Of a DNA stretch of 64,000 bases, positions 1 through 64,000 are shown piece after piece. The number at the start of each line of letters is the position of its first letter. Positions within the stretch are counted from its first letter, which is position 1. Source of the stretch: Methanobacteriota archaeon (GTDB lineage: Archaea; Halobacteriota; Methanosarcinia; Methanosarcinales; Methanosarcinaceae). The stretch is from the NCBI GenBank assembly GCA_016841625.1, contig JAENYU010000008.1, positions 63,634-127,633 of the forward strand, given 5' to 3'. The translations under genes were made by a program, and so were the position numbers. The notes under the pieces were generated by a model that made no database searches, had not been told where the DNA came from, and saw only the letters and a list, made by a program, of their open reading frames with translations.

Positions 1-52
1 CAACCGATCAAATCAACCGATCAAATCAACCGATCAAATCAACCGATCAAAT
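1..52. repeat. 13-bp tandem repeat, four copies
   Basis: Four perfect copies of the unit caaccgatcaaat run from the left edge and decay into a partial copy. The array may continue beyond the window. It lies downstream of the DUF296 gene that ends at 107. Confidence 0.9.
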
Positions 53-106
53 CAATCAAAAATTAATTAAGCCGGGTCCTCTTCCGGACAGTGCTTCAGA
101 TCCTTT

Positions 107-562
107 TCACTCCCTTTCCTGACTCCTTCCGAAGCTGACCGGCGCAAAGCCTTGCTCCATATCCATGACTCTTTCGGCAGCAATCCCTTCAATTTCGAAG
201 ATAAACACTTCAACAACCATAAAAACCTCACTTTCGCCCCGGAGACAGCCAAGTTTTACAGAGCTCTCCCGACCTGTCCCGGCATGCAGGTGGATCTTCG
301 GTTTTTCCTCTTCAAGGAAGATGTCACCAATCCCGATAATCTCATGAACGTCATCAAAAGCGAACCACATCGGGGTCGGGGGGCGCCTACTTTCTTCCGG
401 ACCTGTCACGAGTTTTCCTTCTTTTAACGCACCAAGCAGCACGAAGACAGCCGATTCGATCTTTTCGAGTTCTGCGAGTTTTATCAGTTCCAGAATCAGG
501 TCATCCCCGTGGTCTATCCTGACAGTAAAGACCCGGCCTATTCTTCCTTTTGTATATTCCAT
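107..562 (-). CDS. PPC/DUF296 domain protein
   Basis: A 151-residue protein whose whole length matches the PPC (plant and prokaryote conserved, DUF296) fold. It starts with a basic segment (KGRIGRVFTVRIDHGDD), followed by the helix of the family (ELIKLAELEKIESA), a glycine-containing strand (VFVLLGALKEGKLV) and the late H-x-H segment (IHLHAGTG) that in this family lies near a metal site. Prokaryotic members are small trimeric proteins. DNA binding is known for plant AT-hook relatives, but no AT-hook is present here, so the function is open. The ATG at 562 follows a GAGGGGT ribosome binding site. The gene reads away from the ABC ATPase upstream and is separated from it by a 15-bp repeat array. 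The C-terminal tail is charged and unlikely to be part of the fold. Confidence 0.85.
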   Translation of the reverse strand: MEYTKGRIGRVFTVRIDHGDDLILELIKLAELEKIESAVFVLLGALKEGKLVTGPEESRRPPTPMWFAFDDVHEIIGIGDIFLEEEKPKIHLHAGTGRESSVKLGCLRGESEVFMVVEVFIFEIEGIAAERVMDMEQGFAPVSFGRSQERE

Positions 563-645
563 TCATACCCCTCGACATATGTCCTTCTTAGCTGATTATC
601 TGCAGTTACTGGATCTACTTCAAACGCTCCTCATGCTGTACTTTC

Positions 646-701
646 GTCACTTCTTATTCAGTCACTTCTTATTCAGTCACTTCTTATTCAGTCACTGCTT
701 A
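646..701. repeat. 15-bp tandem repeat overlapping a stop codon
   Basis: Three perfect copies of gtcacttcttattca (646-690) plus a partial copy. The third copy contains the stop codon of the ABC ATPase gene (TGA, minus strand, 688-690), and the partial copy extends into its last codons. Confidence 0.85.
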
Positions 702-1374
702 TGATCTTCCCATCCACAAGCCTGATTATCCTGTCGGCTTTTCCGGCCAGGTCCTCGTTGTGCGTTACCACTATGAAGGTCTGGTCATACTCCCGGTTCA
801 GCTTCCTGAGCAGCTCATAGATCATGTCCCCGGTTTTCGTATCCAGGTTTCCTGTGGGTTCGTCCCCTAGCACAATGGTCGGAGAGCCGCTAAGCGCCCG
901 GGCAACTGCAACCCTCTGGTTCTGGCCGCCCGAGAGTTCACCTGGTTTGTGGTCCATCCGGTCTTCCAGGCCAACTTCTTTCAGGAGTTTTTCTGCTACC
1001 TCTTTTGCCTCTTTCTTTCCCTTTCCGGCGATCAAAAGCGGCATCATCACATTTTCAAGGGCCGTGAAATCCGGGAGCAGATGGTGGTACTGGAAAACAA
1101 AGCCGAGCATCCGGTTCCGCATTTCGGAACGCTCCTTATCCGACATCTCGGTCACGTCCTGCCCGTCAATCAGAAGGGTCCCTGAACTGGGGGTGTCCAG
1201 AAGACCTATCAGGTGCATCAGGGTACTTTTCCCGGAACCCGAAGGTCCGACAATTGCCACGAATTCACCTTTTTCAATTCTCAGGCAAGCATCGTCAAGA
1301 GCCCGGAAATCCATCCCATTTTTGTAAATTTTGGTAAGGTTCCTAAGTTCAATGATGTGGGTTTTTTCTGTCAT
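688..1374 (-). CDS. ABC transporter ATP-binding protein, LolD/MacB type
   Basis: A 228-residue nucleotide-binding subunit with all ABC motifs: Walker A GPSGSGKST, Q-loop (FVFQYHHLLPDF), signature LSGGQNQRVAVARAL, Walker B TIVLGDEPTGNLD and switch histidine VVTHNED. Order and length fit the LolD/MacB/FtsE-like group, which works with FtsX-type permeases in export or mechanotransmission. No permease is adjacent, so this is an orphan subunit here. The open frame runs upstream to 1527, but the family N-terminus (IIELRNLTKIYKNG) points to the ATG at 1374. A TATA-like sequence (TATAAAAA on the minus strand, around 1394-1404) lies about 25 bases before that ATG, which suggests a nearly leaderless mRNA. 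The gene is divergent from fdhA. Confidence 0.9.
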   Translation of the reverse strand: MTEKTHIIELRNLTKIYKNGMDFRALDDACLRIEKGEFVAIVGPSGSGKSTLMHLIGLLDTPSSGTLLIDGQDVTEMSDKERSEMRNRMLGFVFQYHHLLPDFTALENVMMPLLIAGKGKKEAKEVAEKLLKEVGLEDRMDHKPGELSGGQNQRVAVARALSGSPTIVLGDEPTGNLDTKTGDMIYELLRKLNREYDQTFIVVTHNEDLAGKADRIIRLVDGKIISSD

Positions 1375-1689
1375 GCGGGTCGCTTTTTCTAAAATTTTTA
1401 TATTGAAAATAGAGGACTTCTTATGTAAAGAGTTTTTTGTACAGGGCACAGGAAAGGAAGAAAAAGAGGCAAAAACGGGACATGACGGGAAAAAGCCCGG
1501 GACATGCCTTCGGGATATCAGAATCACAACAGAATCATATCAAAACCAGAACAGAACCGCAAACAGGGCTGCAACAGGCTGAAAATTAATTTCTTATTTA
1601 AAAATTTTCGCAAAATGACCATTTCGGTATCTTTATCCCTGCCCCCTCTTTACCGAAAAAGTAATAAAGTTATACAGTGACTGCTGAAC
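1375..1689. other. Divergent promoter region, ABC ATPase / fdhA
   Basis: This 315-base AT-rich spacer separates two divergent genes. On the minus strand a TATA-like motif sits near 1394-1404. On the plus strand TATA-like stretches occur near 1593-1603 (ttatttaaaa) and 1670-1676 (gttatac). No gene and no obvious operator palindrome was seen. Confidence 0.5.
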
Positions 1690-3795
1690 ATGAAACTGGA
1701 ATACGTGCCCACCACCTGTCCTTACTGCGGGACGGGGTGCGGCTTTAACCTTGTGGTAAAGGACGGGAGGGCAGCAGGCATCGAACCCTGGCAGAGGGCG
1801 CCGGTCAATGAAGGGAAACTCTGCCAGAAAGGCAGGTACGCCCACGAATTTATCCATAACAAGGACCGGCTGGTAAAACCGCTGGTCAGGAAAAACGGAA
1901 AGCTGGTGGAGGCAAGCTGGGAAGAGGCTCTTACCCTTGTCGCCGGAAAGTTCAGGACGTTTCGTCCGGAGGAACTCGCCTGCCTCTCCTCTGCAAAAGC
2001 TTCGAACGAGGACAATTACCTGATGCAGAAGTTCGCCAGGGCAGTCCTGAAGACCCCGAATATCGACCACTGCGCAAGGCTTTGCCACTCCTCGACTGTT
2101 GCCGGGCTGGCAGCTGCTTTTGGTTCCGGGGCCATGACGAATTCCATTGCCGACCTGGAAGAGGCAAAGTGTATTTTTATTATCGGCAGCAACACCTTCG
2201 AGCAGCACCCCCTTATCGGGAGAAGGGTGGTGCTTGCCCGGAAGAAAGGGGCAAAAATCATCTATGCGGACCCCCGCTTCACCCCAACCGCAAAACAGGC
2301 CGACCTCTACCTGCCCCTGCGCCCGGGCACCGACGTTGCCCTCCTGAACGGGCTCATGCAGCTAATCATCAAAACAGGTAGGGAAGCCTCCGGCTTCATC
2401 GCTGCCAGGACAAGGGATTTCGAGGCCCTTAAAGAAACGGTCCTGCAGGAGCGTTATGCCCCTGAAAACGTCGCCGCAATCACAGGTGTGCCTGAGGAGG
2501 CCCTGCGGACCGCAGCCGAATGGATAGCCCTTTCAAAACCCTCAGCTCTCCTCTATTCCATGGGCATCACCCAGCACACGGTGGGAGTTGACAACGTAAA
2601 GTCCACGGCAAACCTGATGCTCCTTACCGGGAACCTCGGAGTACCAGGAGGAGGTGTCAACCCCCTGAGGGGACAGAACAATGTGCAGGGGGCCTGTGAC
2701 ATGGGCTGCCTGCCGGACGTCTACCCCGGCTACCGGAAGGTTGCTGACCCCGGGATAAGGAAAGGGATGGAAGAAGCCTGGAGCGTCCCTGACCTTCCGG
2801 AAAAACCTGGACTTTCGGTCACCGAACTGATGGAGCAGCTTGCGGAAGGGGCCTCACAGGTCAGGTGCATGTACGTGCTGGGAGAAAACCCCCTGCTCTC
2901 GGAACCGGACCTGAACAGGGCTAAAAAAGCCCTTGAAAACCTGGATTTCCTGGTCGTCCAGGACATTTTCCTGAGCGAGACCGCGGAACTTGCCGACGTT
3001 GTCCTGCCCGCCGCCTGCTATGCGGAAGAGGACGGGACCCAGACAAGCACCGAGCGCCGGGTCCAGCGGCTCAGGAAAGCCCTGGAAGCTCCCGGAGAAG
3101 CCAGGGCGGACTGGCAGATAATCTGCGAACTTGCAAAGCTCCTAGGCTACGGGGAACAGTTCTCCTACCTAAACGAAGCGGCAATTTTCGAAGAGATTGC
3201 AGCCGTTACTCCCCAGTACGGGGGAATCAGTTACGAGCGCCTCGAACATCCGGAAGGTCTGCACTGGCCCTGCCCTGAAAAAACCCACCCCGGTACCCCC
3301 ATCCTGCACCGGGAAAAATTCACAACCCCTGACGGGCTAGGGGTCTTTTCTGCTGTGGAATGGAAAGCCCCCGCAGAAGTCCCTGATTCGGAGTATCCCC
3401 TGCTCCTGACCACGGGAAGAAGCATCTGGCACTGGCATACCGGGACCATGACCCGCCGCTCGGAGTCACTTGTCTCGGAAATCGATAGCGGATGGGTTGA
3501 GCTTCACCCCGAAGACGCGAGATCGGCCGGAATTGTAAATGGGGAGCAGGTGAAGGTGCTTTCCCGGAGAGGGGAAGTCTGCCTCCGGGCAAAAGTCACG
3601 GAGGGAATCAAGAAGGGGGTTGTGTTCATCCCCTTCCATTTCAGGGAATGCGCAGCCAACCTGCTCACGAATTCCGCCTTTGACCCGGTCTCGAAAATCC
3701 CCGAATACAAATGCTGTGCCGTCAGAATTGAAAAAACCCGGCAAACAGGAAATGAAAAGGAGCCGCATGGAAAGGGGGTGGGCCGCAATGTGTAA
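1690..3795 (+). CDS. fdhA: Formate dehydrogenase catalytic subunit
   Basis: A 701-residue molybdopterin oxidoreductase that oxidises formate to CO2 and passes electrons to the F420-reducing FdhB subunit. The N-terminus carries the [4Fe-4S] motif Cys10-x2-Cys13-x3-Cys17 with Cys45 in LCQKGR. The active-site ligand is Cys132 in ARLCHSSTVAGL, followed by the conserved His133, so this is the cysteine form and not the selenocysteine form. The bis-pterin binding regions (GSNTFEQHP, YADPRFTPTA, PGGGVNPLRGQNN) and the C-terminal dinucleotide domain (LLTTGRSIWHWHTGTMTRRS) are complete. The ATG at 1690 opens directly onto the family N-terminus. The 3' end overlaps fdhB by 8 bases. No formate transporter gene (fdhC) lies beside it, although fdhC is often linked to fdhAB in formate-grown methanogens. 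Confidence 0.93.
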   Translation: MKLEYVPTTCPYCGTGCGFNLVVKDGRAAGIEPWQRAPVNEGKLCQKGRYAHEFIHNKDRLVKPLVRKNGKLVEASWEEALTLVAGKFRTFRPEELACLSSAKASNEDNYLMQKFARAVLKTPNIDHCARLCHSSTVAGLAAAFGSGAMTNSIADLEEAKCIFIIGSNTFEQHPLIGRRVVLARKKGAKIIYADPRFTPTAKQADLYLPLRPGTDVALLNGLMQLIIKTGREASGFIAARTRDFEALKETVLQERYAPENVAAITGVPEEALRTAAEWIALSKPSALLYSMGITQHTVGVDNVKSTANLMLLTGNLGVPGGGVNPLRGQNNVQGACDMGCLPDVYPGYRKVADPGIRKGMEEAWSVPDLPEKPGLSVTELMEQLAEGASQVRCMYVLGENPLLSEPDLNRAKKALENLDFLVVQDIFLSETAELADVVLPAACYAEEDGTQTSTERRVQRLRKALEAPGEARADWQIICELAKLLGYGEQFSYLNEAAIFEEIAAVTPQYGGISYERLEHPEGLHWPCPEKTHPGTPILHREKFTTPDGLGVFSAVEWKAPAEVPDSEYPLLLTTGRSIWHWHTGTMTRRSESLVSEIDSGWVELHPEDARSAGIVNGEQVKVLSRRGEVCLRAKVTEGIKKGVVFIPFHFRECAANLLTNSAFDPVSKIPEYKCCAVRIEKTRQTGNEKEPHGKGVGRNV

Positions 3796-4963
3796 ACCCG
3801 GAGATACTTTTTACGTAAAGGCGAAGGACAAGGAACTCCGAAGCCGGGCGGAATCAGGAGCTGCGGTTTCCACACTCCTGAAGTTTGCCCTTGAAACAGG
3901 AATGGTAGATGCGGTACTTGCCGTGCAAAAAGGAGCGGACATTTATGATGCCAGGCCCGTGCTGATCGCGAACCCAGCGGAAATTCAGGAAATTTCAGGT
4001 TCCCTGCACTGCGGGACCCTTCTTCTGTCCAGGCTTTTCAGCAGCTACCTGGAAGGGGCAGAGGGCCTTAGAATTGCGGCTGCCCTGAAAGGCTGCGATG
4101 TCATGGGCCTTTATGAACTTGCGAAGCGGGGGGACGTGAAACTGGACAATATCCTCATGCTCGGGCTGAACTGCGGGGGTTCGGTAAGCCCGGAAAAGGC
4201 AAGGGAGATGATTGCAGAAAAGTTCTCAATTGACCCTGACTCGGTTAAAAAGGAGAGAATTTCTAAAGGGAAGTTTATCGTGGAAACCGCAGTGGGGGAA
4301 TTTTCCCTTTCAATGGATGAACTTGAAGCAGAAAACTACGGCAGACGGAGCAACTGCAGGCGCTGCAAAATGAAAGTCCCGAGGCAGGCCGACCTTGCCT
4401 GCGGAGAATGGGGCGTCCTTGGCACAAAAGCGACCTTTGTGGAGGCCTGCAGCGAGAAAGGCGCCCTTCTGCTTGAGAAAGCCAGGGCCGCAGGAGTCAT
4501 CGAGACCTCCCTTCCGGCCAGTAAAGGGCTGGAAATCCGGGAAAAAATCGAGAAATCCATGCACAGGCTGGCGGAAAGCTGGAGGGAAAAGGACTTCGAG
4601 GCCCTGGGAAGCGGAAAGTCCCGCATGAAACAGGTAATCGATGAGACTTCCCGCTGCATAAAGTGCTACACCTGTGTGGACGCCTGTCCCGCCCTCTCCC
4701 GGATAAAGCCCTCGGATTTTTCAGCGGGATCCCCGGGAAAGGTACCCCCTGCCTTTGCCTTCCATGCGCTGCGCTACGCCCTTGTGGCCGATTCCTGCAT
4801 CAACTGCGGGCAGTGCGAGGAGCTCTGTCCCATGGACATCCCGAATTCACTTTTCATGCACTCTTTTGCGGTGGAGCTTCAGGAACTCTACGGTTACCAG
4901 GCAGGACAGGACCTTTCCCTGCCGAAAGTCGCTCCTCTTGAAAACCGGTCTCACAATAAATGA
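3788..4963 (+). CDS. fdhB: Coenzyme F420-reducing formate dehydrogenase subunit beta
   Basis: A 391-residue FrhB/FdhB-family flavoprotein that takes electrons from FdhA and reduces F420. The body shows family segments such as GADIYDARPVL, CGTLLLSRLFSSY, MLGLNCGGSVSPEKAREMI and the cysteine region NCRRCKMKVPRQADLACGEWG. Two ferredoxin-type clusters follow near the C-terminus: CIKCYTCVDACP and CINCGQCEELCP. The frame is open from 3620. I choose the ATG at 3788 because an AGGGGGTGGG ribosome binding site precedes it at proper spacing and the following residues fit the family; ATGs at 3752 and 3767 are alternatives. It is translationally coupled to fdhA by an 8-base overlap. It is convergent with the next gene, with only 13 bases between stop codons. 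Confidence 0.92.
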   Translation: MCKPGDTFYVKAKDKELRSRAESGAAVSTLLKFALETGMVDAVLAVQKGADIYDARPVLIANPAEIQEISGSLHCGTLLLSRLFSSYLEGAEGLRIAAALKGCDVMGLYELAKRGDVKLDNILMLGLNCGGSVSPEKAREMIAEKFSIDPDSVKKERISKGKFIVETAVGEFSLSMDELEAENYGRRSNCRRCKMKVPRQADLACGEWGVLGTKATFVEACSEKGALLLEKARAAGVIETSLPASKGLEIREKIEKSMHRLAESWREKDFEALGSGKSRMKQVIDETSRCIKCYTCVDACPALSRIKPSDFSAGSPGKVPPAFAFHALRYALVADSCINCGQCEELCPMDIPNSLFMHSFAVELQELYGYQAGQDLSLPKVAPLENRSHNK

Positions 4964-4976
4964 AGTAAGGAAGATG

Positions 4977-5873
4977 TTAGATCATGGGTTCTTCCAGGTT
5001 CCCGGTCCGGCCCACCAGGTAAGCCGCTGTAAGGATAAAGCAGCAGCCAAGTACCGTGCTCATATAAAGGGGGTTTTTCAGGACCGTGACATCAAAGAAA
5101 ATCCCTGAAACCGGTTCAATCAGGGCAAGGATGCTCCCGGTCTGGGCAGTGATCCCTGCGATCCCTTTCAGGTAGAGCAGGGCTGCAAGGGTAATGGTTA
5201 TCCCGAAGAGGAAGAGGACCTGGAGGTTTTCAAGGACCACAGGTAAAGGGGTGGATGCAATGGAGGGCAGCACCAGGAGCAGGCTTACGCCTGTGAGCCA
5301 GAAAGTCTGTGACATTCCCGAATAGTCGTCTTTGAGGTAGCGGACCGTGATTATCACCGCTCCGAAGGAGAGCCCGGAAAGCATCCCGAAAGCCAGGCCT
5401 TTCAGGAAATTGCTGTCCGCTCCGAAGTTCGCCAGGATCTCTCCCGGGCGGGCGATCAGCAGCACCCCAGCAACTGCAAGGGCAAGGGGAAGCAGATTTC
5501 TCCCGCTGTTTTTTTCTCCCAGGATAGGAGGGGCCAGCAGGCTGACATACACGGGAGCCGTGTAGAGGAGCAGGATAGCTACGGAAACCCCGCTGTACCT
5601 GATGGCTGAAAATAAGCACAAACCGGTCACAGTATTCAAAAAGCCAAGCAGCAGGAGGTATTTCCTGTTTTTCCCCAGGCGGAGCTCTTCCAGACCCCCG
5701 CTCAGGAGCAGGTAAAGAAAAAGCATGGATATGCCGAAAAAAAGCCTGCAGAAAAGAATGGAGCCGACGGACATGTCCTGGATCCGGTCGAGAAAAATCC
5801 CAAGTGTGCCGTAGATGATACTGCCGCTTATGACTTCGGAGTGGGATTTGAAAGAGCCTGCCCGTCTGAGCAT
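4977..5873 (-). CDS. EamA/DMT-family transporter
   Basis: A 298-residue membrane protein with about ten hydrophobic segments in two EamA repeats, the drug/metabolite transporter architecture. Recognisable family segments are YGTLGIFLDRI, the first-repeat region AIRYSGVSVAILLLYTAPVYVSLLAPPILGEK and the second-repeat region TGSILALIEPVSGIFF. Members export amino acids or other metabolites; the substrate cannot be read from sequence. The ATG at 5871-5873 lies about 25 bases downstream of a TATA-rich stretch (TATATATAAG on the minus strand), so the leader is short. It is a clear paralogue of the gene at 5937-6884, with the same strand, length class and motifs, and the two probably arose by tandem duplication. 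Confidence 0.85.
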   Translation of the reverse strand: MLRRAGSFKSHSEVISGSIIYGTLGIFLDRIQDMSVGSILFCRLFFGISMLFLYLLLSGGLEELRLGKNRKYLLLLGFLNTVTGLCLFSAIRYSGVSVAILLLYTAPVYVSLLAPPILGEKNSGRNLLPLALAVAGVLLIARPGEILANFGADSNFLKGLAFGMLSGLSFGAVIITVRYLKDDYSGMSQTFWLTGVSLLLVLPSIASTPLPVVLENLQVLFLFGITITLAALLYLKGIAGITAQTGSILALIEPVSGIFFDVTVLKNPLYMSTVLGCCFILTAAYLVGRTGNLEEPMI

Positions 5874-5936
5874 GCCCGAGAATTAAATACTGCTTATATA
5901 TATTATTTTGGAAACTTATTCTGGAAAGCAGATTTT

Positions 5937-6884
5937 TTATTCTTCCTCAGCCCCGAAAACCCATCTGTCCCCGAAGGGTCTCTTTTCCCCGAAAACCAGC
6001 TTTTTCCAGGAAAAGGAACTGTCGATGCTTACCACAACTGCGGCGGCAAGGATGAAAACCGATCCTGTCAGCATTCCCTTATGGATAGAGCTGCCCAGGA
6101 CCGTGTAGTCAAAAAAGATACAGGAAACGGGTTCTACAAGGGTTAGTATGCTGCCGGTCACGGCAGTCACACCTGCAACCCCCCTTATGTAGAGCACTGC
6201 CCCGAATGCGGTGATCATTACCCCGAAGAGTACGAGGGGCAGAAGATTTGTAACAAGCACCTCCCCGGGAACCGTAGCGGCAAACGGGGCCAGGAAGAAA
6301 AGGCTGATGCTGCTCTGCCAGAAGAGCTGGGTCAGGCCGTTATATTCATCCCTCAGGTAACGGACCGAGATTATGACTCCACTGCTGAAAAGGCCACCCA
6401 GCAGCCCGTAAAGTATACCTTTCAGGTAATTGCCCGTGATATCAAGCTGTTCGAAACCGCCTTCCGGTCTTGTTACGTAGAAAACGCCTAAAAGGCCAAG
6501 GAAAAGAGCAAGAATCGTTCTTTCGGTATTTTTTTCTCCAAGCAGGAAAGGGGCAAGTAAAGTCAGGTATATGGGGTCCGTATAGAGGAGCAGGACTGCC
6601 GAGGAAGCCCCGAGGTAGCGGATCGCGGAATAATAGCAAAACAGCTGCGAAACATACAGGAGCCCCAGGAGAAGAAGGTACTTTTTCCTCTTTTTCAAAG
6701 TTAGCTGCCCGAGATTTCCGGTAACGGTGAGATAAACGAGGATGGCCATCAACCCGAACAGCAACCTGTAGAAAAGAATCGAGCTCACGGACATTTCCCG
6801 GAGCAATTCTATGAAGATCCCGACGGTACCATAAATCATGCACGCAGCCAGAAGCTCAAATTGGTGCTTGTACGAGTGATACAT
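5937..6884 (-). CDS. EamA/DMT-family transporter, tandem paralogue
   Basis: A 315-residue relative of the neighbouring transporter, again with about ten membrane segments. The shared landmarks are YGTVGIFIELL, AIRYLGASSAVLLLYTDPIYLTLLAPFLLGEK and TGSILTLVEPVSCIFF. The frame is open to 6932, but the extra N-terminus (a Tyr/Ile-rich stretch) is not family-like, so I place the start at the ATG at 6884 (MYHSYKHQFELL). A TATA-like stretch (TATATAC on the minus strand, near 6910) lies about 25-30 bases before it, consistent with a leaderless transcript. The C-terminus has a short tail rich in Lys, Phe and Trp that is absent from the paralogue. Substrate unknown. Confidence 0.83.
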   Translation of the reverse strand: MYHSYKHQFELLAACMIYGTVGIFIELLREMSVSSILFYRLLFGLMAILVYLTVTGNLGQLTLKKRKKYLLLLGLLYVSQLFCYYSAIRYLGASSAVLLLYTDPIYLTLLAPFLLGEKNTERTILALFLGLLGVFYVTRPEGGFEQLDITGNYLKGILYGLLGGLFSSGVIISVRYLRDEYNGLTQLFWQSSISLFFLAPFAATVPGEVLVTNLLPLVLFGVMITAFGAVLYIRGVAGVTAVTGSILTLVEPVSCIFFDYTVLGSSIHKGMLTGSVFILAAAVVVSIDSSFSWKKLVFGEKRPFGDRWVFGAEEE

Positions 6885-7055
6885 TGTAAGGTAATATATT
6901 ATGTAGGTATATAAGTATATATCTAAAGTCATAGAATAAGCCAGGGATAAAAATAAAAAAGAATCAATAAAGCTTTTTATGGATTATTATATTGGAAATT
7001 ACAAATTTTTTCCATGTATTGTTTCCAATTTTTCAGATTATTCAGGTTTTTCAGA

Positions 7056-8720
7056 TTATTCAGGTTTTTTCAGGCTGAGCACCACCCTCTCCCTGCTCCC
7101 GGTCCTGTAGATGGTCAGGCCTTTTAGGCCCTGTTTCCAGGCATAAGTGAGGGCTTTTCCAATCTCATCCCTGCTCGCCTTATAAGGCATGTTGATGGTC
7201 TTTGATATCCCCGCATGGCAGTGGCGCTGGAAAGCTGCCTGAATATCGATGTGGGTCTTCCAGCCTATGTCCAGGGCCGACCTGAAGAGCCGTTTCTCTT
7301 CCCTGTTCACGAATTCCGGGTCTTCCACATCTTGCAGGGTGCCGTGGGTATAGATGTGTTCAAGGAGCCGTTCGTATTCAGCTTTCGGGAGCCTGGGCCT
7401 GAAACGGGCTTCGAAAATCGGGTGGATGACCATGAATTCCCTGCCCAACGTCTGCGTCCGCCGGTAGGCCCAGCTGAATACAGGCTCGATTCCTGCGGAA
7501 CACCCGGCAAGGAGACTGATGGTGCCAGTGGGGGCAATGGCGGTAAGGGCGGCATTCCTCATCGGGTATTCCCATGTGGATTTCTCCCATTCGGGAAAAG
7601 GCCCTTTTTCCTCTGCAAGCTTTCTCGATTCGAGGACTGCGGCTTCGTCTATGCAGCCCATGAGCTTCTCCGCAAGCTCCAGGGCTTCGTCGGAGTCGTA
7701 GGGAATCTCCAGCTCCAAAAGCAGGTCATGAAAACCCATTACCCCGAGCCCCACTTTCCGCGTCATTTTCGTGGCTTTCTCTATTTCAGGGGTGGGGTAT
7801 GCGTTTACGTCGATCTCGTTGTCCAGGAAGCGGACTGCTGTCCCTGTCACCTCCCCGAGAAAAGCCCAATTCACCTCCCCTGACTTCACGAAAAGGGAGA
7901 GGTTGATGCTGCCAAGGTTGCAGGACTCGAAAGGGAGGAGTGGCTCTTCCCCGCAGGGATTTGTGCCGGTGATGCTGCCCAGGTCGGGAGTAAAGTTATC
8001 CCTGTTTATGCGGTCGTAAAAGAGGACGCCAGGCTCCCCGTTTTTCCAGATCCCCTCAACGATCTCGGAATAGATTTCACCTGCCTTTGCCCCTGTCCTT
8101 TCATTCCAGACCTCTTCCGTCCGGCCTGCCTCGATTAGCTCCATAAAGGTATCCGGGACCAGCACCGAGAGGTTAAAGTTGCTGAAGTCCCCTTCCACCC
8201 GCTTGGCCCTGATGAAGGAAATTACATCGTCATGGGAAACGTCCAGGACCCCCATATTGGCCCCCCTGCGCCGCCCAAACTGCTTGATCACGTCCGTTGC
8301 CGCGTTAAATAGCCCCATAAAAGAAAGCGGCCCGCTGGCAACCCCGTCAGTGCAAAGAGCAGGAGAGCCCCTGGGCCGTATATTTGAGAAGTTAAACCCG
8401 GTACCTCCCCCGGTCTTCTGGATCAGGGCCGCGGTTTTGATCGCTTCGAAAATATCCTCGACGCTGTCTTCCACAGGGACCACGAAACAGGCGGCAAGCT
8501 GCCCGAGCTCCGTGCCCGCATTCATGAGGGTGGGCGAACTCGGGAGAAAGATTTTTCGGACCATCAAGCCTTTAAAATCCCGGTACTCTCCTTCATTTGT
8601 AGCAATAGCCCCCGCAACCCTTTCGCAGATATCCTCCCAGGTCTTCTCCCCTTCTCGCAAATACCTGGCTTTGAGAATCTCGGCAGTCAGGGAGTCCCAT
8701 CCTTCCGCTTTTCCCGGCAT
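7056..8720 (-). CDS. nrdJ: Adenosylcobalamin-dependent (class II) ribonucleotide reductase
   Basis: A 554-residue class II reductase that makes deoxyribonucleotides with an adenosylcobalamin radical. Visible active-site features are Cys78 in GQLAACFVVP, then Asn254, Cys256 and Glu258 in TNPCGEEP with Cys267 in ESCNLGSINL, which form the radical cysteine, the proton-transfer pair and the redox disulfide. The allosteric and substrate regions (KTGGGTGFNFSNIRPRGS, RRRGANMGVLDVSHDDV, APTGTISLLAGCSAGIEP) are complete. The protein stops soon after GLTIYRTGSRERVVLSLKK and has no cysteine pair in its tail. Many relatives carry a C-terminal zinc ribbon or CxxC arm that re-reduces the active site, so the reductant may act directly or the tail may have been lost. 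The ATG at 8720 follows GAGAGG. It is the first gene of its own transcript. Confidence 0.92.
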   Translation of the reverse strand: MPGKAEGWDSLTAEILKARYLREGEKTWEDICERVAGAIATNEGEYRDFKGLMVRKIFLPSSPTLMNAGTELGQLAACFVVPVEDSVEDIFEAIKTAALIQKTGGGTGFNFSNIRPRGSPALCTDGVASGPLSFMGLFNAATDVIKQFGRRRGANMGVLDVSHDDVISFIRAKRVEGDFSNFNLSVLVPDTFMELIEAGRTEEVWNERTGAKAGEIYSEIVEGIWKNGEPGVLFYDRINRDNFTPDLGSITGTNPCGEEPLLPFESCNLGSINLSLFVKSGEVNWAFLGEVTGTAVRFLDNEIDVNAYPTPEIEKATKMTRKVGLGVMGFHDLLLELEIPYDSDEALELAEKLMGCIDEAAVLESRKLAEEKGPFPEWEKSTWEYPMRNAALTAIAPTGTISLLAGCSAGIEPVFSWAYRRTQTLGREFMVIHPIFEARFRPRLPKAEYERLLEHIYTHGTLQDVEDPEFVNREEKRLFRSALDIGWKTHIDIQAAFQRHCHAGISKTINMPYKASRDEIGKALTYAWKQGLKGLTIYRTGSRERVVLSLKKPE

Positions 8721-8887
8721 CGAAGCCTCTCTTCTGCTTCTTTTCTATGTCTCTTCTACTTCTTTTCTACGTCTCTTCCATGTCCCTCTTCCACGTTTTT
8801 CCAGGTTAATTTAACGCATCTGTCGCAGGTTTCGAATCTTTCGCCAAAATCAGGTTTAGTATATAGTTGTCCAGTGTGTAATTGTAT

Positions 8888-9061
8888 ATTCTTCGGGATT
8901 TTTTATCATTGTAACCGAATATCTGTTCAGGATCTTTCTTGAGAATTACAATTACGAACTTGCTCTGTAAGAGCTGTTTCCTGAAAAACTGAGCCTGAAA
9001 GTTAGTAGAGGTTCTCTGAACCTCGGGTTCTCACCGGTCGGCGGAGACTACCGGCCTTTTT
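8888..9061 (+). ncRNA. Candidate small RNA with terminator hairpin
   Basis: No protein frame fits this 457-base spacer, but signals for a plus-strand transcript line up. There is a TATA-like AGTATATAG at 8859-8867. Then come a hairpin GCTCT-gta-AGAGC (8962-8974), a perfect 7-bp hairpin GAGGTTC-tct-GAACCTC (9008-9024) and a final stem CCGGT...ACCGG (9034-9054) followed by five T (9057-9061). A 9-base complement (8878-8886 with 8947-8955) straddles the predicted start. No gene follows on this strand, so a free-standing RNA is more likely than a leader. The 5' end is inferred only from TATA spacing. Family unknown. Confidence 0.35.
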
Positions 9062-9130
9062 AGAAAAATTCACAGAAAAAAGTAGAGATTTGGCCTGCCA
9101 ACCTGATGCTCAGGGAGGTAGTTGAAAAAA

Positions 9131-9162
9131 GTAAAAGTAAAAGTAAAAGTAAAAGTAAAAGT
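9131..9162. repeat. 6-bp tandem repeat (gtaaaa)
   Basis: About five copies of gtaaaa lie 16 bases beyond the stop codon of the cyclophilin gene (minus strand). Simple microsatellite; a U-rich 3' end of the cyclophilin transcript is possible. Confidence 0.85.
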
Positions 9163-9177
9163 GCAAAAAACCGGAGC

Positions 9178-9645
9178 TCAGACAAGCTCGGCTTTTTCAA
9201 TCTTCACTTCGGTCTTAGGGCGGTCCTGGCGGTCGGTCTTTACTTTCCCGATCTTATCGACTACGTCCATACCTTCGACGACCTTCCCGAAGACCGGGTG
9301 CCCTCTGTTAAGGTGGTTGTTGTTTACCAGGTTGATGAAGAACTGGCTGCCTCCGGTGTTGGGCCCTGCGTTTGCCATGGAGATAGTGCCCTTGTCGTTC
9401 CGGTTGTTTTTGGTGAACTCGTCCGGAATTTCATAACCCGGACCGCCCATGCCCGTACCTGTGGGGTCTCCGCTCTGGAGCATGAAGCCGGCGATAACCC
9501 TGTGGAAGATCACACCGTCATAGAAGCCCTCGCTTACGAGTTTTGCGAAGTTCCCCGCGGTGATCGGCATGTCGTTGTACAGTTCGATTGTGATGTCACC
9601 CATGTTGGTGTGCAGAATTGCTTTTTTGTCCTTGTATACTACCAT
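9178..9645 (-). CDS. Peptidyl-prolyl cis-trans isomerase, cyclophilin type
   Basis: A 155-residue single-domain cyclophilin that catalyses cis-trans isomerisation of X-Pro bonds during protein folding. It has no signal peptide, so it acts in the cytoplasm. The catalytic segment FHRVIAGFMLQSGDPTGTGMGGPG holds the conserved Arg and the Gln-x-Gly-Asp turn. The second active-site region ISMANAGPNTGGSQFFINL gives the Ala-Asn and Gln-Phe-Phe residues, and GHPVFGKVVEGMDVVDKI completes the fold. Length is typical of small prokaryotic cyclophilins. The ATG at 9645 opens MVVYKDKKAILHTNMGDI, the usual start. The upstream region leads into a 76-bp repeat array at 9766-9993. Confidence 0.93.
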   Translation of the reverse strand: MVVYKDKKAILHTNMGDITIELYNDMPITAGNFAKLVSEGFYDGVIFHRVIAGFMLQSGDPTGTGMGGPGYEIPDEFTKNNRNDKGTISMANAGPNTGGSQFFINLVNNNHLNRGHPVFGKVVEGMDVVDKIGKVKTDRQDRPKTEVKIEKAELV

Positions 9646-9765
9646 TCTTTTACCTCTATCTGGCTTATTAGCTGATGTTTTGTTTCATCGGTTTATTCAG
9701 TGGGTTTTTTGTGCATTGTATGCTGTGCGTTGTATGTATATCTTCCATGTAAATCCTTCGCCAGC

Positions 9766-9993
9766 CGAGTTGCGGCTCGGCAGTACGCAGTCCTTTTCGG
9801 TCGCTGCGCTCCCTCAAGAGGACTAAATATTTTAAAACAGACGAGTTGCGGCTCAGAAGTGCGCAGTCCTTTTCGGTCGCTGCGCTCCCTCAAGAGGACT
9901 AAATATTTTAAAACAGACGAGTTGCGGCTCAGAAGTGCGCAGTCCTTTTCGGTCGCTGCGCTCCCTCAAGAGGACTAAATATTTTAAAACAGA
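9766..9993. repeat. 76-bp tandem repeat, three copies
   Basis: Three nearly identical 76-base units start at 9766, 9842 and 9918, each opening cgagttgcggctc and closing with aaatattttaaaacaga. The first differs slightly (cggcagtacgc against cagaagtgcgc). A truncated, diverged fourth unit begins at 9994. Each unit contains a GC-rich core (ggtcgctgcgctccctc) flanked by an imperfect inverted repeat (agtcctttt and caagaggact). Because 76 is not a multiple of three, the frames that cross it on both strands are not conserved coding sequence. Confidence 0.9.
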
Positions 9994-10759
9994 CGATTTT
10001 TGCTCGCTCAAGCGGACTACTTTTCCAGGAGAACTGGCTGCCAAAAAAATGGAATTGGCGGCCGAGTATCACTTCTTTTCCATAGGACTTTCCAGGCATC
10101 AATCTTTATTTTTACAGGAGGATTCTCCGGACAAGCTTTTGAATTTTTGAATAAGTAATGCCAGGCGTCTTTTCTTCCAATTTTTAGAAAACACGATCTT
10201 GAGACCACGTTGCTCCGGGAACATGGTTCAGGTTCCAGGCTTTCACACTTCAAAATCTATCCACTGGTCTTTCTGCTCGGGGCATTTTCATGGGGAGGGG
10301 ACCGGATGGAGAATATTTAAAGTTTTTTGATTTGTTGATTTCCTTGTTTCCCGTGCATTCTATGGGTGTCGAATTGTGGAAGAGAAATGAATAGGGGAAT
10401 TTATATTCTACCGAAATTATCTTAATGAGATTTCCATAACCGAATTATAATATTTTGTCACAGTATCTACAATTTAAACTTTTTTATCAAATGAACTGAT
10501 TTCTGGGGACCCATTCATATCCCCGGTTCTTTTTAAAATTTTTGTCACATAAATCATTCAAACTCGCTAGAATTTAGCAAAATGTAACTCAAATATCTTT
10601 AAAAACATAGGCTCCGGGATGCGTAACTTATTGAAAAAATTGTCATAAATCCGCAACTTCATATAATGTTTCTTGCTGATTTTAACATAGCAAATAAATT
10701 GCAATTACTTGCAATTACTTGCAACTAAATTTTCAAAAATCGTGGTGGGGGCCGCTTGT
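9994..10759. other. Gene-free stretch
   Basis: No supported gene. The left part holds the decayed end of the 76-bp repeat. The right part (10300-10740) is AT-rich with several possible TATA boxes and direct repeats such as ttgcaattac at 10698-10725, just before the secreted protein gene. A minus-strand open frame at 10017-10253 has no ribosome binding site or recognisable domain and was not called. Confidence 0.4.
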
Positions 10760-11338
10760 ATGGACAGGTTTCAGGCAATTTGCCTGTGTATAATGGCAGG
10801 AATCATAGCAACCGCAATCGCATTTCCAGCTTCGGCAGAGACTATTCCTGAAAACGAAACAGATGTATCAAGTACCGCAGCTGAAATCAATTTGACGGAA
10901 ATCTTTGATCCGGGACTGGATCTGAATTTCCGTTTCCTGACCTCAATGCTGGAATTGCTTGACCTGAACCTCAGGCTCATAGACGGGACCCTGGATTCCA
11001 GGGTTTCGGACTATCCTTTCCTTGCTACCCCCATGGAAGGAACAGGTTCCGGTGTTAGAGCCGTGGATTCGATTCTCGTTGTCATGGGTTCAGGCCCTCA
11101 GGGTGTAAATGAGACAAATGTCACTGAGAACAGCACCATGGGCATCACTACGGACAGCACCACGGAAATCACTCTCGATTCTATTAATGAAAGCTTTGCA
11201 CGCATAAACGAAAGCCTCGAATCTCCTGATTCCATGATAGAGCATGTAAACTCAACTCTGGGAGAACCGAACGTCACCACCCCGATGCTCATCGAGATGT
11301 TTGAAAGCATAAAGGGGCTGCTTTCGCTCTTTGGGTGA
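10760..11338 (+). CDS. Secreted hypothetical protein rich in N-glycosylation sequons
   Basis: A 192-residue protein of unknown function. The ATG at 10760 follows a GGTGGGGG ribosome binding site (10743-10750) and opens a clear signal peptide (MDRFQAICLCIMAG followed by a hydrophobic run) ending in PASA, with likely cleavage before ETIPENE. The mature part is acidic, has no cysteine, and contains several N-x-S/T sequons (NET, NLT, NVT, NST, NES, NVT), the pattern of an N-glycosylated archaeal exported protein. Two Leu-rich amphipathic stretches (LDLNFRFLTSMLELLDLNLRLID and the C-terminal LIEMFESIKGLLSLFG region) could mediate self-association. No C-terminal anchor is seen. An upstream alternative start at 10709 would lack the ribosome binding site. 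No neighbour suggests a role. Confidence 0.6.
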   Translation: MDRFQAICLCIMAGIIATAIAFPASAETIPENETDVSSTAAEINLTEIFDPGLDLNFRFLTSMLELLDLNLRLIDGTLDSRVSDYPFLATPMEGTGSGVRAVDSILVVMGSGPQGVNETNVTENSTMGITTDSTTEITLDSINESFARINESLESPDSMIEHVNSTLGEPNVTTPMLIEMFESIKGLLSLFG

Positions 11339-11488
11339 AAGGAAAGCAGACTGTACAAGGCTCTAAATTCTATTTTTTTCGGCCCCGGCGTGAGAATCCG
11401 GAAAGGGAATCATTTCTAAGGCATAGAGATCAGATAGGTTGAAGAGATGCCGAAGCAACCGGAATGCCGTCTCAAGACTATTCCTATT

Positions 11489-11504
11489 CCGCGCTTAAGC
11501 GCGG
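11489..11504 (+). terminator. Perfect 8-bp palindromic hairpin with T-run
   Basis: CCGCGCTTAAGCGCGG is a perfect palindrome followed by cttttccc. It lies about 150 bases downstream of the secreted protein gene and could end its transcript, or be the 3' edge of an unrecognised element. Confidence 0.4.
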
Positions 11505-11540
11505 CTTTTCCCTGACCAATGTTTTAAGGAAATGTAAGAC

Positions 11541-11800
11541 CGAAAAATCCACATCTGGAAGATAGTCCAGCCCCTTAAAAAAAAGTGGGCCAACTGCTCA
11601 AAGACAAACCAGCTCAGGTTCAACTGGCGGGTCGTTGTGGCAAAAATGTCCATAATCGACTATGTCATTGTCCACGAACTCTGCCACATGAAGCATAAAA
11701 ACCACTCAAAGGATTTCTGAATGAGGTGCAGAAGATCCTGCCGGATTACGAAGAAAGAAAAGAATGGTTGAGGGTGCATGGGGATTTATTGAAGATATGA
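11541..11800 (+). pseudogene. Remnant of a YgjP/DUF45-type metal-dependent hydrolase
   Basis: The plus strand encodes a family C-terminal half: KKWANCSKTNQLRFNW, then IIDYVIVHELCHMKH with the zinc motif HELCH, then NHSKDF followed directly by a stop codon. One base on, another frame continues the family pattern with NEVQKILPDYEERKEWLRVHG to a stop at 11798-11800. Family members read HSKxFW at the joint, and the sequence ttctgaat is explained by loss of one G from a Trp codon. The N-terminal half is missing, and no start codon with a ribosome binding site exists. Metal-dependent hydrolases of this kind are about 230 residues long. Both the truncation and the frameshift mark it as decayed. Confidence 0.75.
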
Positions 11801-11866
11801 ACTTACCACTTGTAGTTAAAACTCACCATTTTGGCGGATCTACCTGGTAAAACTAAAATTCATTTG

Positions 11867-12862
11867 TTATGAACCATTCTTAAAGCACTGGTAACACACA
11901 GGTTTCTCTTTAGAAGTGTCTGTCGGTTTGCCACATTCATGGCAATACTTTTCCTTATATTTTGGATTTCCAAATCTGGCCCATGAATTATAACAGTTTA
12001 TACAAAATGGTTCATCTGGATTATAACTTATTTTTTCTCCACAACGAATACAAGTTCCAGAATCATTGATCAGGTCTTGTTTGCTATAATCTACAATTAC
12101 TTGAAGGAAAGCAGATCCATACCTTTCAAGTTTCTTTTCCCCAACCCCTGTAATACCTAAAAATTCCTCAGAATTCTTTGGAATTTTTGAGCACATTTCT
12201 TCAAGACTTTTATCAGTAAATATGTAGTATGTAGGTACATTTTCTTGCTCTGCAATTGAGCTTCGAAGTATTCTTAGTCTCTCAAAAAGACTCAGATCAT
12301 TCATTTCATGAGGATAATTTATTTTTTCCTCTTCAATCTTCATTTTCGAGCTTTGCACTTTTGATTGTTCGTGTGATGTCGGAACTGGATCAGTTTTTTC
12401 CTCTTCTCTTGATACTATTTTCTCAACTGTTATTTTGATTTCATCACTAATTCTAAACAGCATCCTTGCTTCTTTGTAAACAGCAGAATACAGTTCTGGT
12501 TCCCTTTCTTTTGAAATGTAGATTCCCATTTCATAATTATTGATTTGAGAATATTCGTAGAGATTCATTGAAGTGATTATCGCCTCTTTTTCGTTGAGGT
12601 AACATTTAGCATGTAAATCCTTGCAAAACCCGGTACGAACAGAATCGAGCTGTTTAATCCAATTATTTTCGTCAGGCTGTAACTCATTTTTTCCATAAAC
12701 AATTTTAACATCCGTTTTCATCCTGTTTTGATCTTCAATTAAATCTTTAATCTTATGATTGATTTTTAAATATGGACTTATTAGGATGATCTCTTGGTTG
12801 GCATTTGTAACAATTTTGTTTAAATAGTGTGAGGTGCCTTCAGTATTCAAAAATTTAACCAT
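11867..12862 (-). CDS. PLD-like / HRDC / zinc-ribbon fusion protein
   Basis: A 331-residue protein with an unusual domain chain. Residues about 5-150 look like a phospholipase D-type domain (IILISPYLKINHKIKDLI, then the HxK segment LHAKCYLNEKEAIITSMNL). A charged linker follows (about 160-200). An HRDC-like helical domain comes next (LFERLRILRSSIAEQENVPTYYIF to ITGVGEKKLERYG), as in RecQ helicases and RNase D. The tail has two Cys4 zinc ribbons (CIRCGEK...FCINCYN and CHECGKP...VCYQCFK). This suggests a nucleic-acid-binding nuclease or sensor, but there is only one HxK motif, so activity may need a dimer or be absent. I choose the ATG at 12862 because GGGGGAAGGA precedes it; the frame is open to 12904. 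The gene is visibly AT-richer than its neighbours, suggesting transfer. Confidence 0.7.
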   Translation of the reverse strand: MVKFLNTEGTSHYLNKIVTNANQEIILISPYLKINHKIKDLIEDQNRMKTDVKIVYGKNELQPDENNWIKQLDSVRTGFCKDLHAKCYLNEKEAIITSMNLYEYSQINNYEMGIYISKEREPELYSAVYKEARMLFRISDEIKITVEKIVSREEEKTDPVPTSHEQSKVQSSKMKIEEEKINYPHEMNDLSLFERLRILRSSIAEQENVPTYYIFTDKSLEEMCSKIPKNSEEFLGITGVGEKKLERYGSAFLQVIVDYSKQDLINDSGTCIRCGEKISYNPDEPFCINCYNSWARFGNPKYKEKYCHECGKPTDTSKEKPVCYQCFKNGS

Positions 12863-13036
12863 TTCCTTCCCCCATTTACTTCTATTGGATAGTACACTAA
12901 GCAAAACTATTTGGCATGTATACTTACTAACTTTTTTTATTTAACATTATCTTCGGACAGAGATATAAATAAAAATTGAAAATATATTATATGAATCATT
13001 TTTTAAAGTGGACAGAGGCTTGTTGTCCTCCAAAAC

Positions 13037-13080
13037 CTTTTTATATCAAGTACAATATTAATCATTGCTGTACACAATTA
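13037..13080 (+). promoter_or_regulatory. trp operon promoter and possible TGTACA operator
   Basis: A TATA-like ctttttatatc (13037-13047) is followed by GTACAAT (13050-13056) and TGTACACAAT (13069-13078), ahead of trpC at 13098. The hexamer TGTACA is the known TRP box bound by the repressor TrpY in Methanothermobacter, so control by a TrpY-like protein is an attractive inference. No TrpY gene is in the window. Confidence 0.5.
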
Positions 13081-13097
13081 TACAACAGTGATATTTT

Positions 13098-13904
13098 ATG
13101 CACGGTAAAATCCAGCAGATCCTCGACACAACAAAAACCCGCATCAGGGCTTTCGGGCCGGAAATTGACCTTAACGGGATGCCCGAATGCATGCAGAGGC
13201 GGGACTTCCTTTCGGCGGTAGCAGCTGCCAGGAAAGAAGGTAGAGTGCCCTTGATTGCGGAAGTCAAGCCCGCGTCCCCGGGAAAAGCCTTCAGGGAGAT
13301 TCTCCCGGAAGATGCTGCGAGACTGGCGTGGGAAATGGAGGAGGCTGGGGCTGTTGCGATTTCGGTCCTGACCGAACCCGAGGTGTTCCGGGGCTCTCTT
13401 GAAAACCTGGAATCCGTCAGGAGAAACGTATGCTTACCGGTCCTGAGAAAAGATTTCATCATTGACAGGCTCCAGCTTGAAGAAAGCAGAAGCGACCTCA
13501 TTCTTCTGATCGCAGGGATCCTCGGGGAAAATCTCCTGGATTTCGTTGACCTTGCACTCAAAAAAGGACTTGAACCACTGGTGGAAGTCCACAACGAAGA
13601 GGAACTGAAACTGGCCCTTGAAACCCCGGCAAGGGTGATCGGGATCAATAACCGGAACCTTGAGACCCTGGAGATCAGTCTTGAAACCACCGAAAAGCTT
13701 GCACCCCTGATCCGGGAAAACGACCGGGAAAACGGAACCAGGCATATAATAGTGAGCGAGAGCGGGATCCGCGGCTCGGAAGATGTCCGCAGGGTAATCG
13801 ATGCAGGGGCGGACGCGGTGCTTGTCGGGTCCGTGATAATGGAAAACGAATCCGTTTTTGAAAAAACAAAGGAACTTGTCCAGAGCCTTGCCTGGCGCTG
13901 GTGA
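13098..13904 (+). CDS. trpC: Indole-3-glycerol phosphate synthase
   Basis: A 268-residue TIM-barrel enzyme that closes the indole ring from carboxyphenylaminodeoxyribulose phosphate in tryptophan synthesis. Family segments are the KPASPGKAF strand with the catalytic Lys (PLIAEVKPASP), the second catalytic lysine in LPVLRKDFIIDRLQLEESR, the Glu strand LEPLVEVHNEEEL, GINNRNLETLEISLETT, and the phosphate site VSESGIRGSEDVRRVIDAGADAVLVGS. Length is normal. The ATG at 13098 has no strong ribosome binding site and lies 15-30 bases beyond the expected transcription start. It is the first gene of the trp operon, followed by a 159-base spacer that holds a 14-bp direct repeat (aggtttgaaagttc, 13968-14003). 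Confidence 0.95.
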   Translation: MHGKIQQILDTTKTRIRAFGPEIDLNGMPECMQRRDFLSAVAAARKEGRVPLIAEVKPASPGKAFREILPEDAARLAWEMEEAGAVAISVLTEPEVFRGSLENLESVRRNVCLPVLRKDFIIDRLQLEESRSDLILLIAGILGENLLDFVDLALKKGLEPLVEVHNEEELKLALETPARVIGINNRNLETLEISLETTEKLAPLIRENDRENGTRHIIVSESGIRGSEDVRRVIDAGADAVLVGSVIMENESVFEKTKELVQSLAWRW

Positions 13905-14063
13905 CTGCTTTTTTTACTGGCTCTCCTGAGCCGTCACAGCTTATTGAACAGCGAATGTCGGATTTCAAGTTTGAAAGTTCAGGTTTGAAAGTTCAGGTTT
14001 GAAGAAATCCGGAGCTGCTTCAAATTTTACTAATTTGAAAATTTCTGAAAAATTTTTGGAAAA

Positions 14064-15413
14064 ATGCTGATACAAATTTCAAAATCAGAACTTCAAAATC
14101 AAAATTCCAGAATCAACCGTGAAAAGAGACAAGGGGCAATCAAATTGACAGGAACTACAACTTCAGAATCACAGATTAAAAATCCGGGGCTTGAAAAAAT
14201 CTCCGGCCAGGAAACAGGGGCAAAGGCAGAGGCAAAAGGAAAGTATGGCAAGTACGGAGGGCAGTACGTCCCGGAAGTCCTGATGCCTGCCCTGGAAGAG
14301 CTGGTGGAAGGGTACGAGCGGTACAAAAATGATCCCGGTTTCCTGAAGGAACTGGACCACTACCTCAAAGATTTCGGGGGCAGGGAGACCCCGCTTTACT
14401 TTGCCCGGAACTTGAGCAAGAAATACGGGGCAAAAATCTACCTTAAACGCGAAGACCTGGTGCACGGGGGAGCCCACAAGCTGAACAACGCAATCGGGCA
14501 GGCGATCCTTGCAAAGTACATGGGAAAGACCCGGCTGATTGCCGAGACAGGAGCCGGGCAGCACGGGACTGCGACTGCGATGGTCGGAGCTAACATGGGC
14601 TTCGAGACCGTGGTCTACATGGGAGCAAAAGACATCAAGCGCCAGCAGATGAACGCTTACAGGATGGAGCTTATGGGAACGGAAGTCCGGGCCGTGGAGT
14701 CGGGATCGAAAACCCTCAAGGATGCCATCAATGAGGCTCTTCGGGACTGGGTCACAAACGTTGAAAACACTCATTACCTGATCGGCTCGGTTGTGGGACC
14801 CCACCCCTACCCCATGATCGTTAGGGACTTCCAGAGCGTGATCGGACGCGAGATCAAAGAGCAGATAATGGAAAAGGAAGGGCGCCTTCCGGACTCGCTG
14901 ATTGCCTGTGCCGGCGGCGGGAGCAATGCCATGGGGATGTTCCATCCCTTTACGGAAGCCCGGGAAGTCCGGTTGATTGCCGTCGAAGCCGGGGGAAAAG
15001 CCCTGAAGTGCACCGAAAAGGCAGCTCTGCATTCGGCTTCCCTCTGTGTTGGAGAAGAAGGCGTCCTGCACGGAGCCCGGACAAAGGTGCTCCAGGACAG
15101 CTATGGGCAGATCCTGGAATCCGAGTCCATCTCGGCAGGGCTCGACTACTCAGGGGTCGGCCCGGAACTTGCGTACCTTGCCGATAATGGGAGGGTCACT
15201 GCCCGCTATGTCACGGACGACGAAGCCCTTGAAGCCTTCCACGAACTGAGCAGGCTTGAAGGAATCATTCCTGCCCTGGAATCCTCCCATGCCCTGGCTT
15301 ACCTGAAGAAAGCCGCAGACGCCGGGGAACTCGGGGAGCTCGTGGTCGTAAACCTCTCGGGAAGAGGGGACAAGGACCTTGAAACGGTCTTCAGCCAGAT
15401 GAAGGGGGCCTGA
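14064..15413 (+). CDS. trpB: Tryptophan synthase beta subunit
   Basis: The PLP enzyme that condenses indole with serine to form tryptophan, in complex with TrpA. The conserved body starts at [13 protein letters not shown]. The PLP lysine is Lys139 in [11 protein letters not shown], followed by the [14 protein letters not shown] loop and the phosphate-binding [10 protein letters not shown]. This is the canonical TrpB1 type, matching a trpA neighbour. The start is uncertain. The ATG at 14064 gives 449 residues with a long low-complexity N-terminus and no ribosome binding site. A TTG at 14145 ([10 protein letters not shown]) follows AAGGGGC at good spacing and may be the true start. The stop lies 3 bases before trpA, indicating translational coupling. 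Confidence 0.95.
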
Positions 15414-15416
15414 ACG

Positions 15417-16289
15417 ATGAGCTCTAAAATGGAAGCCGGGCTAAGGTCTGGAATAGGGGCCGGTGTGAAGGCCGAAACCAGAATATCAGGCATATCCGAA
15501 AAATTTGCCGAACTGAAAGGAAGAGGAGAAGGAGCCCTGATCAGCTACGTGATGGCAGGAGACCCTTCCCCTGAAGCAACCCGGGACATCGTTTCCGCTC
15601 TTGCAAGAGGTGGGACGGACATCATCGAACTGGGACTGCCCTTTTCGGACCCGGTTGCCGACGGCCCGACCATCCAGGCAGCCGGGCAGAGGGCTCTTGC
15701 AGCAGGCATGGACACGGAACACTTTTTCGAGCTCGTTGAGGGTCTTGACACCGGAATTGTCCGAATCCCCCTTGTGTGCATGACATACTTCAACCTGGTA
15801 TTCAGGTACGGGATTGAGAAATTCGTAACAGGTTCAGCAAAAGCCGGGCTCAGCGGACTGATAATTCCGGACCTGCCCGTCGAAGAAGCCTCCGAACTCA
15901 GGGAAAGCTGCGAGAAGCACGGGCTGGACCTGATCTTTCTGATCGCGCCCACCACCCCCGGGGAAAGGGTGAAGAAGGTCCTGGACAGGAGTTCGGGCTT
16001 TGTCTACCTGGTCTCAAGGCTTGGGGTCACAGGCACTAGCAGCAAAGTTTCGGGGACAACAAAAGAACTGCTTGCCAGAGTGGAAACGGACATCCCGAAA
16101 GCTGTAGGTTTCGGGGTATCAAACGGCAGCCAGGCAGCCGAAATCAGAAAAGCCGGAGCCGATGGCGTGATTGTTGGCTCGGCATTTATCAAAATTATCG
16201 AATCAGGGAAGAACGTGAACGAAAGGCTCGAAGCCCTTGCAAAAGAGCTGAAAAACGGGATACTGGAAGCTAGCAGGAAGGGCGAGTAA
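15417..16289 (+). CDS. trpA: Tryptophan synthase alpha subunit
   Basis: A 290-residue TIM-barrel subunit that cleaves indole-3-glycerol phosphate to indole and glyceraldehyde 3-phosphate and channels indole to TrpB. The catalytic Glu sits in DIIELGLPFSDPVADGPTIQAAGQRAL, which also holds the second acidic residue (FSDPVADGP). The strand ISYVMAGDPSPEATRDI, the phosphate loop VSRLGVTGTSSKVSGTTKELL and GFGVSNGSQAAEIRKAGADGVIVGSAF are typical. The ATG at 15417 follows GAAGGGGG inside the 3' end of trpB. About 25 extra residues (Gly/Ala/Lys-rich) precede the usual N-terminus, so translation could in principle begin further in, but no better-placed start was found. A short 37-46-base gap leads to trpD. 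Confidence 0.95.
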   Translation: MSSKMEAGLRSGIGAGVKAETRISGISEKFAELKGRGEGALISYVMAGDPSPEATRDIVSALARGGTDIIELGLPFSDPVADGPTIQAAGQRALAAGMDTEHFFELVEGLDTGIVRIPLVCMTYFNLVFRYGIEKFVTGSAKAGLSGLIIPDLPVEEASELRESCEKHGLDLIFLIAPTTPGERVKKVLDRSSGFVYLVSRLGVTGTSSKVSGTTKELLARVETDIPKAVGFGVSNGSQAAEIRKAGADGVIVGSAFIKIIESGKNVNERLEALAKELKNGILEASRKGE

Positions 16290-16335
16290 GAAAAAGTCGG
16301 GAAAAATCTGAGGAAAAATAAAGGAGTTGTGGAAA

Positions 16336-17463
16336 ATGCAGGGAAAAATTCAGGGAGAAATGCAGGCATACATAAAAAAGTTGCAGGAAGGCAGGGACCT
16401 CAGTTCCAAGGAAGCGGAAGCCGCTGTCAGCCAGATCCTGAGCACAGCGGAAGACGACGAAATCGGGGAATTCCTGCTGGCTCTCCGGGCCAAGGGGGAA
16501 AAGCCCGAGGAAATCGCGGGCTTTGTAAAGGGAATGAAAAAAGCCGCCAACATGATCCAGCCGGATCTGCCTTTCAGGCTTGTGGACGTTGTAGGGACAG
16601 GAGGAGACGCCCTGAACACGATCAACGTCTCGACGGCAGCCGCAATCATCACTGCTTCCGCAGGGGTCCCGGTGGCAAAGCACGGGAACCGGGCAGTCAC
16701 CTCCATGTCCGGCAGTTCCGACGTGCTCGACGCCCTGGGGATCAAGGTGGACCTGCCTCCCGAACATGTCCAGAGGACCATTGAGGAAATCGGGATAGGG
16801 TTCATGTTTGCCCCTGTCTTCCATCCGGCAATGAAAAGGGTTGCAGGCGTCCGGAAGAAACTCGGGGTCAGGACGGTCTTCAACATCCTGGGTCCCCTGA
16901 CCAATCCGGCGGGAGCGAAAGGGCAGGTCGTGGGAGTCTTTGATAAAAAACTCTGTGAACCCCTTGCCCAGGCCCTGAAGGAACTCGGGTCCGAACACGC
17001 CCTTGTGGTACACGGGGACGGGATGGACGAGATCTCGAACATAAGCGAGACCTTTGTTGCGGAACTGAAAAACGGGGAAGTTTCAACCTACACCCTCACC
17101 CCCGAGGCCCTGGGCATGCTCCGGGCAAAACCCGAAGATATCGAAGGCGGGTCCCCGAAAGAAAATGCCAGGGACCTCCTCTGCATCTTCAAAGGACAGA
17201 AGGGGCCAAAAAGGGACCTTGTGATCATTAACGCCGCCGCAGCCCTCTACGTCAGCGGGATCGTGGGCTCCATCCGGCAGGCAATCCCGATTGCCGAGAA
17301 CGCCATTGACAGCGGGAAAGTAATGGTCAAGTTCAACCAGTTCAAAACTTTTACAGCCGAACTTCACGAACAGGGCAAAGCGCGGAGTGCCCTCAGCGGA
17401 GAAGCATTCCTTTCCTCCTCAGGCACCCCTTCTTTAAGCCCCGCCTCCGGGGAAAAGGCATGA
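16336..17463 (+). CDS. trpD: Anthranilate phosphoribosyltransferase
   Basis: A 375-residue enzyme that joins anthranilate to phosphoribosyl pyrophosphate. The PRPP site is VDVVGTGGDALNTINVSTAAAII, followed by KHGNRAVTSMSGSSDVLDALGI, where relatives usually have KHGNRxxSSxSGSAD. The anthranilate-side residues lie in HPAMKRVAGVRKKLGVRTVFNILGPLTNPA. The N-terminal helical domain (YIKKLQEGRDLSSKEAEAAVSQIL) is complete. The ATG at 16336 has GGAG nine bases before it; a TTG at 16327 is in frame but overlaps the binding site. The C-terminal tail after FTAELHEQG is Ser/Pro-rich and unusual. The stop overlaps the trpF start in an ATGA arrangement. Confidence 0.95.
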   Translation: MQGKIQGEMQAYIKKLQEGRDLSSKEAEAAVSQILSTAEDDEIGEFLLALRAKGEKPEEIAGFVKGMKKAANMIQPDLPFRLVDVVGTGGDALNTINVSTAAAIITASAGVPVAKHGNRAVTSMSGSSDVLDALGIKVDLPPEHVQRTIEEIGIGFMFAPVFHPAMKRVAGVRKKLGVRTVFNILGPLTNPAGAKGQVVGVFDKKLCEPLAQALKELGSEHALVVHGDGMDEISNISETFVAELKNGEVSTYTLTPEALGMLRAKPEDIEGGSPKENARDLLCIFKGQKGPKRDLVIINAAAALYVSGIVGSIRQAIPIAENAIDSGKVMVKFNQFKTFTAELHEQGKARSALSGEAFLSSSGTPSLSPASGEKA

Positions 17464-18218
17464 AAAGAAGCCTGAAAACCCCAAAGCCAAAGACCCGGGT
17501 AAAGATCTGCGGGCTTCGCAGCCCTGAAGATATCGAACTTGCGAAAAGGGCAGGAGCCGATGCTGTGGGTTTTATCACTGAAGTCCCGGTCGAAAGTCCC
17601 AGGAAACTGGACTCAGACACCGCTGCAGCCCTGGTCGCAAAAGTCCCCGGATGCCTGGACTCCGTAATGGTCATCATGCCGGAAAACGCGGGCAAGGCCC
17701 TGGACCTTATTGAAAAAGTCCGGCCCGACATCGTGCAGATCCATTCGGGACTTCCCCTCCCTGAACTGGAAACCGTAAGGGAAAATACGGATATCCCGAT
17801 CATAAAAGCCCTCTCCGTGCCTGTCGGCCTGGGGGCTTCAAAGTTCCGGGACCTTGTCGAGCGGCTCCTTGAGGAGGTCCGTGAGCTGGAAGAAGCCGGG
17901 GCTGTGGACTGTATCCTCCTTGATTCAGGGACAGCCGGGGCTGTGGACTGTATCCTCCTTGATTCAGGGACAGCCGGGAAAACGGGGGGCACCGGGAGTG
18001 TCCACGACTGGGAACTGAGCCGGCAAATTGCCGAAGAAAGCCTTATGCCCCTGATCCTTGCCGGCGGGTTAAAACCCGAAAATGTTCGGGAAGCCGTAAA
18101 GACCGTTTCCCCGTATGCAGTTGATACTGCCTCCGGGGTCGAGACCGGAAGACAGAAAGATGCCCTGAAAATCAGGAGCTTTATTGAAGAAGTGAGGTGC
18201 GCCGATGCTTTCCTTTGA
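17460..18218 (+). CDS. trpF: Phosphoribosylanthranilate isomerase with internal duplication
   Basis: The enzyme isomerises phosphoribosylanthranilate for the trp pathway. The catalytic Cys is in TRVKICGLRSPEDIELAKRAGADAVGFI. The strand VDCILLDSGT, which carries the general-acid Asp, occurs twice in a row because of a perfect 39-base (13-codon) tandem duplication at 17895-17972. GGTGSVHDWELSRQIAE and LAGGLKPENVREAV follow, then DTASGVETGRQKD. The protein is 252 residues, above the usual 200-220, because of the duplication plus a Ser/Glu-rich region before it. The frame is kept, so a full protein is made, but an extra strand or loop must be accommodated next to the active site. ATGA overlap with trpD; 14-base overlap with trpE. 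Confidence 0.93.
   Translation: MKRSLKTPKPKTRVKICGLRSPEDIELAKRAGADAVGFITEVPVESPRKLDSDTAAALVAKVPGCLDSVMVIMPENAGKALDLIEKVRPDIVQIHSGLPLPELETVRENTDIPIIKALSVPVGLGASKFRDLVERLLEEVRELEEAGAVDCILLDSGTAGAVDCILLDSGTAGKTGGTGSVHDWELSRQIAEESLMPLILAGGLKPENVREAVKTVSPYAVDTASGVETGRQKDALKIRSFIEEVRCADAFL
17895..17972 (+). repeat. Perfect 39-bp tandem duplication inside trpF
   Basis: The units 17895-17933 and 17934-17972 are identical and in frame. Each encodes AGAVDCILLDSGT. Perfect identity points to a recent event or an assembly artefact. Confidence 0.95.
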
Positions 18219-19914
18219 CCCTGGAAAAGAAGAATTTGAAAAACTTGTCTCAGGGCTTGAAAAGCCCGTCATCGTCCAGCTCCTGGCAAAAGTGGATTCA
18301 GCCCGGGTCCGGAACTGCACCCCCCTGCAGCTTTACCGGACCCTCCGGAGCCTGCAGAGCGCGGGGTCCCGGGGCTACTCTTACCTGCTGGAATCCGTGG
18401 AAAAAGAAAAGACAAAGGCAAGGTACTCCTTTGTCGGAAGCGACCCTGACGCCGTACTGACCATAACAGACAGGGAAATGAGTGTTGAGCTCCTGAACCC
18501 GGAAGCCTCCGGGCTTTTCGAGCAGGTCCGCAAGGAAATCACGGAGGTTTGCAGGCCTCTGGAAGCGGGAGAAAATACCATCAGGGCAGCAGTCCCACCC
18601 GGGAAAGACCTTTTCGACGCTCTCCGCCTTGCTTTTCCCACTGCAGACGGGGTAAGCCTTTTGAATGCTAAGCGTTTTGACAGGCAGACCTTCCTGGGAG
18701 GTGCAATCGGCTTTACAGCCTATGATGCAATCTATGACAGCTGGCTGGACACCGGGAAAGGTTTTGAGTCCGACGTCCCCGAACTTCAGTATCTGCTGGT
18801 CTCTAGAAGTTTTGTCTTCGATCACCTGACTGGAGACATCTACATCGTGCTCACACCCTTCGTAAGTCCCGGCTCAGACCCGGAAGCTCTTTACGGACAG
18901 GCAGTTTCGGAAGCAGGAAAATTGTACTCCCTGCTTGAAAAAGCAGTGGGTGAGGAAGAAGAAGGCACGTACGAAGGTACGGAAGAAGAAGTGGAAGAAG
19001 AAAAGGAAAGCAGTGCGGAAGAAAACTGTATGAAAGGACCTGCCGCACTTTCAAGAACTTCGCCCCCTGCCCCGGCTCCCGGTGTTGAAGAATCGGAAAG
19101 AGCGGGATTTGAAGCGTCGGTGATCCAGGCTAAAGAACACATTTTTGCAGGGGACATTTTCCAGGTGGTCCTTTCCCGGAAACGGGAGTTTCAGCTTGAG
19201 CAGTCCCCCTTCGAGCTGTACGGACAGCTCCGGACAATCAACCCGAGCCCCTACATGTACCTCTTTGAGTTCGGGGACCTCGCAATCGTAGGGGCAAGCC
19301 CCGAAACCTTGCTTACTGTCCACGAACGCACCCTGATCACAAACCCGATAGCAGGCACCTGCCCCAGAGGTAAAACCGGAGCCGAAGATGAGGAGCTGGC
19401 AGCCCGGATGCTCGGGGATGAAAAGGAAAGGGCTGAGCACGTGATGCTGGTAGACCTCGGACGAAACGATGTCCGGATGGTGGCGGAAAGCGGCTCTGTT
19501 AAGGTTTCCGATTACATGAAGGTCCTGAAATATTCCCATGTCCAGCATATCGAAAGTACGGTTTTGGGAAAACTCAGGCCCGAATGCGACCAGTTCGATG
19601 CCTTCAGGGCGGTCTTTCCCGCAGGGACCCTTTCCGGAGCCCCTAAAATCCGGGCCATGGAGATCATTTCCGAACTTGAAAATTCCCCCAGGGGTGTCTA
19701 CGGGGGAGGGGTCGGGTACTACAGCTGGAATGGCGATGCGGACTTTGCAATCGTGATTCGGACCGTGCTTGTCAGGGGAAACCTGGCTTCCGTGCAGGCA
19801 GGAGCAGGGATTGTTGCGGATTCGGACCCGGCATACGAGTTTCGGGAAACTGAAAGGAAAATGGCTGCCATGCTCAGGGCTATAGAGGTAGGGTCTGAAC
19901 CGGGAAAAACTTGA
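18205..19914 (+). CDS. trpE: Anthranilate synthase component I
   Basis: A 569-residue chorismate-utilising enzyme that, with TrpG, makes anthranilate. The N-terminal part has the tryptophan-binding feedback segment YLLESVEKEKTKARYSFVG. The catalytic C-terminal domain has DIFQVVLSRKREFQLEQSPFELYGQLRTINPSPYMYLFEF, ETLLTVHERTLITNPIAGTCPRG, HVMLVDLGRNDVRMVAESGSVKV, FPAGTLSGAPKIRAMEII and the final QAGAGIVADSDPAYEFRET. An acidic low-complexity insert (GEEEEGTYEGTEEEVEEEKE) near residues 250-275 separates the two parts and lengthens the protein. The ATG at 18205 follows GAGGTG and lies inside the end of trpF. Five copies of a 14-bp repeat follow the gene. Confidence 0.95.
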   Translation: MLSFDPGKEEFEKLVSGLEKPVIVQLLAKVDSARVRNCTPLQLYRTLRSLQSAGSRGYSYLLESVEKEKTKARYSFVGSDPDAVLTITDREMSVELLNPEASGLFEQVRKEITEVCRPLEAGENTIRAAVPPGKDLFDALRLAFPTADGVSLLNAKRFDRQTFLGGAIGFTAYDAIYDSWLDTGKGFESDVPELQYLLVSRSFVFDHLTGDIYIVLTPFVSPGSDPEALYGQAVSEAGKLYSLLEKAVGEEEEGTYEGTEEEVEEEKESSAEENCMKGPAALSRTSPPAPAPGVEESERAGFEASVIQAKEHIFAGDIFQVVLSRKREFQLEQSPFELYGQLRTINPSPYMYLFEFGDLAIVGASPETLLTVHERTLITNPIAGTCPRGKTGAEDEELAARMLGDEKERAEHVMLVDLGRNDVRMVAESGSVKVSDYMKVLKYSHVQHIESTVLGKLRPECDQFDAFRAVFPAGTLSGAPKIRAMEIISELENSPRGVYGGGVGYYSWNGDADFAIVIRTVLVRGNLASVQAGAGIVADSDPAYEFRETERKMAAMLRAIEVGSEPGKT

Positions 19915-19931
19915 GCAGGAAAGAGTCCGAT

Positions 19932-20001
19932 CTGAAAAAGCCAAACTGAAAAAGCCAAACTGAAAAAGCCAAACTGAAAAAGCCAAACTGAAAAAGCCAA
20001 A
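19932..20001. repeat. 14-bp tandem repeat between trpE and trpG
   Basis: Five copies of ctgaaaaagccaaa directly follow the trpE stop codon and precede the trpG ribosome binding site by about 40 bases. It lies inside the operon mRNA and could affect processing, but nothing more can be said. Confidence 0.9.
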
Positions 20002-20055
20002 ATGAAAAAACCGAGAGAGAATTCTGGAAAATGAGTTTGAGAGGAGGCGTTATTA

Positions 20056-20760
20056 ATGAAGGTGGTTTTCATAAACAACAGGGATTCCTTCGTATGGAAC
20101 CTTGTGGATTACATTTCATATTTTGAAAAGGATACCGTTGTTCTCCCGAACACGGTCACAGTCGAGGAAGTAAGAGCCCTCAATCCCGATGCGCTGGTAA
20201 TTTCCCCTGGCCCGGGCAACCCCTCGGACCCGAAGGACATAGGGAGCTGCATAGACATAATCCGGGAACTGGGGCAGGAAATCCCCCTGCTTGGGGTCTG
20301 TCTCGGGCACCAGGCTATCAATTTCACATTCGGAGGGACGGTCAGGAGAAGCAAGGCAGGTCCGGTACACGGGAAAAGTTCACAGATCCTGCACAGCAGT
20401 TCCTCGCTTTTTGGAAAGATGGGGGAAACATTTGAAGCCGGACGCTATCATTCCCTGGAGATCGGAGACACGGCCCCAGGGCTTCGGATTACAGCCAGGG
20501 CAGAAGACGGGAGCATCATGGCAGTAGAACATGAAAAGTACCCGATATACGGCCTCCAGTTCCACCCGGAATCCGTGCTAACCCCCAACGGGCTGAAAAT
20601 AATTGAGAGTTTCCTGGAAATTGCCAGGAGCTTTGAAAAAGAGGGGAAAAACTGTAAAAAAGAAGCTAGTGAATTCGAAAAAGGTAGTAAATTCGGAAAA
20701 GATAGCCAGCTTCTGGAAGCTGGCAATGAGCTTTTCCAGGCGCCTGTTCAGCAGGAATGA
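20056..20760 (+). CDS. trpG: Anthranilate synthase component II (glutamine amidotransferase)
   Basis: A 234-residue class I glutamine amidotransferase that supplies ammonia to TrpE. The nucleophile is Cys82 in LLGVCLGHQAINFTFGG, and the His-Glu pair lies in YGLQFHPESVLTPNG. The oxyanion segment VISPGPGNPSDPKDIG is present. The ATG at 20056 follows GAGGAGGCG. After the normal domain ends (IIESFLEIARSF) there is an extra tail of about 45 residues rich in Lys, Glu and Ser with a repeated (E)FxKxxKxGK pattern, absent from typical TrpG, probably grown by slippage. It is the last gene of the trp operon. It ends five bases from the convergent repeat-protein gene. Confidence 0.94.
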   Translation: MKVVFINNRDSFVWNLVDYISYFEKDTVVLPNTVTVEEVRALNPDALVISPGPGNPSDPKDIGSCIDIIRELGQEIPLLGVCLGHQAINFTFGGTVRRSKAGPVHGKSSQILHSSSSLFGKMGETFEAGRYHSLEIGDTAPGLRITARAEDGSIMAVEHEKYPIYGLQFHPESVLTPNGLKIIESFLEIARSFEKEGKNCKKEASEFEKGSKFGKDSQLLEAGNELFQAPVQQE

Positions 20761-20765
20761 CCCCT

Positions 20766-21524
20766 TTATTTTTCTTCTGCTTTTTCGGATTCTTCGTCCT
20801 CTTCTTCAGGCAATTCTTCCCCGGTTTCCCCTTCAAAGAATTCTTCCTCGGTAAATTCCTCATTGGGCCGGCCCTCGTAGCCTGCAGGCTGGAGGTTCTG
20901 CAGTTCTGCAAACTCCCCTACGGTTTTAGCAATCAGGCTCGGGTATACCTCGATCTGTTCCCTCTTCAAAAAATCATTTTCTTCGGAGGCTTTTATAATT
21001 TCCTCGCGGGCAGCTTTTGCGTCCCTACTTAAGTCCTCAAGGTCCTGCTTTTCGGAGAGGTAAGCCACCTCTTCGAGGGAAAGGGTTGTCCAGAGGGTCA
21101 CTACTTCCATCTTCTTCTCAACTGCTCCCATTCCTATTATCTTGAGGGTATCAACTGAATCTGCTACCGCTTCTTTCATCTGGAACTGGGCAGCGCCTTT
21201 TCCGAGCTCCTGCACGGCTCTTGCAAAGGACCAGAGAGCATTTGAGTAATTCTTCTCCAGACTCCCTTCGGCAAGAGGTTTAATAGCCTTCAATGCAGTC
21301 ACTGTTACTTCATCGAGCCTTTTCTTGACAGCTCTGTTCCCGATATTCCTGATCGAGATTACGACTCTTTTCAGGTCATTCTCAAATTCCCCTTTGAGCA
21401 GCTCTTCCCCAAATTCCCTGAGATAATCAATGTTCTGGATTGCGTCGTATTCATTATTTTCCCTTACCGCTTTTTCTCCAGCGTCTCCAAGTTCTATAGC
21501 TCTTTGTTCATTTAACGAGAACAT
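20766..21524 (-). CDS. 23-residue helical-repeat protein, paralogue 1
   Basis: A 252-residue protein of a family I do not recognise, the most divergent of five same-strand paralogues (20766-26420). The shared N-terminus is MFSLNEQRAIELGDAGEKAV. Next comes the common RVVISIRNIGNRAV segment, and then four consecutive 23-residue repeats starting at GNRAVKK, AEGSLEK, GKGAAQF and GMGAVEK, each with Gly1, Ala4, Leu/Met near 9 and hydrophobic residues at 16, 20 and 23. An alpha-helical solenoid is the natural reading. The C-terminus differs from its sisters: a Lys/Glu helix and a very acidic tail (about 40 residues, mostly Glu). The ATG at 21524 follows AGGGGTT; the frame is open to 21557 with only a TTG. 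No signal peptide, so probably cytoplasmic. Confidence 0.8.
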   Translation of the reverse strand: MFSLNEQRAIELGDAGEKAVRENNEYDAIQNIDYLREFGEELLKGEFENDLKRVVISIRNIGNRAVKKRLDEVTVTALKAIKPLAEGSLEKNYSNALWSFARAVQELGKGAAQFQMKEAVADSVDTLKIIGMGAVEKKMEVVTLWTTLSLEEVAYLSEKQDLEDLSRDAKAAREEIIKASEENDFLKREQIEVYPSLIAKTVGEFAELQNLQPAGYEGRPNEEFTEEEFFEGETGEELPEEEDEESEKAEEK

Positions 21525-21895
21525 TTCTAAACCCCTATCCAATTTAATTCTGCTCAAAACGTTAGATATTGAATAATTTGCTTACATCTTATTTGCTTAC
21601 TGTGATATTAGCCTTCCTATATTTTTAGAGATATAATCGTCTTAAAAGGGATTATATCCTGAAAAAAGGAATTTCAGACCTCTAAAATAAAATATCTTGT
21701 AATGTTAGTGTCGAAACCAGGAGGCCCTTAAAGCGCCTCTGAAAAGAAAGTATCGAGAATGCTCCAAAATCACTAAGAAGTATTTCGGACAGGTTTCTCA
21801 AATTTATTAAGCCTTAAAGCTTCCGAACCCAAAATTCCTGAACTCGAAAGCTCCTAATTCGAAAACCTCTGACCCAGAATGCTTCAAGCAACCTT
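21525..21895. other. Spacer between repeat-protein genes 1 and 2
   Basis: A 371-base AT-rich spacer. It contains an inverted repeat gGAGGCcct...GCGCCTC (about 21720-21740) and a short degenerate repeat (aactcgaaagctcctaattcgaaaacctct) near 21840-21870. No gene seen. It probably holds the promoter of paralogue 1. Confidence 0.4.
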
Positions 21896-22825
21896 TTATC
21901 GGACTTCGGCAAACTGGGCATAAACCTTTTCGTGCAACCTCCTGATTTCCTCCGCATTCCGCTTCAGTTTTGTACGCGGAACCTTTATATCCAGAAAAGA
22001 ATCAAGCAGGCACTCGGCCGAAAGCATGGTATTTCCAAGGTAACCCGCTTCAGCGTTTTTCCTGACAGTCTCGATAGAGAGCGCCGCCTGAGCAGCGGCA
22101 AGTTCCAGGTTCTTCCGGGAAGAAAGTTTTCCGAGTTCTCCTAGACAGTGGAGAGGGGTGCATGTTTCCTCGCAAATTCTCCGCTCTTTAGACAGACTCT
22201 TCTTTTTCTTTATCAGAGCCCAGTTCAGCGCAATCTGAGCGTCTTCTAGCAGGAGTTCGGCGCTTATTACGGCGTTTTCAAGCCCTGCCCCTGCTGCACT
22301 TCTTCCTACATCCCGAATAAGTGAGGGGATATCAGCCTGGAAAGTTTCCAGGTCCTCTTCCCCGGAAAAAGTAGCAATTTCCGTCAGGAGCGACTGGCTG
22401 GTGATGGCGGCTTTTTCCATTCCCTTCCTGGCTGCCTCTTTTCCGACTTCTTTCAGGGTAGTGGCCACAAGCCGGAGAGATACCGGCATTCCACTATGCG
22501 ATGTCTTTTTTCCGAGAATCGCAAGAGCAGAAGCGACAGCTAATACCGTTTCTTCGGTCCCCTTTTTAGTCGCTTCCTGTCCGATTCTTCCCAGAGAAAC
22601 CGATGCATCAAGGAGACATACTGTCAGTCCCTTTTCAACTGCAACTTCACCGAGAGTTTGTATGCAGGAGATCACCTTTTCCGACCCTGCTTCCGGGAAC
22701 TGCCCGACAAATTTGATTCCAAGATCCCCCAGATCGTCGACAACCCGGAGGAGCTGCACTTCATTCCTCTCCCGAACCGCCGATAACCCTAGGTCAAGCA
22801 GCCGAGCTTCTTCTGTTAAAGGCAT
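21896..22825 (-). CDS. 23-residue helical-repeat protein, paralogue 2
   Basis: A 309-residue member of the unrecognised family. The N-terminus MPLTEEARLLDLGLSAVRERNEVQLLR aligns with the sisters. Six 23-residue repeats follow, beginning GEVAVEK, GQEATKK, GKKTSHS, GKEAARK, ATFSGEE and GRSAAGA. A diverged basic segment (KKKKSLSKERRICEET) with two cysteines then interrupts the series, and a final repeat GKLSSRK precedes the shared tail that contains GYLGNTMLSAECLLDSFL. The ATG at 22825 follows a strong GGAGGTG. The protein is soluble and rich in Ala, Leu, Glu and Lys. Spacers of 370 and 350 bases on either side suggest separate transcription. The family position downstream of mtmCB suggests but does not prove a role in methylamine metabolism. 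Confidence 0.8.
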   Translation of the reverse strand: MPLTEEARLLDLGLSAVRERNEVQLLRVVDDLGDLGIKFVGQFPEAGSEKVISCIQTLGEVAVEKGLTVCLLDASVSLGRIGQEATKKGTEETVLAVASALAILGKKTSHSGMPVSLRLVATTLKEVGKEAARKGMEKAAITSQSLLTEIATFSGEEDLETFQADIPSLIRDVGRSAAGAGLENAVISAELLLEDAQIALNWALIKKKKSLSKERRICEETCTPLHCLGELGKLSSRKNLELAAAQAALSIETVRKNAEAGYLGNTMLSAECLLDSFLDIKVPRTKLKRNAEEIRRLHEKVYAQFAEVR

Positions 22826-23178
22826 AATTCACCTCCAATTCCGCAGCCGTTACTACAATTTACGATAAGGCAGGATATTAATTTTTTCATTTTCTTCATT
22901 TTTTTTGTCCTGTAAAAGGCAGCAGCCCCTAAAAAGGGAGACATATTTCAAAGCGAGAGAAGAACCCGGAAGAAAGGAAAAGAAAAAGGGAACAAAAACG
23001 AAAAAGTAAAGAAGAAGGCTGGAGGAAAGAAAAAAAGTTCAAAAAAATAAGAAATTCAAAAGGATAAGAAATTCAAAAAGATAAGAAATTCAAAAAGATA
23101 AGAAATTCAAAAAGATAAGAAATTCAAAAAGATAAAAGGGAAAAAGTTGATTGATGACCTGCAAAGGTTCTTCTATTT
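22826..23178. other. Spacer between repeat-protein genes 2 and 3
   Basis: A 353-base purine-rich spacer containing the 17-bp array at 23046-23130. No gene seen. Confidence 0.4.
23046..23130. repeat. 17-bp tandem repeat
   Basis: Five copies of gataagaaattcaaaaa (first one imperfect) lie just beyond the stop codon of paralogue 3 (minus strand). Confidence 0.9.
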
Positions 23179-24063
23179 TCACATTTTGGAAAGGATTTTT
23201 TCGTGTAGTTCCTTTACTTTTTGCAGCTTCTCCATGCTTTCTTCAGTCTCAGTAATTCCACCACTTTCGAAGTTTTCAAGGATGATTTCTGTCACAATTG
23301 AAGAATTCGTTAGGACGTTCTCTTCAGCCTGAACTTTTAAGGTCTCAAGCGTCCACTGGCTCTGAAGTACAGCACCCTGCATGTCCTTCTTCAGGGAAAG
23401 CTTTCCGATCTCTTCAACCGAGAGGGCGGTTGAACTGAGAGCTTCATCTAAGTATTGTTTCGAAGCCAGTGTGCCAAGTTCCTCAAGCAGGAGGAGTACA
23501 CTGAGAGCTTCGGTCTCAAGCTCTTTTCCGGCAGCATTTCTTCCGATTTCTCCGAGGAAAGTTAGCACATTGATCAGCGCTTCTTCCAGGCCCTGTTTGC
23601 CTGCAGCCATACCTATTTCCCTGAAGATCAAAGCCATGGTAACCGTTTCTTCCATGCTCTGCTGCCCGGAAGAGGCTTTTCTGATTTCCATCAGGGTCGT
23701 TACCGCAACCTTTGGGGCTGTCCCGAGCTCGTTTACCGCAGCTTTCTTCCCGAGTCTTCCTATCGACGCGACGGCTTTTTCCACAGCAGATTCAAACCCT
23801 TTTTCTGCTGCTGCCTTTGCCAGGTTCCCCAGAGCCAGGGTGGAATTGATCGTAACGAGTTCAAGTTTTGTCTCTGCAGCCAGCTCCCCGATATCATCGA
23901 TGGAGAGGATTACCCTCTCGGCATCGGCCTCTTCATTTTCCGTGATGAAGTCTGCCGCAATTCCTGTAAGGGAATCCAGTGCCTGGAAAACCCGGCTCTC
24001 ATCCTTTTCTTCAACCGAGGTTAAACCCACATCCATGGCATCTGCTTCGTTCAATGTTATCAT
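23179..24063 (-). CDS. 23-residue helical-repeat protein, paralogue 3
   Basis: A 294-residue member of the family and the most regular one. After the N-terminus MITLNEADAMDVGLTSVEEKDESRV and the shared segment DAERVILSIDDI, eight uninterrupted units of exactly 23 residues begin with GELAAET, AKAAAEK, GKKAAVN, RKASSGQ, GMAAGKQ, GRNAAGK, GTLASKQ and GKLSLKK. The usual pattern is Gly1, Ala4, Leu/Met9, Ala12, Ala or Val16, Leu20 and Ile/Val/Leu23. The tail (ENVLTNSSIVTEIILENFES, then a Glu/Lys helix) matches the sisters. No cysteine-rich motif, membrane segment or catalytic signature is visible, so a scaffold or protein-binding role is the most economical guess. The ATG at 24063 follows GAGGGG. 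Confidence 0.82.
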   Translation of the reverse strand: MITLNEADAMDVGLTSVEEKDESRVFQALDSLTGIAADFITENEEADAERVILSIDDIGELAAETKLELVTINSTLALGNLAKAAAEKGFESAVEKAVASIGRLGKKAAVNELGTAPKVAVTTLMEIRKASSGQQSMEETVTMALIFREIGMAAGKQGLEEALINVLTFLGEIGRNAAGKELETEALSVLLLLEELGTLASKQYLDEALSSTALSVEEIGKLSLKKDMQGAVLQSQWTLETLKVQAEENVLTNSSIVTEIILENFESGGITETEESMEKLQKVKELHEKILSKM

Positions 24064-24560
24064 TTTCTTTTTCCCCTCTTGTCAGGTTTGTCTAAATATT
24101 ATGAACTATTCTGAAGATTTCGATATTTTTCAGGCTCGGCCTGCTGAATGCTTCTTTGCCCTTGCAAGTAAGTAATTTCAACAATTTTACAGTTTTGATT
24201 CCGGTTTATTCTATGAAGTTCTGAGGTTATTAGTGTTGCTATATATCGTGGAAATGCTCGGAGTGTGAGATCTGCCTCCTACCACATGGCCTGAACTTTC
24301 GGGGGGGAGCTGCAGAGGCAGTGAATGAACAATGAGGGAAAAAGCTTTCATGAGCCCGTGGACAGTAAATGGAAATGGAGGGAAAGAGGCTATTCAGGGT
24401 TCTAAGCCGAAAAAAACAGCATGTCAGATCTTCAGGAATCGTAGAGCCGTTAATCAAATAAGAAGAGGAAGTTTCCCGGTAGGGTAGAGCATGGAATCTT
24501 TTTCAGCCGCCAGGTAAATGGAATTGCCTGCCCGGAGGCATTGAGAAGCGCTAAAAAACC
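24064..24560. other. Spacer with possible decayed reading frame
   Basis: A 497-base spacer. On the plus strand near 24240-24330 a frame reads WKCSECEICLLPHGLNFRGG to a stop, and a second frame continues from about 24330 to 24486 (KAFMSPWTVNGNGGKE...). Two CxxC-like pairs and broken frames recall the end of a TnpB-type transposase, but I could not establish homology. The promoter of paralogue 3 should lie at the left end. Confidence 0.25.
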
Positions 24561-25400
24561 TTATTTATCCAGGGTTTCTGCTTCATTTATCAGTTCAGTG
24601 CAATTCAAAACTTCAAGGGCTATTTTTGCCGTAAGTACATGACTTACCATGTATTTCTCATCAGTTTCGATTCTTATATTCTCAAGGGAATAGGCAGCTC
24701 GGATGACAGCACTATCAAGGGATTCGTTTTCAACATCCTGAGCTCCACTTTCCGAAGGGAAAGATTCACTTTTCATCGGATTTTCCTTTACGGAATGGGT
24801 AAGTAAAAACCCGAAAACTTCAGAAAAATCGTCCGAAATAAAGGATGCTTCCTCATGGGCCAGGGGGAACAGCAGAATTCCCGGCATAATGGGGACGATT
24901 CCTCCGTCATCCGGACCTCTGGATGCGGAATACCCGCACATGCTCTTACCTACCATTCCGAGAGCCAGGGCCGCAGTCAGAGCTTCACCTTTCTTATTTT
25001 GCAGGGAAGCAGAATTAACTATTTCCCCCAGGTATGCCACCGCAACCTTCACCGCAGCTTCCATATCCTGTCCTGCTGCAGCTTTTCCAATTGTACAGAA
25101 GGAATGAAGAATACTCTGGCTTGTATCTGTCATCTCCTTTCCCCTGGCAGCTTTTGCCATCCGGCCCAGGGAGATAAGGGAAATGAAGACCCCGGCTTCC
25201 ATCCTATGAAGGGCGGCAGCGTTCCCTATATGTTTTATACAGGTGACCGCTCTTTTGGCATCGGGATCCAGTCTCCTGTTTATGTACTCTGTACCGCGCT
25301 CGGTCAGGAAATCGATAGATCTGAGCACTCCCAATTCATCTTTTTCCTTAACCGAGCTTAAACCAAGGTCTGTTGCCCTGGACTCATTCAAGATGGACAT
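24561..25400 (-). CDS. 23-residue helical-repeat protein, paralogue 4
   Basis: A 279-residue family member. The N-terminus MSILNESRATDLGLSSVKEKDELGVLRSID and the segment DAKRAVTCIKHI match the sisters. Four regular 23-residue repeats begin GNAAALH, AKAARGK, GKAAAGQ and VNSASLQ. The series is then broken by about 90 residues unlike the other members (GKSMCGYSASRGPDDGGIV, then a Phe/Ser/Glu-rich stretch), as if several repeats were replaced or have diverged. The shared C-terminus returns with SAVIRAAYSLENIRIETDEKYMVSHVLTAKIALEVL. The ATG at 25400 follows AGAGGAT. The broken middle may reflect relaxed selection or a changed partner. Confidence 0.78.
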   Translation of the reverse strand: MSILNESRATDLGLSSVKEKDELGVLRSIDFLTERGTEYINRRLDPDAKRAVTCIKHIGNAAALHRMEAGVFISLISLGRMAKAARGKEMTDTSQSILHSFCTIGKAAAGQDMEAAVKVAVAYLGEIVNSASLQNKKGEALTAALALGMVGKSMCGYSASRGPDDGGIVPIMPGILLFPLAHEEASFISDDFSEVFGFLLTHSVKENPMKSESFPSESGAQDVENESLDSAVIRAAYSLENIRIETDEKYMVSHVLTAKIALEVLNCTELINEAETLDK

Positions 25401-25562
25401 GTATAATCCTCTTTAAGTTATCAGCAGGTGCAGATGAAAGACTGACCGCCGGGTTTTCTGGCAGTTTCCATGCTCCTCCACAGTGAAAATGCAGGTCTCA
25501 TGGACCTTTCCGAACTGCCACTTCCCTTTTTGTGAAGTTCGTTCAGCGTTCTCTTCCGGGCA

Positions 25563-26420
25563 CTATCTCTTTGCATTCAGGGTTTTTTTGTTTATTTTCC
25601 CTTTCTTTTCCGTTTCAAGCTTCTCGAAATACTGGAGAGCTACCCCTGCAATGATGGAAGCATTCATAAGGTAGCGGTCATCGGCGTCAAATTTGATCGT
25701 CTCAAGGGAATATGCTGCCTGCAAAAGGGCTTTTTCAAGCCCCTGCTCATCTGCAGCCCGTCCTATACTCTCCAGGGAACGGGCAGTTGTGTCGGCAGCA
25801 TCCTTCAGGTTCTTTTCAATTGCCCTTGACCCCAGTTCCTGCAGGAGGAACTCGGCATTGAGCGCAGCGGCCTCAAAATTCTGGCTTGCAGCAGTTTTCC
25901 CTGTAATCCCCAGCCAGGAAAGCGTGCTTTCCGCAGCATCCCCGAGTTTCTGCTGGGTTACGCTTCTTCCGACCTCTCCCAGGGCAAAAATAACCGCTAT
26001 TGTTTCTTTATTCAGCTTCCTGCAAGCCGCCGTGTTCCCCATCTCCCCCAGACAGGAAACAGCCACCTTTGCGGGAACCTCAAGTTTCTGTTCTCCCGCG
26101 GCTTTTCCGACCTCCCCGATCGCCAGGGCAATGCTTACAAGGGCACTTTCCATCCGCTTCCCGCAGGCTTCCTTTGCAACCGGGGACAGAAGCAGGAGTG
26201 CAGTAATAGATGCCATTTCCAACCGCTTTAAAGCTGCCGCTCTTCCGATATTTTTTATGTACTCAACTATTCTCCTGGCGTCGGCTTCCTCGCCTTCCAC
26301 GGCATAATTAACCGCAATTTCACTCAGGTAATTCAGAAGTTTTATGACCTCAGCTTCGCTCCTTGCATTGACTGCAGCCATTCCCATTTCAAAAGCTTCG
26401 GTTTCATCCAGCGGTAGAAT
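25563..26420 (-). CDS. 23-residue helical-repeat protein, paralogue 5, AUU start
   Basis: A 285-residue family member, the one nearest mtmB. The protein has eight regular 23-residue repeats (GRAAALK, AKEACGK, GKAAGEQ, GNTAACR, GRSVTQQ, GKTAASQ, GSRAIEK, GRAADEQ) and the shared tail FDADDRYLMNASIIAGVALQYFEK. No ATG or GTG is placed to give the family N-terminus. An ATT codon at 26420-26418, four bases after a GGGGGGGTG ribosome binding site, yields (M)LPLDETEAFEMGM, which aligns residue for residue with MITLNEADAMDVGL and MSILNESRATDLGL of the sisters. A TTG at 26435 is in frame but lies before the binding site. I therefore infer AUU initiation. The gene may share a leader with the structured element at 26606-26680. 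Confidence 0.78.
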   Translation of the reverse strand: MLPLDETEAFEMGMAAVNARSEAEVIKLLNYLSEIAVNYAVEGEEADARRIVEYIKNIGRAAALKRLEMASITALLLLSPVAKEACGKRMESALVSIALAIGEVGKAAGEQKLEVPAKVAVSCLGEMGNTAACRKLNKETIAVIFALGEVGRSVTQQKLGDAAESTLSWLGITGKTAASQNFEAAALNAEFLLQELGSRAIEKNLKDAADTTARSLESIGRAADEQGLEKALLQAAYSLETIKFDADDRYLMNASIIAGVALQYFEKLETEKKGKINKKTLNAKR

Positions 26421-26605
26421 CTTGCACCCCCCCAATTCTACTTTTGCACAAGAGTATTGCCGTGTGAGGATATTAGCTTTGCCATGAGTGAAACAGAGCC
26501 GGGGTTCCCTCCGGCTCCACTCAGTTCAATATAAAGTAGTACCTGTCAAGAACGTTCAATCTAATTCTTATCAAGAGATGGAATCTTTAAATCTTATTAA
26601 GCGAC

Positions 26606-26680
26606 AATAAGCTAGCGGTTGCTTATTCGCAGGTGAATAAGCAAAGAAAACGGCTGCTTTTGCCCCGGATGCCCGCTAGC
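26606..26680 (-). promoter_or_regulatory. Structured element with competing hairpins
   Basis: Between mtmB and paralogue 5. A perfect 10-bp stem TTGCTTATTC (26619-26628) / GAATAAGCAA (26635-26644) with a 6-base loop is enclosed by GCTAGCGG (26611-26618) and CCGCTAGC (26673-26680). A third copy, AATAAGC (26606-26612), can pair with the same GCTTATT. Mutually exclusive pairings of this kind are typical of attenuators or 3' end processing signals. The orientation is inferred from the neighbouring genes. Confidence 0.45.
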
Positions 26681-26879
26681 TAACAAATTAGGGCTTGATT
26701 ATATGTTGCTTGATTATATGTTATTACTGCATCAGAGGTTCGGTAAAAGAGCAGGATATCTAAAAAGTCCGGAACTCAAATCATCCATTTCCTATTTTTC
26801 ATTCTCAGCGACAGGATAGAGGTTTGATCCGGGGGGCGGATGCCCGGGTCCGGATCTGAAGGCTTCAGGGATTGCCAGT

Positions 26880-28256
26880 TCAGAATACAAGGCCGAGGTC
26901 TTCGAGCTGCTTCCTTGCGCCGTCGTAGACCTGGACGTACTCTTCCGTGGGTGTTACGGTCTTGACGTCGTAGCATTCCTGGAAGGTCTTGCCTGCGGGT
27001 GCGCTTGCATAGTTCTTCTCGTAGAGGCCGACGAGCTTGTCGAGGATTCCGTTGACTTCTGCGATGTCCATGCCTGCGGTTGCCCTTGCAACTTCTCCCA
27101 TCATCCTGGCTTCCATACCTGTGGTCTTGTCCTGCACTACACCCTTTGCTGCTGCCACCCCGGAGAGGATCTCACGGCCTGATGCAGTGTCGGTGATGGA
27201 CTGTGCGGAAGCTTCGAGGAGGCACATCTCGGTACACGGGCCTGCACATGGGTAGTACTGGTTCCCGGAGAGGATGTCTGTGAACTCGGAGATGGTTGCG
27301 CATGCCCAGCCTGCGATTGTGAGGGTTTCCCTGGTGTTGGTGGATCCCCAGCGGATGTGGACAGGGCCGTCAAGGTGCCAGCTTGCGCTGCTCATGACGA
27401 TGGAGTTGAGGTGAGTTGCAATGTCCACGATGGTGGTCTCTTCGATGCCGCCGGCGTACCCGCCGAAAATGGGCATCTGTTCGTCCATGATGATGTCGCT
27501 GTTGCCTTTGTAGTGGGCGATAACCGCGATTGCATCGAGGTCGATCTTCAGCTCGTTGAGCTGGGAGACTTCGTGGCTGTCGGAGGAGATCTGTCCGCCG
27601 TAGCAGTCAGATGCAATGTTTCCCTGAGCGGACAGGGAAGTCTCAGGGCCCTATATGCCCATGCCCGGGCGGCCTGCCATAGCTGCTGCCTGTTTGATGA
27701 GCCTGGTTTCGGTCTTTGCTGCCAGGACTTCATAGGGGCTTCCCGGAATTGGGGGCTTTCCGCGGACGGAGGTCATAACACCGTCTACAATGGTGTCGAC
27801 TTCCTTTTCCAGGGCGTAGCTCATGTGGACAGGCATGAAGACGTCTTCGGAGATCGGGGACCCGGTAGGACCACCCTGGATGATCGGCTTCTTCTTGTCG
27901 CCTACTTCTCTCTTGGAGACACGGACTGCGTCCCTGCCGGTTCCGAGGGTGAATTCCTTCTGGACGTTGTTGATTGCGTCCCAGATTTCGGCTTCGCTGT
28001 ACTTGACGATCCTGTGGGTGTCGGTACAGTAGATCCCGAGGTCCAGAAGCATCTCAAAGCCGGCGTTGAAGAGCTTTTCCATCATGTCCCTGTTGGTTGG
28101 GACAAATTCGCCTTTGAAGTCAAGCCCGTACTTCTGCTTGAGCTCCATTGCCTTCATGGGGATCTTCATGAGGTCCCAGTCGTCCTGGGTGCACTTCTCA
28201 CCGACTTTTGCTCTGTCGTAGAAATCGTAGCAATCAAATGATTTTCGGAATGTCAT
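26880..28256 (-). CDS. mtmB: Monomethylamine methyltransferase (pyrrolysine protein)
   Basis: MtmB transfers the methyl group of monomethylamine to the cobalt of MtmC, the first step of methane formation from methylamine. The gene has 458 codons, the family length, with one in-frame TAG at 27653-27651, exactly codon 202, read as pyrrolysine in AGRPGMGI-Pyl-GPETSLSAQ. The N-terminus TFRKSFDCYDFYDRAKVGEKC and C-terminus YVQVYDGARKQLEDLGLVF match the family. The ATG at 28256 follows AAGGGGCT. An inverted repeat just behind the TAG corresponds to the PYLIS position. Automatic gene callers would split it into two frames (27651-28283 and 26880-27488). It lies 32 bases downstream of mtmC in one operon. 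Incorporation requires pylTSBCD elsewhere in the genome. Confidence 0.97.
27618..27653 (-). promoter_or_regulatory. Pyl codon with PYLIS-like stem-loop
   Basis: The amber codon is followed on the minus strand by CCCTGAG (27648-27642) and its exact complement CTCAGGG (27628-27622) with a 13-base loop. It matches the position of the proposed PYLIS element in mtmB, whose importance for readthrough is reported as modest. Confidence 0.75.
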
Positions 28257-28288
28257 ATTTTCGAGCCCCTTTATACACTGCATCCGGT

Positions 28289-28942
28289 TTACTTCATAAC
28301 TTCAAGAGCTACTTTTGCGGCTTCTGCAGCGTTCTCTGCGGTTGCGTCTGCTCCGATTTCGGCGATCCAACCGTCAGAAACAGGGGCTCCTCCGAACATG
28401 CACTTTACGCTGTCTCTCAGGCTTTCTTCCCTTAGCCTGTCCATGAGGTCCTTCTGGCCGAGCATGGAAGTGGTCATAAGGGCGGAACCTACAAGAATAA
28501 CTTTTTCTCCCTTGTGCTTTTCAACCTCTTCCACGACAGTCTCGTTGAGGACGTCGGTTCCAAGGTCGAGGATATCAAAACCGTTTGCTCCGAGCATGGT
28601 TGAAACAAGACGGTGTCCGATGTCGTGGATGTCTCCTTCTGCAACAAAGGTGATTGCAAGTCCGGTTTCTTCTCCTTCCTTCCTCGTCTTTTCAAGTTCA
28701 GGAGTCAGAAGTTCCATTGCTTCTTTCATTGCTTTTGCAGACATCATAATCTGGGGCAGGAAGATTTCGGCGGCTTCGAACTTGTCCCCTATGACCTTCA
28801 TTCCTGGGGCAAGACCCTTTGTGATAATCTCAAGTGCCGGAATTCCTGCGGCAAGGGCTTCCTGGGTTAACTGTACACATCCCGCGACATCCTGGTTAAC
28901 AATAGAGTCGCGAAGCCTGTCAAAAGTTTCCTGATCTGTCAT
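28289..28942 (-). CDS. mtmC: Monomethylamine corrinoid protein
   Basis: A 217-residue cobalamin-binding protein that accepts the methyl group from MtmB and hands it to the CoM methyltransferase MtbA. The N-terminal four-helix cap (FDRLRDSIVNQDVAGCVQLTQEAL, ITKGLAPGMKVIGDKFEAAEIFLPQIMMSAKAM) is complete. The cobalt ligand is His106 in GDIHDIGHRLVSTML, with the nucleotide-tail loops VILVGSALMTTSML and CMFGGAPVSDGW. Two ATGs are possible, 28951 (MIKM) and 28942 (MTDQ). I prefer 28942 from homologous length and spacing to GGATGAT. It heads the mtmCB transcript. No mtmP permease gene lies next to it, and downstream of mtmB the repeat-protein family begins. Confidence 0.95.
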   Translation of the reverse strand: MTDQETFDRLRDSIVNQDVAGCVQLTQEALAAGIPALEIITKGLAPGMKVIGDKFEAAEIFLPQIMMSAKAMKEAMELLTPELEKTRKEGEETGLAITFVAEGDIHDIGHRLVSTMLGANGFDILDLGTDVLNETVVEEVEKHKGEKVILVGSALMTTSMLGQKDLMDRLREESLRDSVKCMFGGAPVSDGWIAEIGADATAENAAEAAKVALEVMK

Positions 28943-29020
28943 TTTTATCATCCAAATTTATTTGTGTGATTTTGCCCGGAGCTTCAAGGGCGGAGTACGG
29001 AAGCTTATTACTTATTTACT

Positions 29021-29034
29021 AATATATATAAATT
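29021..29034 (-). promoter_or_regulatory. TATA box of the mtmC-mtmB operon
   Basis: The minus strand reads AATTTATATATATT about 80-90 bases upstream of mtmC, predicting a leader of roughly 55-60 nt. Long leaders are common for methyltransferase operons in Methanosarcina. Confidence 0.5.
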
Positions 29035-29111
29035 ATGCTTGAAAACGCAGAGAAAAATGCTATCAATATAAAAATGTTATGGATAATATTCTGAAACCCG
29101 GATAAAGGGAT

Positions 29112-29378
29112 TTACCGGAAAAACAGCAGGAAAAGTGCAAACGAAGCAAGGTTCATCAAAAAGCCTAAAACGCTAGCAATAAGCCCTGCCCTTGCGACAT
29201 CATCATGTCCTTTTTTCAGGCGTCCCCTGGCAAGAACGATGCCTATGAAAGCAAAAGGTATCGCAAAAGATGTTAGAAACACGCTCCCGATCCCCAACCA
29301 GAACGACAGGGAAAATAATATGCTTACAAGCCCGCATACCAGGCTTAAGGTTCCTGCATTTTCGGACAGATTGCTAAT
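29112..29378 (-). CDS. Small two-to-three-helix membrane protein (DUF4190-like), AUU start
   Basis: An 88-residue membrane protein. The pattern (SLVCGLVSILFSLSFWLGIGSVFLT, then SFAIPFAFIGIVLARGRLKKGHDDVARAGLIASVLGFLMN) is that of DUF4190-like proteins: two hydrophobic hairpins around a short basic loop that contains G-RLKKG. Only a TTG at 29297 is available as a conventional start, and it would cut off the first hydrophobic segment. Upstream, an AGGGAGG ribosome binding site sits seven bases before an ATT codon at 29378-29376, after an in-frame TGA, so I infer AUU initiation giving (M)SNLSENAGTL. Function unknown. It lies between the mtm operon and the Rieske gene on the same strand. Confidence 0.6.
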   Translation of the reverse strand: MSNLSENAGTLSLVCGLVSILFSLSFWLGIGSVFLTSFAIPFAFIGIVLARGRLKKGHDDVARAGLIASVLGFLMNLASFALFLLFFR

Positions 29379-29526
29379 TTTCTTTCCTCCCTGAAAAATT
29401 CAATTCCATGAGTTAAAGCATAAATAGGTTTACTCGCCGGCTCCTGATCGGCAGCACTCCTGATCAACAATACGCCTGTCCTGTTCTATTTCGGAATCAG
29501 GCATAATTCGGAATCAGGCACAAAAA

Positions 29527-29880
29527 TTATTCTTCTATCTTTACCCCAATTTTTCCACCTTCAAGTTTCCACTCAACCTTCTTTAATTCAAGCCTGTCGT
29601 TCAGGCATTCCCCGGTCCTGATGTCAAACCTCCTTCCATGGCAGATGCACATGAGTACATGGGCTTCGAGGGTGCCCCTGTCCAGCGGACAGCGTGCATG
29701 GGGACAGGTATTTGAAAATGCGTATATCTGTCCTTCTTCTTTAATGAGGACTATGCCTTTTCCTTCAAGTTCCACAAGATGGAGAGTTTCTTCCTTCAAG
29801 TCACTTTCTTCAGCCGCATAGTGCCAGGGCGGCTTAATCCCGGGTGCACCCCCGGTTCCGGATGTCATTTCGGATACCAT
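29527..29880 (-). CDS. Rieske [2Fe-2S] ferredoxin
   Basis: A 117-residue soluble Rieske protein. The cluster motifs are CPHARCPLDRG and, 17 residues on, CICHGRRFDIRTGECL, giving two Cys and two His ligands. There is no membrane anchor or signal peptide, so this is the ferredoxin-type Rieske of oxygenase or nitrite-reductase small-subunit style, an electron carrier in the cytoplasm. The N-terminal 15 residues (MTSGTGGAPG) are low in complexity. The ATG at 29880 follows AAGGTGAG. The next gene upstream on the same strand is the FAD oxidoreductase (30094-31548), 213 bases away, which is a plausible partner but not proven. Confidence 0.88.
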   Translation of the reverse strand: MVSEMTSGTGGAPGIKPPWHYAAEESDLKEETLHLVELEGKGIVLIKEEGQIYAFSNTCPHARCPLDRGTLEAHVLMCICHGRRFDIRTGECLNDRLELKKVEWKLEGGKIGVKIEE

Positions 29881-29989
29881 TTACCACTCACCTTCAACCC
29901 TTTTCGGGTTTTTATTTCCTGCTTATTATTAGCTAGGGAGCCCGATATAAGCTTTTGCCGGATGAGGGAACAACTCGATCCGAAATTAA

Positions 29990-30086
29990 GGATACTGAAA
30001 AAAGGATACTGAAAAAAGGATACTGAAAAAAGGGTGCTGAAAAGTTATTCTGAAAAAAGGATACTGAAAAAAGGATACTGGAAAAG
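29990..30086. repeat. 14-bp tandem repeat, about seven units
   Basis: Units of ggatactgaaaaaa start at 29990, 30004 and 30018, two degenerate units follow, and two more lie at 30059 and 30073. The array ends 7 bases from the stop codon of the FAD oxidoreductase. Confidence 0.9.
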
Positions 30087-30093
30087 CTCCGTA

Positions 30094-31548
30094 TCAGTGA
30101 AGCTTTCCATCCTCATTCAGGATTTTCAGGAGTTCAATGATCGAATAGGAGGCCCTGGTGATACCCATACTGCGCTTATCGGTGTCTGTGCCGACAATGT
30201 AGAGGTTCTTTACAGGGGTCCGGATGTCCGCGAAATTTCCGTCGATGGTAACTGCGGCTTTTTCGGGGATCATGATCTGCTCGTGCTTCATAACTATTTG
30301 CTGCTCGATGTTCGGGAGGGCCCGATGAATCGTATCATAGGCCCTCTTGATCTCGTGTTTCTCGCTTCTGTGTTCGTTGATCACGAAGGAAAAGCCCACG
30401 AGCTGCTTGTCTTTCGGAGCAAGGGATGGGTCATAGTTGCTGATAGGCATTGCCCAGTAAGCAAAGTCCTTGAACCAGATCTCGGAACCGATATAGTTAA
30501 ACTCAGGAAGGTTTTTTCGCAGGCCCAGCCAGATTGTGAGGCTTTTGCTGTGGACGATCCCTTTCAGGTTTTCCAGGTAATCCGAAGGCAGATCCTTTAT
30601 CAGATTCGGGAGGTCGGTTGAAAATCCGGTATAGATGACGATTTCTGCGGAGTAGGCTTCATCGGCTTCCACGCCTGTAACCTTATCGTCCTGCACCAGG
30701 ATGCCTGTTACCTCACACTCGTTCTTGATTTCAACCAGGTCCGGGAGGGAATAGATTATGGCGTTAAGGAGGGCTTTTAGGCCCTTCCTGGGATAGCCCT
30801 GGGAATAGTTAACCTTGTTAGTGGCAAGCCTTTCCAGGGATGTGAAGGGGTGGGAAACCCTGTTCATCCTGGCCTGAAGGGAAGAGTGCAGGTTCAGGGG
30901 GAGCAGGGTAGCTAGAATGGACTCTGCAGACTGCCTTTTTCTGGGCTCCATTCTCCCGGTCATCTCAGCGAATTGTTCCTGGGTTATGCTGTCCCTCACA
31001 AAACTGCTGCCTGTAAGGATGCGGTAAGCAGAAGTCTCTTTCATGGACCTGCCAGAAAGGAAGCCAGAAATAGTGTCCACGAAATCACAGGTATCTTTGG
31101 AAAGGTTTCTTGGCATGTAGTCATACACAGACTGCCCCGAAATGTCCACCCCGAAAGTGGAAAGGGTCAGAGCTTTCGTAATCGCCTGGGAAAGCATGAG
31201 CCTGTCCTTTCTCGGAAGCACGTCGAAAGTCACAAAATCCCTCAGGTTTGAAGGGACTTTGGTAAAGGTATCTTCGGTCCGAACGTAGTATTGACCGTAG
31301 TCCTCAAAAACCGGCAGGTAGTCGAAGTAGTTGTCCATCAGCCTTCGAAGAGGGCCCTCATGGAGATGGGTTATGGCATGAGCTCCCGTATCTACCTGGA
31401 AGCCGTCAACCATATAGCTGTTGCAGTTTCCCCCAAGGTGCCTGTTTTTCTCGAGAACCAGTACCCTCTTCCCGTGCTTGGAAAGCGTAAGCGCAGCCAG
31501 AAGCCCGCTTACACCCGCCCCGACAACAATCACATCGTATTTTTTCAT
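30094..31548 (-). CDS. FAD-dependent oxidoreductase, phytoene desaturase/carotene isomerase-like
   Basis: A 484-residue flavoprotein with the amine-oxidase/CrtI layout. The N-terminal dinucleotide motif is YDVIVVGAGVSGLLAALTLSKHGKRVLVLEKNRHLGGN, and the substrate-side loop VDGFQVDTGAHAITHL follows. The C-terminal FAD signature is VKNLYIVGTDTDKRSMGITRASYS. Relatives desaturate or isomerise polyisoprenoid chains or saturate retinol; the exact substrate cannot be read. In a methanogen a squalene- or polyprenoid-related substrate is conceivable. The ATG at 31548 begins the motif directly. Its own promoter must lie in the gene-poor region to the right. A Rieske ferredoxin gene is downstream. Confidence 0.87.
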   Translation of the reverse strand: MKKYDVIVVGAGVSGLLAALTLSKHGKRVLVLEKNRHLGGNCNSYMVDGFQVDTGAHAITHLHEGPLRRLMDNYFDYLPVFEDYGQYYVRTEDTFTKVPSNLRDFVTFDVLPRKDRLMLSQAITKALTLSTFGVDISGQSVYDYMPRNLSKDTCDFVDTISGFLSGRSMKETSAYRILTGSSFVRDSITQEQFAEMTGRMEPRKRQSAESILATLLPLNLHSSLQARMNRVSHPFTSLERLATNKVNYSQGYPRKGLKALLNAIIYSLPDLVEIKNECEVTGILVQDDKVTGVEADEAYSAEIVIYTGFSTDLPNLIKDLPSDYLENLKGIVHSKSLTIWLGLRKNLPEFNYIGSEIWFKDFAYWAMPISNYDPSLAPKDKQLVGFSFVINEHRSEKHEIKRAYDTIHRALPNIEQQIVMKHEQIMIPEKAAVTIDGNFADIRTPVKNLYIVGTDTDKRSMGITRASYSIIELLKILNEDGKLH

Positions 31549-31719
31549 TCCCTGAACTACCTCTATTTTTTTCTGTGAATCAAGCTCTTCTTCACCACAT
31601 CTTATGCATCGAGTTATCTCAACTCACAACACAATTCCATCTGCAATGGAACGAATAAAAGATATAAACTATGTTATGGAACTGTGATAAGGTGCCTTAA
31701 TCAAGGAGTATGTTAAAAA

Positions 31720-31923
31720 TTACTTTATATATAATTTATCTAAGGAAGGACTCCTCATTTCTAAAAAACTCCTTTTACGCCTGGGCTCAGATGCAGGCAC
31801 TGGAGTCGAGGATGTCCGGGTCGAGGCCTTTTTTTCCTCAAATAAACATCCCGCACAGAGCTTCCCCTCCTTGAATTTGATAAAATGTTCCACTTCTTTT
31901 CCACATCGTTCACATTTAACTAT
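31720..31923 (-). CDS. Small zinc-ribbon protein with non-AUG start, or decayed copy
   Basis: The minus strand encodes a 67-codon frame VKCERCGKEVEHFIKFKEGK, then LCAGCLFEEKK, then a Ser/Thr/Pro linker and RRKRSFLEM. The two CxxC pairs make a typical small zinc ribbon, and the first pair starts two codons from the proposed start. No ATG, GTG or TTG is available before the first CxxC. An ATA at 31923-31921 lies six bases after GGGTGA, right behind an in-frame stop. It is either a gene with AUA initiation or a pseudogene that lost its ATG. The 3' end is AT-rich (DKLYIK). Confidence 0.45.
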   Translation of the reverse strand: MVKCERCGKEVEHFIKFKEGKLCAGCLFEEKKASTRTSSTPVPASEPRRKRSFLEMRSPSLDKLYIK

Positions 31924-32757
31924 ACTTCTTCACCCGTGGAGTAATTATGGCTGTTTTGCTATAAATACGGGCAGGTCTGAGGGTATAACTGAAAATAGCA
32001 AGAAAAAAGAAGACAGAAGACACCAATAGAAATAAAAAGCAGAAACCAACAGTTGAAAATAAAAACCGGAGGTCTCAATAGAAATAAAAAGCAGAAGCTA
32101 ACAGTTGAAAATGACAGCAGGAGCCCAAATGGAAAAATAAAAGTAGAATATAAATGTAGAATATAAAAGCAGAGTATAAAAATAGAATCTAAAAATAGAA
32201 TATAAAATCATAATATAAAATCATAATATTCCTGTTGGAGTTAAAGGGATCCTGAACCGGAGGAAAACGGATAAATTCCTTTTTCGTTATTCCTCACACA
32301 GGACCTTTTCAACGATTCCTCTAGCAGGTCCACACTTCCTGTGCGTCCCGCCCGCATGAATTTCCTTCCAGGTCTTTCAAGCCCCTTTTCCACAACATCT
32401 TCTCCACGGGGCTTTTTTCCGGACCTGGTATAAAGTTTACACCAAATTCCTGTTCCGCTGCCTGGTCAGTTTTTCAACAACGTCCTCTGACGGGCCTGAC
32501 CTCAAGCCGGAACTCCTGTATGAGCTGTTAGAAAAAACCCCTGGACCCTGGGCTTCCTTAAATGCTGGGTACAGGCCAAATATTAACTAACTAACTGGAA
32601 CCGCAAAAAAATAGCCGGTTCCGTGTCCAAAACGGATTTTTTTCAGCATCTGCTCTTCATGAAAGCTGGGGCAAGCATACAATGGGAGAAGCTTTTCAAA
32701 TCTTCAAAAAAATTGAATTTTGCTTTCACCAGAGCCTCCGTACCCGAACCCGGGGGT
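31924..32757. other. Gene-poor stretch with AT-rich and degenerate repeats
   Basis: From 31980 to 32230 there are imperfect repeats (gaaataaaaagcagaa...aacagttgaaaat twice, then several agaatataaaa units). From 32241 to 32580 the minus strand has broken frames with three related segments: SGPSEDVVEKLTRQ, SGKKPRGEDVVEKGLERPG and a weaker DLLEESLKR. They look like the remains of a repetitive protein gene with stops and frameshifts. No intact gene was found. Confidence 0.4.
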
Positions 32758-32880
32758 TCAGGGTCCGACCCAGTACAATCCGATAAGCACCACCAAAGTG
32801 AACAATACACCGAAAGTACCGATTATCACCTTGTTCTGCTGCATCATTTTGTCGTGCTGCATCATTTTGTTCTGTTGCAT
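32758..32880 (-). CDS. 40-residue single-span membrane protein
   Basis: A complete short gene: ATG at 32880, stop at 32758. The first 17 residues are hydrophilic and repetitive (MQQNKMMQHDKMMQQNK, with KMMQ twice and a related opening). One membrane helix follows (VIIGTFGVLFTLVVLIGLYW) and the protein ends VGP. AAGGAAGG stands eight bases before the ATG, and a TATA-like TTTATAAAT lies on the minus strand at 32914-32923, giving a leader of about 13 nt. The complete set of signals makes it more credible than the longer overlapping plus-strand frames. Function unknown; small regulators of membrane complexes have this shape. Confidence 0.6.
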   Translation of the reverse strand: MQQNKMMQHDKMMQQNKVIIGTFGVLFTLVVLIGLYWVGP

Positions 32881-33094
32881 AGGGAACCTTCCTTCTCAGA
32901 ATATCTCCGATAACTATTTATAAACAATCTAACAAACAGGAAGACAATATCCTAGTTACGTGGTTTACGAATAAATACATTTCGATTTACATTCGAAAAA
33001 AAGTTCCTTCAGGCAATCATCTTATATGGGAATGAGGATCTCCTGACTTTTTTTTGATATTTGCCCCGGAAAATCCCGGGCCAGTCTAATGCTA

Positions 33095-33104
33095 TAGTAT
33101 ATAA
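33095..33104 (+). promoter_or_regulatory. TATA box of the ferredoxin/AOR operon
   Basis: AGTATATAAG stands 48 bases before the ferredoxin ATG, at the expected distance for a leader of about 30 nt. Confidence 0.5.
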
Positions 33105-33151
33105 GCCGAAGGCACATATTTTCCTTTATAGGGGAACTGGAGCGGGAAGTA

Positions 33152-33679
33152 ATGGCAAAAAGGCTTAAGGTTGCAAACCAGGCCCGCTGCATAGGGTGCT
33201 ATTCCTGCATGCTGGCCTGTGCGCGGACGTACTACGACACGATTTCTCTGAAAAACAGCGCGATCGATATCCAGACAAGCGGAGGGATAGAAAGCGCCTA
33301 TGTTTCCATAGTCTGCCACGCCTGCATTGACCCACCCTGTGCAAAAGCCTGCCCTCAGGGGGCGCTGACCAAACGCAAAGGTGGGGGTGTGGTAGTCCAT
33401 AAGGAGCTTTGCAACGGCTGCGAAAACTGTATGGACGCCTGCCTGGTAGGGGCAATCCACCTTGACTCGGGAAAGAAAGCGGTCATATGCAGGCACTGCG
33501 GGGTCTGCGCTAAGTTTTGCCCCCATGACGTGCTGGAAATGATAGAAGTGGATGAAAGCGGGGAACCGATAATTACGGATACTGAAGCTGAAGAAAGCCA
33601 GGAAGTTTTGCCGGAACCGCGGCAGGGACAGCAGGAAACGGCTTCCCCGGAAAAGACAGAATCCGGAGCTGAGAAATGA
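33152..33679 (+). CDS. Polyferredoxin (four [4Fe-4S] sites), AOR partner
   Basis: A 175-residue iron-sulfur protein of the DmsB/HycB type. Cysteine sets are CIGCYSCMLACAR, CHACIDPPCAKACPQG, CNGCENCMDACLVG and CRHCGVCAKFCPHD, enough for about four [4Fe-4S] clusters. The C-terminal 45 residues are Glu/Gln/Pro-rich without structure motifs. The ATG at 33152 follows GGGAAG. It is transcribed with the tungsten oxidoreductase 38 bases downstream and should carry its electrons. The family is common as an electron-transfer subunit next to aldehyde ferredoxin oxidoreductase genes. Confidence 0.9.
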   Translation: MAKRLKVANQARCIGCYSCMLACARTYYDTISLKNSAIDIQTSGGIESAYVSIVCHACIDPPCAKACPQGALTKRKGGGVVVHKELCNGCENCMDACLVGAIHLDSGKKAVICRHCGVCAKFCPHDVLEMIEVDESGEPIITDTEAEESQEVLPEPRQGQQETASPEKTESGAEK

Positions 33680-33738
33680 TGCATGGTTCAAGTGTAAAAC
33701 CCGGAGTTGAGAAATAATGCCCTGTTCAAGCGTAATTC
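33663..33738 (+). repeat. 38-bp diverged tandem duplication at a gene junction
   Basis: 33663-33700 and 33701-33738 match at about 30 of 38 positions. The first copy holds the last codons and stop of the ferredoxin gene, the second the ribosome binding site and first codons of the oxidoreductase gene. The ATG of the second copy (33717) corresponds to the ATGATG region of the first. Confidence 0.7.
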
Positions 33739-35504
33739 CCGGCCTGACCAGCGTACTCTACCTGGACCTGAGCAACAAGACCTATAACATCGTGGAACGG
33801 AAGGACCTCTATGAAAAGTACCTGGGAGGTGTCGGGGTGGCCACCGAACTCATGCTCGAAGAATATAAGGAAGGTACAGGCCCTCTTGATCCCGATATGC
33901 CCGTTATCCTGAGCACGGGCCCCCTTTCAGGGGTCTATCCCACCTGCACGAAAACAGTCGCGATGTTCCGCTCCCCCCTGAACGGAGAACTGGGAGAATC
34001 CTACGCAGGCGGACACCTGGCAATGTCCATGCGTTTTGCAGGGTATGAAACCATTGTCATCAAAGGAGCGTCGGAATATCCCGTTTATGTTGCAATTCAC
34101 AATGGTGAGATAACTTTTAAGGACGCATCCTCAATCTGGGGGCTTTCCTCAACTACTGATATCGGGAAAATTCTCCGCCGGGTAGAGAAAGGGGCAGGTC
34201 GGCGGAGCATCGTAAGGATCGGGCTTGCAGGCGAGAGAGGGGTAAGCTTTGCAAGCGTGAACGTGGACACCTACCGGCACTTCGGGCGCCTGGGGCTCGG
34301 GGCCGTGCTCGGGGCAAAGAAACTGAAAGCGATTGTCATTTCAGGCGACCAGGAAATCCGGAGTCCCTGGCACAAGGACTACCGGAAAATGTATAAGGTG
34401 CTCTATGAAACGATTGTAAAAACAGGCCTGATGGAAAAGTACCACAACCTCGGCACAAGCGAAAACATCCTTGTCCTGAACGAATTGAAGGGGCTTCCCA
34501 CGAAGAACCTGCAGGAGAGTTCTTTCGAAGGGGCGGAAACGATTTCAGGGGAGCATTTTGCAGACAACCACCTGATCCGCCGCGTCTCCTGCGCAGGCTG
34601 TCCCATCGGCTGCATTCACGTAGCAATGCTCAAGCGGCCCTTTTCCAAGTCCCACGAGTATGAAACCCTGAATATTTCTTACGATTACGAGCTTATCTAT
34701 TCAGTAGGCTCAAACCTCGGCATCTCAAACCCCGAAGCCGTGCTTGACCTGATTGATACCTGCGAAAATGTGGGGGTGGACGTCATAAGCATGGGAGTCA
34801 TACTTGCCTGGGCGACCGAAATGCAGGCCCTTGGGAAGATCTCGACCAAAGAAACCCTGGGACTTAAACTGGAATGGGGCGACCACAGGACCTATATGCG
34901 GGCAATAGAGCTGACCGTCCAGGTCCCGAACGAATTTTATTCGAGTCTGGCAAAAGGAGTGGTCTTTGCCTCGAAAAAATACGGGGGAGAGGATTTTGCC
35001 ATGCAGCTCGGGGGACTGGAAATCCCGGGATACCACACAGGGATGGGAAACATTGTCGGGCTGTCCATGGGCACCCGCCATTCCCACGTAGATAACGCCG
35101 GTTACTCCGTAGACCAGAAAGCCTTTAACAAAGAGCTCTCGGACGAAGAAATCGTCGACATGGTAATCAAAGAAGACGACCTGCGCTGCATGCTCAACGC
35201 CCTCACCATCTGCCTCTTTGCACGGGGCGTCTACACCCCGGAAGTGGTATCCGAAGCCCTCGCAACCCTGGGTATCTACAGAAGCCCGGCAGAGCTGACA
35301 GAACTCGGAAAGGAGATATTCAGGAAAAAATACGAATTGAAAAAGAAGTTCGGGTTCAAGTTTGAAAATCTGACCCTGCCAAAAAGGTTCTTTGAAACCG
35401 CCTCGACCACAGGGATGCTTGAGGAGGAAAGGGTAAGAAAAGCCCTCGAATTATATATAAGGAAAAGGGGGCTCTCAGTCCGAAAAAGCCCAAGAATGGT
35501 GTGA
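33717..35504 (+). CDS. Tungsten-containing aldehyde:ferredoxin oxidoreductase family enzyme
   Basis: A 595-residue AOR-family enzyme using a tungstopterin and one [4Fe-4S] cluster. The N-terminal domain has VLYLDLSNKTYNIVERKDLYEKYLGGVGVA and STGPLSGVYPTCTKTVAMFRSPL. The pterin domain has VRIGLAGERGVSFASVNVDTYRHFGRLGLGAVLGAKKLKAI. The cluster motif is CAGCPIGC, with a fourth Cys in DDLRCMLNALTIC. Relatives oxidise aldehydes, formaldehyde, glyceraldehyde 3-phosphate or aromatic acids; which one cannot be decided here. The ATG at 33717 follows CGGAGTT. The polyferredoxin upstream is the likely acceptor, as in AOR/ferredoxin pairs of other anaerobes. Full length. Confidence 0.92.
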   Translation: MPCSSVIPGLTSVLYLDLSNKTYNIVERKDLYEKYLGGVGVATELMLEEYKEGTGPLDPDMPVILSTGPLSGVYPTCTKTVAMFRSPLNGELGESYAGGHLAMSMRFAGYETIVIKGASEYPVYVAIHNGEITFKDASSIWGLSSTTDIGKILRRVEKGAGRRSIVRIGLAGERGVSFASVNVDTYRHFGRLGLGAVLGAKKLKAIVISGDQEIRSPWHKDYRKMYKVLYETIVKTGLMEKYHNLGTSENILVLNELKGLPTKNLQESSFEGAETISGEHFADNHLIRRVSCAGCPIGCIHVAMLKRPFSKSHEYETLNISYDYELIYSVGSNLGISNPEAVLDLIDTCENVGVDVISMGVILAWATEMQALGKISTKETLGLKLEWGDHRTYMRAIELTVQVPNEFYSSLAKGVVFASKKYGGEDFAMQLGGLEIPGYHTGMGNIVGLSMGTRHSHVDNAGYSVDQKAFNKELSDEEIVDMVIKEDDLRCMLNALTICLFARGVYTPEVVSEALATLGIYRSPAELTELGKEIFRKKYELKKKFGFKFENLTLPKRFFETASTTGMLEEERVRKALELYIRKRGLSVRKSPRMV

Positions 35505-35823
35505 TTTCTGGATTTGGCTTTTTCGGACAGGCCCTATATGCTTCGCCAAGCATTTTCCCGGTGTCGGGGTTGTTTATCGTAATTGCACCATTTTTTAGCC
35601 CGCAACGAAGTGGTGCAGATTTTGAGCCTTCAGGAATTTTTGAGATTCAGGGGATTTTCAATGTAAAATAATGATAAATTATCTATGGAATTATACATAT
35701 CCACCATATTAAAAAGATTTTTATGAAAATGTGAAAAATATTTTTAGGATAATTTAATATACTTTTTCACGAAGTTAAACCCCGGCCTTACCAGCATTTT
35801 TGAAAAAAGGAATAAGGAAAATA
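35505..35823. other. Spacer between convergent genes
   Basis: A 319-base AT-rich spacer. A weak inverted repeat GCACCA...TGGTGC (35585-35616) could end the AOR transcript. No gene seen. Confidence 0.35.
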
Positions 35824-35844
35824 AAGGTGCCTGATAGGCACCTT
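35824..35844 (-). terminator. Hairpin terminator of the symporter gene
   Basis: Perfect 9-bp stem AAGGTGCCT / AGGCACCTT with a 3-base loop, 20 bases downstream of the symporter stop codon. On the minus strand it is followed by a T-rich stretch. Confidence 0.6.
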
Positions 35845-35864
35845 AGCGCTTATGATTGCTCACT

Positions 35865-37421
35865 TCACTCCTCTTCGGAAACTCCCGCAAATGCAGGTCC
35901 TGGTTTTCCTTTCTTGAATTTGGGGTCCTCTTCATTTCCAATTACGCATGCGGTACCTTCGGCCCCTTCGAGTCCTTCTCCCCCGACCTTACCCCCGATG
36001 AAGCGGTCCATTACCGTGCAGGTCACCAGGTCCCCGGCGACGTTTACGGCCGTACGGGTCATGTCCAGGATACGGTCCACCCCCATGATGAGGGCTATTC
36101 CGGTTGTTGGGATTCCCACGCTGCTCAGGATCATCGCCAGGATAACTATCCCGACCCCGGGAATCGAGGGGGTGCCAATGGCGGCTGCCACGGCCATGAC
36201 CATTACGAGCACGAGCTGCCCTATCCCCAGGTGGATGCCGAAGACTTCCGCCAGGAAGACCGTTGCAACACCCTGGTAAAGGGCGGTCCCGTTCATGTTC
36301 ACGGTGGCGCCAAGGGGGATTACGAACTGGGAAATGGAAGGCCTGACCCCCAGTTTTTCTTCGGCGGTCTTGATGGAAACCGGCATCACGGCAGCGGAAC
36401 TTGAGGTGGAAAAGGCAAGGAGGAGGACGTCCTTGACGGCCCCCAGGAATTCGAAGGGGTTCTTCCTGGCCAGGACAGCGATTATTATCAGGTTCATGCC
36501 CATCAGGAGCGCCAGGCTTGCCAGTACCGTTGCCACGTAGACGGCCATACCCACCAGGGCATCGATTCCGAGCATGATAGTGAATTTGGTCAGCAACCCA
36601 AAAACCGCAATTGGAGCAAGGGCCATGCTCCACTTCACCACGGTCATACAGATGGCCTGTACGGAGTTGAGGAGGTGAATCATGGGAGCCGCCTGCCTCC
36701 TGCTAAGGGAGACTAGGGCTACTCCTATGATGATGGCAATGATCACGACCTGAAGCATTTCTCCCTGCACCATGGCGTCCAGGGGGTTAGCAGGGAGGAG
36801 CCCTCCGATCTTTGAAGGAAGGTCCCCGATCGATAAAGAAAAATCCATATCCTGCGCGGTTGAGGGAGCTTCTCCTTCCATCGCAGCCTGGAGCAGCTCC
36901 CCGCTTATGTACTGTCCGGGCCGGATGAAGAGTGCCATCCCGAGCCCGATACAGGTCGCAATGGCCGTGGTCACGATAAAGTAAAGCGCAGTTGACAGGC
37001 CTGTTTTCTTAAGGTCTGCCATACTCTCGCTTGAAGCGACCCCCAGAATGATGGAAGCAAGCACAAGAGGAATCACGATCATCTTTAGCAGGCCCAGGAA
37101 AATGTATCCCGGAAGAGCGATCCATTCCCCTATAACCTCCGCCATCCCCGGTTCGACAAAACCGCCAAAGGGCCCGAGCAGCAGTCCCACAGCCACCCCC
37201 AGGAACATGCCCAGCAGGATCTTGAGCCAGAGCCTCTTTTCCATAAGCTCGTGCAGGTGGTGGCTCATGTTCTTGAGGGAAGGGGGACGCTTCAGGTTCA
37301 CTGGACAGTAGAGATGGGTGATTCCCTCGGCAATTTCATGGGTTATTTCTTTCGTTTCCTCGGCGATTCCGTGGGTAATTTCTATGGGACCAGGGATATG
37401 ATAGTGCTTCTTGTTAGGCAT
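35865..37421 (-). CDS. Dicarboxylate/amino acid:cation symporter (GltP/DctA family)
   Basis: A 518-residue secondary transporter. The family core begins at RLWLKILLGMFLGVAVGLLLG. The re-entrant hairpin HP1 carries LLAFSTSSSAAVMPVS. The NMNGT cation-binding motif is in LGATVNMNGTALYQG, and HP2 carries GTPSIPGVGIVILA. These are diagnostic of Glu/Asp/C4-dicarboxylate carriers driven by Na+ or H+. The protein has an extra N-terminus of about 50 residues with a repeated GIAEE(T)KEITHEIAEGITH pattern before the first helix. An ATG at 37268 (MSHHLHELMEKRLW) would remove it. Neither start has a clear ribosome binding site. Amino acid uptake by a methanogen is plausible; the exact substrate is open. 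Confidence 0.9.
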   Translation of the reverse strand: MPNKKHYHIPGPIEITHGIAEETKEITHEIAEGITHLYCPVNLKRPPSLKNMSHHLHELMEKRLWLKILLGMFLGVAVGLLLGPFGGFVEPGMAEVIGEWIALPGYIFLGLLKMIVIPLVLASIILGVASSESMADLKKTGLSTALYFIVTTAIATCIGLGMALFIRPGQYISGELLQAAMEGEAPSTAQDMDFSLSIGDLPSKIGGLLPANPLDAMVQGEMLQVVIIAIIIGVALVSLSRRQAAPMIHLLNSVQAICMTVVKWSMALAPIAVFGLLTKFTIMLGIDALVGMAVYVATVLASLALLMGMNLIIIAVLARKNPFEFLGAVKDVLLLAFSTSSSAAVMPVSIKTAEEKLGVRPSISQFVIPLGATVNMNGTALYQGVATVFLAEVFGIHLGIGQLVLVMVMAVAAAIGTPSIPGVGIVILAMILSSVGIPTTGIALIMGVDRILDMTRTAVNVAGDLVTCTVMDRFIGGKVGGEGLEGAEGTACVIGNEEDPKFKKGKPGPAFAGVSEEE

Positions 37422-37625
37422 AGAGAATCAGCAACTCAAACTCTGTTGATATTTGAGAAAGATATTGAAGAATTTTATACTCATTTTGTAGAAATTTAGT
37501 TTGATCTTATATTTACTTTCTTATTTATTAGTATCATTTCATAAAAAATACAGGGGGAGTTTTGGTAAAAAAAAGTAATATGAAGCCTACGAAGAGAAAA
37601 CGAAAGCAAACCTTCATCAAACTGA

Positions 37626-37700
37626 CCCAAAAACAATTCTGTCCTGAAAATAGATAGAAGCCTCCGCCAGCTTGTCTGGCGGCTCTCTCCTAAATAGGAA
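37626..37700. repeat. Dispersed hairpin repeat, left copy
   Basis: Opens cccaaaaac and contains the perfect stem CCGCCAG...CTGGCGG (cctccgccagcttgtctggc). It shares most of about 75 bases with 40487-40562 in the same orientation, and the two copies bracket the beta-helix protein gene. The rest of the spacer 37422-37904 holds promoters and no gene. Confidence 0.75.
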
Positions 37701-37904
37701 TTAAGGTAAAAGAAGGAAACAAAGAGTATCTCCAAAAATACATTTTCCGTCTTTTGATATTGATTTTTAATCTTTTGAAATATGCAGATAAAGCGTGGAT
37801 TGAAATATAAGAACTGTTCTTTTTATTTAATACATTGAAAAAGATAAAAATTGATATTTAATTCACTTTTTACAATATAAGCAGACACTTCAGCAGGAAT
37901 ACCT

Positions 37905-40358
37905 ATGAAAAGTAAGGGAAGAATCCAAAAAAGAAACAGGAAAATTATTTTCCTGACAGCAATTGCAGCGGTTCTGATGATATTCACCGGGATAGCCGCG
38001 GCAGAAGAAATTCATGTTTATCCCAGCAGTGACCCAAACGGGCGTGCAGTACGTGATATCCAGAATGCCGTGGACGGAGCGCAGGATGGGGACACAATTA
38101 TCGTACACAGCGGGACCTATACCGATTGTGTTGAAATCGGTAAGAATTTAGCACTCATTGCGGAAGCTGATGTTATAGTCCGTGACAATCCCATGATAGG
38201 TCTTCCCGTATTTACAATCAAAAACCCGACTAATTCGGCAAGTATTAGCGGATTTACCATAAAGCGCAACAGTGCTTCCATAGGTATCAAAATAGAGGGA
38301 GCAAACTGTACGATTGAAAATAATGAAATTGATGGTTACAATGGGAATGGCTATTTAATGAGTGGTATTTACCTGATTTCTTCCGAAGGCGTCACGCTTT
38401 CCAATAATCGGGTTTCTTCCTGCATCACGGGCATCTCGATGGATTCTTCCAGCGCAAATATTTACCTGAATGATTTCATAGGAAACATCCAGGACTTTTC
38501 TTTTGGCAGCAATCTGGACATCACCTGGAATACTCCGGAACCCGTGACTTATACTTACAGCGGCAGGGAATACTATGGCCACCTTGGAAACTACTATGAC
38601 GGTTACACAGGCACTGATTCAAACGGAGACGGTATTAATGACACTTCGTATGAAGAAAGGGACTTCTACCCCCTCTGCCTGCAGGCCTCAAATTACATAG
38701 TAGGTGAAAATTCGGTTCCGGATGTGGAGGTCAACAAAGCCTTAAACGGATCCATTATATCGAGAACCATATACGTAAACGCGACAACAGTTGACGGGGA
38801 CGTGGACTTCTGTAGCTTTGAATATTCCCCGGACGGACTGAGCTGGAATGAGATCGGAAAGGCTGAAACAGGCACCTTTTTGGGAAATTCTTACCTCTGG
38901 AACGTGGAGTGGGACAGCACAAAAGTTGACAACCGTAACTATTACATCCGTGCTAATGCGACTGATAAAGGCGGACTAACAGGAAGCGACCTGATAACAG
39001 TCACCGTGAATAATCCTGTCCTGAACATAAACAGCGGCAAGAAATTTGGTTCAATCCAGGCAGCCATTGACGACTCCGGGACCCTTGAAGGACATACCAT
39101 TCTCGTTGAGGAAGGGACTTACCGGGAAAATGTGGACGTTACCAAGAGCCTGACCATCCGCTCCGAAAGCGGGCCTGAACTTACCTGGATCCAGGCCCTG
39201 GATTCCGGGACGCACATATTTAACGTAACGGCCAATTCCGTTACGATCCGCGGCTTTAACATAACAGGGGCTGAAAACCCTTATGCCGGAATCTATCTTA
39301 GAAGTGCGGAAAACTGTACTTTCGAGAACAATGTACTTTCTGAAAACTTCGGCGGCATAGCCCTGCTTTATTCCGACAATAACACGCTGAACAAGAACAC
39401 AGCCTGCAACAATAGCTACGGAATCGGGTTGGCACAGTCCGCCAACAACACAATTTCCGGAAACACAGCCTGTAATAACTCTGAATACGGTATATACCTG
39501 GACTTTTCCGGCAACAGCAAACTTTCAAGAAACACAGCCCACAACAACGCCATTGGAATCATTCTCGTTGAATCCGGTAACAATACACTTTCCAACAACA
39601 CAGCCTGTAACAATAGCTATGGAATCTGGCTGGTGCAGTCCGGCAACAACATATTTTCCAACATAACAACCTGCAACAACTCTGAGTATGGAATCTATCT
39701 GACTTCATCCAGTAACGACAACACTCTTTCCAGCAGCACTGTGCATAATAACGACTACGGTATCTATCTGGCGTTTTCCAGCAACAACCTCATCTACGAC
39801 AATTACTTCAACAACACAAACAACACATATATTGAAGGTACAAACACTGGAAACCACTGGAATACCACAAAAGCCCCGGGCCTAAACACCATTGGCGGCC
39901 CATACCTTGGCGGAAACTTCTGGGCAAGCCCAAAAGGAACGGGCTTTTCCGAAAACACCTCCGATAAGAACAACGACGGGATCTCCGATTCCCCATATAG
40001 CATCGCGGAAACAGGGGATAATATCGATTTCCTCCCGCTTGTAATCCTATCTTATGTTCCCGAGGATACGACACATCACAGAGGGGGCAGCGGGACAGGA
40101 GAAGCTAGGATAATCCCCGCCGTGACAGAGGAAATGACCGGGATACAGGAACCTGAAAAAGAAGCTGAGCCATCCCCCGGCTCGGGAACGCTCACTCCTG
40201 CCGGAGAAACGGGTGCACCCAAAGAGCCTCCTGCTTCTGAAGTGCCAGAAGCTTCCGGGGAAGAAAGAAACGGCGAGGAGCAGAAGACACCAGGGTTTGA
40301 AATTGCGTTTGCACTTTCAGGTCTTCTGGGAGCTCTCTACTTCGCAAGAAGAGAGTGA
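37905..40358 (+). CDS. Secreted NosD-type parallel beta-helix protein with PGF-CTERM anchor
   Basis: An 817-residue exported protein. The signal peptide (KRNRKIIFLTAIAAVLMIFTG, then AAAEE) is followed by a first beta-helix region (DIQNAVDGAQDGDTIIVHSG...). An Ig-like stretch lies near residues 270-370. A second large NosD/pectate-lyase-like region follows (KFGSIQAAIDDSGTLEGHTILVEEGTYREN), ending in short repeats of the kind NNTLSNNTACNNSYGI about 23 residues long. After a Pro/Glu-rich stalk comes TPGFEIAFALSGLLGALYFARR, a PGF-CTERM signal handled by archaeosortase, so the protein is lipid-anchored at the cell surface. Many N-x-S/T sequons suggest N-glycosylation. The ATG at 37905 opens the signal peptide. 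Role probably in surface adhesion or the S-layer environment; it is not a nitrous-oxide gene. Confidence 0.87.
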   Translation: MKSKGRIQKRNRKIIFLTAIAAVLMIFTGIAAAEEIHVYPSSDPNGRAVRDIQNAVDGAQDGDTIIVHSGTYTDCVEIGKNLALIAEADVIVRDNPMIGLPVFTIKNPTNSASISGFTIKRNSASIGIKIEGANCTIENNEIDGYNGNGYLMSGIYLISSEGVTLSNNRVSSCITGISMDSSSANIYLNDFIGNIQDFSFGSNLDITWNTPEPVTYTYSGREYYGHLGNYYDGYTGTDSNGDGINDTSYEERDFYPLCLQASNYIVGENSVPDVEVNKALNGSIISRTIYVNATTVDGDVDFCSFEYSPDGLSWNEIGKAETGTFLGNSYLWNVEWDSTKVDNRNYYIRANATDKGGLTGSDLITVTVNNPVLNINSGKKFGSIQAAIDDSGTLEGHTILVEEGTYRENVDVTKSLTIRSESGPELTWIQALDSGTHIFNVTANSVTIRGFNITGAENPYAGIYLRSAENCTFENNVLSENFGGIALLYSDNNTLNKNTACNNSYGIGLAQSANNTISGNTACNNSEYGIYLDFSGNSKLSRNTAHNNAIGIILVESGNNTLSNNTACNNSYGIWLVQSGNNIFSNITTCNNSEYGIYLTSSSNDNTLSSSTVHNNDYGIYLAFSSNNLIYDNYFNNTNNTYIEGTNTGNHWNTTKAPGLNTIGGPYLGGNFWASPKGTGFSENTSDKNNDGISDSPYSIAETGDNIDFLPLVILSYVPEDTTHHRGGSGTGEARIIPAVTEEMTGIQEPEKEAEPSPGSGTLTPAGETGAPKEPPASEVPEASGEERNGEEQKTPGFEIAFALSGLLGALYFARRE

Positions 40359-40397
40359 AGAAAATAATCATTGAGAGTTATCTTTCCCTCTCTATGA

Positions 40398-40436
40398 TTT
40401 TTTTTCTTTTCTTTTCTTTTCTTTTCTTTTCTTTTA
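40398..40436. repeat. Pyrimidine microsatellite (ttttc)
   Basis: A T-run followed by seven ttttc units, 40 bases behind the stop codon of the beta-helix protein gene. A long U-rich tract on the plus transcript could act as an archaeal terminator. Confidence 0.8.
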
Positions 40437-40486
40437 TTCAAAAAGTGTATTTTTGCGACCCTATCCAGTATAACGCTTTCTTCGAA

Positions 40487-40562
40487 CCCAAAAACCGTTC
40501 GGTCATGAAAAGATATGGAATCCTCCGCCAGCTTGCCTGGCGGCCCTCTCCGAAAATTGAAG
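40487..40562. repeat. Dispersed hairpin repeat, right copy
   Basis: Second copy of the element at 37626-37700. It has the same opening cccaaaaac and the same CCGCCAG/CTGGCGG stem, with a loop change (cttgcctgg against cttgtctgg). Confidence 0.75.
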
Positions 40563-40688
40563 TAGAATGAGGATGTTTAAATTTTTAACTATTTTTAAAT
40601 ATTAATTTTATAACTGATGTCTATTAAAGCTCTCATTTGTTATGGCCTTGCAGCTTTTACTTTCTACTCCTCTTTTTAATTTTCATTT

Positions 40689-40758
40689 CGGAAAAGCCGG
40701 ACTGCGTCCGGAACAATAACGATGCAATGAGGCTAATAAGGTTAAGTCGGCTTTTTCG
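40689..40758. repeat. Structured dispersed element, copy A
   Basis: Contains hairpin CCGGAC-tgc-GTCCGG and an outer pairing of GAAAAGCCG (40691-40699) with CGGCTTTTTC (40748-40757). The element at 61510-61575 shares the flanks (ggaaa-gccgg, acaa-aacga, taata-ggtt) but has a different stem sequence, so the pairing is kept with changed bases. Confidence 0.5.
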
Positions 40759-40885
40759 TCTTTAGTTCAGTAATTCATCTACCTTGCAGGTTGTTTCTCA
40801 ACATTTCCGGATCTAATGCCAGAACCGGTTCCCTGATACAAAAGCCCCGATGCAAAAGGAAGGCGGGGGGCAGATCCCCTGCCCT

Positions 40886-43156
40886 TCATTTCTGCCTGAT
40901 TATATTCTTAACCCGGCGGTCCCATTCCGTGGACTCGAAAAGCTCCTTGAGCTCGGGGGAGTCTTCAATAAAGCAGAAGCCCCAGTAGACCGCGGGCATG
41001 AATTCACGTTTCCACTGTTCTTTTTTCTTTTTGTCCAGGAACTGGTAGGTCTCTTCCGAGGAGAGGCGGTGCACGAAGCCGAGCACTTTCAGGAGTTCCG
41101 GAAGGGTCTTCTGGGCGGAACCGATTTTCAGGCATTTGAGCCGGAAGCTGTCTATCCGCCTGAAATCGGGTTCGAAGCCCAGGGTTTTCAGGATCCTGCC
41201 TTTTTCCTGATAGGAAAGGTGTTTGCTGGAATATTTAAGGGAGTTCAGGGCCTGGAGTTTCAGGAGCCATTCCACTTCCCCGAAGACTTTTGGCTTGAGC
41301 TTTCTCGAGGTGTCTCCAAGGCGGCGGTCTTCGTAGGCTTCCCGCTTGAGTTTGTTGACGGAAGCAACCAGTTCGACAAGTTCCTCAGCATCCCTGGCAT
41401 CCCGGAGCCTGAACCTGAGAGCTCCGCGCATGAGTTCCCGCCTTTCCCGCTCAAAAGCCCCGATGTCCTTTTCCTCGGTCAGGGCCAGCAGGCGGGAATA
41501 ATACCTGACCCGAAGAGCCGTGGGCGGGAGGCGCACAGGGACCTCCACGGGTTCTGTTCCTTCTGCTTTTCCTCTGCCTCTTCCTTTTTCCCTTCCTTTT
41601 CCTCCGCCGTTCCCTTTTTTGTCGGCACCAAAGTCGATCTTTTTCAGCTCGATCTTTCCTTCCCTGATCGCCCGGGCGGCATCCCCTTCGGAGAAGAGTT
41701 CCTCAAGGCGGATTTCGGGCTGGAGCATCTGGATCTGCTCGACTTTCTCCCCTCCGAAAACGCCGTCTCCGAAGCGCTGGTAGAGGGAATCGAGGTTGTC
41801 GGAAATTTCGAAGATGTTTCCCCTCTGCTTGCCCGTGTCCGGGGAGAGCCGGGTTACCCTTCCGAGCTGCTGCTCGAAGAGGCGCATACTGAGGGTGGGC
41901 CTGAGGAGGACAAGGGCTTCAAGGGCAGGGAAGTCGAAACCCTCAATCAGCATGCCCACGGTGCAGAGGATAAAGGGAGCCTTTCCGGGATCCCTGAAGG
42001 CTTCGAGGAGGGCTTTCTGTTCATCTTTCGAGAGTTCCGAAGAGATAAAAGCCGCGTCCTTGAAAGTCCCGTCTGCGCTGTAGTTGTCGAAACTCGTGGG
42101 AAGTACCGGGTCAGGATTATTTTCGAACTCTTCGGCGTCGAGCTCCTCGCTGAAGATTGAGGATGCGAGCTTGGCATGGAAGGCGTTGATCTTCTCATTC
42201 TCGTCACCCACCCCGTAGACCTGTTTCCGGACCGGGGCGCAGAAGACCAGGGTCTTTGCATTTCCCCTCCGGATTTTGGACTCATATACCTCTTTTGCAA
42301 GCCGGGTCCGCCGGATAACTTTCTTAATTTTATCGGCGGTACTGCAGTCCAGGAAAAGGTCCTGCCTGTCAAGTTCGGCCAGGCCTTTTTCAAAGTCAAA
42401 GACCTCAAGGATGTCTTCGCTGCTCTCGGCAATAGTGTACTTCAGGTTAGCCAGTTCTTCGTCCAGGATACATTCGGGCAAACTTTTCCCGTAAACCTCC
42501 CGCATGTCCCCGGAAATCTCGTCCACGAACTTGACGTTACCCACGACCCCCTGGAACGGGGTCGCAGTCATCCCCAGGATCCGGGTCCTGTCCCCAAACT
42601 CGTTCAGGAAATCGTTGCCCCGGTTGTTAATGAAATTGTGGATCTCGTCCACTATCGCAATGTCGGTATATTCCAGAAGCAGGTCTTTGATCTCCGCACT
42701 TTGCTTTCCGAGCACGGTCTGGAGGGAGGCAAAGAGCACAAAGCCTTCAGCGCTTCCATTACTTCCCTTCACCTGCTTTCCTTTCCCTTTCCCGCTCCTT
42801 TCCTCGAATTCCTTAAGTTTATTCAGAAGCTCTTTTCTATCGGTCTTGTATGCCGAAGAAAGGACAGCACTGTTCGGGAAAAGGGGACGGTCTTTTTTCC
42901 TGTCGTAATAGGTCTGGGTCAGGAGCTGGTTATTTCTCGAGACCAGGAAAAGCACGAGCTTTCCCTCCTCATAGTATTTTTGCATGATGTGCTTTGAGAG
43001 GAAGGTCTTGCCCCAGCCCGTAGGGACCTTGATGTAGCCCCTCTGCTGAGTCTCGAAATACCGCAGGATATCCCCGAAGATCTTCTGTTTATCTTTCCGT
43101 AAAGGTTCCAATTCAACGGTTTCCATGCCGACCACGGCCTTATCTAAAATTGTCAT
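40886..43156 (-). CDS. Superfamily II DEAD/DEAH-type helicase
   Basis: A 756-residue helicase-like ATPase. Motif I is IKVPTGWGKTFLSKHI, motif Ia SRNNQLL, motif II IVDEIHNF (DEIH), motif III LGMTATPF. The second RecA domain has GNAKTLVFCAPVRKQV, CTVGMLIEGFDFPALEALVLLRPTLS and motif VI QQLGRVTRL. This is the XPB/type III restriction subunit class. A Gly/Lys/Arg-rich low-complexity linker (about residues 500-530) leads to a C-terminal helical region of some 220 residues without a known motif. No methyltransferase or nuclease gene is adjacent, so a restriction role is not supported; DNA repair or a stand-alone translocase is possible. The ATG at 43156 follows AGGAAC. A second ATG ten codons in is possible. 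Confidence 0.85.
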   Translation of the reverse strand: MTILDKAVVGMETVELEPLRKDKQKIFGDILRYFETQQRGYIKVPTGWGKTFLSKHIMQKYYEEGKLVLFLVSRNNQLLTQTYYDRKKDRPLFPNSAVLSSAYKTDRKELLNKLKEFEERSGKGKGKQVKGSNGSAEGFVLFASLQTVLGKQSAEIKDLLLEYTDIAIVDEIHNFINNRGNDFLNEFGDRTRILGMTATPFQGVVGNVKFVDEISGDMREVYGKSLPECILDEELANLKYTIAESSEDILEVFDFEKGLAELDRQDLFLDCSTADKIKKVIRRTRLAKEVYESKIRRGNAKTLVFCAPVRKQVYGVGDENEKINAFHAKLASSIFSEELDAEEFENNPDPVLPTSFDNYSADGTFKDAAFISSELSKDEQKALLEAFRDPGKAPFILCTVGMLIEGFDFPALEALVLLRPTLSMRLFEQQLGRVTRLSPDTGKQRGNIFEISDNLDSLYQRFGDGVFGGEKVEQIQMLQPEIRLEELFSEGDAARAIREGKIELKKIDFGADKKGNGGGKGREKGRGRGKAEGTEPVEVPVRLPPTALRVRYYSRLLALTEEKDIGAFERERRELMRGALRFRLRDARDAEELVELVASVNKLKREAYEDRRLGDTSRKLKPKVFGEVEWLLKLQALNSLKYSSKHLSYQEKGRILKTLGFEPDFRRIDSFRLKCLKIGSAQKTLPELLKVLGFVHRLSSEETYQFLDKKKKEQWKREFMPAVYWGFCFIEDSPELKELFESTEWDRRVKNIIRQK

Positions 43157-43631
43157 TTCTACGCTGTTCCTGCGCTTTCTGAATGAATCATGCTTTTTGG
43201 GATTTTTTTGGAATCAATGCAAAGGCTATCAAGCATCCTTCCGGAAAACGGTATTAATACCGCACACAAACGAAAAATATTGAAAAATAATCCCACAATC
43301 TGTCCGGGCCCCTTATCCATACCAGTCAGAAAGTATAATCAAGGGTTTTATCGCCAAAAGTAAGCTGAGATTCAATTATAAGCTGAGATTCAATTATAAG
43401 CTGAGATTCAATTATAAGCTGAGATTCAATTATAAGCTGATATGCAATCAATTGATCGGAGAGATATATAAATTATTCCAGATTACAAAGAAAAACTTAA
43501 ATCATGAGCAGGGATTCTGACTTATTATTTCGAACCTATTATTTCTGACTTTGCTTTTTACTTATTATCCCTTACTTTTTAACCCTGCTCTATAAAGGGA
43601 AAAACGGAAAGAACCGGAAAGAACCGGAAGC
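43157..43631. other. Spacer with 18-bp tandem repeat
   Basis: Holds the repeat at 43362-43433 and otherwise AT-rich sequence. Direct repeats tattatttc and tttttacttattat lie near 43520-43575. No gene seen. Confidence 0.4.
43362..43433. repeat. 18-bp tandem repeat, four copies
   Basis: Four perfect copies of aagctgagattcaattat followed by a partial variant (aagctgatatgcaat). Confidence 0.92.
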
Positions 43632-45545
43632 TTAAAGGAACTTCGGTCTTTCCGAGAGGTATTTTGCAAGCGGGAGTCCCTTGTAAGGCTTGCCTGCGGT
43701 TTCGGCCCTGATCCTTTCTTTGAGCTCTTCCGTGGTCATCTGGATTTTCATGGGCTTTTTCTGTTCGGATTCGGCCCTTATGGTCACGTTGATGGTTCCA
43801 TCCTCGACTTCCTGATCCCCGATGACAACCACATACGGGGTCCATTCCCTGCCGGCTTCCCGGATTTTCTTTCCTATGGAAAGTTCCCTGTCGTCAATGT
43901 CCACCCTGCAGCCCAGCTTCTTTGAAACTTCTTCTGCAAAGTCCATATGTTTTTCGGAAATTGTGATGATCCTGACCTGAGTCGGGGAGAGCCAGACCGG
44001 AAACATGGGCACCTTCCCTTCCTCGGTTTCCATGGCGGCCTTTTCAAGGAGAGCGTAGATGCAACGCTCGATTGCCCCGCTGGGGGAGCAGTGGAGTACG
44101 GTGGGCCTTTCGGCCTTTCCTTCGGAGGAAATGTAAGAGATATCGTAACGTTCGGCGTTTTCCACATCGATCTGGACGGTGGAAAGGGCACTTGCCTTGG
44201 AAAGGGCGTCTACGAAATTGAACTCGAACTTGAGGACGAAGTAGAAGAAACGGGTGTCCCACATCTCCACCAGCACGGGTTTGTCCACGGTTTTTACCAT
44301 GGAGTTAACCAGGTCCCTGTTCGACTCGTAGAAGTCTTTCGTGAAGCGGATTGCGACTTCGTAGTCATCGATTCCGATTCCCATGTTATCGAGCACGCTG
44401 ATGCAGAGCTTGTACTGCTGCATGAACTGGTCCACGGCCTGGGCCATGTCCGGGCAAAGGGAGTGCATATCCGGCATGGTAAAAGCCCTGAGCCTTCTGA
44501 GACCCACGAGTTCTCCCCGCTGTTCCTTCCTGAAACTGTAGCGGGTCATTTCGATCATTTTCAGGGGGAGGTTCCTGTAAGAGATCGTCATGTCGTGGTT
44601 CATCAGGAACTGCCCGAAGCAGGCTGCAAAACGCAGGAACATGTGGCGCTTGTCCGACTCGATGGAGTACTGCCGGGCAGGGAACCTGTCCAGGTACTTT
44701 TTCAGGGTCGGGTGGTTCATGTCGTACATCAGGGGGGTTTCAACTTCCATGGCCCCGAACTCGGATGCGACATCAAGCACGTAGTTTTCCATAAGGGACT
44801 TGACAAGCCTGCCCTTGGGATAATAACGCATGTTTCCTGAATCAGACCCCGGTTCGTAGTCGGCAAGCTCAAGCCTGCGCATGAGTTCCACATGGGGAGG
44901 GGCTTCCTTTACTGCCCTGCTTTTGGAAATCTCGTAGTCCACGAACTGCTGGAGTTTCGGGTAAGGAGAAAGGTCAAAGCCTTCAACCTCATGGAGTTCC
45001 CCGTCAGGGGTCAGGATGCGCCAGTAAGACCTCGCGGTACCTTCAGCTTTCAGGGCTTCGGAAACTACTTCTTCCTTTTCTTCAGCTACAACGACCTTTT
45101 CCCCGCATACGGCAGGAGCTGCCCCTTCAGGCCGGATGGACCGGGACAGTTCGGAGAGGGGGTGGCCCTTACAGCTGATCTTGAAAGCTTTGTACCAGCC
45201 GAAGGGAGCGCGTTTGACCTCATACTTACCGGAAAGGGCAGCTTCGATGCCTTTCAGGACTTTAATAGCCACTTTTGGCGAAGAGAGGTCCGAGCTTAAG
45301 TGAGCGTAAGGATAGAGCATTATCCGGTCGGTCTTGACCTGGGATGCAAGCTTTTCGATTTCCGAGACCGCCTTTTCGATTGTTTCTTCGGGGTTGGTCT
45401 CGTCTGCACTCTCCACAGCCATGAACGCGGTGAGGGCTTCTTCAAGCCTTCCAGACTTTAAGGAGTCTTCGATTTTTTCAGCTACCGGAGTCTGTTTTTT
45501 GGTTTCGTATTCTATATAATCAGAATGAATGAGTAATAATTGCAT
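43632..45545 (-). CDS. thrS: Threonyl-tRNA synthetase, archaeal type
   Basis: A 637-residue class II aminoacyl-tRNA synthetase. The N-terminal domain ([59 protein letters not shown]) is the archaeal editing domain related to D-aminoacyl-tRNA deacylase, unlike the bacterial TGS-HxxxH domain. The catalytic core has motif 2 ([25 protein letters not shown]), the zinc-site Cys (RFAACFGQF) and motif 3 ([20 protein letters not shown]). The anticodon-binding domain ([28 protein letters not shown]) closes the protein. Full length and single copy in the window. The ATG at 45545 opens the editing domain directly. The 475-base upstream spacer shows no leader structure I recognise. Confidence 0.96.
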
Positions 45546-46014
45546 TGAATCACCTGTGCTCTCTGAACCACTGGAGTCAAGTTCCAGATTAAAGTTAGGT
45601 TTGTTGATTAATTTTTTGATTGCATGCCTTTTGGGAGCATGCGGCCTGCACAGCGGGCCGGTTCAGGTTTCCGAAAATTAAGTAAGAATATATGACAGTC
45701 CTAACAGCGTACAGTGATATAAAGCAATCCCTTTTACCGGAGTTTTTTCCGTTCACAGGGACGGAGATCCGGTAAAATTCCGATAAAATTAAAGACTGTT
45801 GATGTTTTTGGACGAAGAGGTGATACGTAGTACACCCCGGTCCAGGAACTCCCCGGGCCCAGGAACTCAGCAGAACCGGAATAGATTACGGTATTTTATC
45901 AAATCGAATTTGCTGTGTGACCGAAAATAAGTGCGGGATAAAACTCCATAAAATTCAAATTTTTTTAGGATCGCTCACAAGCTTTATTTTTAATAAACAC
46001 GTTTGAAAAAACAG
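45546..46014. other. Upstream region of thrS
   Basis: AT-rich, without a supported gene. Includes the probable thrS promoter and, at 45983-45998, a TATA-like tttatttttaataaac that could drive the candidate RNA at 46015. Confidence 0.35.
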
Positions 46015-46140
46015 TTAGGCGATGAGAAAATTATTAGAAAAGTGTCCGATAGGAGCCCGATGTTCCCACTTTCCGGCTCCTACCAATGATCCAACCCATG
46101 AGATTGAGAGGAAACCCTTTAACTCTCAATCTACATTTTT
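46015..46140 (+). ncRNA. Candidate small RNA with two hairpins and a poly-T terminator
   Basis: After the TATA-like box at 45983-45998 come two perfect stems: TAGGAGCC (46050-46057) with GGCTCCTA (46075-46082), and GATTGAGAG (46102-46110) with CTCTCAATC (46123-46131). The second is followed by tacattttttt, the shape of an intrinsic terminator. No gene follows on the plus strand. A frame of 69 codons (46022-46231) overlaps but has no ribosome binding site and runs through both stems. Family unknown; could also be a mobile-element end. Confidence 0.4.
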
Positions 46141-46556
46141 TTATAAGTACGTGAAAATATATATCATAATCGCTTCAAATTCAATGCGCCCTTTAAACGG
46201 TTTAATTAAAATGAATATTATAAAGGTATGAAAATATCCAATGCCGTTAAATTTTTTGAATTAAACTTCATGAAGATGGATTGCTCAGTATTAAAAACCA
46301 TCTCAAATGGCATCATGGGATCCCGGCTCGGCCAGGGAGAATACCGATAGCTTTCGGGATATCAGGTAACTCCCCGGATTTCCCTAAGCTCCAATCTTCC
46401 AGGAAAGCGCAGGTCATACCTGCCTTTAAGTTCCCCCCTTTACCGGGCTTTTTCCCTTTTGCAGGAAAAGGAAAAACGATACAGGGCAACACAATAGAGA
46501 GAAAAGGCAGTAAATGCAGAAAAGACAATAAAGACTCTTTACTGCACCAGGACTCT
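46141..46556. other. Spacer downstream of the PerM-like gene
   Basis: About 415 bases with no supported gene. The frames crossing it on both strands extend into the PerM-like gene and are shadows. Confidence 0.35.
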
Positions 46557-47675
46557 TTATTGCGTCTTTTCACATGTCTCTTTCTTACAGGTGTACCCCA
46601 GGTTCTTAAGGTTGGGATCAGCTTTTTCCATAAGCTCGGGATGTATTGTCTCCTGGTAAACCTTGTACGCCGCCACCAGAGCCCCGAGCAGGATCGGAGC
46701 TGCAAAAAAGCCCGCAATTCCACCAACGAAAGCTCCTCCCAGGAAGGCAAGCATCAGGAATACGGGATGGATATTGGACTTTAGACTGGTCAGGTAGGGG
46801 CGGAGGATAAGTTCGGGGGGGCCGTAGATGACAAGGGAGGAAATCACGAAAAAGATGAACGCACTCTCGAAACCCTGTTCGAAGTAGCGCAGCACCGTCA
46901 GGGGGACCAGCACCATGTACCCGGCAAAGAGTGGAATTATCGATGCTATGAAGATAAGGGTTGCAAGTGCAAGCACGTGTGGGAGCCCGAAAGCATAGAA
47001 AATCACAACAGAAGTAACACTTACGATCAGGGCTGCATAGGCGTTTCCTATGAAGATGCCGGTCAGGATAAGGTCCAGGTGGGATGCATATCTGTTTACG
47101 GTACCCTGGTATTCCTCAGGCACTACTGCAAGGAAGGCACAGTAAAGCCTGTCTCCGTCGGAAAGCAGGAAATAGCAGAGGATTATGGAGACTATGAAAT
47201 TTATGATGAACAAGCTTATGCTCTGGGCATAGGAAATAATTCCTATCCCCCCGATTGCAGGGAGAAGCGAGGAAAAAAGGGACCATAAAGTTGCATTAAT
47301 CTGTTCAAGGTACTTCTCCGGGATTTCCAGAGCCCTCACAAAGTCAAAGATACTGCCGATGACCGCGGTCTGGTTGTCAATAACCCAGGAAAGCTGGTGA
47401 AGGATCTCAACAATCCCTGCTCCGATAATGAATATGATGGGAACGAATATGCAGATACTGGCCATCAGAGACCCTAATTTCCTGCGCCTTTTGAACTTCA
47501 CGCGGATGGGCCTGGCAATGTAAGCAAACACTAGCCCCAGCACGATCCCGTCTGCCAGGGGGAGCATTATTAAAAAGCCGAAATACAAAAGCACGGCTAT
47601 TGCCAGGGCCACTGCGATCTTCCAGCGGCTGGCAATCAACTGGCTAACTCCGTCATAGGGTTGATCGAACTTCAT
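46557..47675 (-). CDS. AI-2E/PerM family membrane transporter
   Basis: A 372-residue membrane protein of the AI-2E transporter (PerM, DUF20) family. About eight hydrophobic segments, including the N-terminal VALAIAVLLYFGFLIMLPLADGIVLGLVFAYIARPI, a central amphipathic soluble section (residues about 80-140), and the conserved C-terminal block FGLPHVLALATLIFIASIIPLFAGYMVLVP with GPPELILRPYL and FLGGAFVGGIAGFFAAPILLG. Members include exporters of AI-2 and Na+(Li+)/H+ antiporters; none of these can be assigned. A short hydrophilic tail with CKKETCEKTQ follows. The ATG at 47675 is adjacent to the family start. Upstream lies an 11-bp GTAC repeat cluster. Confidence 0.88.
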   Translation of the reverse strand: MKFDQPYDGVSQLIASRWKIAVALAIAVLLYFGFLIMLPLADGIVLGLVFAYIARPIRVKFKRRRKLGSLMASICIFVPIIFIIGAGIVEILHQLSWVIDNQTAVIGSIFDFVRALEIPEKYLEQINATLWSLFSSLLPAIGGIGIISYAQSISLFIINFIVSIILCYFLLSDGDRLYCAFLAVVPEEYQGTVNRYASHLDLILTGIFIGNAYAALIVSVTSVVIFYAFGLPHVLALATLIFIASIIPLFAGYMVLVPLTVLRYFEQGFESAFIFFVISSLVIYGPPELILRPYLTSLKSNIHPVFLMLAFLGGAFVGGIAGFFAAPILLGALVAAYKVYQETIHPELMEKADPNLKNLGYTCKKETCEKTQ

Positions 47676-47974
47676 TTTCTTTACCGGATAATTACTTTCT
47701 TCCGGAGGAGTTTATTTTTCCATTCCGGCAAGATAATTTCGTTTACGAGGATTCATACAATAATTCAGTTTATGGGTTCATACGAGAATCCATAAGATAT
47801 AAGATAATTAAGTTTACCAGGATTTATACGAGAATCCAATTTACAGTAATTCATTTTTAAAACGCCGACATCTACTAAAGCCTCTGACATTCGAGAAATA
47901 TAATTATAACCTATTTTAAAATATTACAGTTAACCTGGCAGCCCATTCCTGAACCACTTTTCCACTGATCCATA
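47676..47974. other. Upstream region of the PerM-like gene
   Basis: AT-rich with degenerate repeats (gtttac-agga/gg-ttcatacgagaatcc, 47740-47830). No gene seen; it should carry the promoter. Confidence 0.35.
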
Positions 47975-48051
47975 ATCAGTACTTGATCAGTACATGATCA
48001 GTACGTAATCAGTACATGACCAGTACATAATCAGTACTTGACCAGTACTAA
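47975..48051. repeat. 11-bp iterated repeat with GTAC centre, seven copies
   Basis: Seven copies of a(t/c)cagtac(n)t(g/a), each centred on a GTAC palindrome, in strict 11-base phase (about one helical turn). They start 11 bases behind the stop codon of the PAPS-reductase-like gene and about 300 bases before the PerM-like gene. Confidence 0.85.
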
Positions 48052-48061
48052 TATAACGTTC

Positions 48062-50356
48062 CTAGATTTTTAATTTTTCATCAAAGTCCGGGACAAGCCT
48101 GTCAAAATACCTGGTCACCACACAGGCCTCCGTACACTTGCCGCAGCTAATACAGGCTTCACTTACACGTACCTCATTCCCGTTGACCGAAACCGCACCC
48201 ACAGGACAGGCTTTCTCACAGATCCCGCAACCGGTGCAGCGGGAAAGCCTTGCGAACTGTTTTGCAGTCTCCTTAAAGAGGGAAACTGCCCTGGCTTTCG
48301 TGTCCGAGCTTACCAGCAGGTTGCCGTTTGAAAAGAACTTCACTGTCCCGGAACCGGACTTTACTAGCAGCATGCCCAGTTCCTCCGCCCGGACCACCGG
48401 ACCCAGCACGTTCAGGAATTCGGCAGCTTCCTTCAGCCTGATCCCTTTTACTCCGGCTTCCACGGAAAAGCCCCCTGCCTTGCAGGGAGAAATCCCGGAA
48501 ACGACCTCGATTTCAAAGCTTTCTTCACTTTCCTCGGGGCGCAGGGAAATTCCAAGTTCCTCTGCCAGCCTGAGCATCTTGGGGGGAAGTTCCTTCCAGC
48601 GCCAGAACCCGTGCTCGACGAACTTTTCCGAAAGTCCCCGGCTTTTTGCCCATTCAAGGAGAAAAGCGTTCCACCTCTCATGCATCTCCGGGTGCAGTTC
48701 CTTCACCCTTTCGTATTCAGCCGCAAGGGCGGAAGGACAGAGCCAGCAGCCGACCCGTTCAAAGCCCAGGTCATACAAAGGGTTGTAGGCAAGCCCCCGC
48801 CAGTGGATATAAAGCCAGACCTCAAGCGCTCTCCAGTCCCGGATAGGGAAGATGTTGAGCTGGTTCGGGACAAAGGGGTTCGTTTCAGTGGCTGCGATTT
48901 TTGCCCTTGAGAAGGACTCATGCTTCCTTTTTCCGTCCACGGTCAGGTATGCAACGGGATCTCCGCCCTTCCCGGCTTTACGGGCAGATGCTTCAATTCC
49001 ATTCCCGGCCCGGGATCCTTCAACTCCGTTCCCACGAACATTTTCTCCTGCTTCAATGTCTCCTGCAGACGCCAGCTTGCAGACCTTGCAGCACCAGCGA
49101 AAATCTTTTGCGGGGGGCCCGAAACTGTCCACATTCTCCCAGAACGCATCTCCCGAATTCATCTCCTCGAAAGGAACGCCTCGCTCCCGGCAAAACTCCC
49201 TGGCAAACTCAACTGTTTCCGGAAACTCGATCCCGGTGTTCACGAAGAAAGCCTTAAACTCCTTTTTCTTGAGGGCCGCCCCGGTCAGGTCAAGTACCAC
49301 AAGGCTGTCTTTGCCCCCACTGAAGGAGACGTAGACCGGCAGTTCCCGGTACTCTTTCCTGTTCGCAAGGCCCCGGATGGTGTTGATGGCGTTTTTCCCG
49401 AGGACCTGCAGGTGTTTTTTGTTTGCCTCGATGCAGGAGGCCATGGAAGGGACTTTCTGGTGGAGAAAAGCCTCCATACTGTCGATTTTTCTTACCCGGA
49501 GGACTTTTTCGGCGGATTCCGAATCCTTTTTAGAGCCAAATTCCGAACCGTCGATGTAAGAAATCCCGTACCCACTCAGGCTCCCCGCGCTTACCAGCAC
49601 GAAGTCTCCTGCCTTTATGTCCCCGGCAAAGGATTCCACAAGCCCGGCTTCCAGGTTTTTTCCGTTCAGGTGCTTTCCGGTTTTCTTCAGTTCGATCTTT
49701 TTCCCTGCCCCATGTCCGAGCAGGATTTTTGCCCCTTCCAGGGAGGGCTCAAACACGTAGTCCATTTTAGAAAGCTCAAAACGGAGCACACCGAAGTGCA
49801 AACCGTCCACGATAAGTTCGTCGGTCTTGTCCTCCCCCGGGATTTTGTTCAGGAGGAGAATCCGGTCCCCCAGGGGGTCGCAGCCGAAAGCCGACAGGAG
49901 CTCCCTTCCCAGGACTTCCCGCTCGTAAGGAGAGCAGAAACGGACATCTGCCGGCTGGGAGAGGGTAATTGCAAAACCTTTCGTGCCGCAAATCCCGCAC
50001 TCCTCCCCTATCAAAGGCAGGTTGCACTCCCTGCACCAGAAAATGCTGTCATTTTCGTACTCGAAACGCCTGCCTGGTTTTTTTCCGGACGGCTTTTCCG
50101 AAGATTCCCCGGAAGACTTCCCCGAAGGCAAAGGCTTCTTCTGCTTAGTCCTGTTTTCCGGGCTGCGCTCCTTTGTAAAAGAAGACCTGCCGGATTTATT
50201 CGGGTTTTTTTTCCTTGAAGCCTGAACCTTTTTGTCAGTCTTCTTGTCAGTCTTCTTGTCAGCTTTCTTGTCATGAGTCCCGGGACTTTTATTTCCCGGA
50301 ACTTTTCCCGGCCTTTTTGGGCGAGGAGGTCGGAAGTTGTCTTTTTTCTGTGGCAT
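48062..50356 (-). CDS. Multidomain PAPS reductase-like PP-loop protein with PUA-like and ferredoxin domains
   Basis: A 764-residue protein with a domain chain. A Lys/Arg/Ser-rich disordered N-terminus (about 95 residues) comes first. A zinc ribbon follows (FWCRECNLPLIGEECGICG). A PUA-like domain (residues about 190-290) contains HFGVLRFELSKMDYVF and AGDFVLVSAGSLSGYG. The PP-loop/PAPS-reductase domain has ELPVYVSFSGGKDSLVVLDL, FRWCCKVCK and IFPIRDWRALEVWLYI with GCWLCP. The C-terminus carries two [4Fe-4S] ferredoxin motifs (CTGCGICEKACP, CISCGKCTEACV). The PUA and zinc ribbon suggest an RNA or sulfur-transfer substrate rather than free PAPS, so tRNA thiolation or sulfur assimilation are both possible. 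The ATG at 50356 is preferred to the GTG at 50365; neither has a clear ribosome binding site. Confidence 0.85.
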   Translation of the reverse strand: MPQKKDNFRPPRPKRPGKVPGNKSPGTHDKKADKKTDKKTDKKVQASRKKNPNKSGRSSFTKERSPENRTKQKKPLPSGKSSGESSEKPSGKKPGRRFEYENDSIFWCRECNLPLIGEECGICGTKGFAITLSQPADVRFCSPYEREVLGRELLSAFGCDPLGDRILLLNKIPGEDKTDELIVDGLHFGVLRFELSKMDYVFEPSLEGAKILLGHGAGKKIELKKTGKHLNGKNLEAGLVESFAGDIKAGDFVLVSAGSLSGYGISYIDGSEFGSKKDSESAEKVLRVRKIDSMEAFLHQKVPSMASCIEANKKHLQVLGKNAINTIRGLANRKEYRELPVYVSFSGGKDSLVVLDLTGAALKKKEFKAFFVNTGIEFPETVEFAREFCRERGVPFEEMNSGDAFWENVDSFGPPAKDFRWCCKVCKLASAGDIEAGENVRGNGVEGSRAGNGIEASARKAGKGGDPVAYLTVDGKRKHESFSRAKIAATETNPFVPNQLNIFPIRDWRALEVWLYIHWRGLAYNPLYDLGFERVGCWLCPSALAAEYERVKELHPEMHERWNAFLLEWAKSRGLSEKFVEHGFWRWKELPPKMLRLAEELGISLRPEESEESFEIEVVSGISPCKAGGFSVEAGVKGIRLKEAAEFLNVLGPVVRAEELGMLLVKSGSGTVKFFSNGNLLVSSDTKARAVSLFKETAKQFARLSRCTGCGICEKACPVGAVSVNGNEVRVSEACISCGKCTEACVVTRYFDRLVPDFDEKLKI

Positions 50357-50538
50357 GGGTAGCACTGGTCTGATTCAGAGAAAACGGTTAAGTAAGTTAT
50401 CGTTCAGTTTTTCAGGAAGGATACGTTTATCGGTATATCAAATTACCTGCAAGATACGCACAATACCTGCAAGGTACACAGAACCTCTATTTATATATTA
50501 AGATTGATATTTTAATATTGCTATTTGAAGGCCAAAAA

Positions 50539-51798
50539 ATGAATTACGATGTAGTCGTCGTGGGCGCCGGCCCGGTGGGTTCCACCGCTGCCCGGTATGC
50601 CGCAAAGAATGGGGCAAAAGTCCTCCTCGTGGAAGAGCACTCCTCCATAGGTTCCCCTGTAGGCTGTACCGGACTCCTGAGCACAAGGGCAGTTGCGGAA
50701 TGCGAGCTCAGGCCTTCGGACGAGTTCGTGTTAAATTCTATCCGAGGGGCTTTTGTCTATGCTCCCGACGGACAGTGCCTCCCAATTGATGGAAAACAGA
50801 CAAAAGCATACGTCGTTTCCCGGAAAAACTTCGACCGCAGCCTGGCGACCCTGGCAGTTGAAGAAGGAGTCGAACTTTCCCTCAGGACAAATGCCGTAGG
50901 GCTTGAACAAGCAGGGCTCGAACAAGCAGACCGGAAAGCCGAAACCGAAACCTGCGGGAAAAAAGATCCTCCTGTAAAGCTAAAGGTCCTCAGGAATGGC
51001 GAACCCGAAATCATAAACGCGGGGGTGGTGATTGGGGCAGACGGCGTGAAAAGCCAGATCGCCCGGTATGCGGGACTGGGGATGCCGGAGCGTGTGCTTC
51101 CCGGAATCCAGATCGAAGCTCCCTACGCCTCCGAGGACAGCGCCCTTGTCGAACTCTTTCCGGGCTCGCAGGCTCCCGGTTTTTTTGCCTGGACAGTGCC
51201 CCTGAACGAAAGGATTTCCAGAATCGGGCTTGCCGTGGAACCCAATCTGCTGGGGCAGGGGGAAACTCCCATCTCCTGCCTTCAGAACTTCCTCGCTTCA
51301 AATCCCCATGTAAAAGCCAGGTACGGAGGAGGCATGCTGGACTTCGTGGTGGGAGGCATTCCTATCGGCCCCCCGGAAAAAACATGCACTGACGGGGTGC
51401 TTGTGGTAGGAGACGCGGCCGGGCAGGCAAAACCCACCTCCGGGGGAGGGGTTTATCCCGGAGCCCTTGCCGCCAAAATTGCAGGAAGAGTCGCTGCCGA
51501 AGCCGCCCTTGAAGGAAATACCAGCTCAGGAAGGCTTGCCGAATACGATCGGCTCTGGCGAAAAGCCCTTGGAAAAGAGCTTGAAATCGGCATGAAAGTC
51601 CATGACCACATAGGAAAACTGGAAGACAGGCAGTTGAACGAACTGATAGCTTCCCTGAACACCCCCTCAATCCTTGAGACGATCACGGACTACGGGGACA
51701 TGGACCACCCCTCGGTCGTACTGAAAAAGCTCGTGCTCTCCGCCAATTCCCTGCGTTTGATGAAAGCCTTCGGGACCTTTGTAAGGACTTGTTTTTGA
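50539..51798 (+). CDS. Geranylgeranyl reductase family FAD enzyme
   Basis: A 419-residue flavoprotein of the geranylgeranyl reductase family, which saturates the isoprenoid chains of archaeal lipids or related molecules. The FAD motif is YDVVVVGAGPVGSTAARYAAKNGAKVLLVEEH. Then SPVGCTGLLS gives the family CxG segment, AGVVIGADGVKSQIARYAG the middle motif, and GVLVVGDAAGQAKPTSGGGVYPG the second FAD signature. The frame opens at 50518, but the ATG at 50539 has GAAGG eight bases before it. A small in-frame duplication (GLEQAGLEQA) lies near residue 125. It is divergent from the PAPS-reductase-like gene. Confidence 0.9.
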   Translation: MNYDVVVVGAGPVGSTAARYAAKNGAKVLLVEEHSSIGSPVGCTGLLSTRAVAECELRPSDEFVLNSIRGAFVYAPDGQCLPIDGKQTKAYVVSRKNFDRSLATLAVEEGVELSLRTNAVGLEQAGLEQADRKAETETCGKKDPPVKLKVLRNGEPEIINAGVVIGADGVKSQIARYAGLGMPERVLPGIQIEAPYASEDSALVELFPGSQAPGFFAWTVPLNERISRIGLAVEPNLLGQGETPISCLQNFLASNPHVKARYGGGMLDFVVGGIPIGPPEKTCTDGVLVVGDAAGQAKPTSGGGVYPGALAAKIAGRVAAEAALEGNTSSGRLAEYDRLWRKALGKELEIGMKVHDHIGKLEDRQLNELIASLNTPSILETITDYGDMDHPSVVLKKLVLSANSLRLMKAFGTFVRTCF

Positions 51799-51878
51799 GA
51801 AAAAGACCTGCAACCTTTTCAATGAACTGCTTTTAAAAACCCGGGCAACCACCGATTTCCAAATTCCATGCCCACCCA

Positions 51879-51906
51879 CGCTCGACGCAGGCGAGCGGCT
51901 TTTCCT
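51879..51906 (+). terminator. Hairpin terminator of the geranylgeranyl reductase-family gene
   Basis: CGCTCG-acgcagg-CGAGCG followed by gcttttcctt, 80 bases behind the stop codon. The remaining spacer (51799-52102) shows no gene. Confidence 0.5.
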
Positions 51907-52102
51907 TGAAAATAATTGAAAAGAAGCAGATTTTTCACCCGGAGAAGCAACCTTACGATTAATTTGCTAAATATTCTATAAAGTAAATTTTGAAGTGTAT
52001 TGTGATAAGCAAAAAGTGCATCCAGATGACTGAGAAATGCATTTTTTGAGAGGAAAGTCCGGTTTTCGGGAGGCAGATCGGGAGTTCTGGAGATCACAGG
52101 TT

Positions 52103-53257
52103 TCAGAGGACGGCATTCTGAGCAGGAAGCTCCATTTCGGGAAGGTAGCGCGGCGTTTTCAGGACACCCCGTTCAAGCAGGTTTTGTGCCATTTCAAAGT
52201 TTTCGAGGCCGATTTTTCCGCAGTAGAGGATTTTCAGGGCAGCGGCTTTTGAGGGCTGGGTTTGCAGGAAGTCGCGGACTTTCAGAAAGCCGCTAAGGTA
52301 TACGTAGTCTTTTGTGTAGCCTCCGGGAAGGGACGTGTCTATCATTCCTCTTTTGACCCGCTGGGTAATTGTGTAGGCTTTTTCCGGGGGGAAGTGCCGG
52401 AGCATTTCTTCGAAAATTTCGGAAAAGGAGGCATGAGGGACCATTGAAGCTGCTATTACCCTTGCGCTGTATTTCCTGAGGGTTTCAGGGTTTAGGAGGC
52501 CGTTTGCGTATTCGTTGTAGACGGCGAGTCCTTCTTCGGTTTCACTGTAGCCCGGAAACCCGGAAAGGAAAATAGTGAGGGGCTGCCTTTTCCCGTTTTC
52601 GGCTCTGAAAACGTGGGTGCGGATTTCGTGGTAGAGGTAGCGTTTGATGCTGTTTTCGGAAAAACGGGCGGAAAGGTCTGCGTATACTTCCCCGCGGGTG
52701 GCGTTGACAGCCAGCTTTGCCCCGCCTTCAAGGAGGGGCCTGACTTCCCATTCTAAGCCATAAGCCCGGAGTTCGTTTTCAAGAATTTTGCGGACCGCAG
52801 CAGAGCCCAGGTTTTCAAACTCGTCAGCATACTGAAGCGTCCTGAGATTTCTTCCCGCCTCCCGAATGACCTTTCCGGAGGGGGTTCCGAAATGAGCTGC
52901 AAGTTCAGGCCCGAAAGCGGGAGAATCCCTGTGCTTCAGGAGTTCAGCCAGTTTCCGGAGCTGATCAATTTTTTCGATGTAGTAAGGTGCAAATAAAGAG
53001 GTCCTGCAGTTTTCCAGTTTACCCCTTATCCGCAACATTTTCTTGAAAAAATCCCCTACTTCCGGGCCCAGCATCTCGTATTCGAAGAAAGGCTCATAGG
53101 ACTTCCCGGCAGCGTATGCTCTCAGGAACTTTGCCTTCTCCCTGCCAGCATTCACCGGGTTTATGTAGCGCAGGATATTCAGCTGTTTTTCAATGTCGAA
53201 GAGGCGCCAGTCATGTTTAAGGACGCAGGCTTCGGACTGTAAATCGGATTCTATAAT
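52103..53257 (-). CDS. DUF1704 (MATCAP-like) metallopeptidase, AUU start
   Basis: A 384-residue protein of the DUF1704 family, distant from thermolysin-type peptidases. The zinc motif is YLYHEIRTHVFRAENG (HExxxH), with the downstream glutamate motif in GYSETEEGLAVYNEYANG. The longest frame with a conventional start begins at a GTG at 53155, but homologous-looking sequence continues upstream as DWRLFDIEKQLNILRYINP. In that frame an ATT at 53257-53255 stands five bases after GGGGGAG and no ATG or GTG is available, so I infer AUU initiation, adding 34 residues. The nearest upstream stop is a TGA near 53281. Function in archaea is unknown; eukaryotic relatives remove C-terminal Tyr from tubulin. 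Confidence 0.8.
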   Translation of the reverse strand: MIESDLQSEACVLKHDWRLFDIEKQLNILRYINPVNAGREKAKFLRAYAAGKSYEPFFEYEMLGPEVGDFFKKMLRIRGKLENCRTSLFAPYYIEKIDQLRKLAELLKHRDSPAFGPELAAHFGTPSGKVIREAGRNLRTLQYADEFENLGSAAVRKILENELRAYGLEWEVRPLLEGGAKLAVNATRGEVYADLSARFSENSIKRYLYHEIRTHVFRAENGKRQPLTIFLSGFPGYSETEEGLAVYNEYANGLLNPETLRKYSARVIAASMVPHASFSEIFEEMLRHFPPEKAYTITQRVKRGMIDTSLPGGYTKDYVYLSGFLKVRDFLQTQPSKAAALKILYCGKIGLENFEMAQNLLERGVLKTPRYLPEMELPAQNAVL

Positions 53258-53535
53258 GGCTTCTCCCCCGTAAATTCCTGTTCAGCCGCCGGAAATTCTT
53301 ATCCAGCTTGTTTTCCGGAACGATAATTAATCCCCTTCAAGAACGATAATTAATCCCTTGCGGGACTGATAATTAATCCCCGGTCTACTATTGGATATAA
53401 ACTTATAAAAAGAGACTGCTACCTCTAAATTTTCGCATATTCGAAGGAACCGGGAAAGGATATTGGACCAGGGGTTTGACTGCGGTTCCAATACCTATTT
53501 AACGCCCGGAATCCCATTCTTCTGTGGGGGTAATT

Positions 53536-54786
53536 ATGAGTTCGGACTCCAATCTTCTTAATGACGTTAAGGACCAGGTATGCACCTGTGCTGCAGGTCT
53601 CAAGCTCACTCCTGACATCGAAGAATTCCTGAAAATACCCCGGAGGGAACTCTATGTTTCCCTGCCGATCCATATGGACGACGGCTCGATAAAGGTTTTT
53701 AAGGGCTTCCGGGTCCAGTACAACGAAGCCCTGGGGCCTACCAAAGGCGGAATCCGCTTCCATCCGGAAGAGACCATCGAGACGATCAGGGCTCTTGCTG
53801 CCCTCATGACCTGGAAGTGCGCGCTGCATGAACTGCCCCTGGGAGGAGCAAAGGGAGGGGTTATCTGCAACCCCAAAGAGCTGTCCCACCGGGAACTTGA
53901 ACGCCTGAGCCGGGAGTACATCCGGGGGATCTTCCAGATAATCGGCCCGGACAGGGACGTGCCTGCTCCCGACGTTTATACGAACCCCCAGATCATGGCC
54001 TGGATGATGGACGAGTACTCGACGCTTGTGGGGAAAAACGTTTTCGGGATCATTACCGGCAAACCAACAAGCCTTGGAGGTTCCGCGGGCAGGTACGATG
54101 CCACTGCCCGGGGAGGCTGGTATGCAATAAAGGAAGCTGCCGTGGAGCTGGGACTTGAGCTGAAAGACTCCACAGTCGCAGTCCAGGGCTTCGGAAACGC
54201 CGGGTACCACGCAGCCTACCTTGCTAAAAAGCTCTTCGGCTGCAGGGTCATTGCGGTCAGCGACAGCAAAGGCGGGATCTATTCCGAAAAAGGGCTGGAC
54301 CCGGAAGACGTTTCCGGACACAAACTCTCCAGAGGCTCGGTGCTTGACTACCCGGGAGCTACGAACATTACGAATGAAGAACTCCTGGAGCTGGACGTGG
54401 ACATCCTGATCCCGGCAGCCCTCGAGAACGTTATAACCGAAGAAAACGCAGGCCGGGTAAAAGCAAAAATCCTGGCCGAACTTGCCAACGGCCCCACCAG
54501 CAAAGATGCCGACCCCATCCTTTTAGTGAACGAGGTGCACGTAATCCCGGACATCCTCTGCAACGGGGGCGGAGTCATTGTGTCCTACTTCGAAATGGTC
54601 CAGAACCAGTACAGCATGCAGTGGGACGAGGACGATGTCCAGGAAAAGCTCGGCCGGAAAATGAATAGAGCCTATCATTCGGTGCTTGATTTCTCGAAGA
54701 AAAACAATATAGGGATGCGCCGGGCAGCCTACACCCTTTCCGTTGGCAGGGTCGTTGAAGCCATGCAGCTCAGGGGATGGATCTGA
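53536..54786 (+). CDS. gdhA: Glutamate dehydrogenase
   Basis: A 416-residue Glu/Leu/Phe/Val dehydrogenase that links 2-oxoglutarate and ammonia with glutamate. The substrate domain has [19 protein letters not shown], with the catalytic Lys in [10 protein letters not shown], and [20 protein letters not shown]. The nucleotide domain has [31 protein letters not shown], where D follows the GxGNAG motif as in NAD-preferring enzymes. [12 protein letters not shown] and the C-terminal QLRGWI-like end (EAMQLRGWI) are typical. Length is that of hexameric prokaryotic GDH. The frame opens at 53524, but the ATG at 53536 has GGGGG five bases before it. Confidence 0.95.
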
Positions 54787-54926
54787 GGATTGGGAACTGA
54801 CAGCCGATCCGGAGTATGGAATCTCAGGTTAAAAGACTCTCAAGCTTAAAAAACTCTCAAGCTAAAGAGTTCTCAGGTAAAGAATTCAGGTTTCTCAAAA
54901 CAAATCAAGTTTGTCAAAAAAATCAG
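54787..54926. other. Spacer downstream of gdhA with direct repeats
   Basis: Short direct repeats (actctcaagctt-aaaa twice) precede the main 19-bp array. No gene. Confidence 0.35.
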
Positions 54927-55079
54927 CCTATTGAAACACATCAGGCTTATTGAAACACATCAGGCTTATTGAAACCTATCAGGCTTATTGAAACACATCA
55001 AGGGCTATTGAAACTTAGCAGGCTTATTGAAACCTATCAGGCTTATTGAAACACATCAGGGCTATTGAAACTTAGCAGG
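54927..55079. repeat. 19-bp tandem repeat, eight copies
   Basis: Eight units of c(t)tattgaaacacatcagg with variants (cctatcagg, cttagcagg), in higher-order order A-A-B-A-C-B-A-C, suggesting duplication of blocks. It ends just before the rubredoxin ribosome binding site, so it lies in its leader. The attgaaac core resembles CRISPR repeat ends, but there are no spacers. Confidence 0.9.
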
Positions 55080-55087
55080 TGATCCAA

Positions 55088-55243
55088 ATGTACAGATGCC
55101 TAAACTGCGGGTATATTTACAACCCGACCTGTGGGGATTCCGCACAATCCATATCCCCTGAAACACTTTTCAAGGAACTTCCCAAGTCCTGGAAATGCCC
55201 GCGCTGCGGGGTTTCGAGGGAAAAGTTCGAAAAGATGCTATGA
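55088..55243 (+). CDS. Rubredoxin
   Basis: A 51-residue rubredoxin: CLNCGYIYNP near the N-terminus and CPRCGVSREKFEK near the C-terminus form the single FeS4 site. The aromatic and Pro positions of the fold (YIYNPTCGD, ELPKSWKCPRCG) are typical. ATG at 55088 after AGCAGGTGATCC. Rubredoxins in methanogens carry electrons to flavodiiron proteins, rubrerythrin or superoxide reductase in oxygen defence; no such partner is adjacent. The 19-bp repeat array occupies its upstream region. Confidence 0.93.
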   Translation: MYRCLNCGYIYNPTCGDSAQSISPETLFKELPKSWKCPRCGVSREKFEKML

Positions 55244-55337
55244 AGGTAACTTGAAACGATGTTTGAAGCCATGTTAAAGCGAGAAATTAAAGAAAAGACC
55301 GAAAAACAAAAAATAAGGAAAACTTACCGAGAGTAGC

Positions 55338-55523
55338 TTACTGGCCAGTGGCTTCCTTTTCATTCATCAGGTTCCTTTCGAAATTCAGGACTCTCCTGAC
55401 TATAATTTTTTTGGACCCGTACCAGAGTTCCTGGTTTTCAGGATATTTTTTCATGACGTACTCGGCAAGTTCGAAATTTTCCATGTCGTCGAGTTTCCTT
55501 TTGAGCTGGTTTAAGTCTTCCAT
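55338..55523 (-). CDS. Small hypothetical protein
   Basis: A 61-residue charged, mostly helical protein (MEDLNQLKRKLDDMENFELAEYVMKKYPENQELWYGSKKIIVRRVLNFE...) without cysteines. The ATG at 55523 follows AAGGTG; an ATG at 55541 is possible. Not recognised. It is convergent with rubredoxin, 94 bases away. Confidence 0.6.
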   Translation of the reverse strand: MEDLNQLKRKLDDMENFELAEYVMKKYPENQELWYGSKKIIVRRVLNFERNLMNEKEATGQ

Positions 55524-56066
55524 GACAGACACCTTTTCCATAAAACGTTTACATCTTTATAGGGAACCCTTTCCTGAAATTCGCAGGAAAGCCCCGGGGA
55601 TTTTGCCGGACGGTCACTTGCCGGATTTCTCCGACTATTTCCCCCATGATACCGGTTTTTTATTTATAATTCACGGAATAATAATTTTTAAAATGATACT
55701 ATAATTATATATTCATATTTTCGCATACATAAGGGTGTAATTTTTGGATGATAGTTCTGCAGATCTGGAGATTAAAAATTTAAGGGTGAACTCCCCCTCC
55801 CTAAATCTTCGTCTGAAAACCCAGTTTTTTAAGGAAAGGGACTTTTCCGCCTTCAGGGCTAAAAAAATGTTAGGGGACCTGTCTGAATCAGGCTTTCATC
55901 CCCCATCTTTTTGGAAAAAGCCATCTGCTTTGCAGCCGGGGAAGTTCATCACACAAATTATTTCTATAGTAAGCTTAATTCTTTCAGACTGGCTAAAAAA
56001 CGGATGACACGGAACTGATGATTAAAGAACATATGACTCGGAAAGGCAAGGATAGGCGAAACGTGA
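55524..56066. other. Gene-free spacer
   Basis: A 543-base region with AT-rich promoter-like sequence near 55690-55730. A plus-strand frame at 55744-56007 (87 codons) begins with TTG, lacks a ribosome binding site and resembles nothing I know, so it is left out. Confidence 0.4.
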
Positions 56067-57785
56067 ATGTTAATCGGAATTGATGTAGGGGGCACGACAA
56101 CCGATGCTGTGCTCATTGAAAACGGAAAAGTGCGCAGTACCGCTAAAGTCCCGACAATGCCCCGGAACCTTCTTGAATCGTTAATCTCCGCCCTTGACGC
56201 TGTCAGCGAGGGAGTTTCCCCGGGACAGCTCGAAAGGGTGGTCTTCAGCACAACAGTAATTACAAATCTCATTGCCGAAGGCAAAACCGACCCTGTGGCC
56301 TTGCTGCTGGTCCCGGGCCCGGGCCTGAACCCTTCAAGCTATAATTTTCCGGACAGTTTTATCCTGAAAGGGGCGGTGGACTACCGGGGCAGGGAAATCC
56401 AGCCCCTGGACGAAAAAGAGGTCAGGGAAACAGCTGCCCTCATTGAGGAGCAGGGCTTTTCCAGGGCTGCGGTTATTTCCAAGTTCGGACAGAGGAACCC
56501 GGCTCATGAAAAGAGAGTGAAAGAAATCCTGGAAGAAGCGGTCCCCGGGCTTAAAATCGAACTCGGACACAGGACTGCGGGAAGACTGAACTTCCCGAGG
56601 CGGATTGCAACAACCATGCTCGCCACGGCCGCAAAGGACCATTACCGGGAATTTGTCGAGGAGATCCGAAAAGCCCTCTCGGAACGGAAGATCGAAGCTC
56701 CGGTCTACATCCTCAAAGCCGACGGGGGGACTCTCCCCCTGGAAAAGTCCGCCGAAGTCCCGGTAGAAACGATCTTCTCGGGGCCTGCTGCCAGCACCAT
56801 GGGAACCCTTGCCCTGACCCCCGAAGGAGAGAGTTCGGTGGTCCTGGACATTGGAGGCACCACCACCGACCTTGCCCTGATCCTTTCCGGGGAACCCCTG
56901 GTGGCTTCAAAGGGGGCAAAACTGGACCGTTTCCTCACCCACGTCCGGGCTTTTGCCGTCCGCTCGATCCCTGTGGGGGGGGACAGCGCGGTCAGGGTTT
57001 CTGGAAACGGAAAAGGAAAAGGGGAAAAGGAAATAAGCGTTGGCCCCGACCGGAAAGGCCCCGCTTTCTGCCTGGGGGGTCCGGAACCGACGCCTACCGA
57101 TGCCCTGCGGGTACTTGGCACCAGCAGCATAGGAGACCTCACCCTTGCGAAGAAAGCAATTGCAGGGATTGCCGCCGAGCTCGGGAAAACGGAAACCGAA
57201 ACTGCAGAGATGATTGTGGATAAGGCCGCGGAAATGATCGCTACCGCAGTCAGGGAGATGTTCCTGGAATGGGAACAGGAACCCGCGTACCGCGTCTGGG
57301 AAGTGCTCCAGGAGAAAAAGGAAGACCTGAGAAACGTCGTTGGCATAGGGGGAGGAGCCAGGGGTTTGACCTCGAAAGTTGCGGAAAAACTCGATGCAAA
57401 CCCCGTAATCCCGGAACACGCCGAAGTAGGAAACGCCATAGGGGCAGCCGTTGCAAGGCCCACCCTTACCCTGAACCTCCATGTGGACACCGAGCGGAAG
57501 GAGTACTCGGTAGCCGAGGACGGGGACGTCGTCAAGCTTCACACTACCGGAATCAAGAACATAAACAAGATGCGCAGCGAGGAAGCCGAAGCCCTTGCCG
57601 CCGAGCTCCTCAGGAAAAGGGCTGAGCACTTCGGGATTTTCGAATATGCCGGGGAAGCCGAAACCACAAGGAGCGAGGTCTTCAACATGATCCGGGGCTG
57701 GGCAACCGTGGGCAGGCTTTTTGACGTGAGCATGCAGATCCCTGCAGGCCTGATTCCTGAATGGAAGCGGGAGGAACAGGCATGA
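56067..57785 (+). CDS. Hydantoinase/oxoprolinase family protein (HyuA-like)
   Basis: A 572-residue protein of the HyuA/acetone-carboxylase beta family, ASKHA-type ATPases that activate cyclic amides or related substrates. The N-terminal phosphate loop is LIGIDVGGTTTDAVLIENG. The second, GESSVVLDIGGTTTDLALI, starts the second half. GPAASTMGTLAL and NVVGIGGGARGLTSK are further family signatures, and HTTGIKNI lies in the late region. A charged low-complexity insert (SGNGKGKGEKE) occurs near residue 315. No HyuB partner is adjacent. Its stop codon overlaps the start of the histone deacetylase-like gene in an ATGA arrangement, so the two proteins are probably made together. Substrate unknown. Confidence 0.88.
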   Translation: MLIGIDVGGTTTDAVLIENGKVRSTAKVPTMPRNLLESLISALDAVSEGVSPGQLERVVFSTTVITNLIAEGKTDPVALLLVPGPGLNPSSYNFPDSFILKGAVDYRGREIQPLDEKEVRETAALIEEQGFSRAAVISKFGQRNPAHEKRVKEILEEAVPGLKIELGHRTAGRLNFPRRIATTMLATAAKDHYREFVEEIRKALSERKIEAPVYILKADGGTLPLEKSAEVPVETIFSGPAASTMGTLALTPEGESSVVLDIGGTTTDLALILSGEPLVASKGAKLDRFLTHVRAFAVRSIPVGGDSAVRVSGNGKGKGEKEISVGPDRKGPAFCLGGPEPTPTDALRVLGTSSIGDLTLAKKAIAGIAAELGKTETETAEMIVDKAAEMIATAVREMFLEWEQEPAYRVWEVLQEKKEDLRNVVGIGGGARGLTSKVAEKLDANPVIPEHAEVGNAIGAAVARPTLTLNLHVDTERKEYSVAEDGDVVKLHTTGIKNINKMRSEEAEALAAELLRKRAEHFGIFEYAGEAETTRSEVFNMIRGWATVGRLFDVSMQIPAGLIPEWKREEQA

Positions 57786-59398
57786 AGCTCGGCCTTGGAA
57801 AAATAAGGGATGCCCTGAAAGGCAGCCCGGAGCAGGAGAAAGAAGAGGAAGAAAAGCAGAAACCGGGTCAGAAACCGGGTCAAAAACCGGAAATGGGAAA
57901 AGAAGAAGAAATTGGCAATAGGGATGCAGATCAGGAAGAAATAAATGCAGAAGAACGAGGAGAAGAAGAACGAGGACAAGAAGGACAAGGAGAAGGAATA
58001 AGCATGGAAAAGCCCGAATCCCATATAAGAACTGCCCGCCGCTTCCAGCCAAAAGAGGGAAAAACCGGCCTCATCTTCTTCCCCGCCTTTGACTGGGCAA
58101 TTTCCCCTACGCACCCGGAAAGGGAAGAGCGCCTCCTCTACACCCGGGACCAGATTTTCGAAGAAGGCCTGATGGACCTTCCCCAGATTGCCGAATACAA
58201 GCCCCGCCTTGCAGAATTCAAGGACATTGCGCGGGTCCACTTCTGCGTGCCGGATATCGAGGCTCAGGCAACCGTCCCGCACCTGATTTCCGCGGGGAGC
58301 AGCCTGGTCCTTGCCGATGCCCTCATGAAAGGCGAGGTGAAAAACGCCTTTTCCCTGACAAGGCCTCCGGGCCACCACGCCATGCGGGTTGCTCACGGGA
58401 ACCGGGGTTTTTGCAACATCAACAACGAAGCTATCCTGGTAGAGTACCTCCGGAGAAAGTACGGGATACGGAAAATCGCAATCATTGACACCGACGTCCA
58501 CCACGGGGACGGGACCCAGGAGATCTTTTACCACGATCCGGATGTCCTTTTCATCTCTTTCCACCAGGACGGAAGGACCATTTTCCCGGGTACGGGTTTC
58601 ATGAATGAACTGGGAGGTCCAAAAGCCCTTGGGAGGACCATCAACATCCCGCTGCCTCCTGCGACCCCGGACGAGGGAATCCTCCACATCCTGGACAAGC
58701 TTGTGCTCCCGATCCTGGAAGATTTCAAACCCGAGCTCATCCTCAACTCCGCAGGCCAGGACAACCACTACACCGACCCCCTGGCAAACATGCGTTTTTC
58801 TGCCCAGGGCTATGCCCTCCTGAACGAGAAACTCGCCCCGGACATCGCAGTCCTGGAAGGAGGCTACGCAATCGAGACAGCTCTCCCTTACGTAAATACG
58901 GGCATCATCCTTGCCATGGCAGGGCTTGACTACTCCCACGTCCGTGAACCGGACTACAGCCCTGGCATGTTCGTCCAGGCAAAGCGAGACAGGCAGGTGC
59001 TTGACGAAATCATCAGGACCCAGCTTGAGAACTGGAAGAACCGGGACTTCCTGGTCGAAGAAGCCGTATCCGACCTGGGGGACTTCTACCGCCGGAAGAA
59101 AAACATCTTCTACGACACCGACATGATCCAGGAGTCCCAGGAGGAAAGCGTTAGAATGTGTCCCGACTGCCTCGGCTACATGACCATCGACTCCCAGGCC
59201 CAGCACGGCCACAGCGGGGCAAAGATCTTCGCAGTCTCGGTCCCGATCTACGCCTGTGAAAAGTGCCAGAAAGAAGCCATCGAAGAGTACAGGGACCGGG
59301 TCCAGGACATCAAATACGACTACGTCTACCTGCAGGACAAAAAAGCGGATGTGTATAAGAGCTATAATACAAGGACAAGGCAGGAAACCGTTTTGTAA
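57782..59398 (+). CDS. Histone deacetylase superfamily protein with acidic N-terminus and zinc-binding tail
   Basis: A 538-residue arginase/deacetylase-fold enzyme. The active site is intact: the His-His pair (198/199) in RPPGHHAM, zinc ligands Asp238 and His240 in DTDVHHGDGTQ, and Asp327 in SAGQDNHY. Acetyl-lysine, polyamine or other acyl-amine substrates are possible; nothing shows which. The first 75 residues are Glu/Lys/Gln/Gly-rich and repetitive (KPGQKPGQKPE, ERGEEERGQEGQGEG) and may be disordered. A second ATG (MEKPESH, 58004) could start the folded protein. After the catalytic domain there is a Cys4 zinc-ribbon-like pair (MCPDCLGYM and ACEKCQKEA), unusual for the family. Coupled to the hydantoinase-like gene. 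Confidence 0.9.
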   Translation: MKLGLGKIRDALKGSPEQEKEEEEKQKPGQKPGQKPEMGKEEEIGNRDADQEEINAEERGEEERGQEGQGEGISMEKPESHIRTARRFQPKEGKTGLIFFPAFDWAISPTHPEREERLLYTRDQIFEEGLMDLPQIAEYKPRLAEFKDIARVHFCVPDIEAQATVPHLISAGSSLVLADALMKGEVKNAFSLTRPPGHHAMRVAHGNRGFCNINNEAILVEYLRRKYGIRKIAIIDTDVHHGDGTQEIFYHDPDVLFISFHQDGRTIFPGTGFMNELGGPKALGRTINIPLPPATPDEGILHILDKLVLPILEDFKPELILNSAGQDNHYTDPLANMRFSAQGYALLNEKLAPDIAVLEGGYAIETALPYVNTGIILAMAGLDYSHVREPDYSPGMFVQAKRDRQVLDEIIRTQLENWKNRDFLVEEAVSDLGDFYRRKKNIFYDTDMIQESQEESVRMCPDCLGYMTIDSQAQHGHSGAKIFAVSVPIYACEKCQKEAIEEYRDRVQDIKYDYVYLQDKKADVYKSYNTRTRQETVL

Positions 59399-59533
59399 AG
59401 GGGTTAGCCATTCCTCCCCTTTTCTTTTTTGACTCTTTGGGCAGTGGATGAGATGAAGAAAAGTCAAGAAGTGGGCCCAAGAAGCGACTTCAAGAAGTAA
59501 AGTCATGAAGAGGCGTCAAGAAGTGACGCCAGC

Positions 59534-60784
59534 TCATTTATTTTCAAGCAGCCATTTCCAGAGAGGTATGATTTTAATTTTTTTACCATCGATTACTCTC
59601 TCGGTTTCAAGATCTTCACTGATGACATAAGCCCCCGGAATTTCAAATTTATTCAGGAATTTGAGTAGCCCCCGGAGGTCCCTTTCCCTGATATTGTTTT
59701 TATATTTGCACTCGATCGGGATGATCTTACCCTTTTTGACGAGCACACAGTCCACTTCATCCCGCCCGTTCCTCCAGAAAAACCTGGCCTGTGAACTGCT
59801 GATTACGAGATTTTCGACAACCCTTCCGAAATCAGGGGCTTCCCAGAGGTCCACGACAAGGCTCGGGCTTGTTAGATAGAGCCTCTTGGTCTTCTTTTCG
59901 CTTGTGAGGAGGTTTCTGGAAAAATTATAGCATTTTTGCAGGAGAAAGCCCCGCTCAAGGTAGGAGATATACTTTGTAAGGGTCATCCGATTTATGCCAA
60001 GATCATTTGCAAGACCCTCGTAATCCGTAATCATCCCCGGGTTTGAGGCTACAATGTAGAGTATGCGTTTGAGCAGGTCCTCATATTCTATAGGAAAGAT
60101 TTTGGGGAGATCTTCATAGACCGCCTTGTTTACAATGGACTCCACATATAGATGGATGAAATCCTCATCTGCAGTTACAAGTTCCGGGAACTGTCTTCTG
60201 ACGTAGAGGAGTACCTGCTCTTTCAGTGCCTCTTTAAAGAGTTCAGGTTTTTCAGCCATTTCTTCATCCCCTTTCAAGCGGAGAAATTCCCTGAAGCTCA
60301 GCACTGGCAGGTGGAAGAGGAAAATCCGGCCTGCAAGGGATTCTTCAGCTTTTTTTCTCAAAAATAGGGACGAAGACCCTGAAACAAAGAACTTGATTTC
60401 CGGATAGCTGTCGTAGTAGTACTTCAACTGATCCTGCCAGCCTTCAAGTTTCTGTACTTCATCAAGAAAGATGTATACCTTGCCGGCTTTTCCCACTTCG
60501 ACCCCTATCCGCGCCTGAAATTCACTGATTAGCTCTTCCAGAGCGAAAACAGTTTCATCAAAGGAAAAATAGAGAATTTTTTCTCTCTCAACTTCCTTTT
60601 CGATCAGGTAGTCTATGAGCTGTTTCAAAAGCACCGTCTTCCCTGTCCTGCGAAGCCCTATCACGCCCACAGCAGGCCGGACATCCACGTATTTAAGCAA
60701 TTCATAATAGAGGTCCCGGCGCTTATCATAACCATAAAAGAAGCCTTCTCTCCAGTGGAAGTTGTACTTTGCAAGGTTTAACAT
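59534..60784 (-). CDS. AAA ATPase with DUF4143 domain
   Basis: A 416-residue archaeal ATPase of the AAA_14/DUF4143 type. Walker A is GLRRTGKTVLLKQL, Walker B VYIFLDEVQKLEGW, and the sensor SGSSSLF. The middle has a winged-helix-like segment (ITDYEGLANDLGINRMTLTKYISYLE). The C-terminal DUF4143 nuclease-like domain has EVDCVLVKKGKIIPIECKYKN, containing the D-x(n)-E-x-K pattern of PD-(D/E)xK folds. These multicopy genes are common in archaea and are often transferred; biological roles are mostly unknown. The ATG at 60784 is at the usual start. It lies next to a repeat-rich spacer. Confidence 0.88.
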   Translation of the reverse strand: MLNLAKYNFHWREGFFYGYDKRRDLYYELLKYVDVRPAVGVIGLRRTGKTVLLKQLIDYLIEKEVEREKILYFSFDETVFALEELISEFQARIGVEVGKAGKVYIFLDEVQKLEGWQDQLKYYYDSYPEIKFFVSGSSSLFLRKKAEESLAGRIFLFHLPVLSFREFLRLKGDEEMAEKPELFKEALKEQVLLYVRRQFPELVTADEDFIHLYVESIVNKAVYEDLPKIFPIEYEDLLKRILYIVASNPGMITDYEGLANDLGINRMTLTKYISYLERGFLLQKCYNFSRNLLTSEKKTKRLYLTSPSLVVDLWEAPDFGRVVENLVISSSQARFFWRNGRDEVDCVLVKKGKIIPIECKYKNNIRERDLRGLLKFLNKFEIPGAYVISEDLETERVIDGKKIKIIPLWKWLLENK

Positions 60785-60854
60785 TTTATCCCTCTGTCCA
60801 TCAAGGTTTTTCGTGTACCTGAATTATATGTTTAACTGGTATATCATATTTATC

Positions 60855-60953
60855 GATTATATGATAATCTTGATTAGCATATTATTGGCTTTTATGATAA
60901 TTCGGATTAGCATATTTTTAGATTATATGATAATCCTGATTAGCATATTTTCA
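60855..60953. repeat. 33-bp tandem repeat, three copies
   Basis: Units at 60855, 60888 and 60921 share (g)attatatgataat and gattagcatatt. The middle one is more diverged. AT-rich. It lies just upstream of the AAA ATPase gene, whose promoter it may contain. Confidence 0.8.
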
Positions 60954-61137
60954 ATTAGGATGTCAAAGCTGATGAGCAGAATCATTCACTACTGAGGGGA
61001 TAACCCTCTTAATGCACTGTAAATACCGCGTTCGGACAGAAGAACAATCTTCATGCTTGTTCGGTTACTTGTTCGCTTACTTGTTCAGTATCTATTTTTG
61101 TATTTTTAGTGCGGCTTTTGCGGCTTTAGTACGTTTT

Positions 61138-61181
61138 TATGTCCCCATTATGTCCCCATTATGTCCCCATTATGCCCCGTT
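61138..61181. repeat. 11-bp tandem repeat (tatgtccccat)
   Basis: Three perfect units and one degenerate unit. Confidence 0.85.
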
Positions 61182-61509
61182 TGTCCCCTTTGTAAGATAG
61201 ATATTCTGTACCTTCACCTGCATTTCCGAAATCGTCATTTCAATGTAACCAAATTCATCAGAATAATAAGCACTTTAGCCGCAAGCCGTGACTCAGGCCG
61301 TAACTCGGGCCATAGAAAAGGTGGAAAGGTGGTCTGAAAAGTTGTCTAAAACGATCCCACCAAATGTATTACTTATTTATTCTATTTTGTAGGGAGGGGG
61401 TCTGCTCCCTCATTTCCCTGAATTCAAGTCTAAATAGATGCAGATTTTTGAGTTAATTTCTACAATCTCTTTAATGCCAATTTTGCTTTTTAGCTGGATT
61501 CTTATTCAT

Positions 61510-61575
61510 TCACATTTGGGAAAGGCCGGCCGACTTCGCGGCCGTACAAGAACGACACTGATGCGGTTAATACGG
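61510..61575. repeat. Structured dispersed element, copy B
   Basis: Homologous to 40689-40758 in the flanks (ggaaaggccgg, acaagaacga, taatacggtt). The stem here is CGGCCG-acttcg-CGGCCG, so the hairpin is kept although its sequence differs. Confidence 0.45.
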
Positions 61576-61971
61576 TTGCCGTGATTATTAGCGAGCATTT
61601 TCCAAAAAGGGGCCTCCCGTGTTCTTTAATACTTCTTTGAAACCCCCAGTAATGTTTTTAGCTTCGCTTTTTCAAGAACCGCGGCCCTCACTGGTTGGCA
61701 ATTCTCGAAAGCAGCCCACGGTCGCGCCAGCGATCGGTTTGCCCCAAAAAATGAGAATTGAGCTACTGCAAACAAAGAGACAAAACCCTCCCGGTTTTTG
61801 CAGTATTTAGGAAAATTAGGCTTGAAAAGGTCTCCTAAAAACTTCACAAACAATGTAATGAATTCGTTTATTCACATCCGACAGAGCAAATTACAACTTT
61901 TTAACCAGACATTCGGGTTAGTTGGCTACTGGGTCGGTAACTGAGCCCCTAAATGGTCTCTGATTGATCCC

Positions 61972-62048
61972 GGCTTGGTCCTGACTTGGTCCTGACTTGG
62001 TCCCGACTTGGTCTCGACTTGGTCCCGACTTGGTTCCAACCTGGGCCC
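61972..62048. repeat. 11-bp tandem repeat (gacttggtccc), seven copies
   Basis: Seven units of gacttggtcc(t/c) in strict 11-base phase, the first and last degenerate, just beyond the PtuB-like gene end at 62110. Confidence 0.88.
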
Positions 62049-62109
62049 TCAGAGGAAGACTTCCGGGGCGACTCCGGGTAGTTAACTTAAACTTACTGAA
62101 GTTGGCGAT

Positions 62110-62745
62110 TCATTGAGCTGCTAATGGCCCAAATAAGGAATCAATAGTCGTCCAGAATTCTCCAAACCGTCCATCAGGGCCTTTTTTGAGGTAGCCGGTC
62201 ACAAATTGGGAAAATTCATGGTCTTCCAGTTTTTCATCCAGAAATGGCTCTATTGCTTTTTCTCGAAGAGCTTTCAATTTTGGAATATTCAGGCCAAGTT
62301 TTTCAATTGTTGTTCTTGCGGCATCGTCAGATTCATCGGCAGGCCTTACCTGGCCGTCTGCAGTGTGGGCAAAATGGTCCTCACAGTTCGGGTCCAGGGG
62401 TGAAATAAGAAGCCGGGCATCAAACCAGCTGCCTTTTAGGTTTCCGCAATGTCGGGGCTCCCCCTGCTTCAGGCGGTTCTGGCAGGAACAGAGCATGTTG
62501 GAGTAATCCAGAGGATCGACGGCAGGGTCGCTCTGGGGCTTGAAATGCTCGATATGGGAATCGTCATCCTCGAGCCGCCGTTCACAGTAGCAGCAGATGT
62601 AACCCTGCTCCTTCATGAGGGCGGTTTTTACAGCCCTTTTTTCATCACGGCCCAGGTCTTCGTAATCGGGATGCCAGTCCGGATTGGCCAGTGCCTTCCA
62701 GTCTGAGAATTCCTGAGGCTCCTGGTTTTTGACGATATGCTTCAT
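62110..62745 (-). CDS. ptuB: HNH endonuclease, PtuB-like (Septu defence)
   Basis: A 211-residue nuclease. The HNH core is QGYICCYCERRLEDDDSHIEHFKPQS, followed by LDYSNMLCSCQ and HCGNLKG, with the cysteines of the structural zinc site (CCYC...). This pattern matches the TIGR02646/PtuB-type HNH proteins of Septu systems and retron effectors. Its ATG at 62745 overlaps the stop of the ATPase gene by 4 bases (ATGA), as in PtuA-PtuB operons. Together the pair is expected to cut nucleic acid when the ATPase senses phage infection. Full length. Confidence 0.85.
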   Translation of the reverse strand: MKHIVKNQEPQEFSDWKALANPDWHPDYEDLGRDEKRAVKTALMKEQGYICCYCERRLEDDDSHIEHFKPQSDPAVDPLDYSNMLCSCQNRLKQGEPRHCGNLKGSWFDARLLISPLDPNCEDHFAHTADGQVRPADESDDAARTTIEKLGLNIPKLKALREKAIEPFLDEKLEDHEFSQFVTGYLKKGPDGRFGEFWTTIDSLFGPLAAQ

Positions 62746-64000
62746 TTACCGATCAGCTCTTTGCGTTTTATGAGAACCTCAGCCTTAACCAGTTCAGGAT
62801 CAGATCCGATTTTTTCCTTTAGTGATGAAATCAGGTTTTTTGCTTCTTCCAGTTTACCAGCATTGATTTTCTCGAAAATAATGCCAAGTTCCGACTCAAC
62901 TTCATCTGGCCTTGTTGTTTCCAGGCCCATAAGATCTTCAAGTACCCGGTCCACGGTTTTTCCATAAGACTCGCTTGGCTTTTCGGCCGAAATGCCGGAG
63001 TCCGTTTGCTTGAGAAGGAATAAACATTCATGTTGCACATGAGTGATAACATTCGGAGAATGGGTAGATACGATAAACTGGCAGTTGGGGAAAACATCAA
63101 GTAATTTAGGTATGACCATCCGCTGCCATTTAGGGTGCAGGTGCAGGTCAATTTCATCTATAAGGACGATGCCTGAACCCCCCAGTGGGTTTGCTGAGAC
63201 AGGGTTTAAAATTGCCATCCGCCTTGCGAGGTCTCCGATCAATGCGATTAAGCATTTTTCCCCATCGGAAAGTTGATTCACTGTAAAAGGTTTGCCATTT
63301 TTCTCAACCTCCATGCGTAAAGGCTGCCTGCGAACGGTAAGGTTTGAAAATTCCGGCAAAAACTTAGTTAATGCAGTCCGAACTGCTTCAAGCTGCGGGT
63401 CAGGGAACTGGTAACTCTCGAGTTTAAAAGTTGTATTCTGTTTCTTTGTGCTTTTAGACTGTTTCTTCGCATCTTCATCAGGCATCTTTGAATTTTTATT
63501 CCCATAGTCCAGTTCAGAGTCCCGTAATGTTAATTGCTTCATCTGGAGTTTCATGATTTCATTTTCAAGGTCTTCTCTCTCCCGGAACCACTCGAAAAAA
63601 GTCCTGAAATCCGCTCCGCTGGTCAAAGCCCCCTCATAGGCCGTGAGCAGGCCAAAGCTGTGCTTCCCGCGTATCCGTAATGGAATATCCAGCACAGCAC
63701 GGTTCACAGGGTAATAGTCGAATATGGGAAGGTTAACTTTTTCCGAAGTTTCGGATATCCTATTTTGAATTTCTTTTGTATATTCATTCAGTTCCTGCAG
63801 CTTGCTTTTGCCTTCGGGAGCTGCATAGCCCTTTCGGACTTTAAAAAGTTTCCACTCAATAGTTCTGCCTTCAGCTTCACAGGAGATTTCAATGGACGAA
63901 GCAGACTTGCCATTGCTAATGTCACTTTCAACGATTGGCCTACCCGATGCCCCTGCACGGTTAATTCTGCTGACCGCCCATGAAAGCATGATAGCTATTG
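62742..64000 (-). CDS. ptuA: AAA ATPase, PtuA-like (Septu defence), truncated at window edge
   Basis: The visible 419-codon part of an SMC/OLD-like ATPase; the N-terminus with Walker A lies beyond 64000. The frame is open to the last base. Present are a central helical part with charged residues, the signature FTVNQLSDGEKCLIALIGDLARRM, Walker B SGIVLIDEIDLHLHPKWQRMV, and the D-loop/His region CQFIVSTHSPNVI. The C-terminal stretch (KPSESYGKTVDRVLEDLMGLETTRP...) is that of PtuA. With PtuB it makes a Septu-type defence pair. A retron reverse transcriptase could lie further right, since similar ATPase/HNH pairs are effectors of some retrons. Confidence 0.85.
   Translation of the reverse strand, partial: IAIMLSWAVSRINRAGASGRPIVESDISNGKSASSIEISCEAEGRTIEWKLFKVRKGYAAPEGKSKLQELNEYTKEIQNRISETSEKVNLPIFDYYPVNRAVLDIPLRIRGKHSFGLLTAYEGALTSGADFRTFFEWFREREDLENEIMKLQMKQLTLRDSELDYGNKNSKMPDEDAKKQSKSTKKQNTTFKLESYQFPDPQLEAVRTALTKFLPEFSNLTVRRQPLRMEVEKNGKPFTVNQLSDGEKCLIALIGDLARRMAILNPVSANPLGGSGIVLIDEIDLHLHPKWQRMVIPKLLDVFPNCQFIVSTHSPNVITHVQHECLFLLKQTDSGISAEKPSESYGKTVDRVLEDLMGLETTRPDEVESELGIIFEKINAGKLEEAKNLISSLKEKIGSDPELVKAEVLIKRKELIGK

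Follow-up and report, generated by a model that had tools for sequence, protein, structure and literature searches.

Five Tandem Paralogs With a 23-Residue Repeat Beside mtmCB in a Methanosarcinaceae Archaeon and Their Candidate Relatives Among DUF2254 Tails

Genomic Organization of the Array

The window, the whole 64-kb stretch of Methanosarcinaceae DNA that was analyzed, contains an array of five genes located between trpG and mtmB/mtmC. Numbered from low to high coordinate, they are P1 (20766–21557), P2 (21896–22825), P3 (23179–24063), P4 (24561–25400), and P5 (25563–26420), all on the minus strand, and the ORFs were found at the place that the first-pass annotation had given for five same-strand paralogs. 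Every pair of the five matched in blastp with an E value of 1e-11 or better, indicating that the genes are paralogous. On the low-coordinate side, trpG (plus strand) ends at 20760 and is convergent with P1. On the other side, mtmB, which is split into two ORFs by an in-frame TAG, and mtmC (together 26880–28951, minus strand) are neighbors outside the family, and a crtI-like FAD oxidoreductase gene (30094–31548, minus strand) is also a neighbor of the array.

The intergenic gaps within the array, listed from the P5 end, are 162, 497, 353, and 338 nt, and mtmB is separated from P5 by 459 nt. With gaps of 162–497 nt, the array is therefore not a compact operon. The same genome encodes seven family members in total, namely P1–P5, one on contig C6, and one on contig C22. 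Several genomes carry, inserted between P4 and P3, a gene for a NosD-like protein whose C-terminal domain is a thioredoxin domain (L042, 10403–11932, and its relatives).

The 23-Residue Repeat Unit

The periodicity of each protein was determined from the BLOSUM62 mean self-similarity at successive lags. Peaks were observed at lags of 23, 46, and 69 in P1, P2, P3, and P5, and the lag of 23 ranked first in P4. Each of P1–P5 was also shuffled 500 times, and over lags 18–49 no shuffled sequence attained the observed lag-23 value. Read in rows of 23 starting at residue 13, P3 and P5 showed 10–11 consecutive rows in register without an indel. P2 kept the exact register over eight units up to residue 196, where a 13-residue insertion is followed by a return to register. 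P1 was regular for approximately seven units and ended in an acidic tail (residues 215–263 of its 263-aa ORF). P4 had approximately seven regular units before it became degenerate; its units 7–9 are degenerate and fast evolving, and its C-terminal cap is conserved.

The unit profile over 40 units of the window consisted of Gly at position 1 (78%), Ala at 4 (68%), Leu or Met at 9 (62%), Glu at 10 (62%), Ala at 12 (40%), Ala at 16 (32%), Leu at 20 (68%), and Ile, Leu, or Val at 23 (85%). These results bear out the exact 23-residue unit and the motif of the first-pass annotation, as well as the uninterrupted register that it described in the third and fifth members, but its unit counts, such as eight for these two proteins, were too low. 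Among P5 orthologs, Gly1 and Ala4/5 were the least variable unit positions, and the C-terminal units (AxDRYLMxASIxAxVALxxF) were almost invariant. Selection on the orthologs was purifying, with dN/dS values of 0.19–0.40 in comparisons against G011.

Comparison With Known Protein Families

Searches of Pfam and NCBIfam gave no match to P1–P5 beyond chance, and PADLOC and PHROGs gave nothing significant. The sole match in a sequence search of the PDB was a designed cytokine mimic at an E value of 0.03, which was judged to be due to chance. TPR and Sel1 profiles did not match P1–P5; these repeats have a unit of 34–44 residues, whereas the strongest lags of this family are 23, 46, and 69 (23 in P4). 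Literature searches on a 23-residue unit and on the locus tags found nothing on these genes. In Methanosarcina mazei, MM_1435 and MM_1434, which lie beside mtmB1, have been described as the permease MtmP (PMC7465815), and both were rejected as family members for that reason. The earlier view that the family was unrecognized and its unit length unusual is thus upheld, and the databases searched yielded no described repeat family of known role.

Predicted Structure

AlphaFold models were computed from alignments of only seven sequences, comprising in the case of P5 the five paralogs and two orthologs, and the P5 model reached a mean pLDDT of 91.4. Helices of the 290-aa P5 ORF were predicted at residues 27–46, 50–69, 73–92, 96–115, 119–138, 142–161, 165–184, and 188–207, followed by slightly longer ones. 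From this helix spacing, one 23-residue unit is predicted to be one 20-residue helix plus one 3-residue turn. In the model, Gly1 falls within the helix, and Leu/Met9 is a turn residue immediately ahead of Glu10, with which the next helix begins. P1 followed the same 20 + 3 pattern with eight predicted helices in the 23-residue register, and model confidence was low from residue 215 onward, that is, in the acidic tail. No transmembrane-like stretch was present in P1–P5, the top 19-residue Kyte–Doolittle mean being 1.27.

Foldseek comparison of the predicted models returned repeat solenoids, for the most part designed. The P1 model aligned with the de novo designed helical repeat 8fin with a TM score of 0.85 by target and an rmsd of 2.7 over 180 columns, and with the designed DHR54 (5cwl) with a TM score of 0.76. 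The best match of P5 was the circular tandem repeat design 7rdr, with a TMq of 0.52, which is weaker than the matches of P1; DHR71 (5cwn) was also among the nearest designed helical repeat proteins. The predicted models of P1 and P5 and the designed proteins share antiparallel helix arrays with short turns. However, the designs have no sequence kinship with the family (12–18% identity), and P1–P5, unlike them, are natural proteins in which a single 23-residue unit is predicted to make one helix. The likeness between the predicted folds and the designed proteins is one of resemblance, not membership. Foldseek searches against viral models were uninformative, with a best E value of 0.005, matches to large repeat proteins, and TMq values mostly below 0.35. 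The modeling and fold comparison agree with the helical repeat read in the first-pass annotation and give 20 + 3 residues per predicted unit, with designed repeats as the nearest solved structures.

Distribution and Proposed Relationship to DUF2254 Proteins

The family was found in all sampled genomes of three Methanosarcina-like genera (31/31, 4/4, and 2/2), the genus of the window being the one with four genomes. Gene content and kinship suggest that the three genera represent Methanosarcina together with close relatives. The family has multiple paralogs in all three genera, mostly with several copies per genome; a contig scan with a single protein as the query gave one relative only. Beyond the three genera, far weaker matches occurred in longer proteins, and the family profile was matched in 48 of 296 sampled Halobacteriota genomes.

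These longer relatives are membrane proteins, and most of those read match DUF2254 (PF10011), a model that found no match in P1–P5 themselves. Only the first approximately 170 of the 368 PF10011 positions matched in the fusions, where the 23-residue unit forms a long C-terminal tail. DUF2254 proteins with such long cytosolic repeat tails occur in Halobacteriota (L080–L083, L110, L113, L115, and L120), and the tails of L113, L110, and L115 are almost perfectly regular. The DUF2254 proteins combine a membrane domain with a cytosolic repeat tail, whereas P1–P5 consist of the repeat without the membrane domain. Two further proteins, L121 and L125, have a different membrane domain, for which no Pfam model scored above the cut-off. 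In the literature searched, DUF2254 appeared only in papers that seem to treat other subjects.

The unit consensus (G1, A4, L9, E10, A12, A16, L20, and I/V23) was identical in the 40 units of the window and in 33 units of DUF2254 fusions. The family and the DUF2254 tails were aligned by hhalign with a probability of 99.6% and an E value of 1.1e-24 over 258 columns, and because repeats inflate such scores, the proposed common descent is based on the identical period and motif and not on an independent domain.

The sharing of one unit by soluble proteins and tails could also mean that P1–P5 serve, in soluble form, as partners or regulators of membrane proteins of the DUF2254 type, with the repeats of the tail and of the soluble protein stacking on each other. 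Both forms are indeed encoded in some Methanosarcina genomes, as in G032 (an 841-aa ORF), G021, and G000 (DUF2254 proteins). However, a DUF2254 protein was detectable in only four of nine sampled genomes of the three genera, and the DUF2254 protein of the genome studied here has only a weak 23-residue signal, so that we regard such a partnership as unlikely.

HEAT repeats of the PBS-lyase type (PF03130 and PF13646) are among the known repeats closest to the family, both being alpha-solenoids with a helix motif like xxAAxxLGxIG. The DUF2254-fused relative L081 scored above the HEAT_PBS cut-off (35.8 vs. 20.9 bits), and another relative, L120, was just under it (19.9 bits). The L081 score suggests that PBS-type HEAT repeats are linked to these proteins either distantly or by convergence. 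An origin of P1–P5 as ordinary, diverged HEAT repeats with a shortened unit is improbable all the same, since no HEAT model matched them even at an E value of 10, and since a HEAT unit comprises two helices (A and B) in approximately 30–45 residues, as opposed to the one predicted helix per 23 residues here.

Linkage to mtmCB and Other Neighbors

The first-pass annotation had tentatively derived a role in the scaffolding or control of methylamine metabolism from the position of the array behind the methyltransferase genes. The linkage was surveyed in genomes where no contig end interfered and both mtmB and an intact P5 were detected. P5 followed mtmB on the same strand within 1.4 kb in 11 of these genomes, which belong to two genera (G000, G011, G025, G061, G072, G077, G081, G083, G084, G086, and G094). 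In 10 other genomes (G032, G047, G065, G075, G085, G021, G040, G079, G001, and G015), an intact P5 was 21 kb (G085) to 1.7 Mb away from mtmB or on another contig, and in five of these (G021, G040, G047, G065, and G079), it directly followed crtI, with mtmCB elsewhere. The mtmB-adjacent state was scattered over the P5 tree, requiring at least three changes.

The other paralogs have neighbors of their own. P1 lies by the trp operon, with trpG beside it in 16 of the 19 loci read. The C6 paralog accompanies a DUF711 gene, and the C22 paralog is oriented divergently to an ECF-type transporter cassette whose S component is TrpP-like (L009, 8654–12927), so homologs do occur far from any methylamine gene. 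The adjacency to mtmCB is frequent but dispensable and is confined to the P5 end of the array, because P5 is away from mtmB in 10 genomes and the P1, C6, and C22 members lie beside unrelated genes. Adjacency in 11 genomes is nevertheless more than a one-off and may have a meaning for P5 alone. Tryptophan-related genes adjoin two of the seven paralogs (trpG at P1 and the TrpP-like gene at C22), which could be a coincidence.

P5, and perhaps P4 and P3, might on these grounds be accessory factors of monomethylamine methyl transfer, acting in assembly, corrinoid activation, or the scaffolding of MtmB and MtmC. In keeping with such a role, the 99%-complete genome G007, in which mtmB was not detected, also lacks P5; yet PylS is retained there. 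Conversely, G088 keeps mtmB although its P5 is broken by stops. No paralog lies near second mtmCB copies, including the second mtmB of the genome studied here (contig C36), which has no paralog on its contig, and the 459-nt gap together with P5's own conserved upstream element (see below) speaks against one tight operon with mtmB. Considering also the 10 genomes with a detached P5 and its position by crtI in five of them, we find an accessory role in methylamine metabolism very unlikely. The methylamine part of the earlier proposal is thus not supported by the linkage, and its scaffold part stays plausible.

Proposed Role of the Family

P1–P5 might self-assemble in the manner of some designed helical repeats and form a structural filament or a sheet. 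Such assembly would fit several paralogs with nearly equivalent units and the designed filament units DHF46, DHF91, and DHF58 among the Foldseek matches, but this is highly doubtful given that the conserved N- and C-terminal caps speak for finite solenoids and that the filament property of the DHF designs comes from engineered interfaces.

The explanation that we favor, to which we give about an even chance, is that P1–P5 are soluble alpha-solenoid scaffolds that arose as a Methanosarcina-specific expansion of the repeat module forming the cytosolic tails of DUF2254 proteins elsewhere in Halobacteriota, and that the position beside mtmCB reflects genomic neighborhood with no dedicated methylamine function. 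Each unit would be a 20-residue helix and a 3-residue turn carrying the Leu/Met plug, and successive helices would run antiparallel, with close packing via Gly1, Ala4, Ala12, and Ala16. Because the predicted solenoid is soluble, charged, and without recognizable catalytic motifs, P1–P5 may act as protein-binding scaffolds or adaptors. An invariant packing core with conserved end caps would then be combined with member-specific faces, so that each paralog could have its own partner.

In a broader and somewhat less assured reading, which we put forward tentatively, the soluble Methanosarcina arrays and the DUF2254 tails would together represent a natural family of single-helix 23-residue repeats, a new repeat class with modular, paralog-specific binding and a geometry otherwise solved almost only in designs. 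If this reading holds, such a repeat would be an alpha-solenoid unit in its simplest possible form, bearing on the origin of two-helix repeats such as HEAT and giving designed helical repeats a counterpart in nature. Every examined genome of this model methanogen group, for which working genetics exist, carries the family, yet it matches no Pfam or NCBIfam entry. The link to the DUF2254 tails would also offer a clue to a family of membrane proteins without known function.

Translation Starts and a Shared Upstream Element

P1 very probably starts at the ATG at 21524 (MFSLNEQ) and not at the TTG at 21557, because MFSLNEQ is the start in the orthologs. P5 has no ATG, GTG, or TTG directly at its conserved N-terminus, and judging from sequence conservation, its probable start codon is the conserved ATT (AUU) at 26418–26420 behind GGGGGGG. 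An ATT behind a G run was found at this N-terminus in 15 of 17 genomes (orthologs L011–L026), and in most of them the stretch from the upstream stop to this N-terminus contains no ATG, GTG, or TTG; in several, that in-frame stop is only two to three codons upstream. As exceptions, G047 and G065 have a GTG one codon upstream, and the P5 of the window has a TTG five codons upstream. With an AUU start, P5 will be missed or truncated by gene callers.

The heptamer TAATATC occurs four times in the window, and three of these copies, all on the minus strand, are approximately 50 nt upstream of P5 (26469–26475, as the core of AAAGCTAATATC), P2 (22874–22880), and P1 (21604–21610, in the block AAAATATAGGAAGRCTAATATC). 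The copy at P5 is kept in many P5 orthologs. Upstream of P1, the heptamer was likewise found in 18 of 19 regions, and AAAATATAGGAAGRCTAATATC is almost invariant among P1 orthologs. TAATATC is possibly a promoter or a shared control element. The pattern CTAATATC was rejected as a regulon marker, as its 11 matches in the genome compare with 16 for the reversed control and it is not enriched genome-wide. In the same genome, AAAGTTAATATC also occurs 34 nt ahead of the start of a DnaK-like gene (L127, near 1501).
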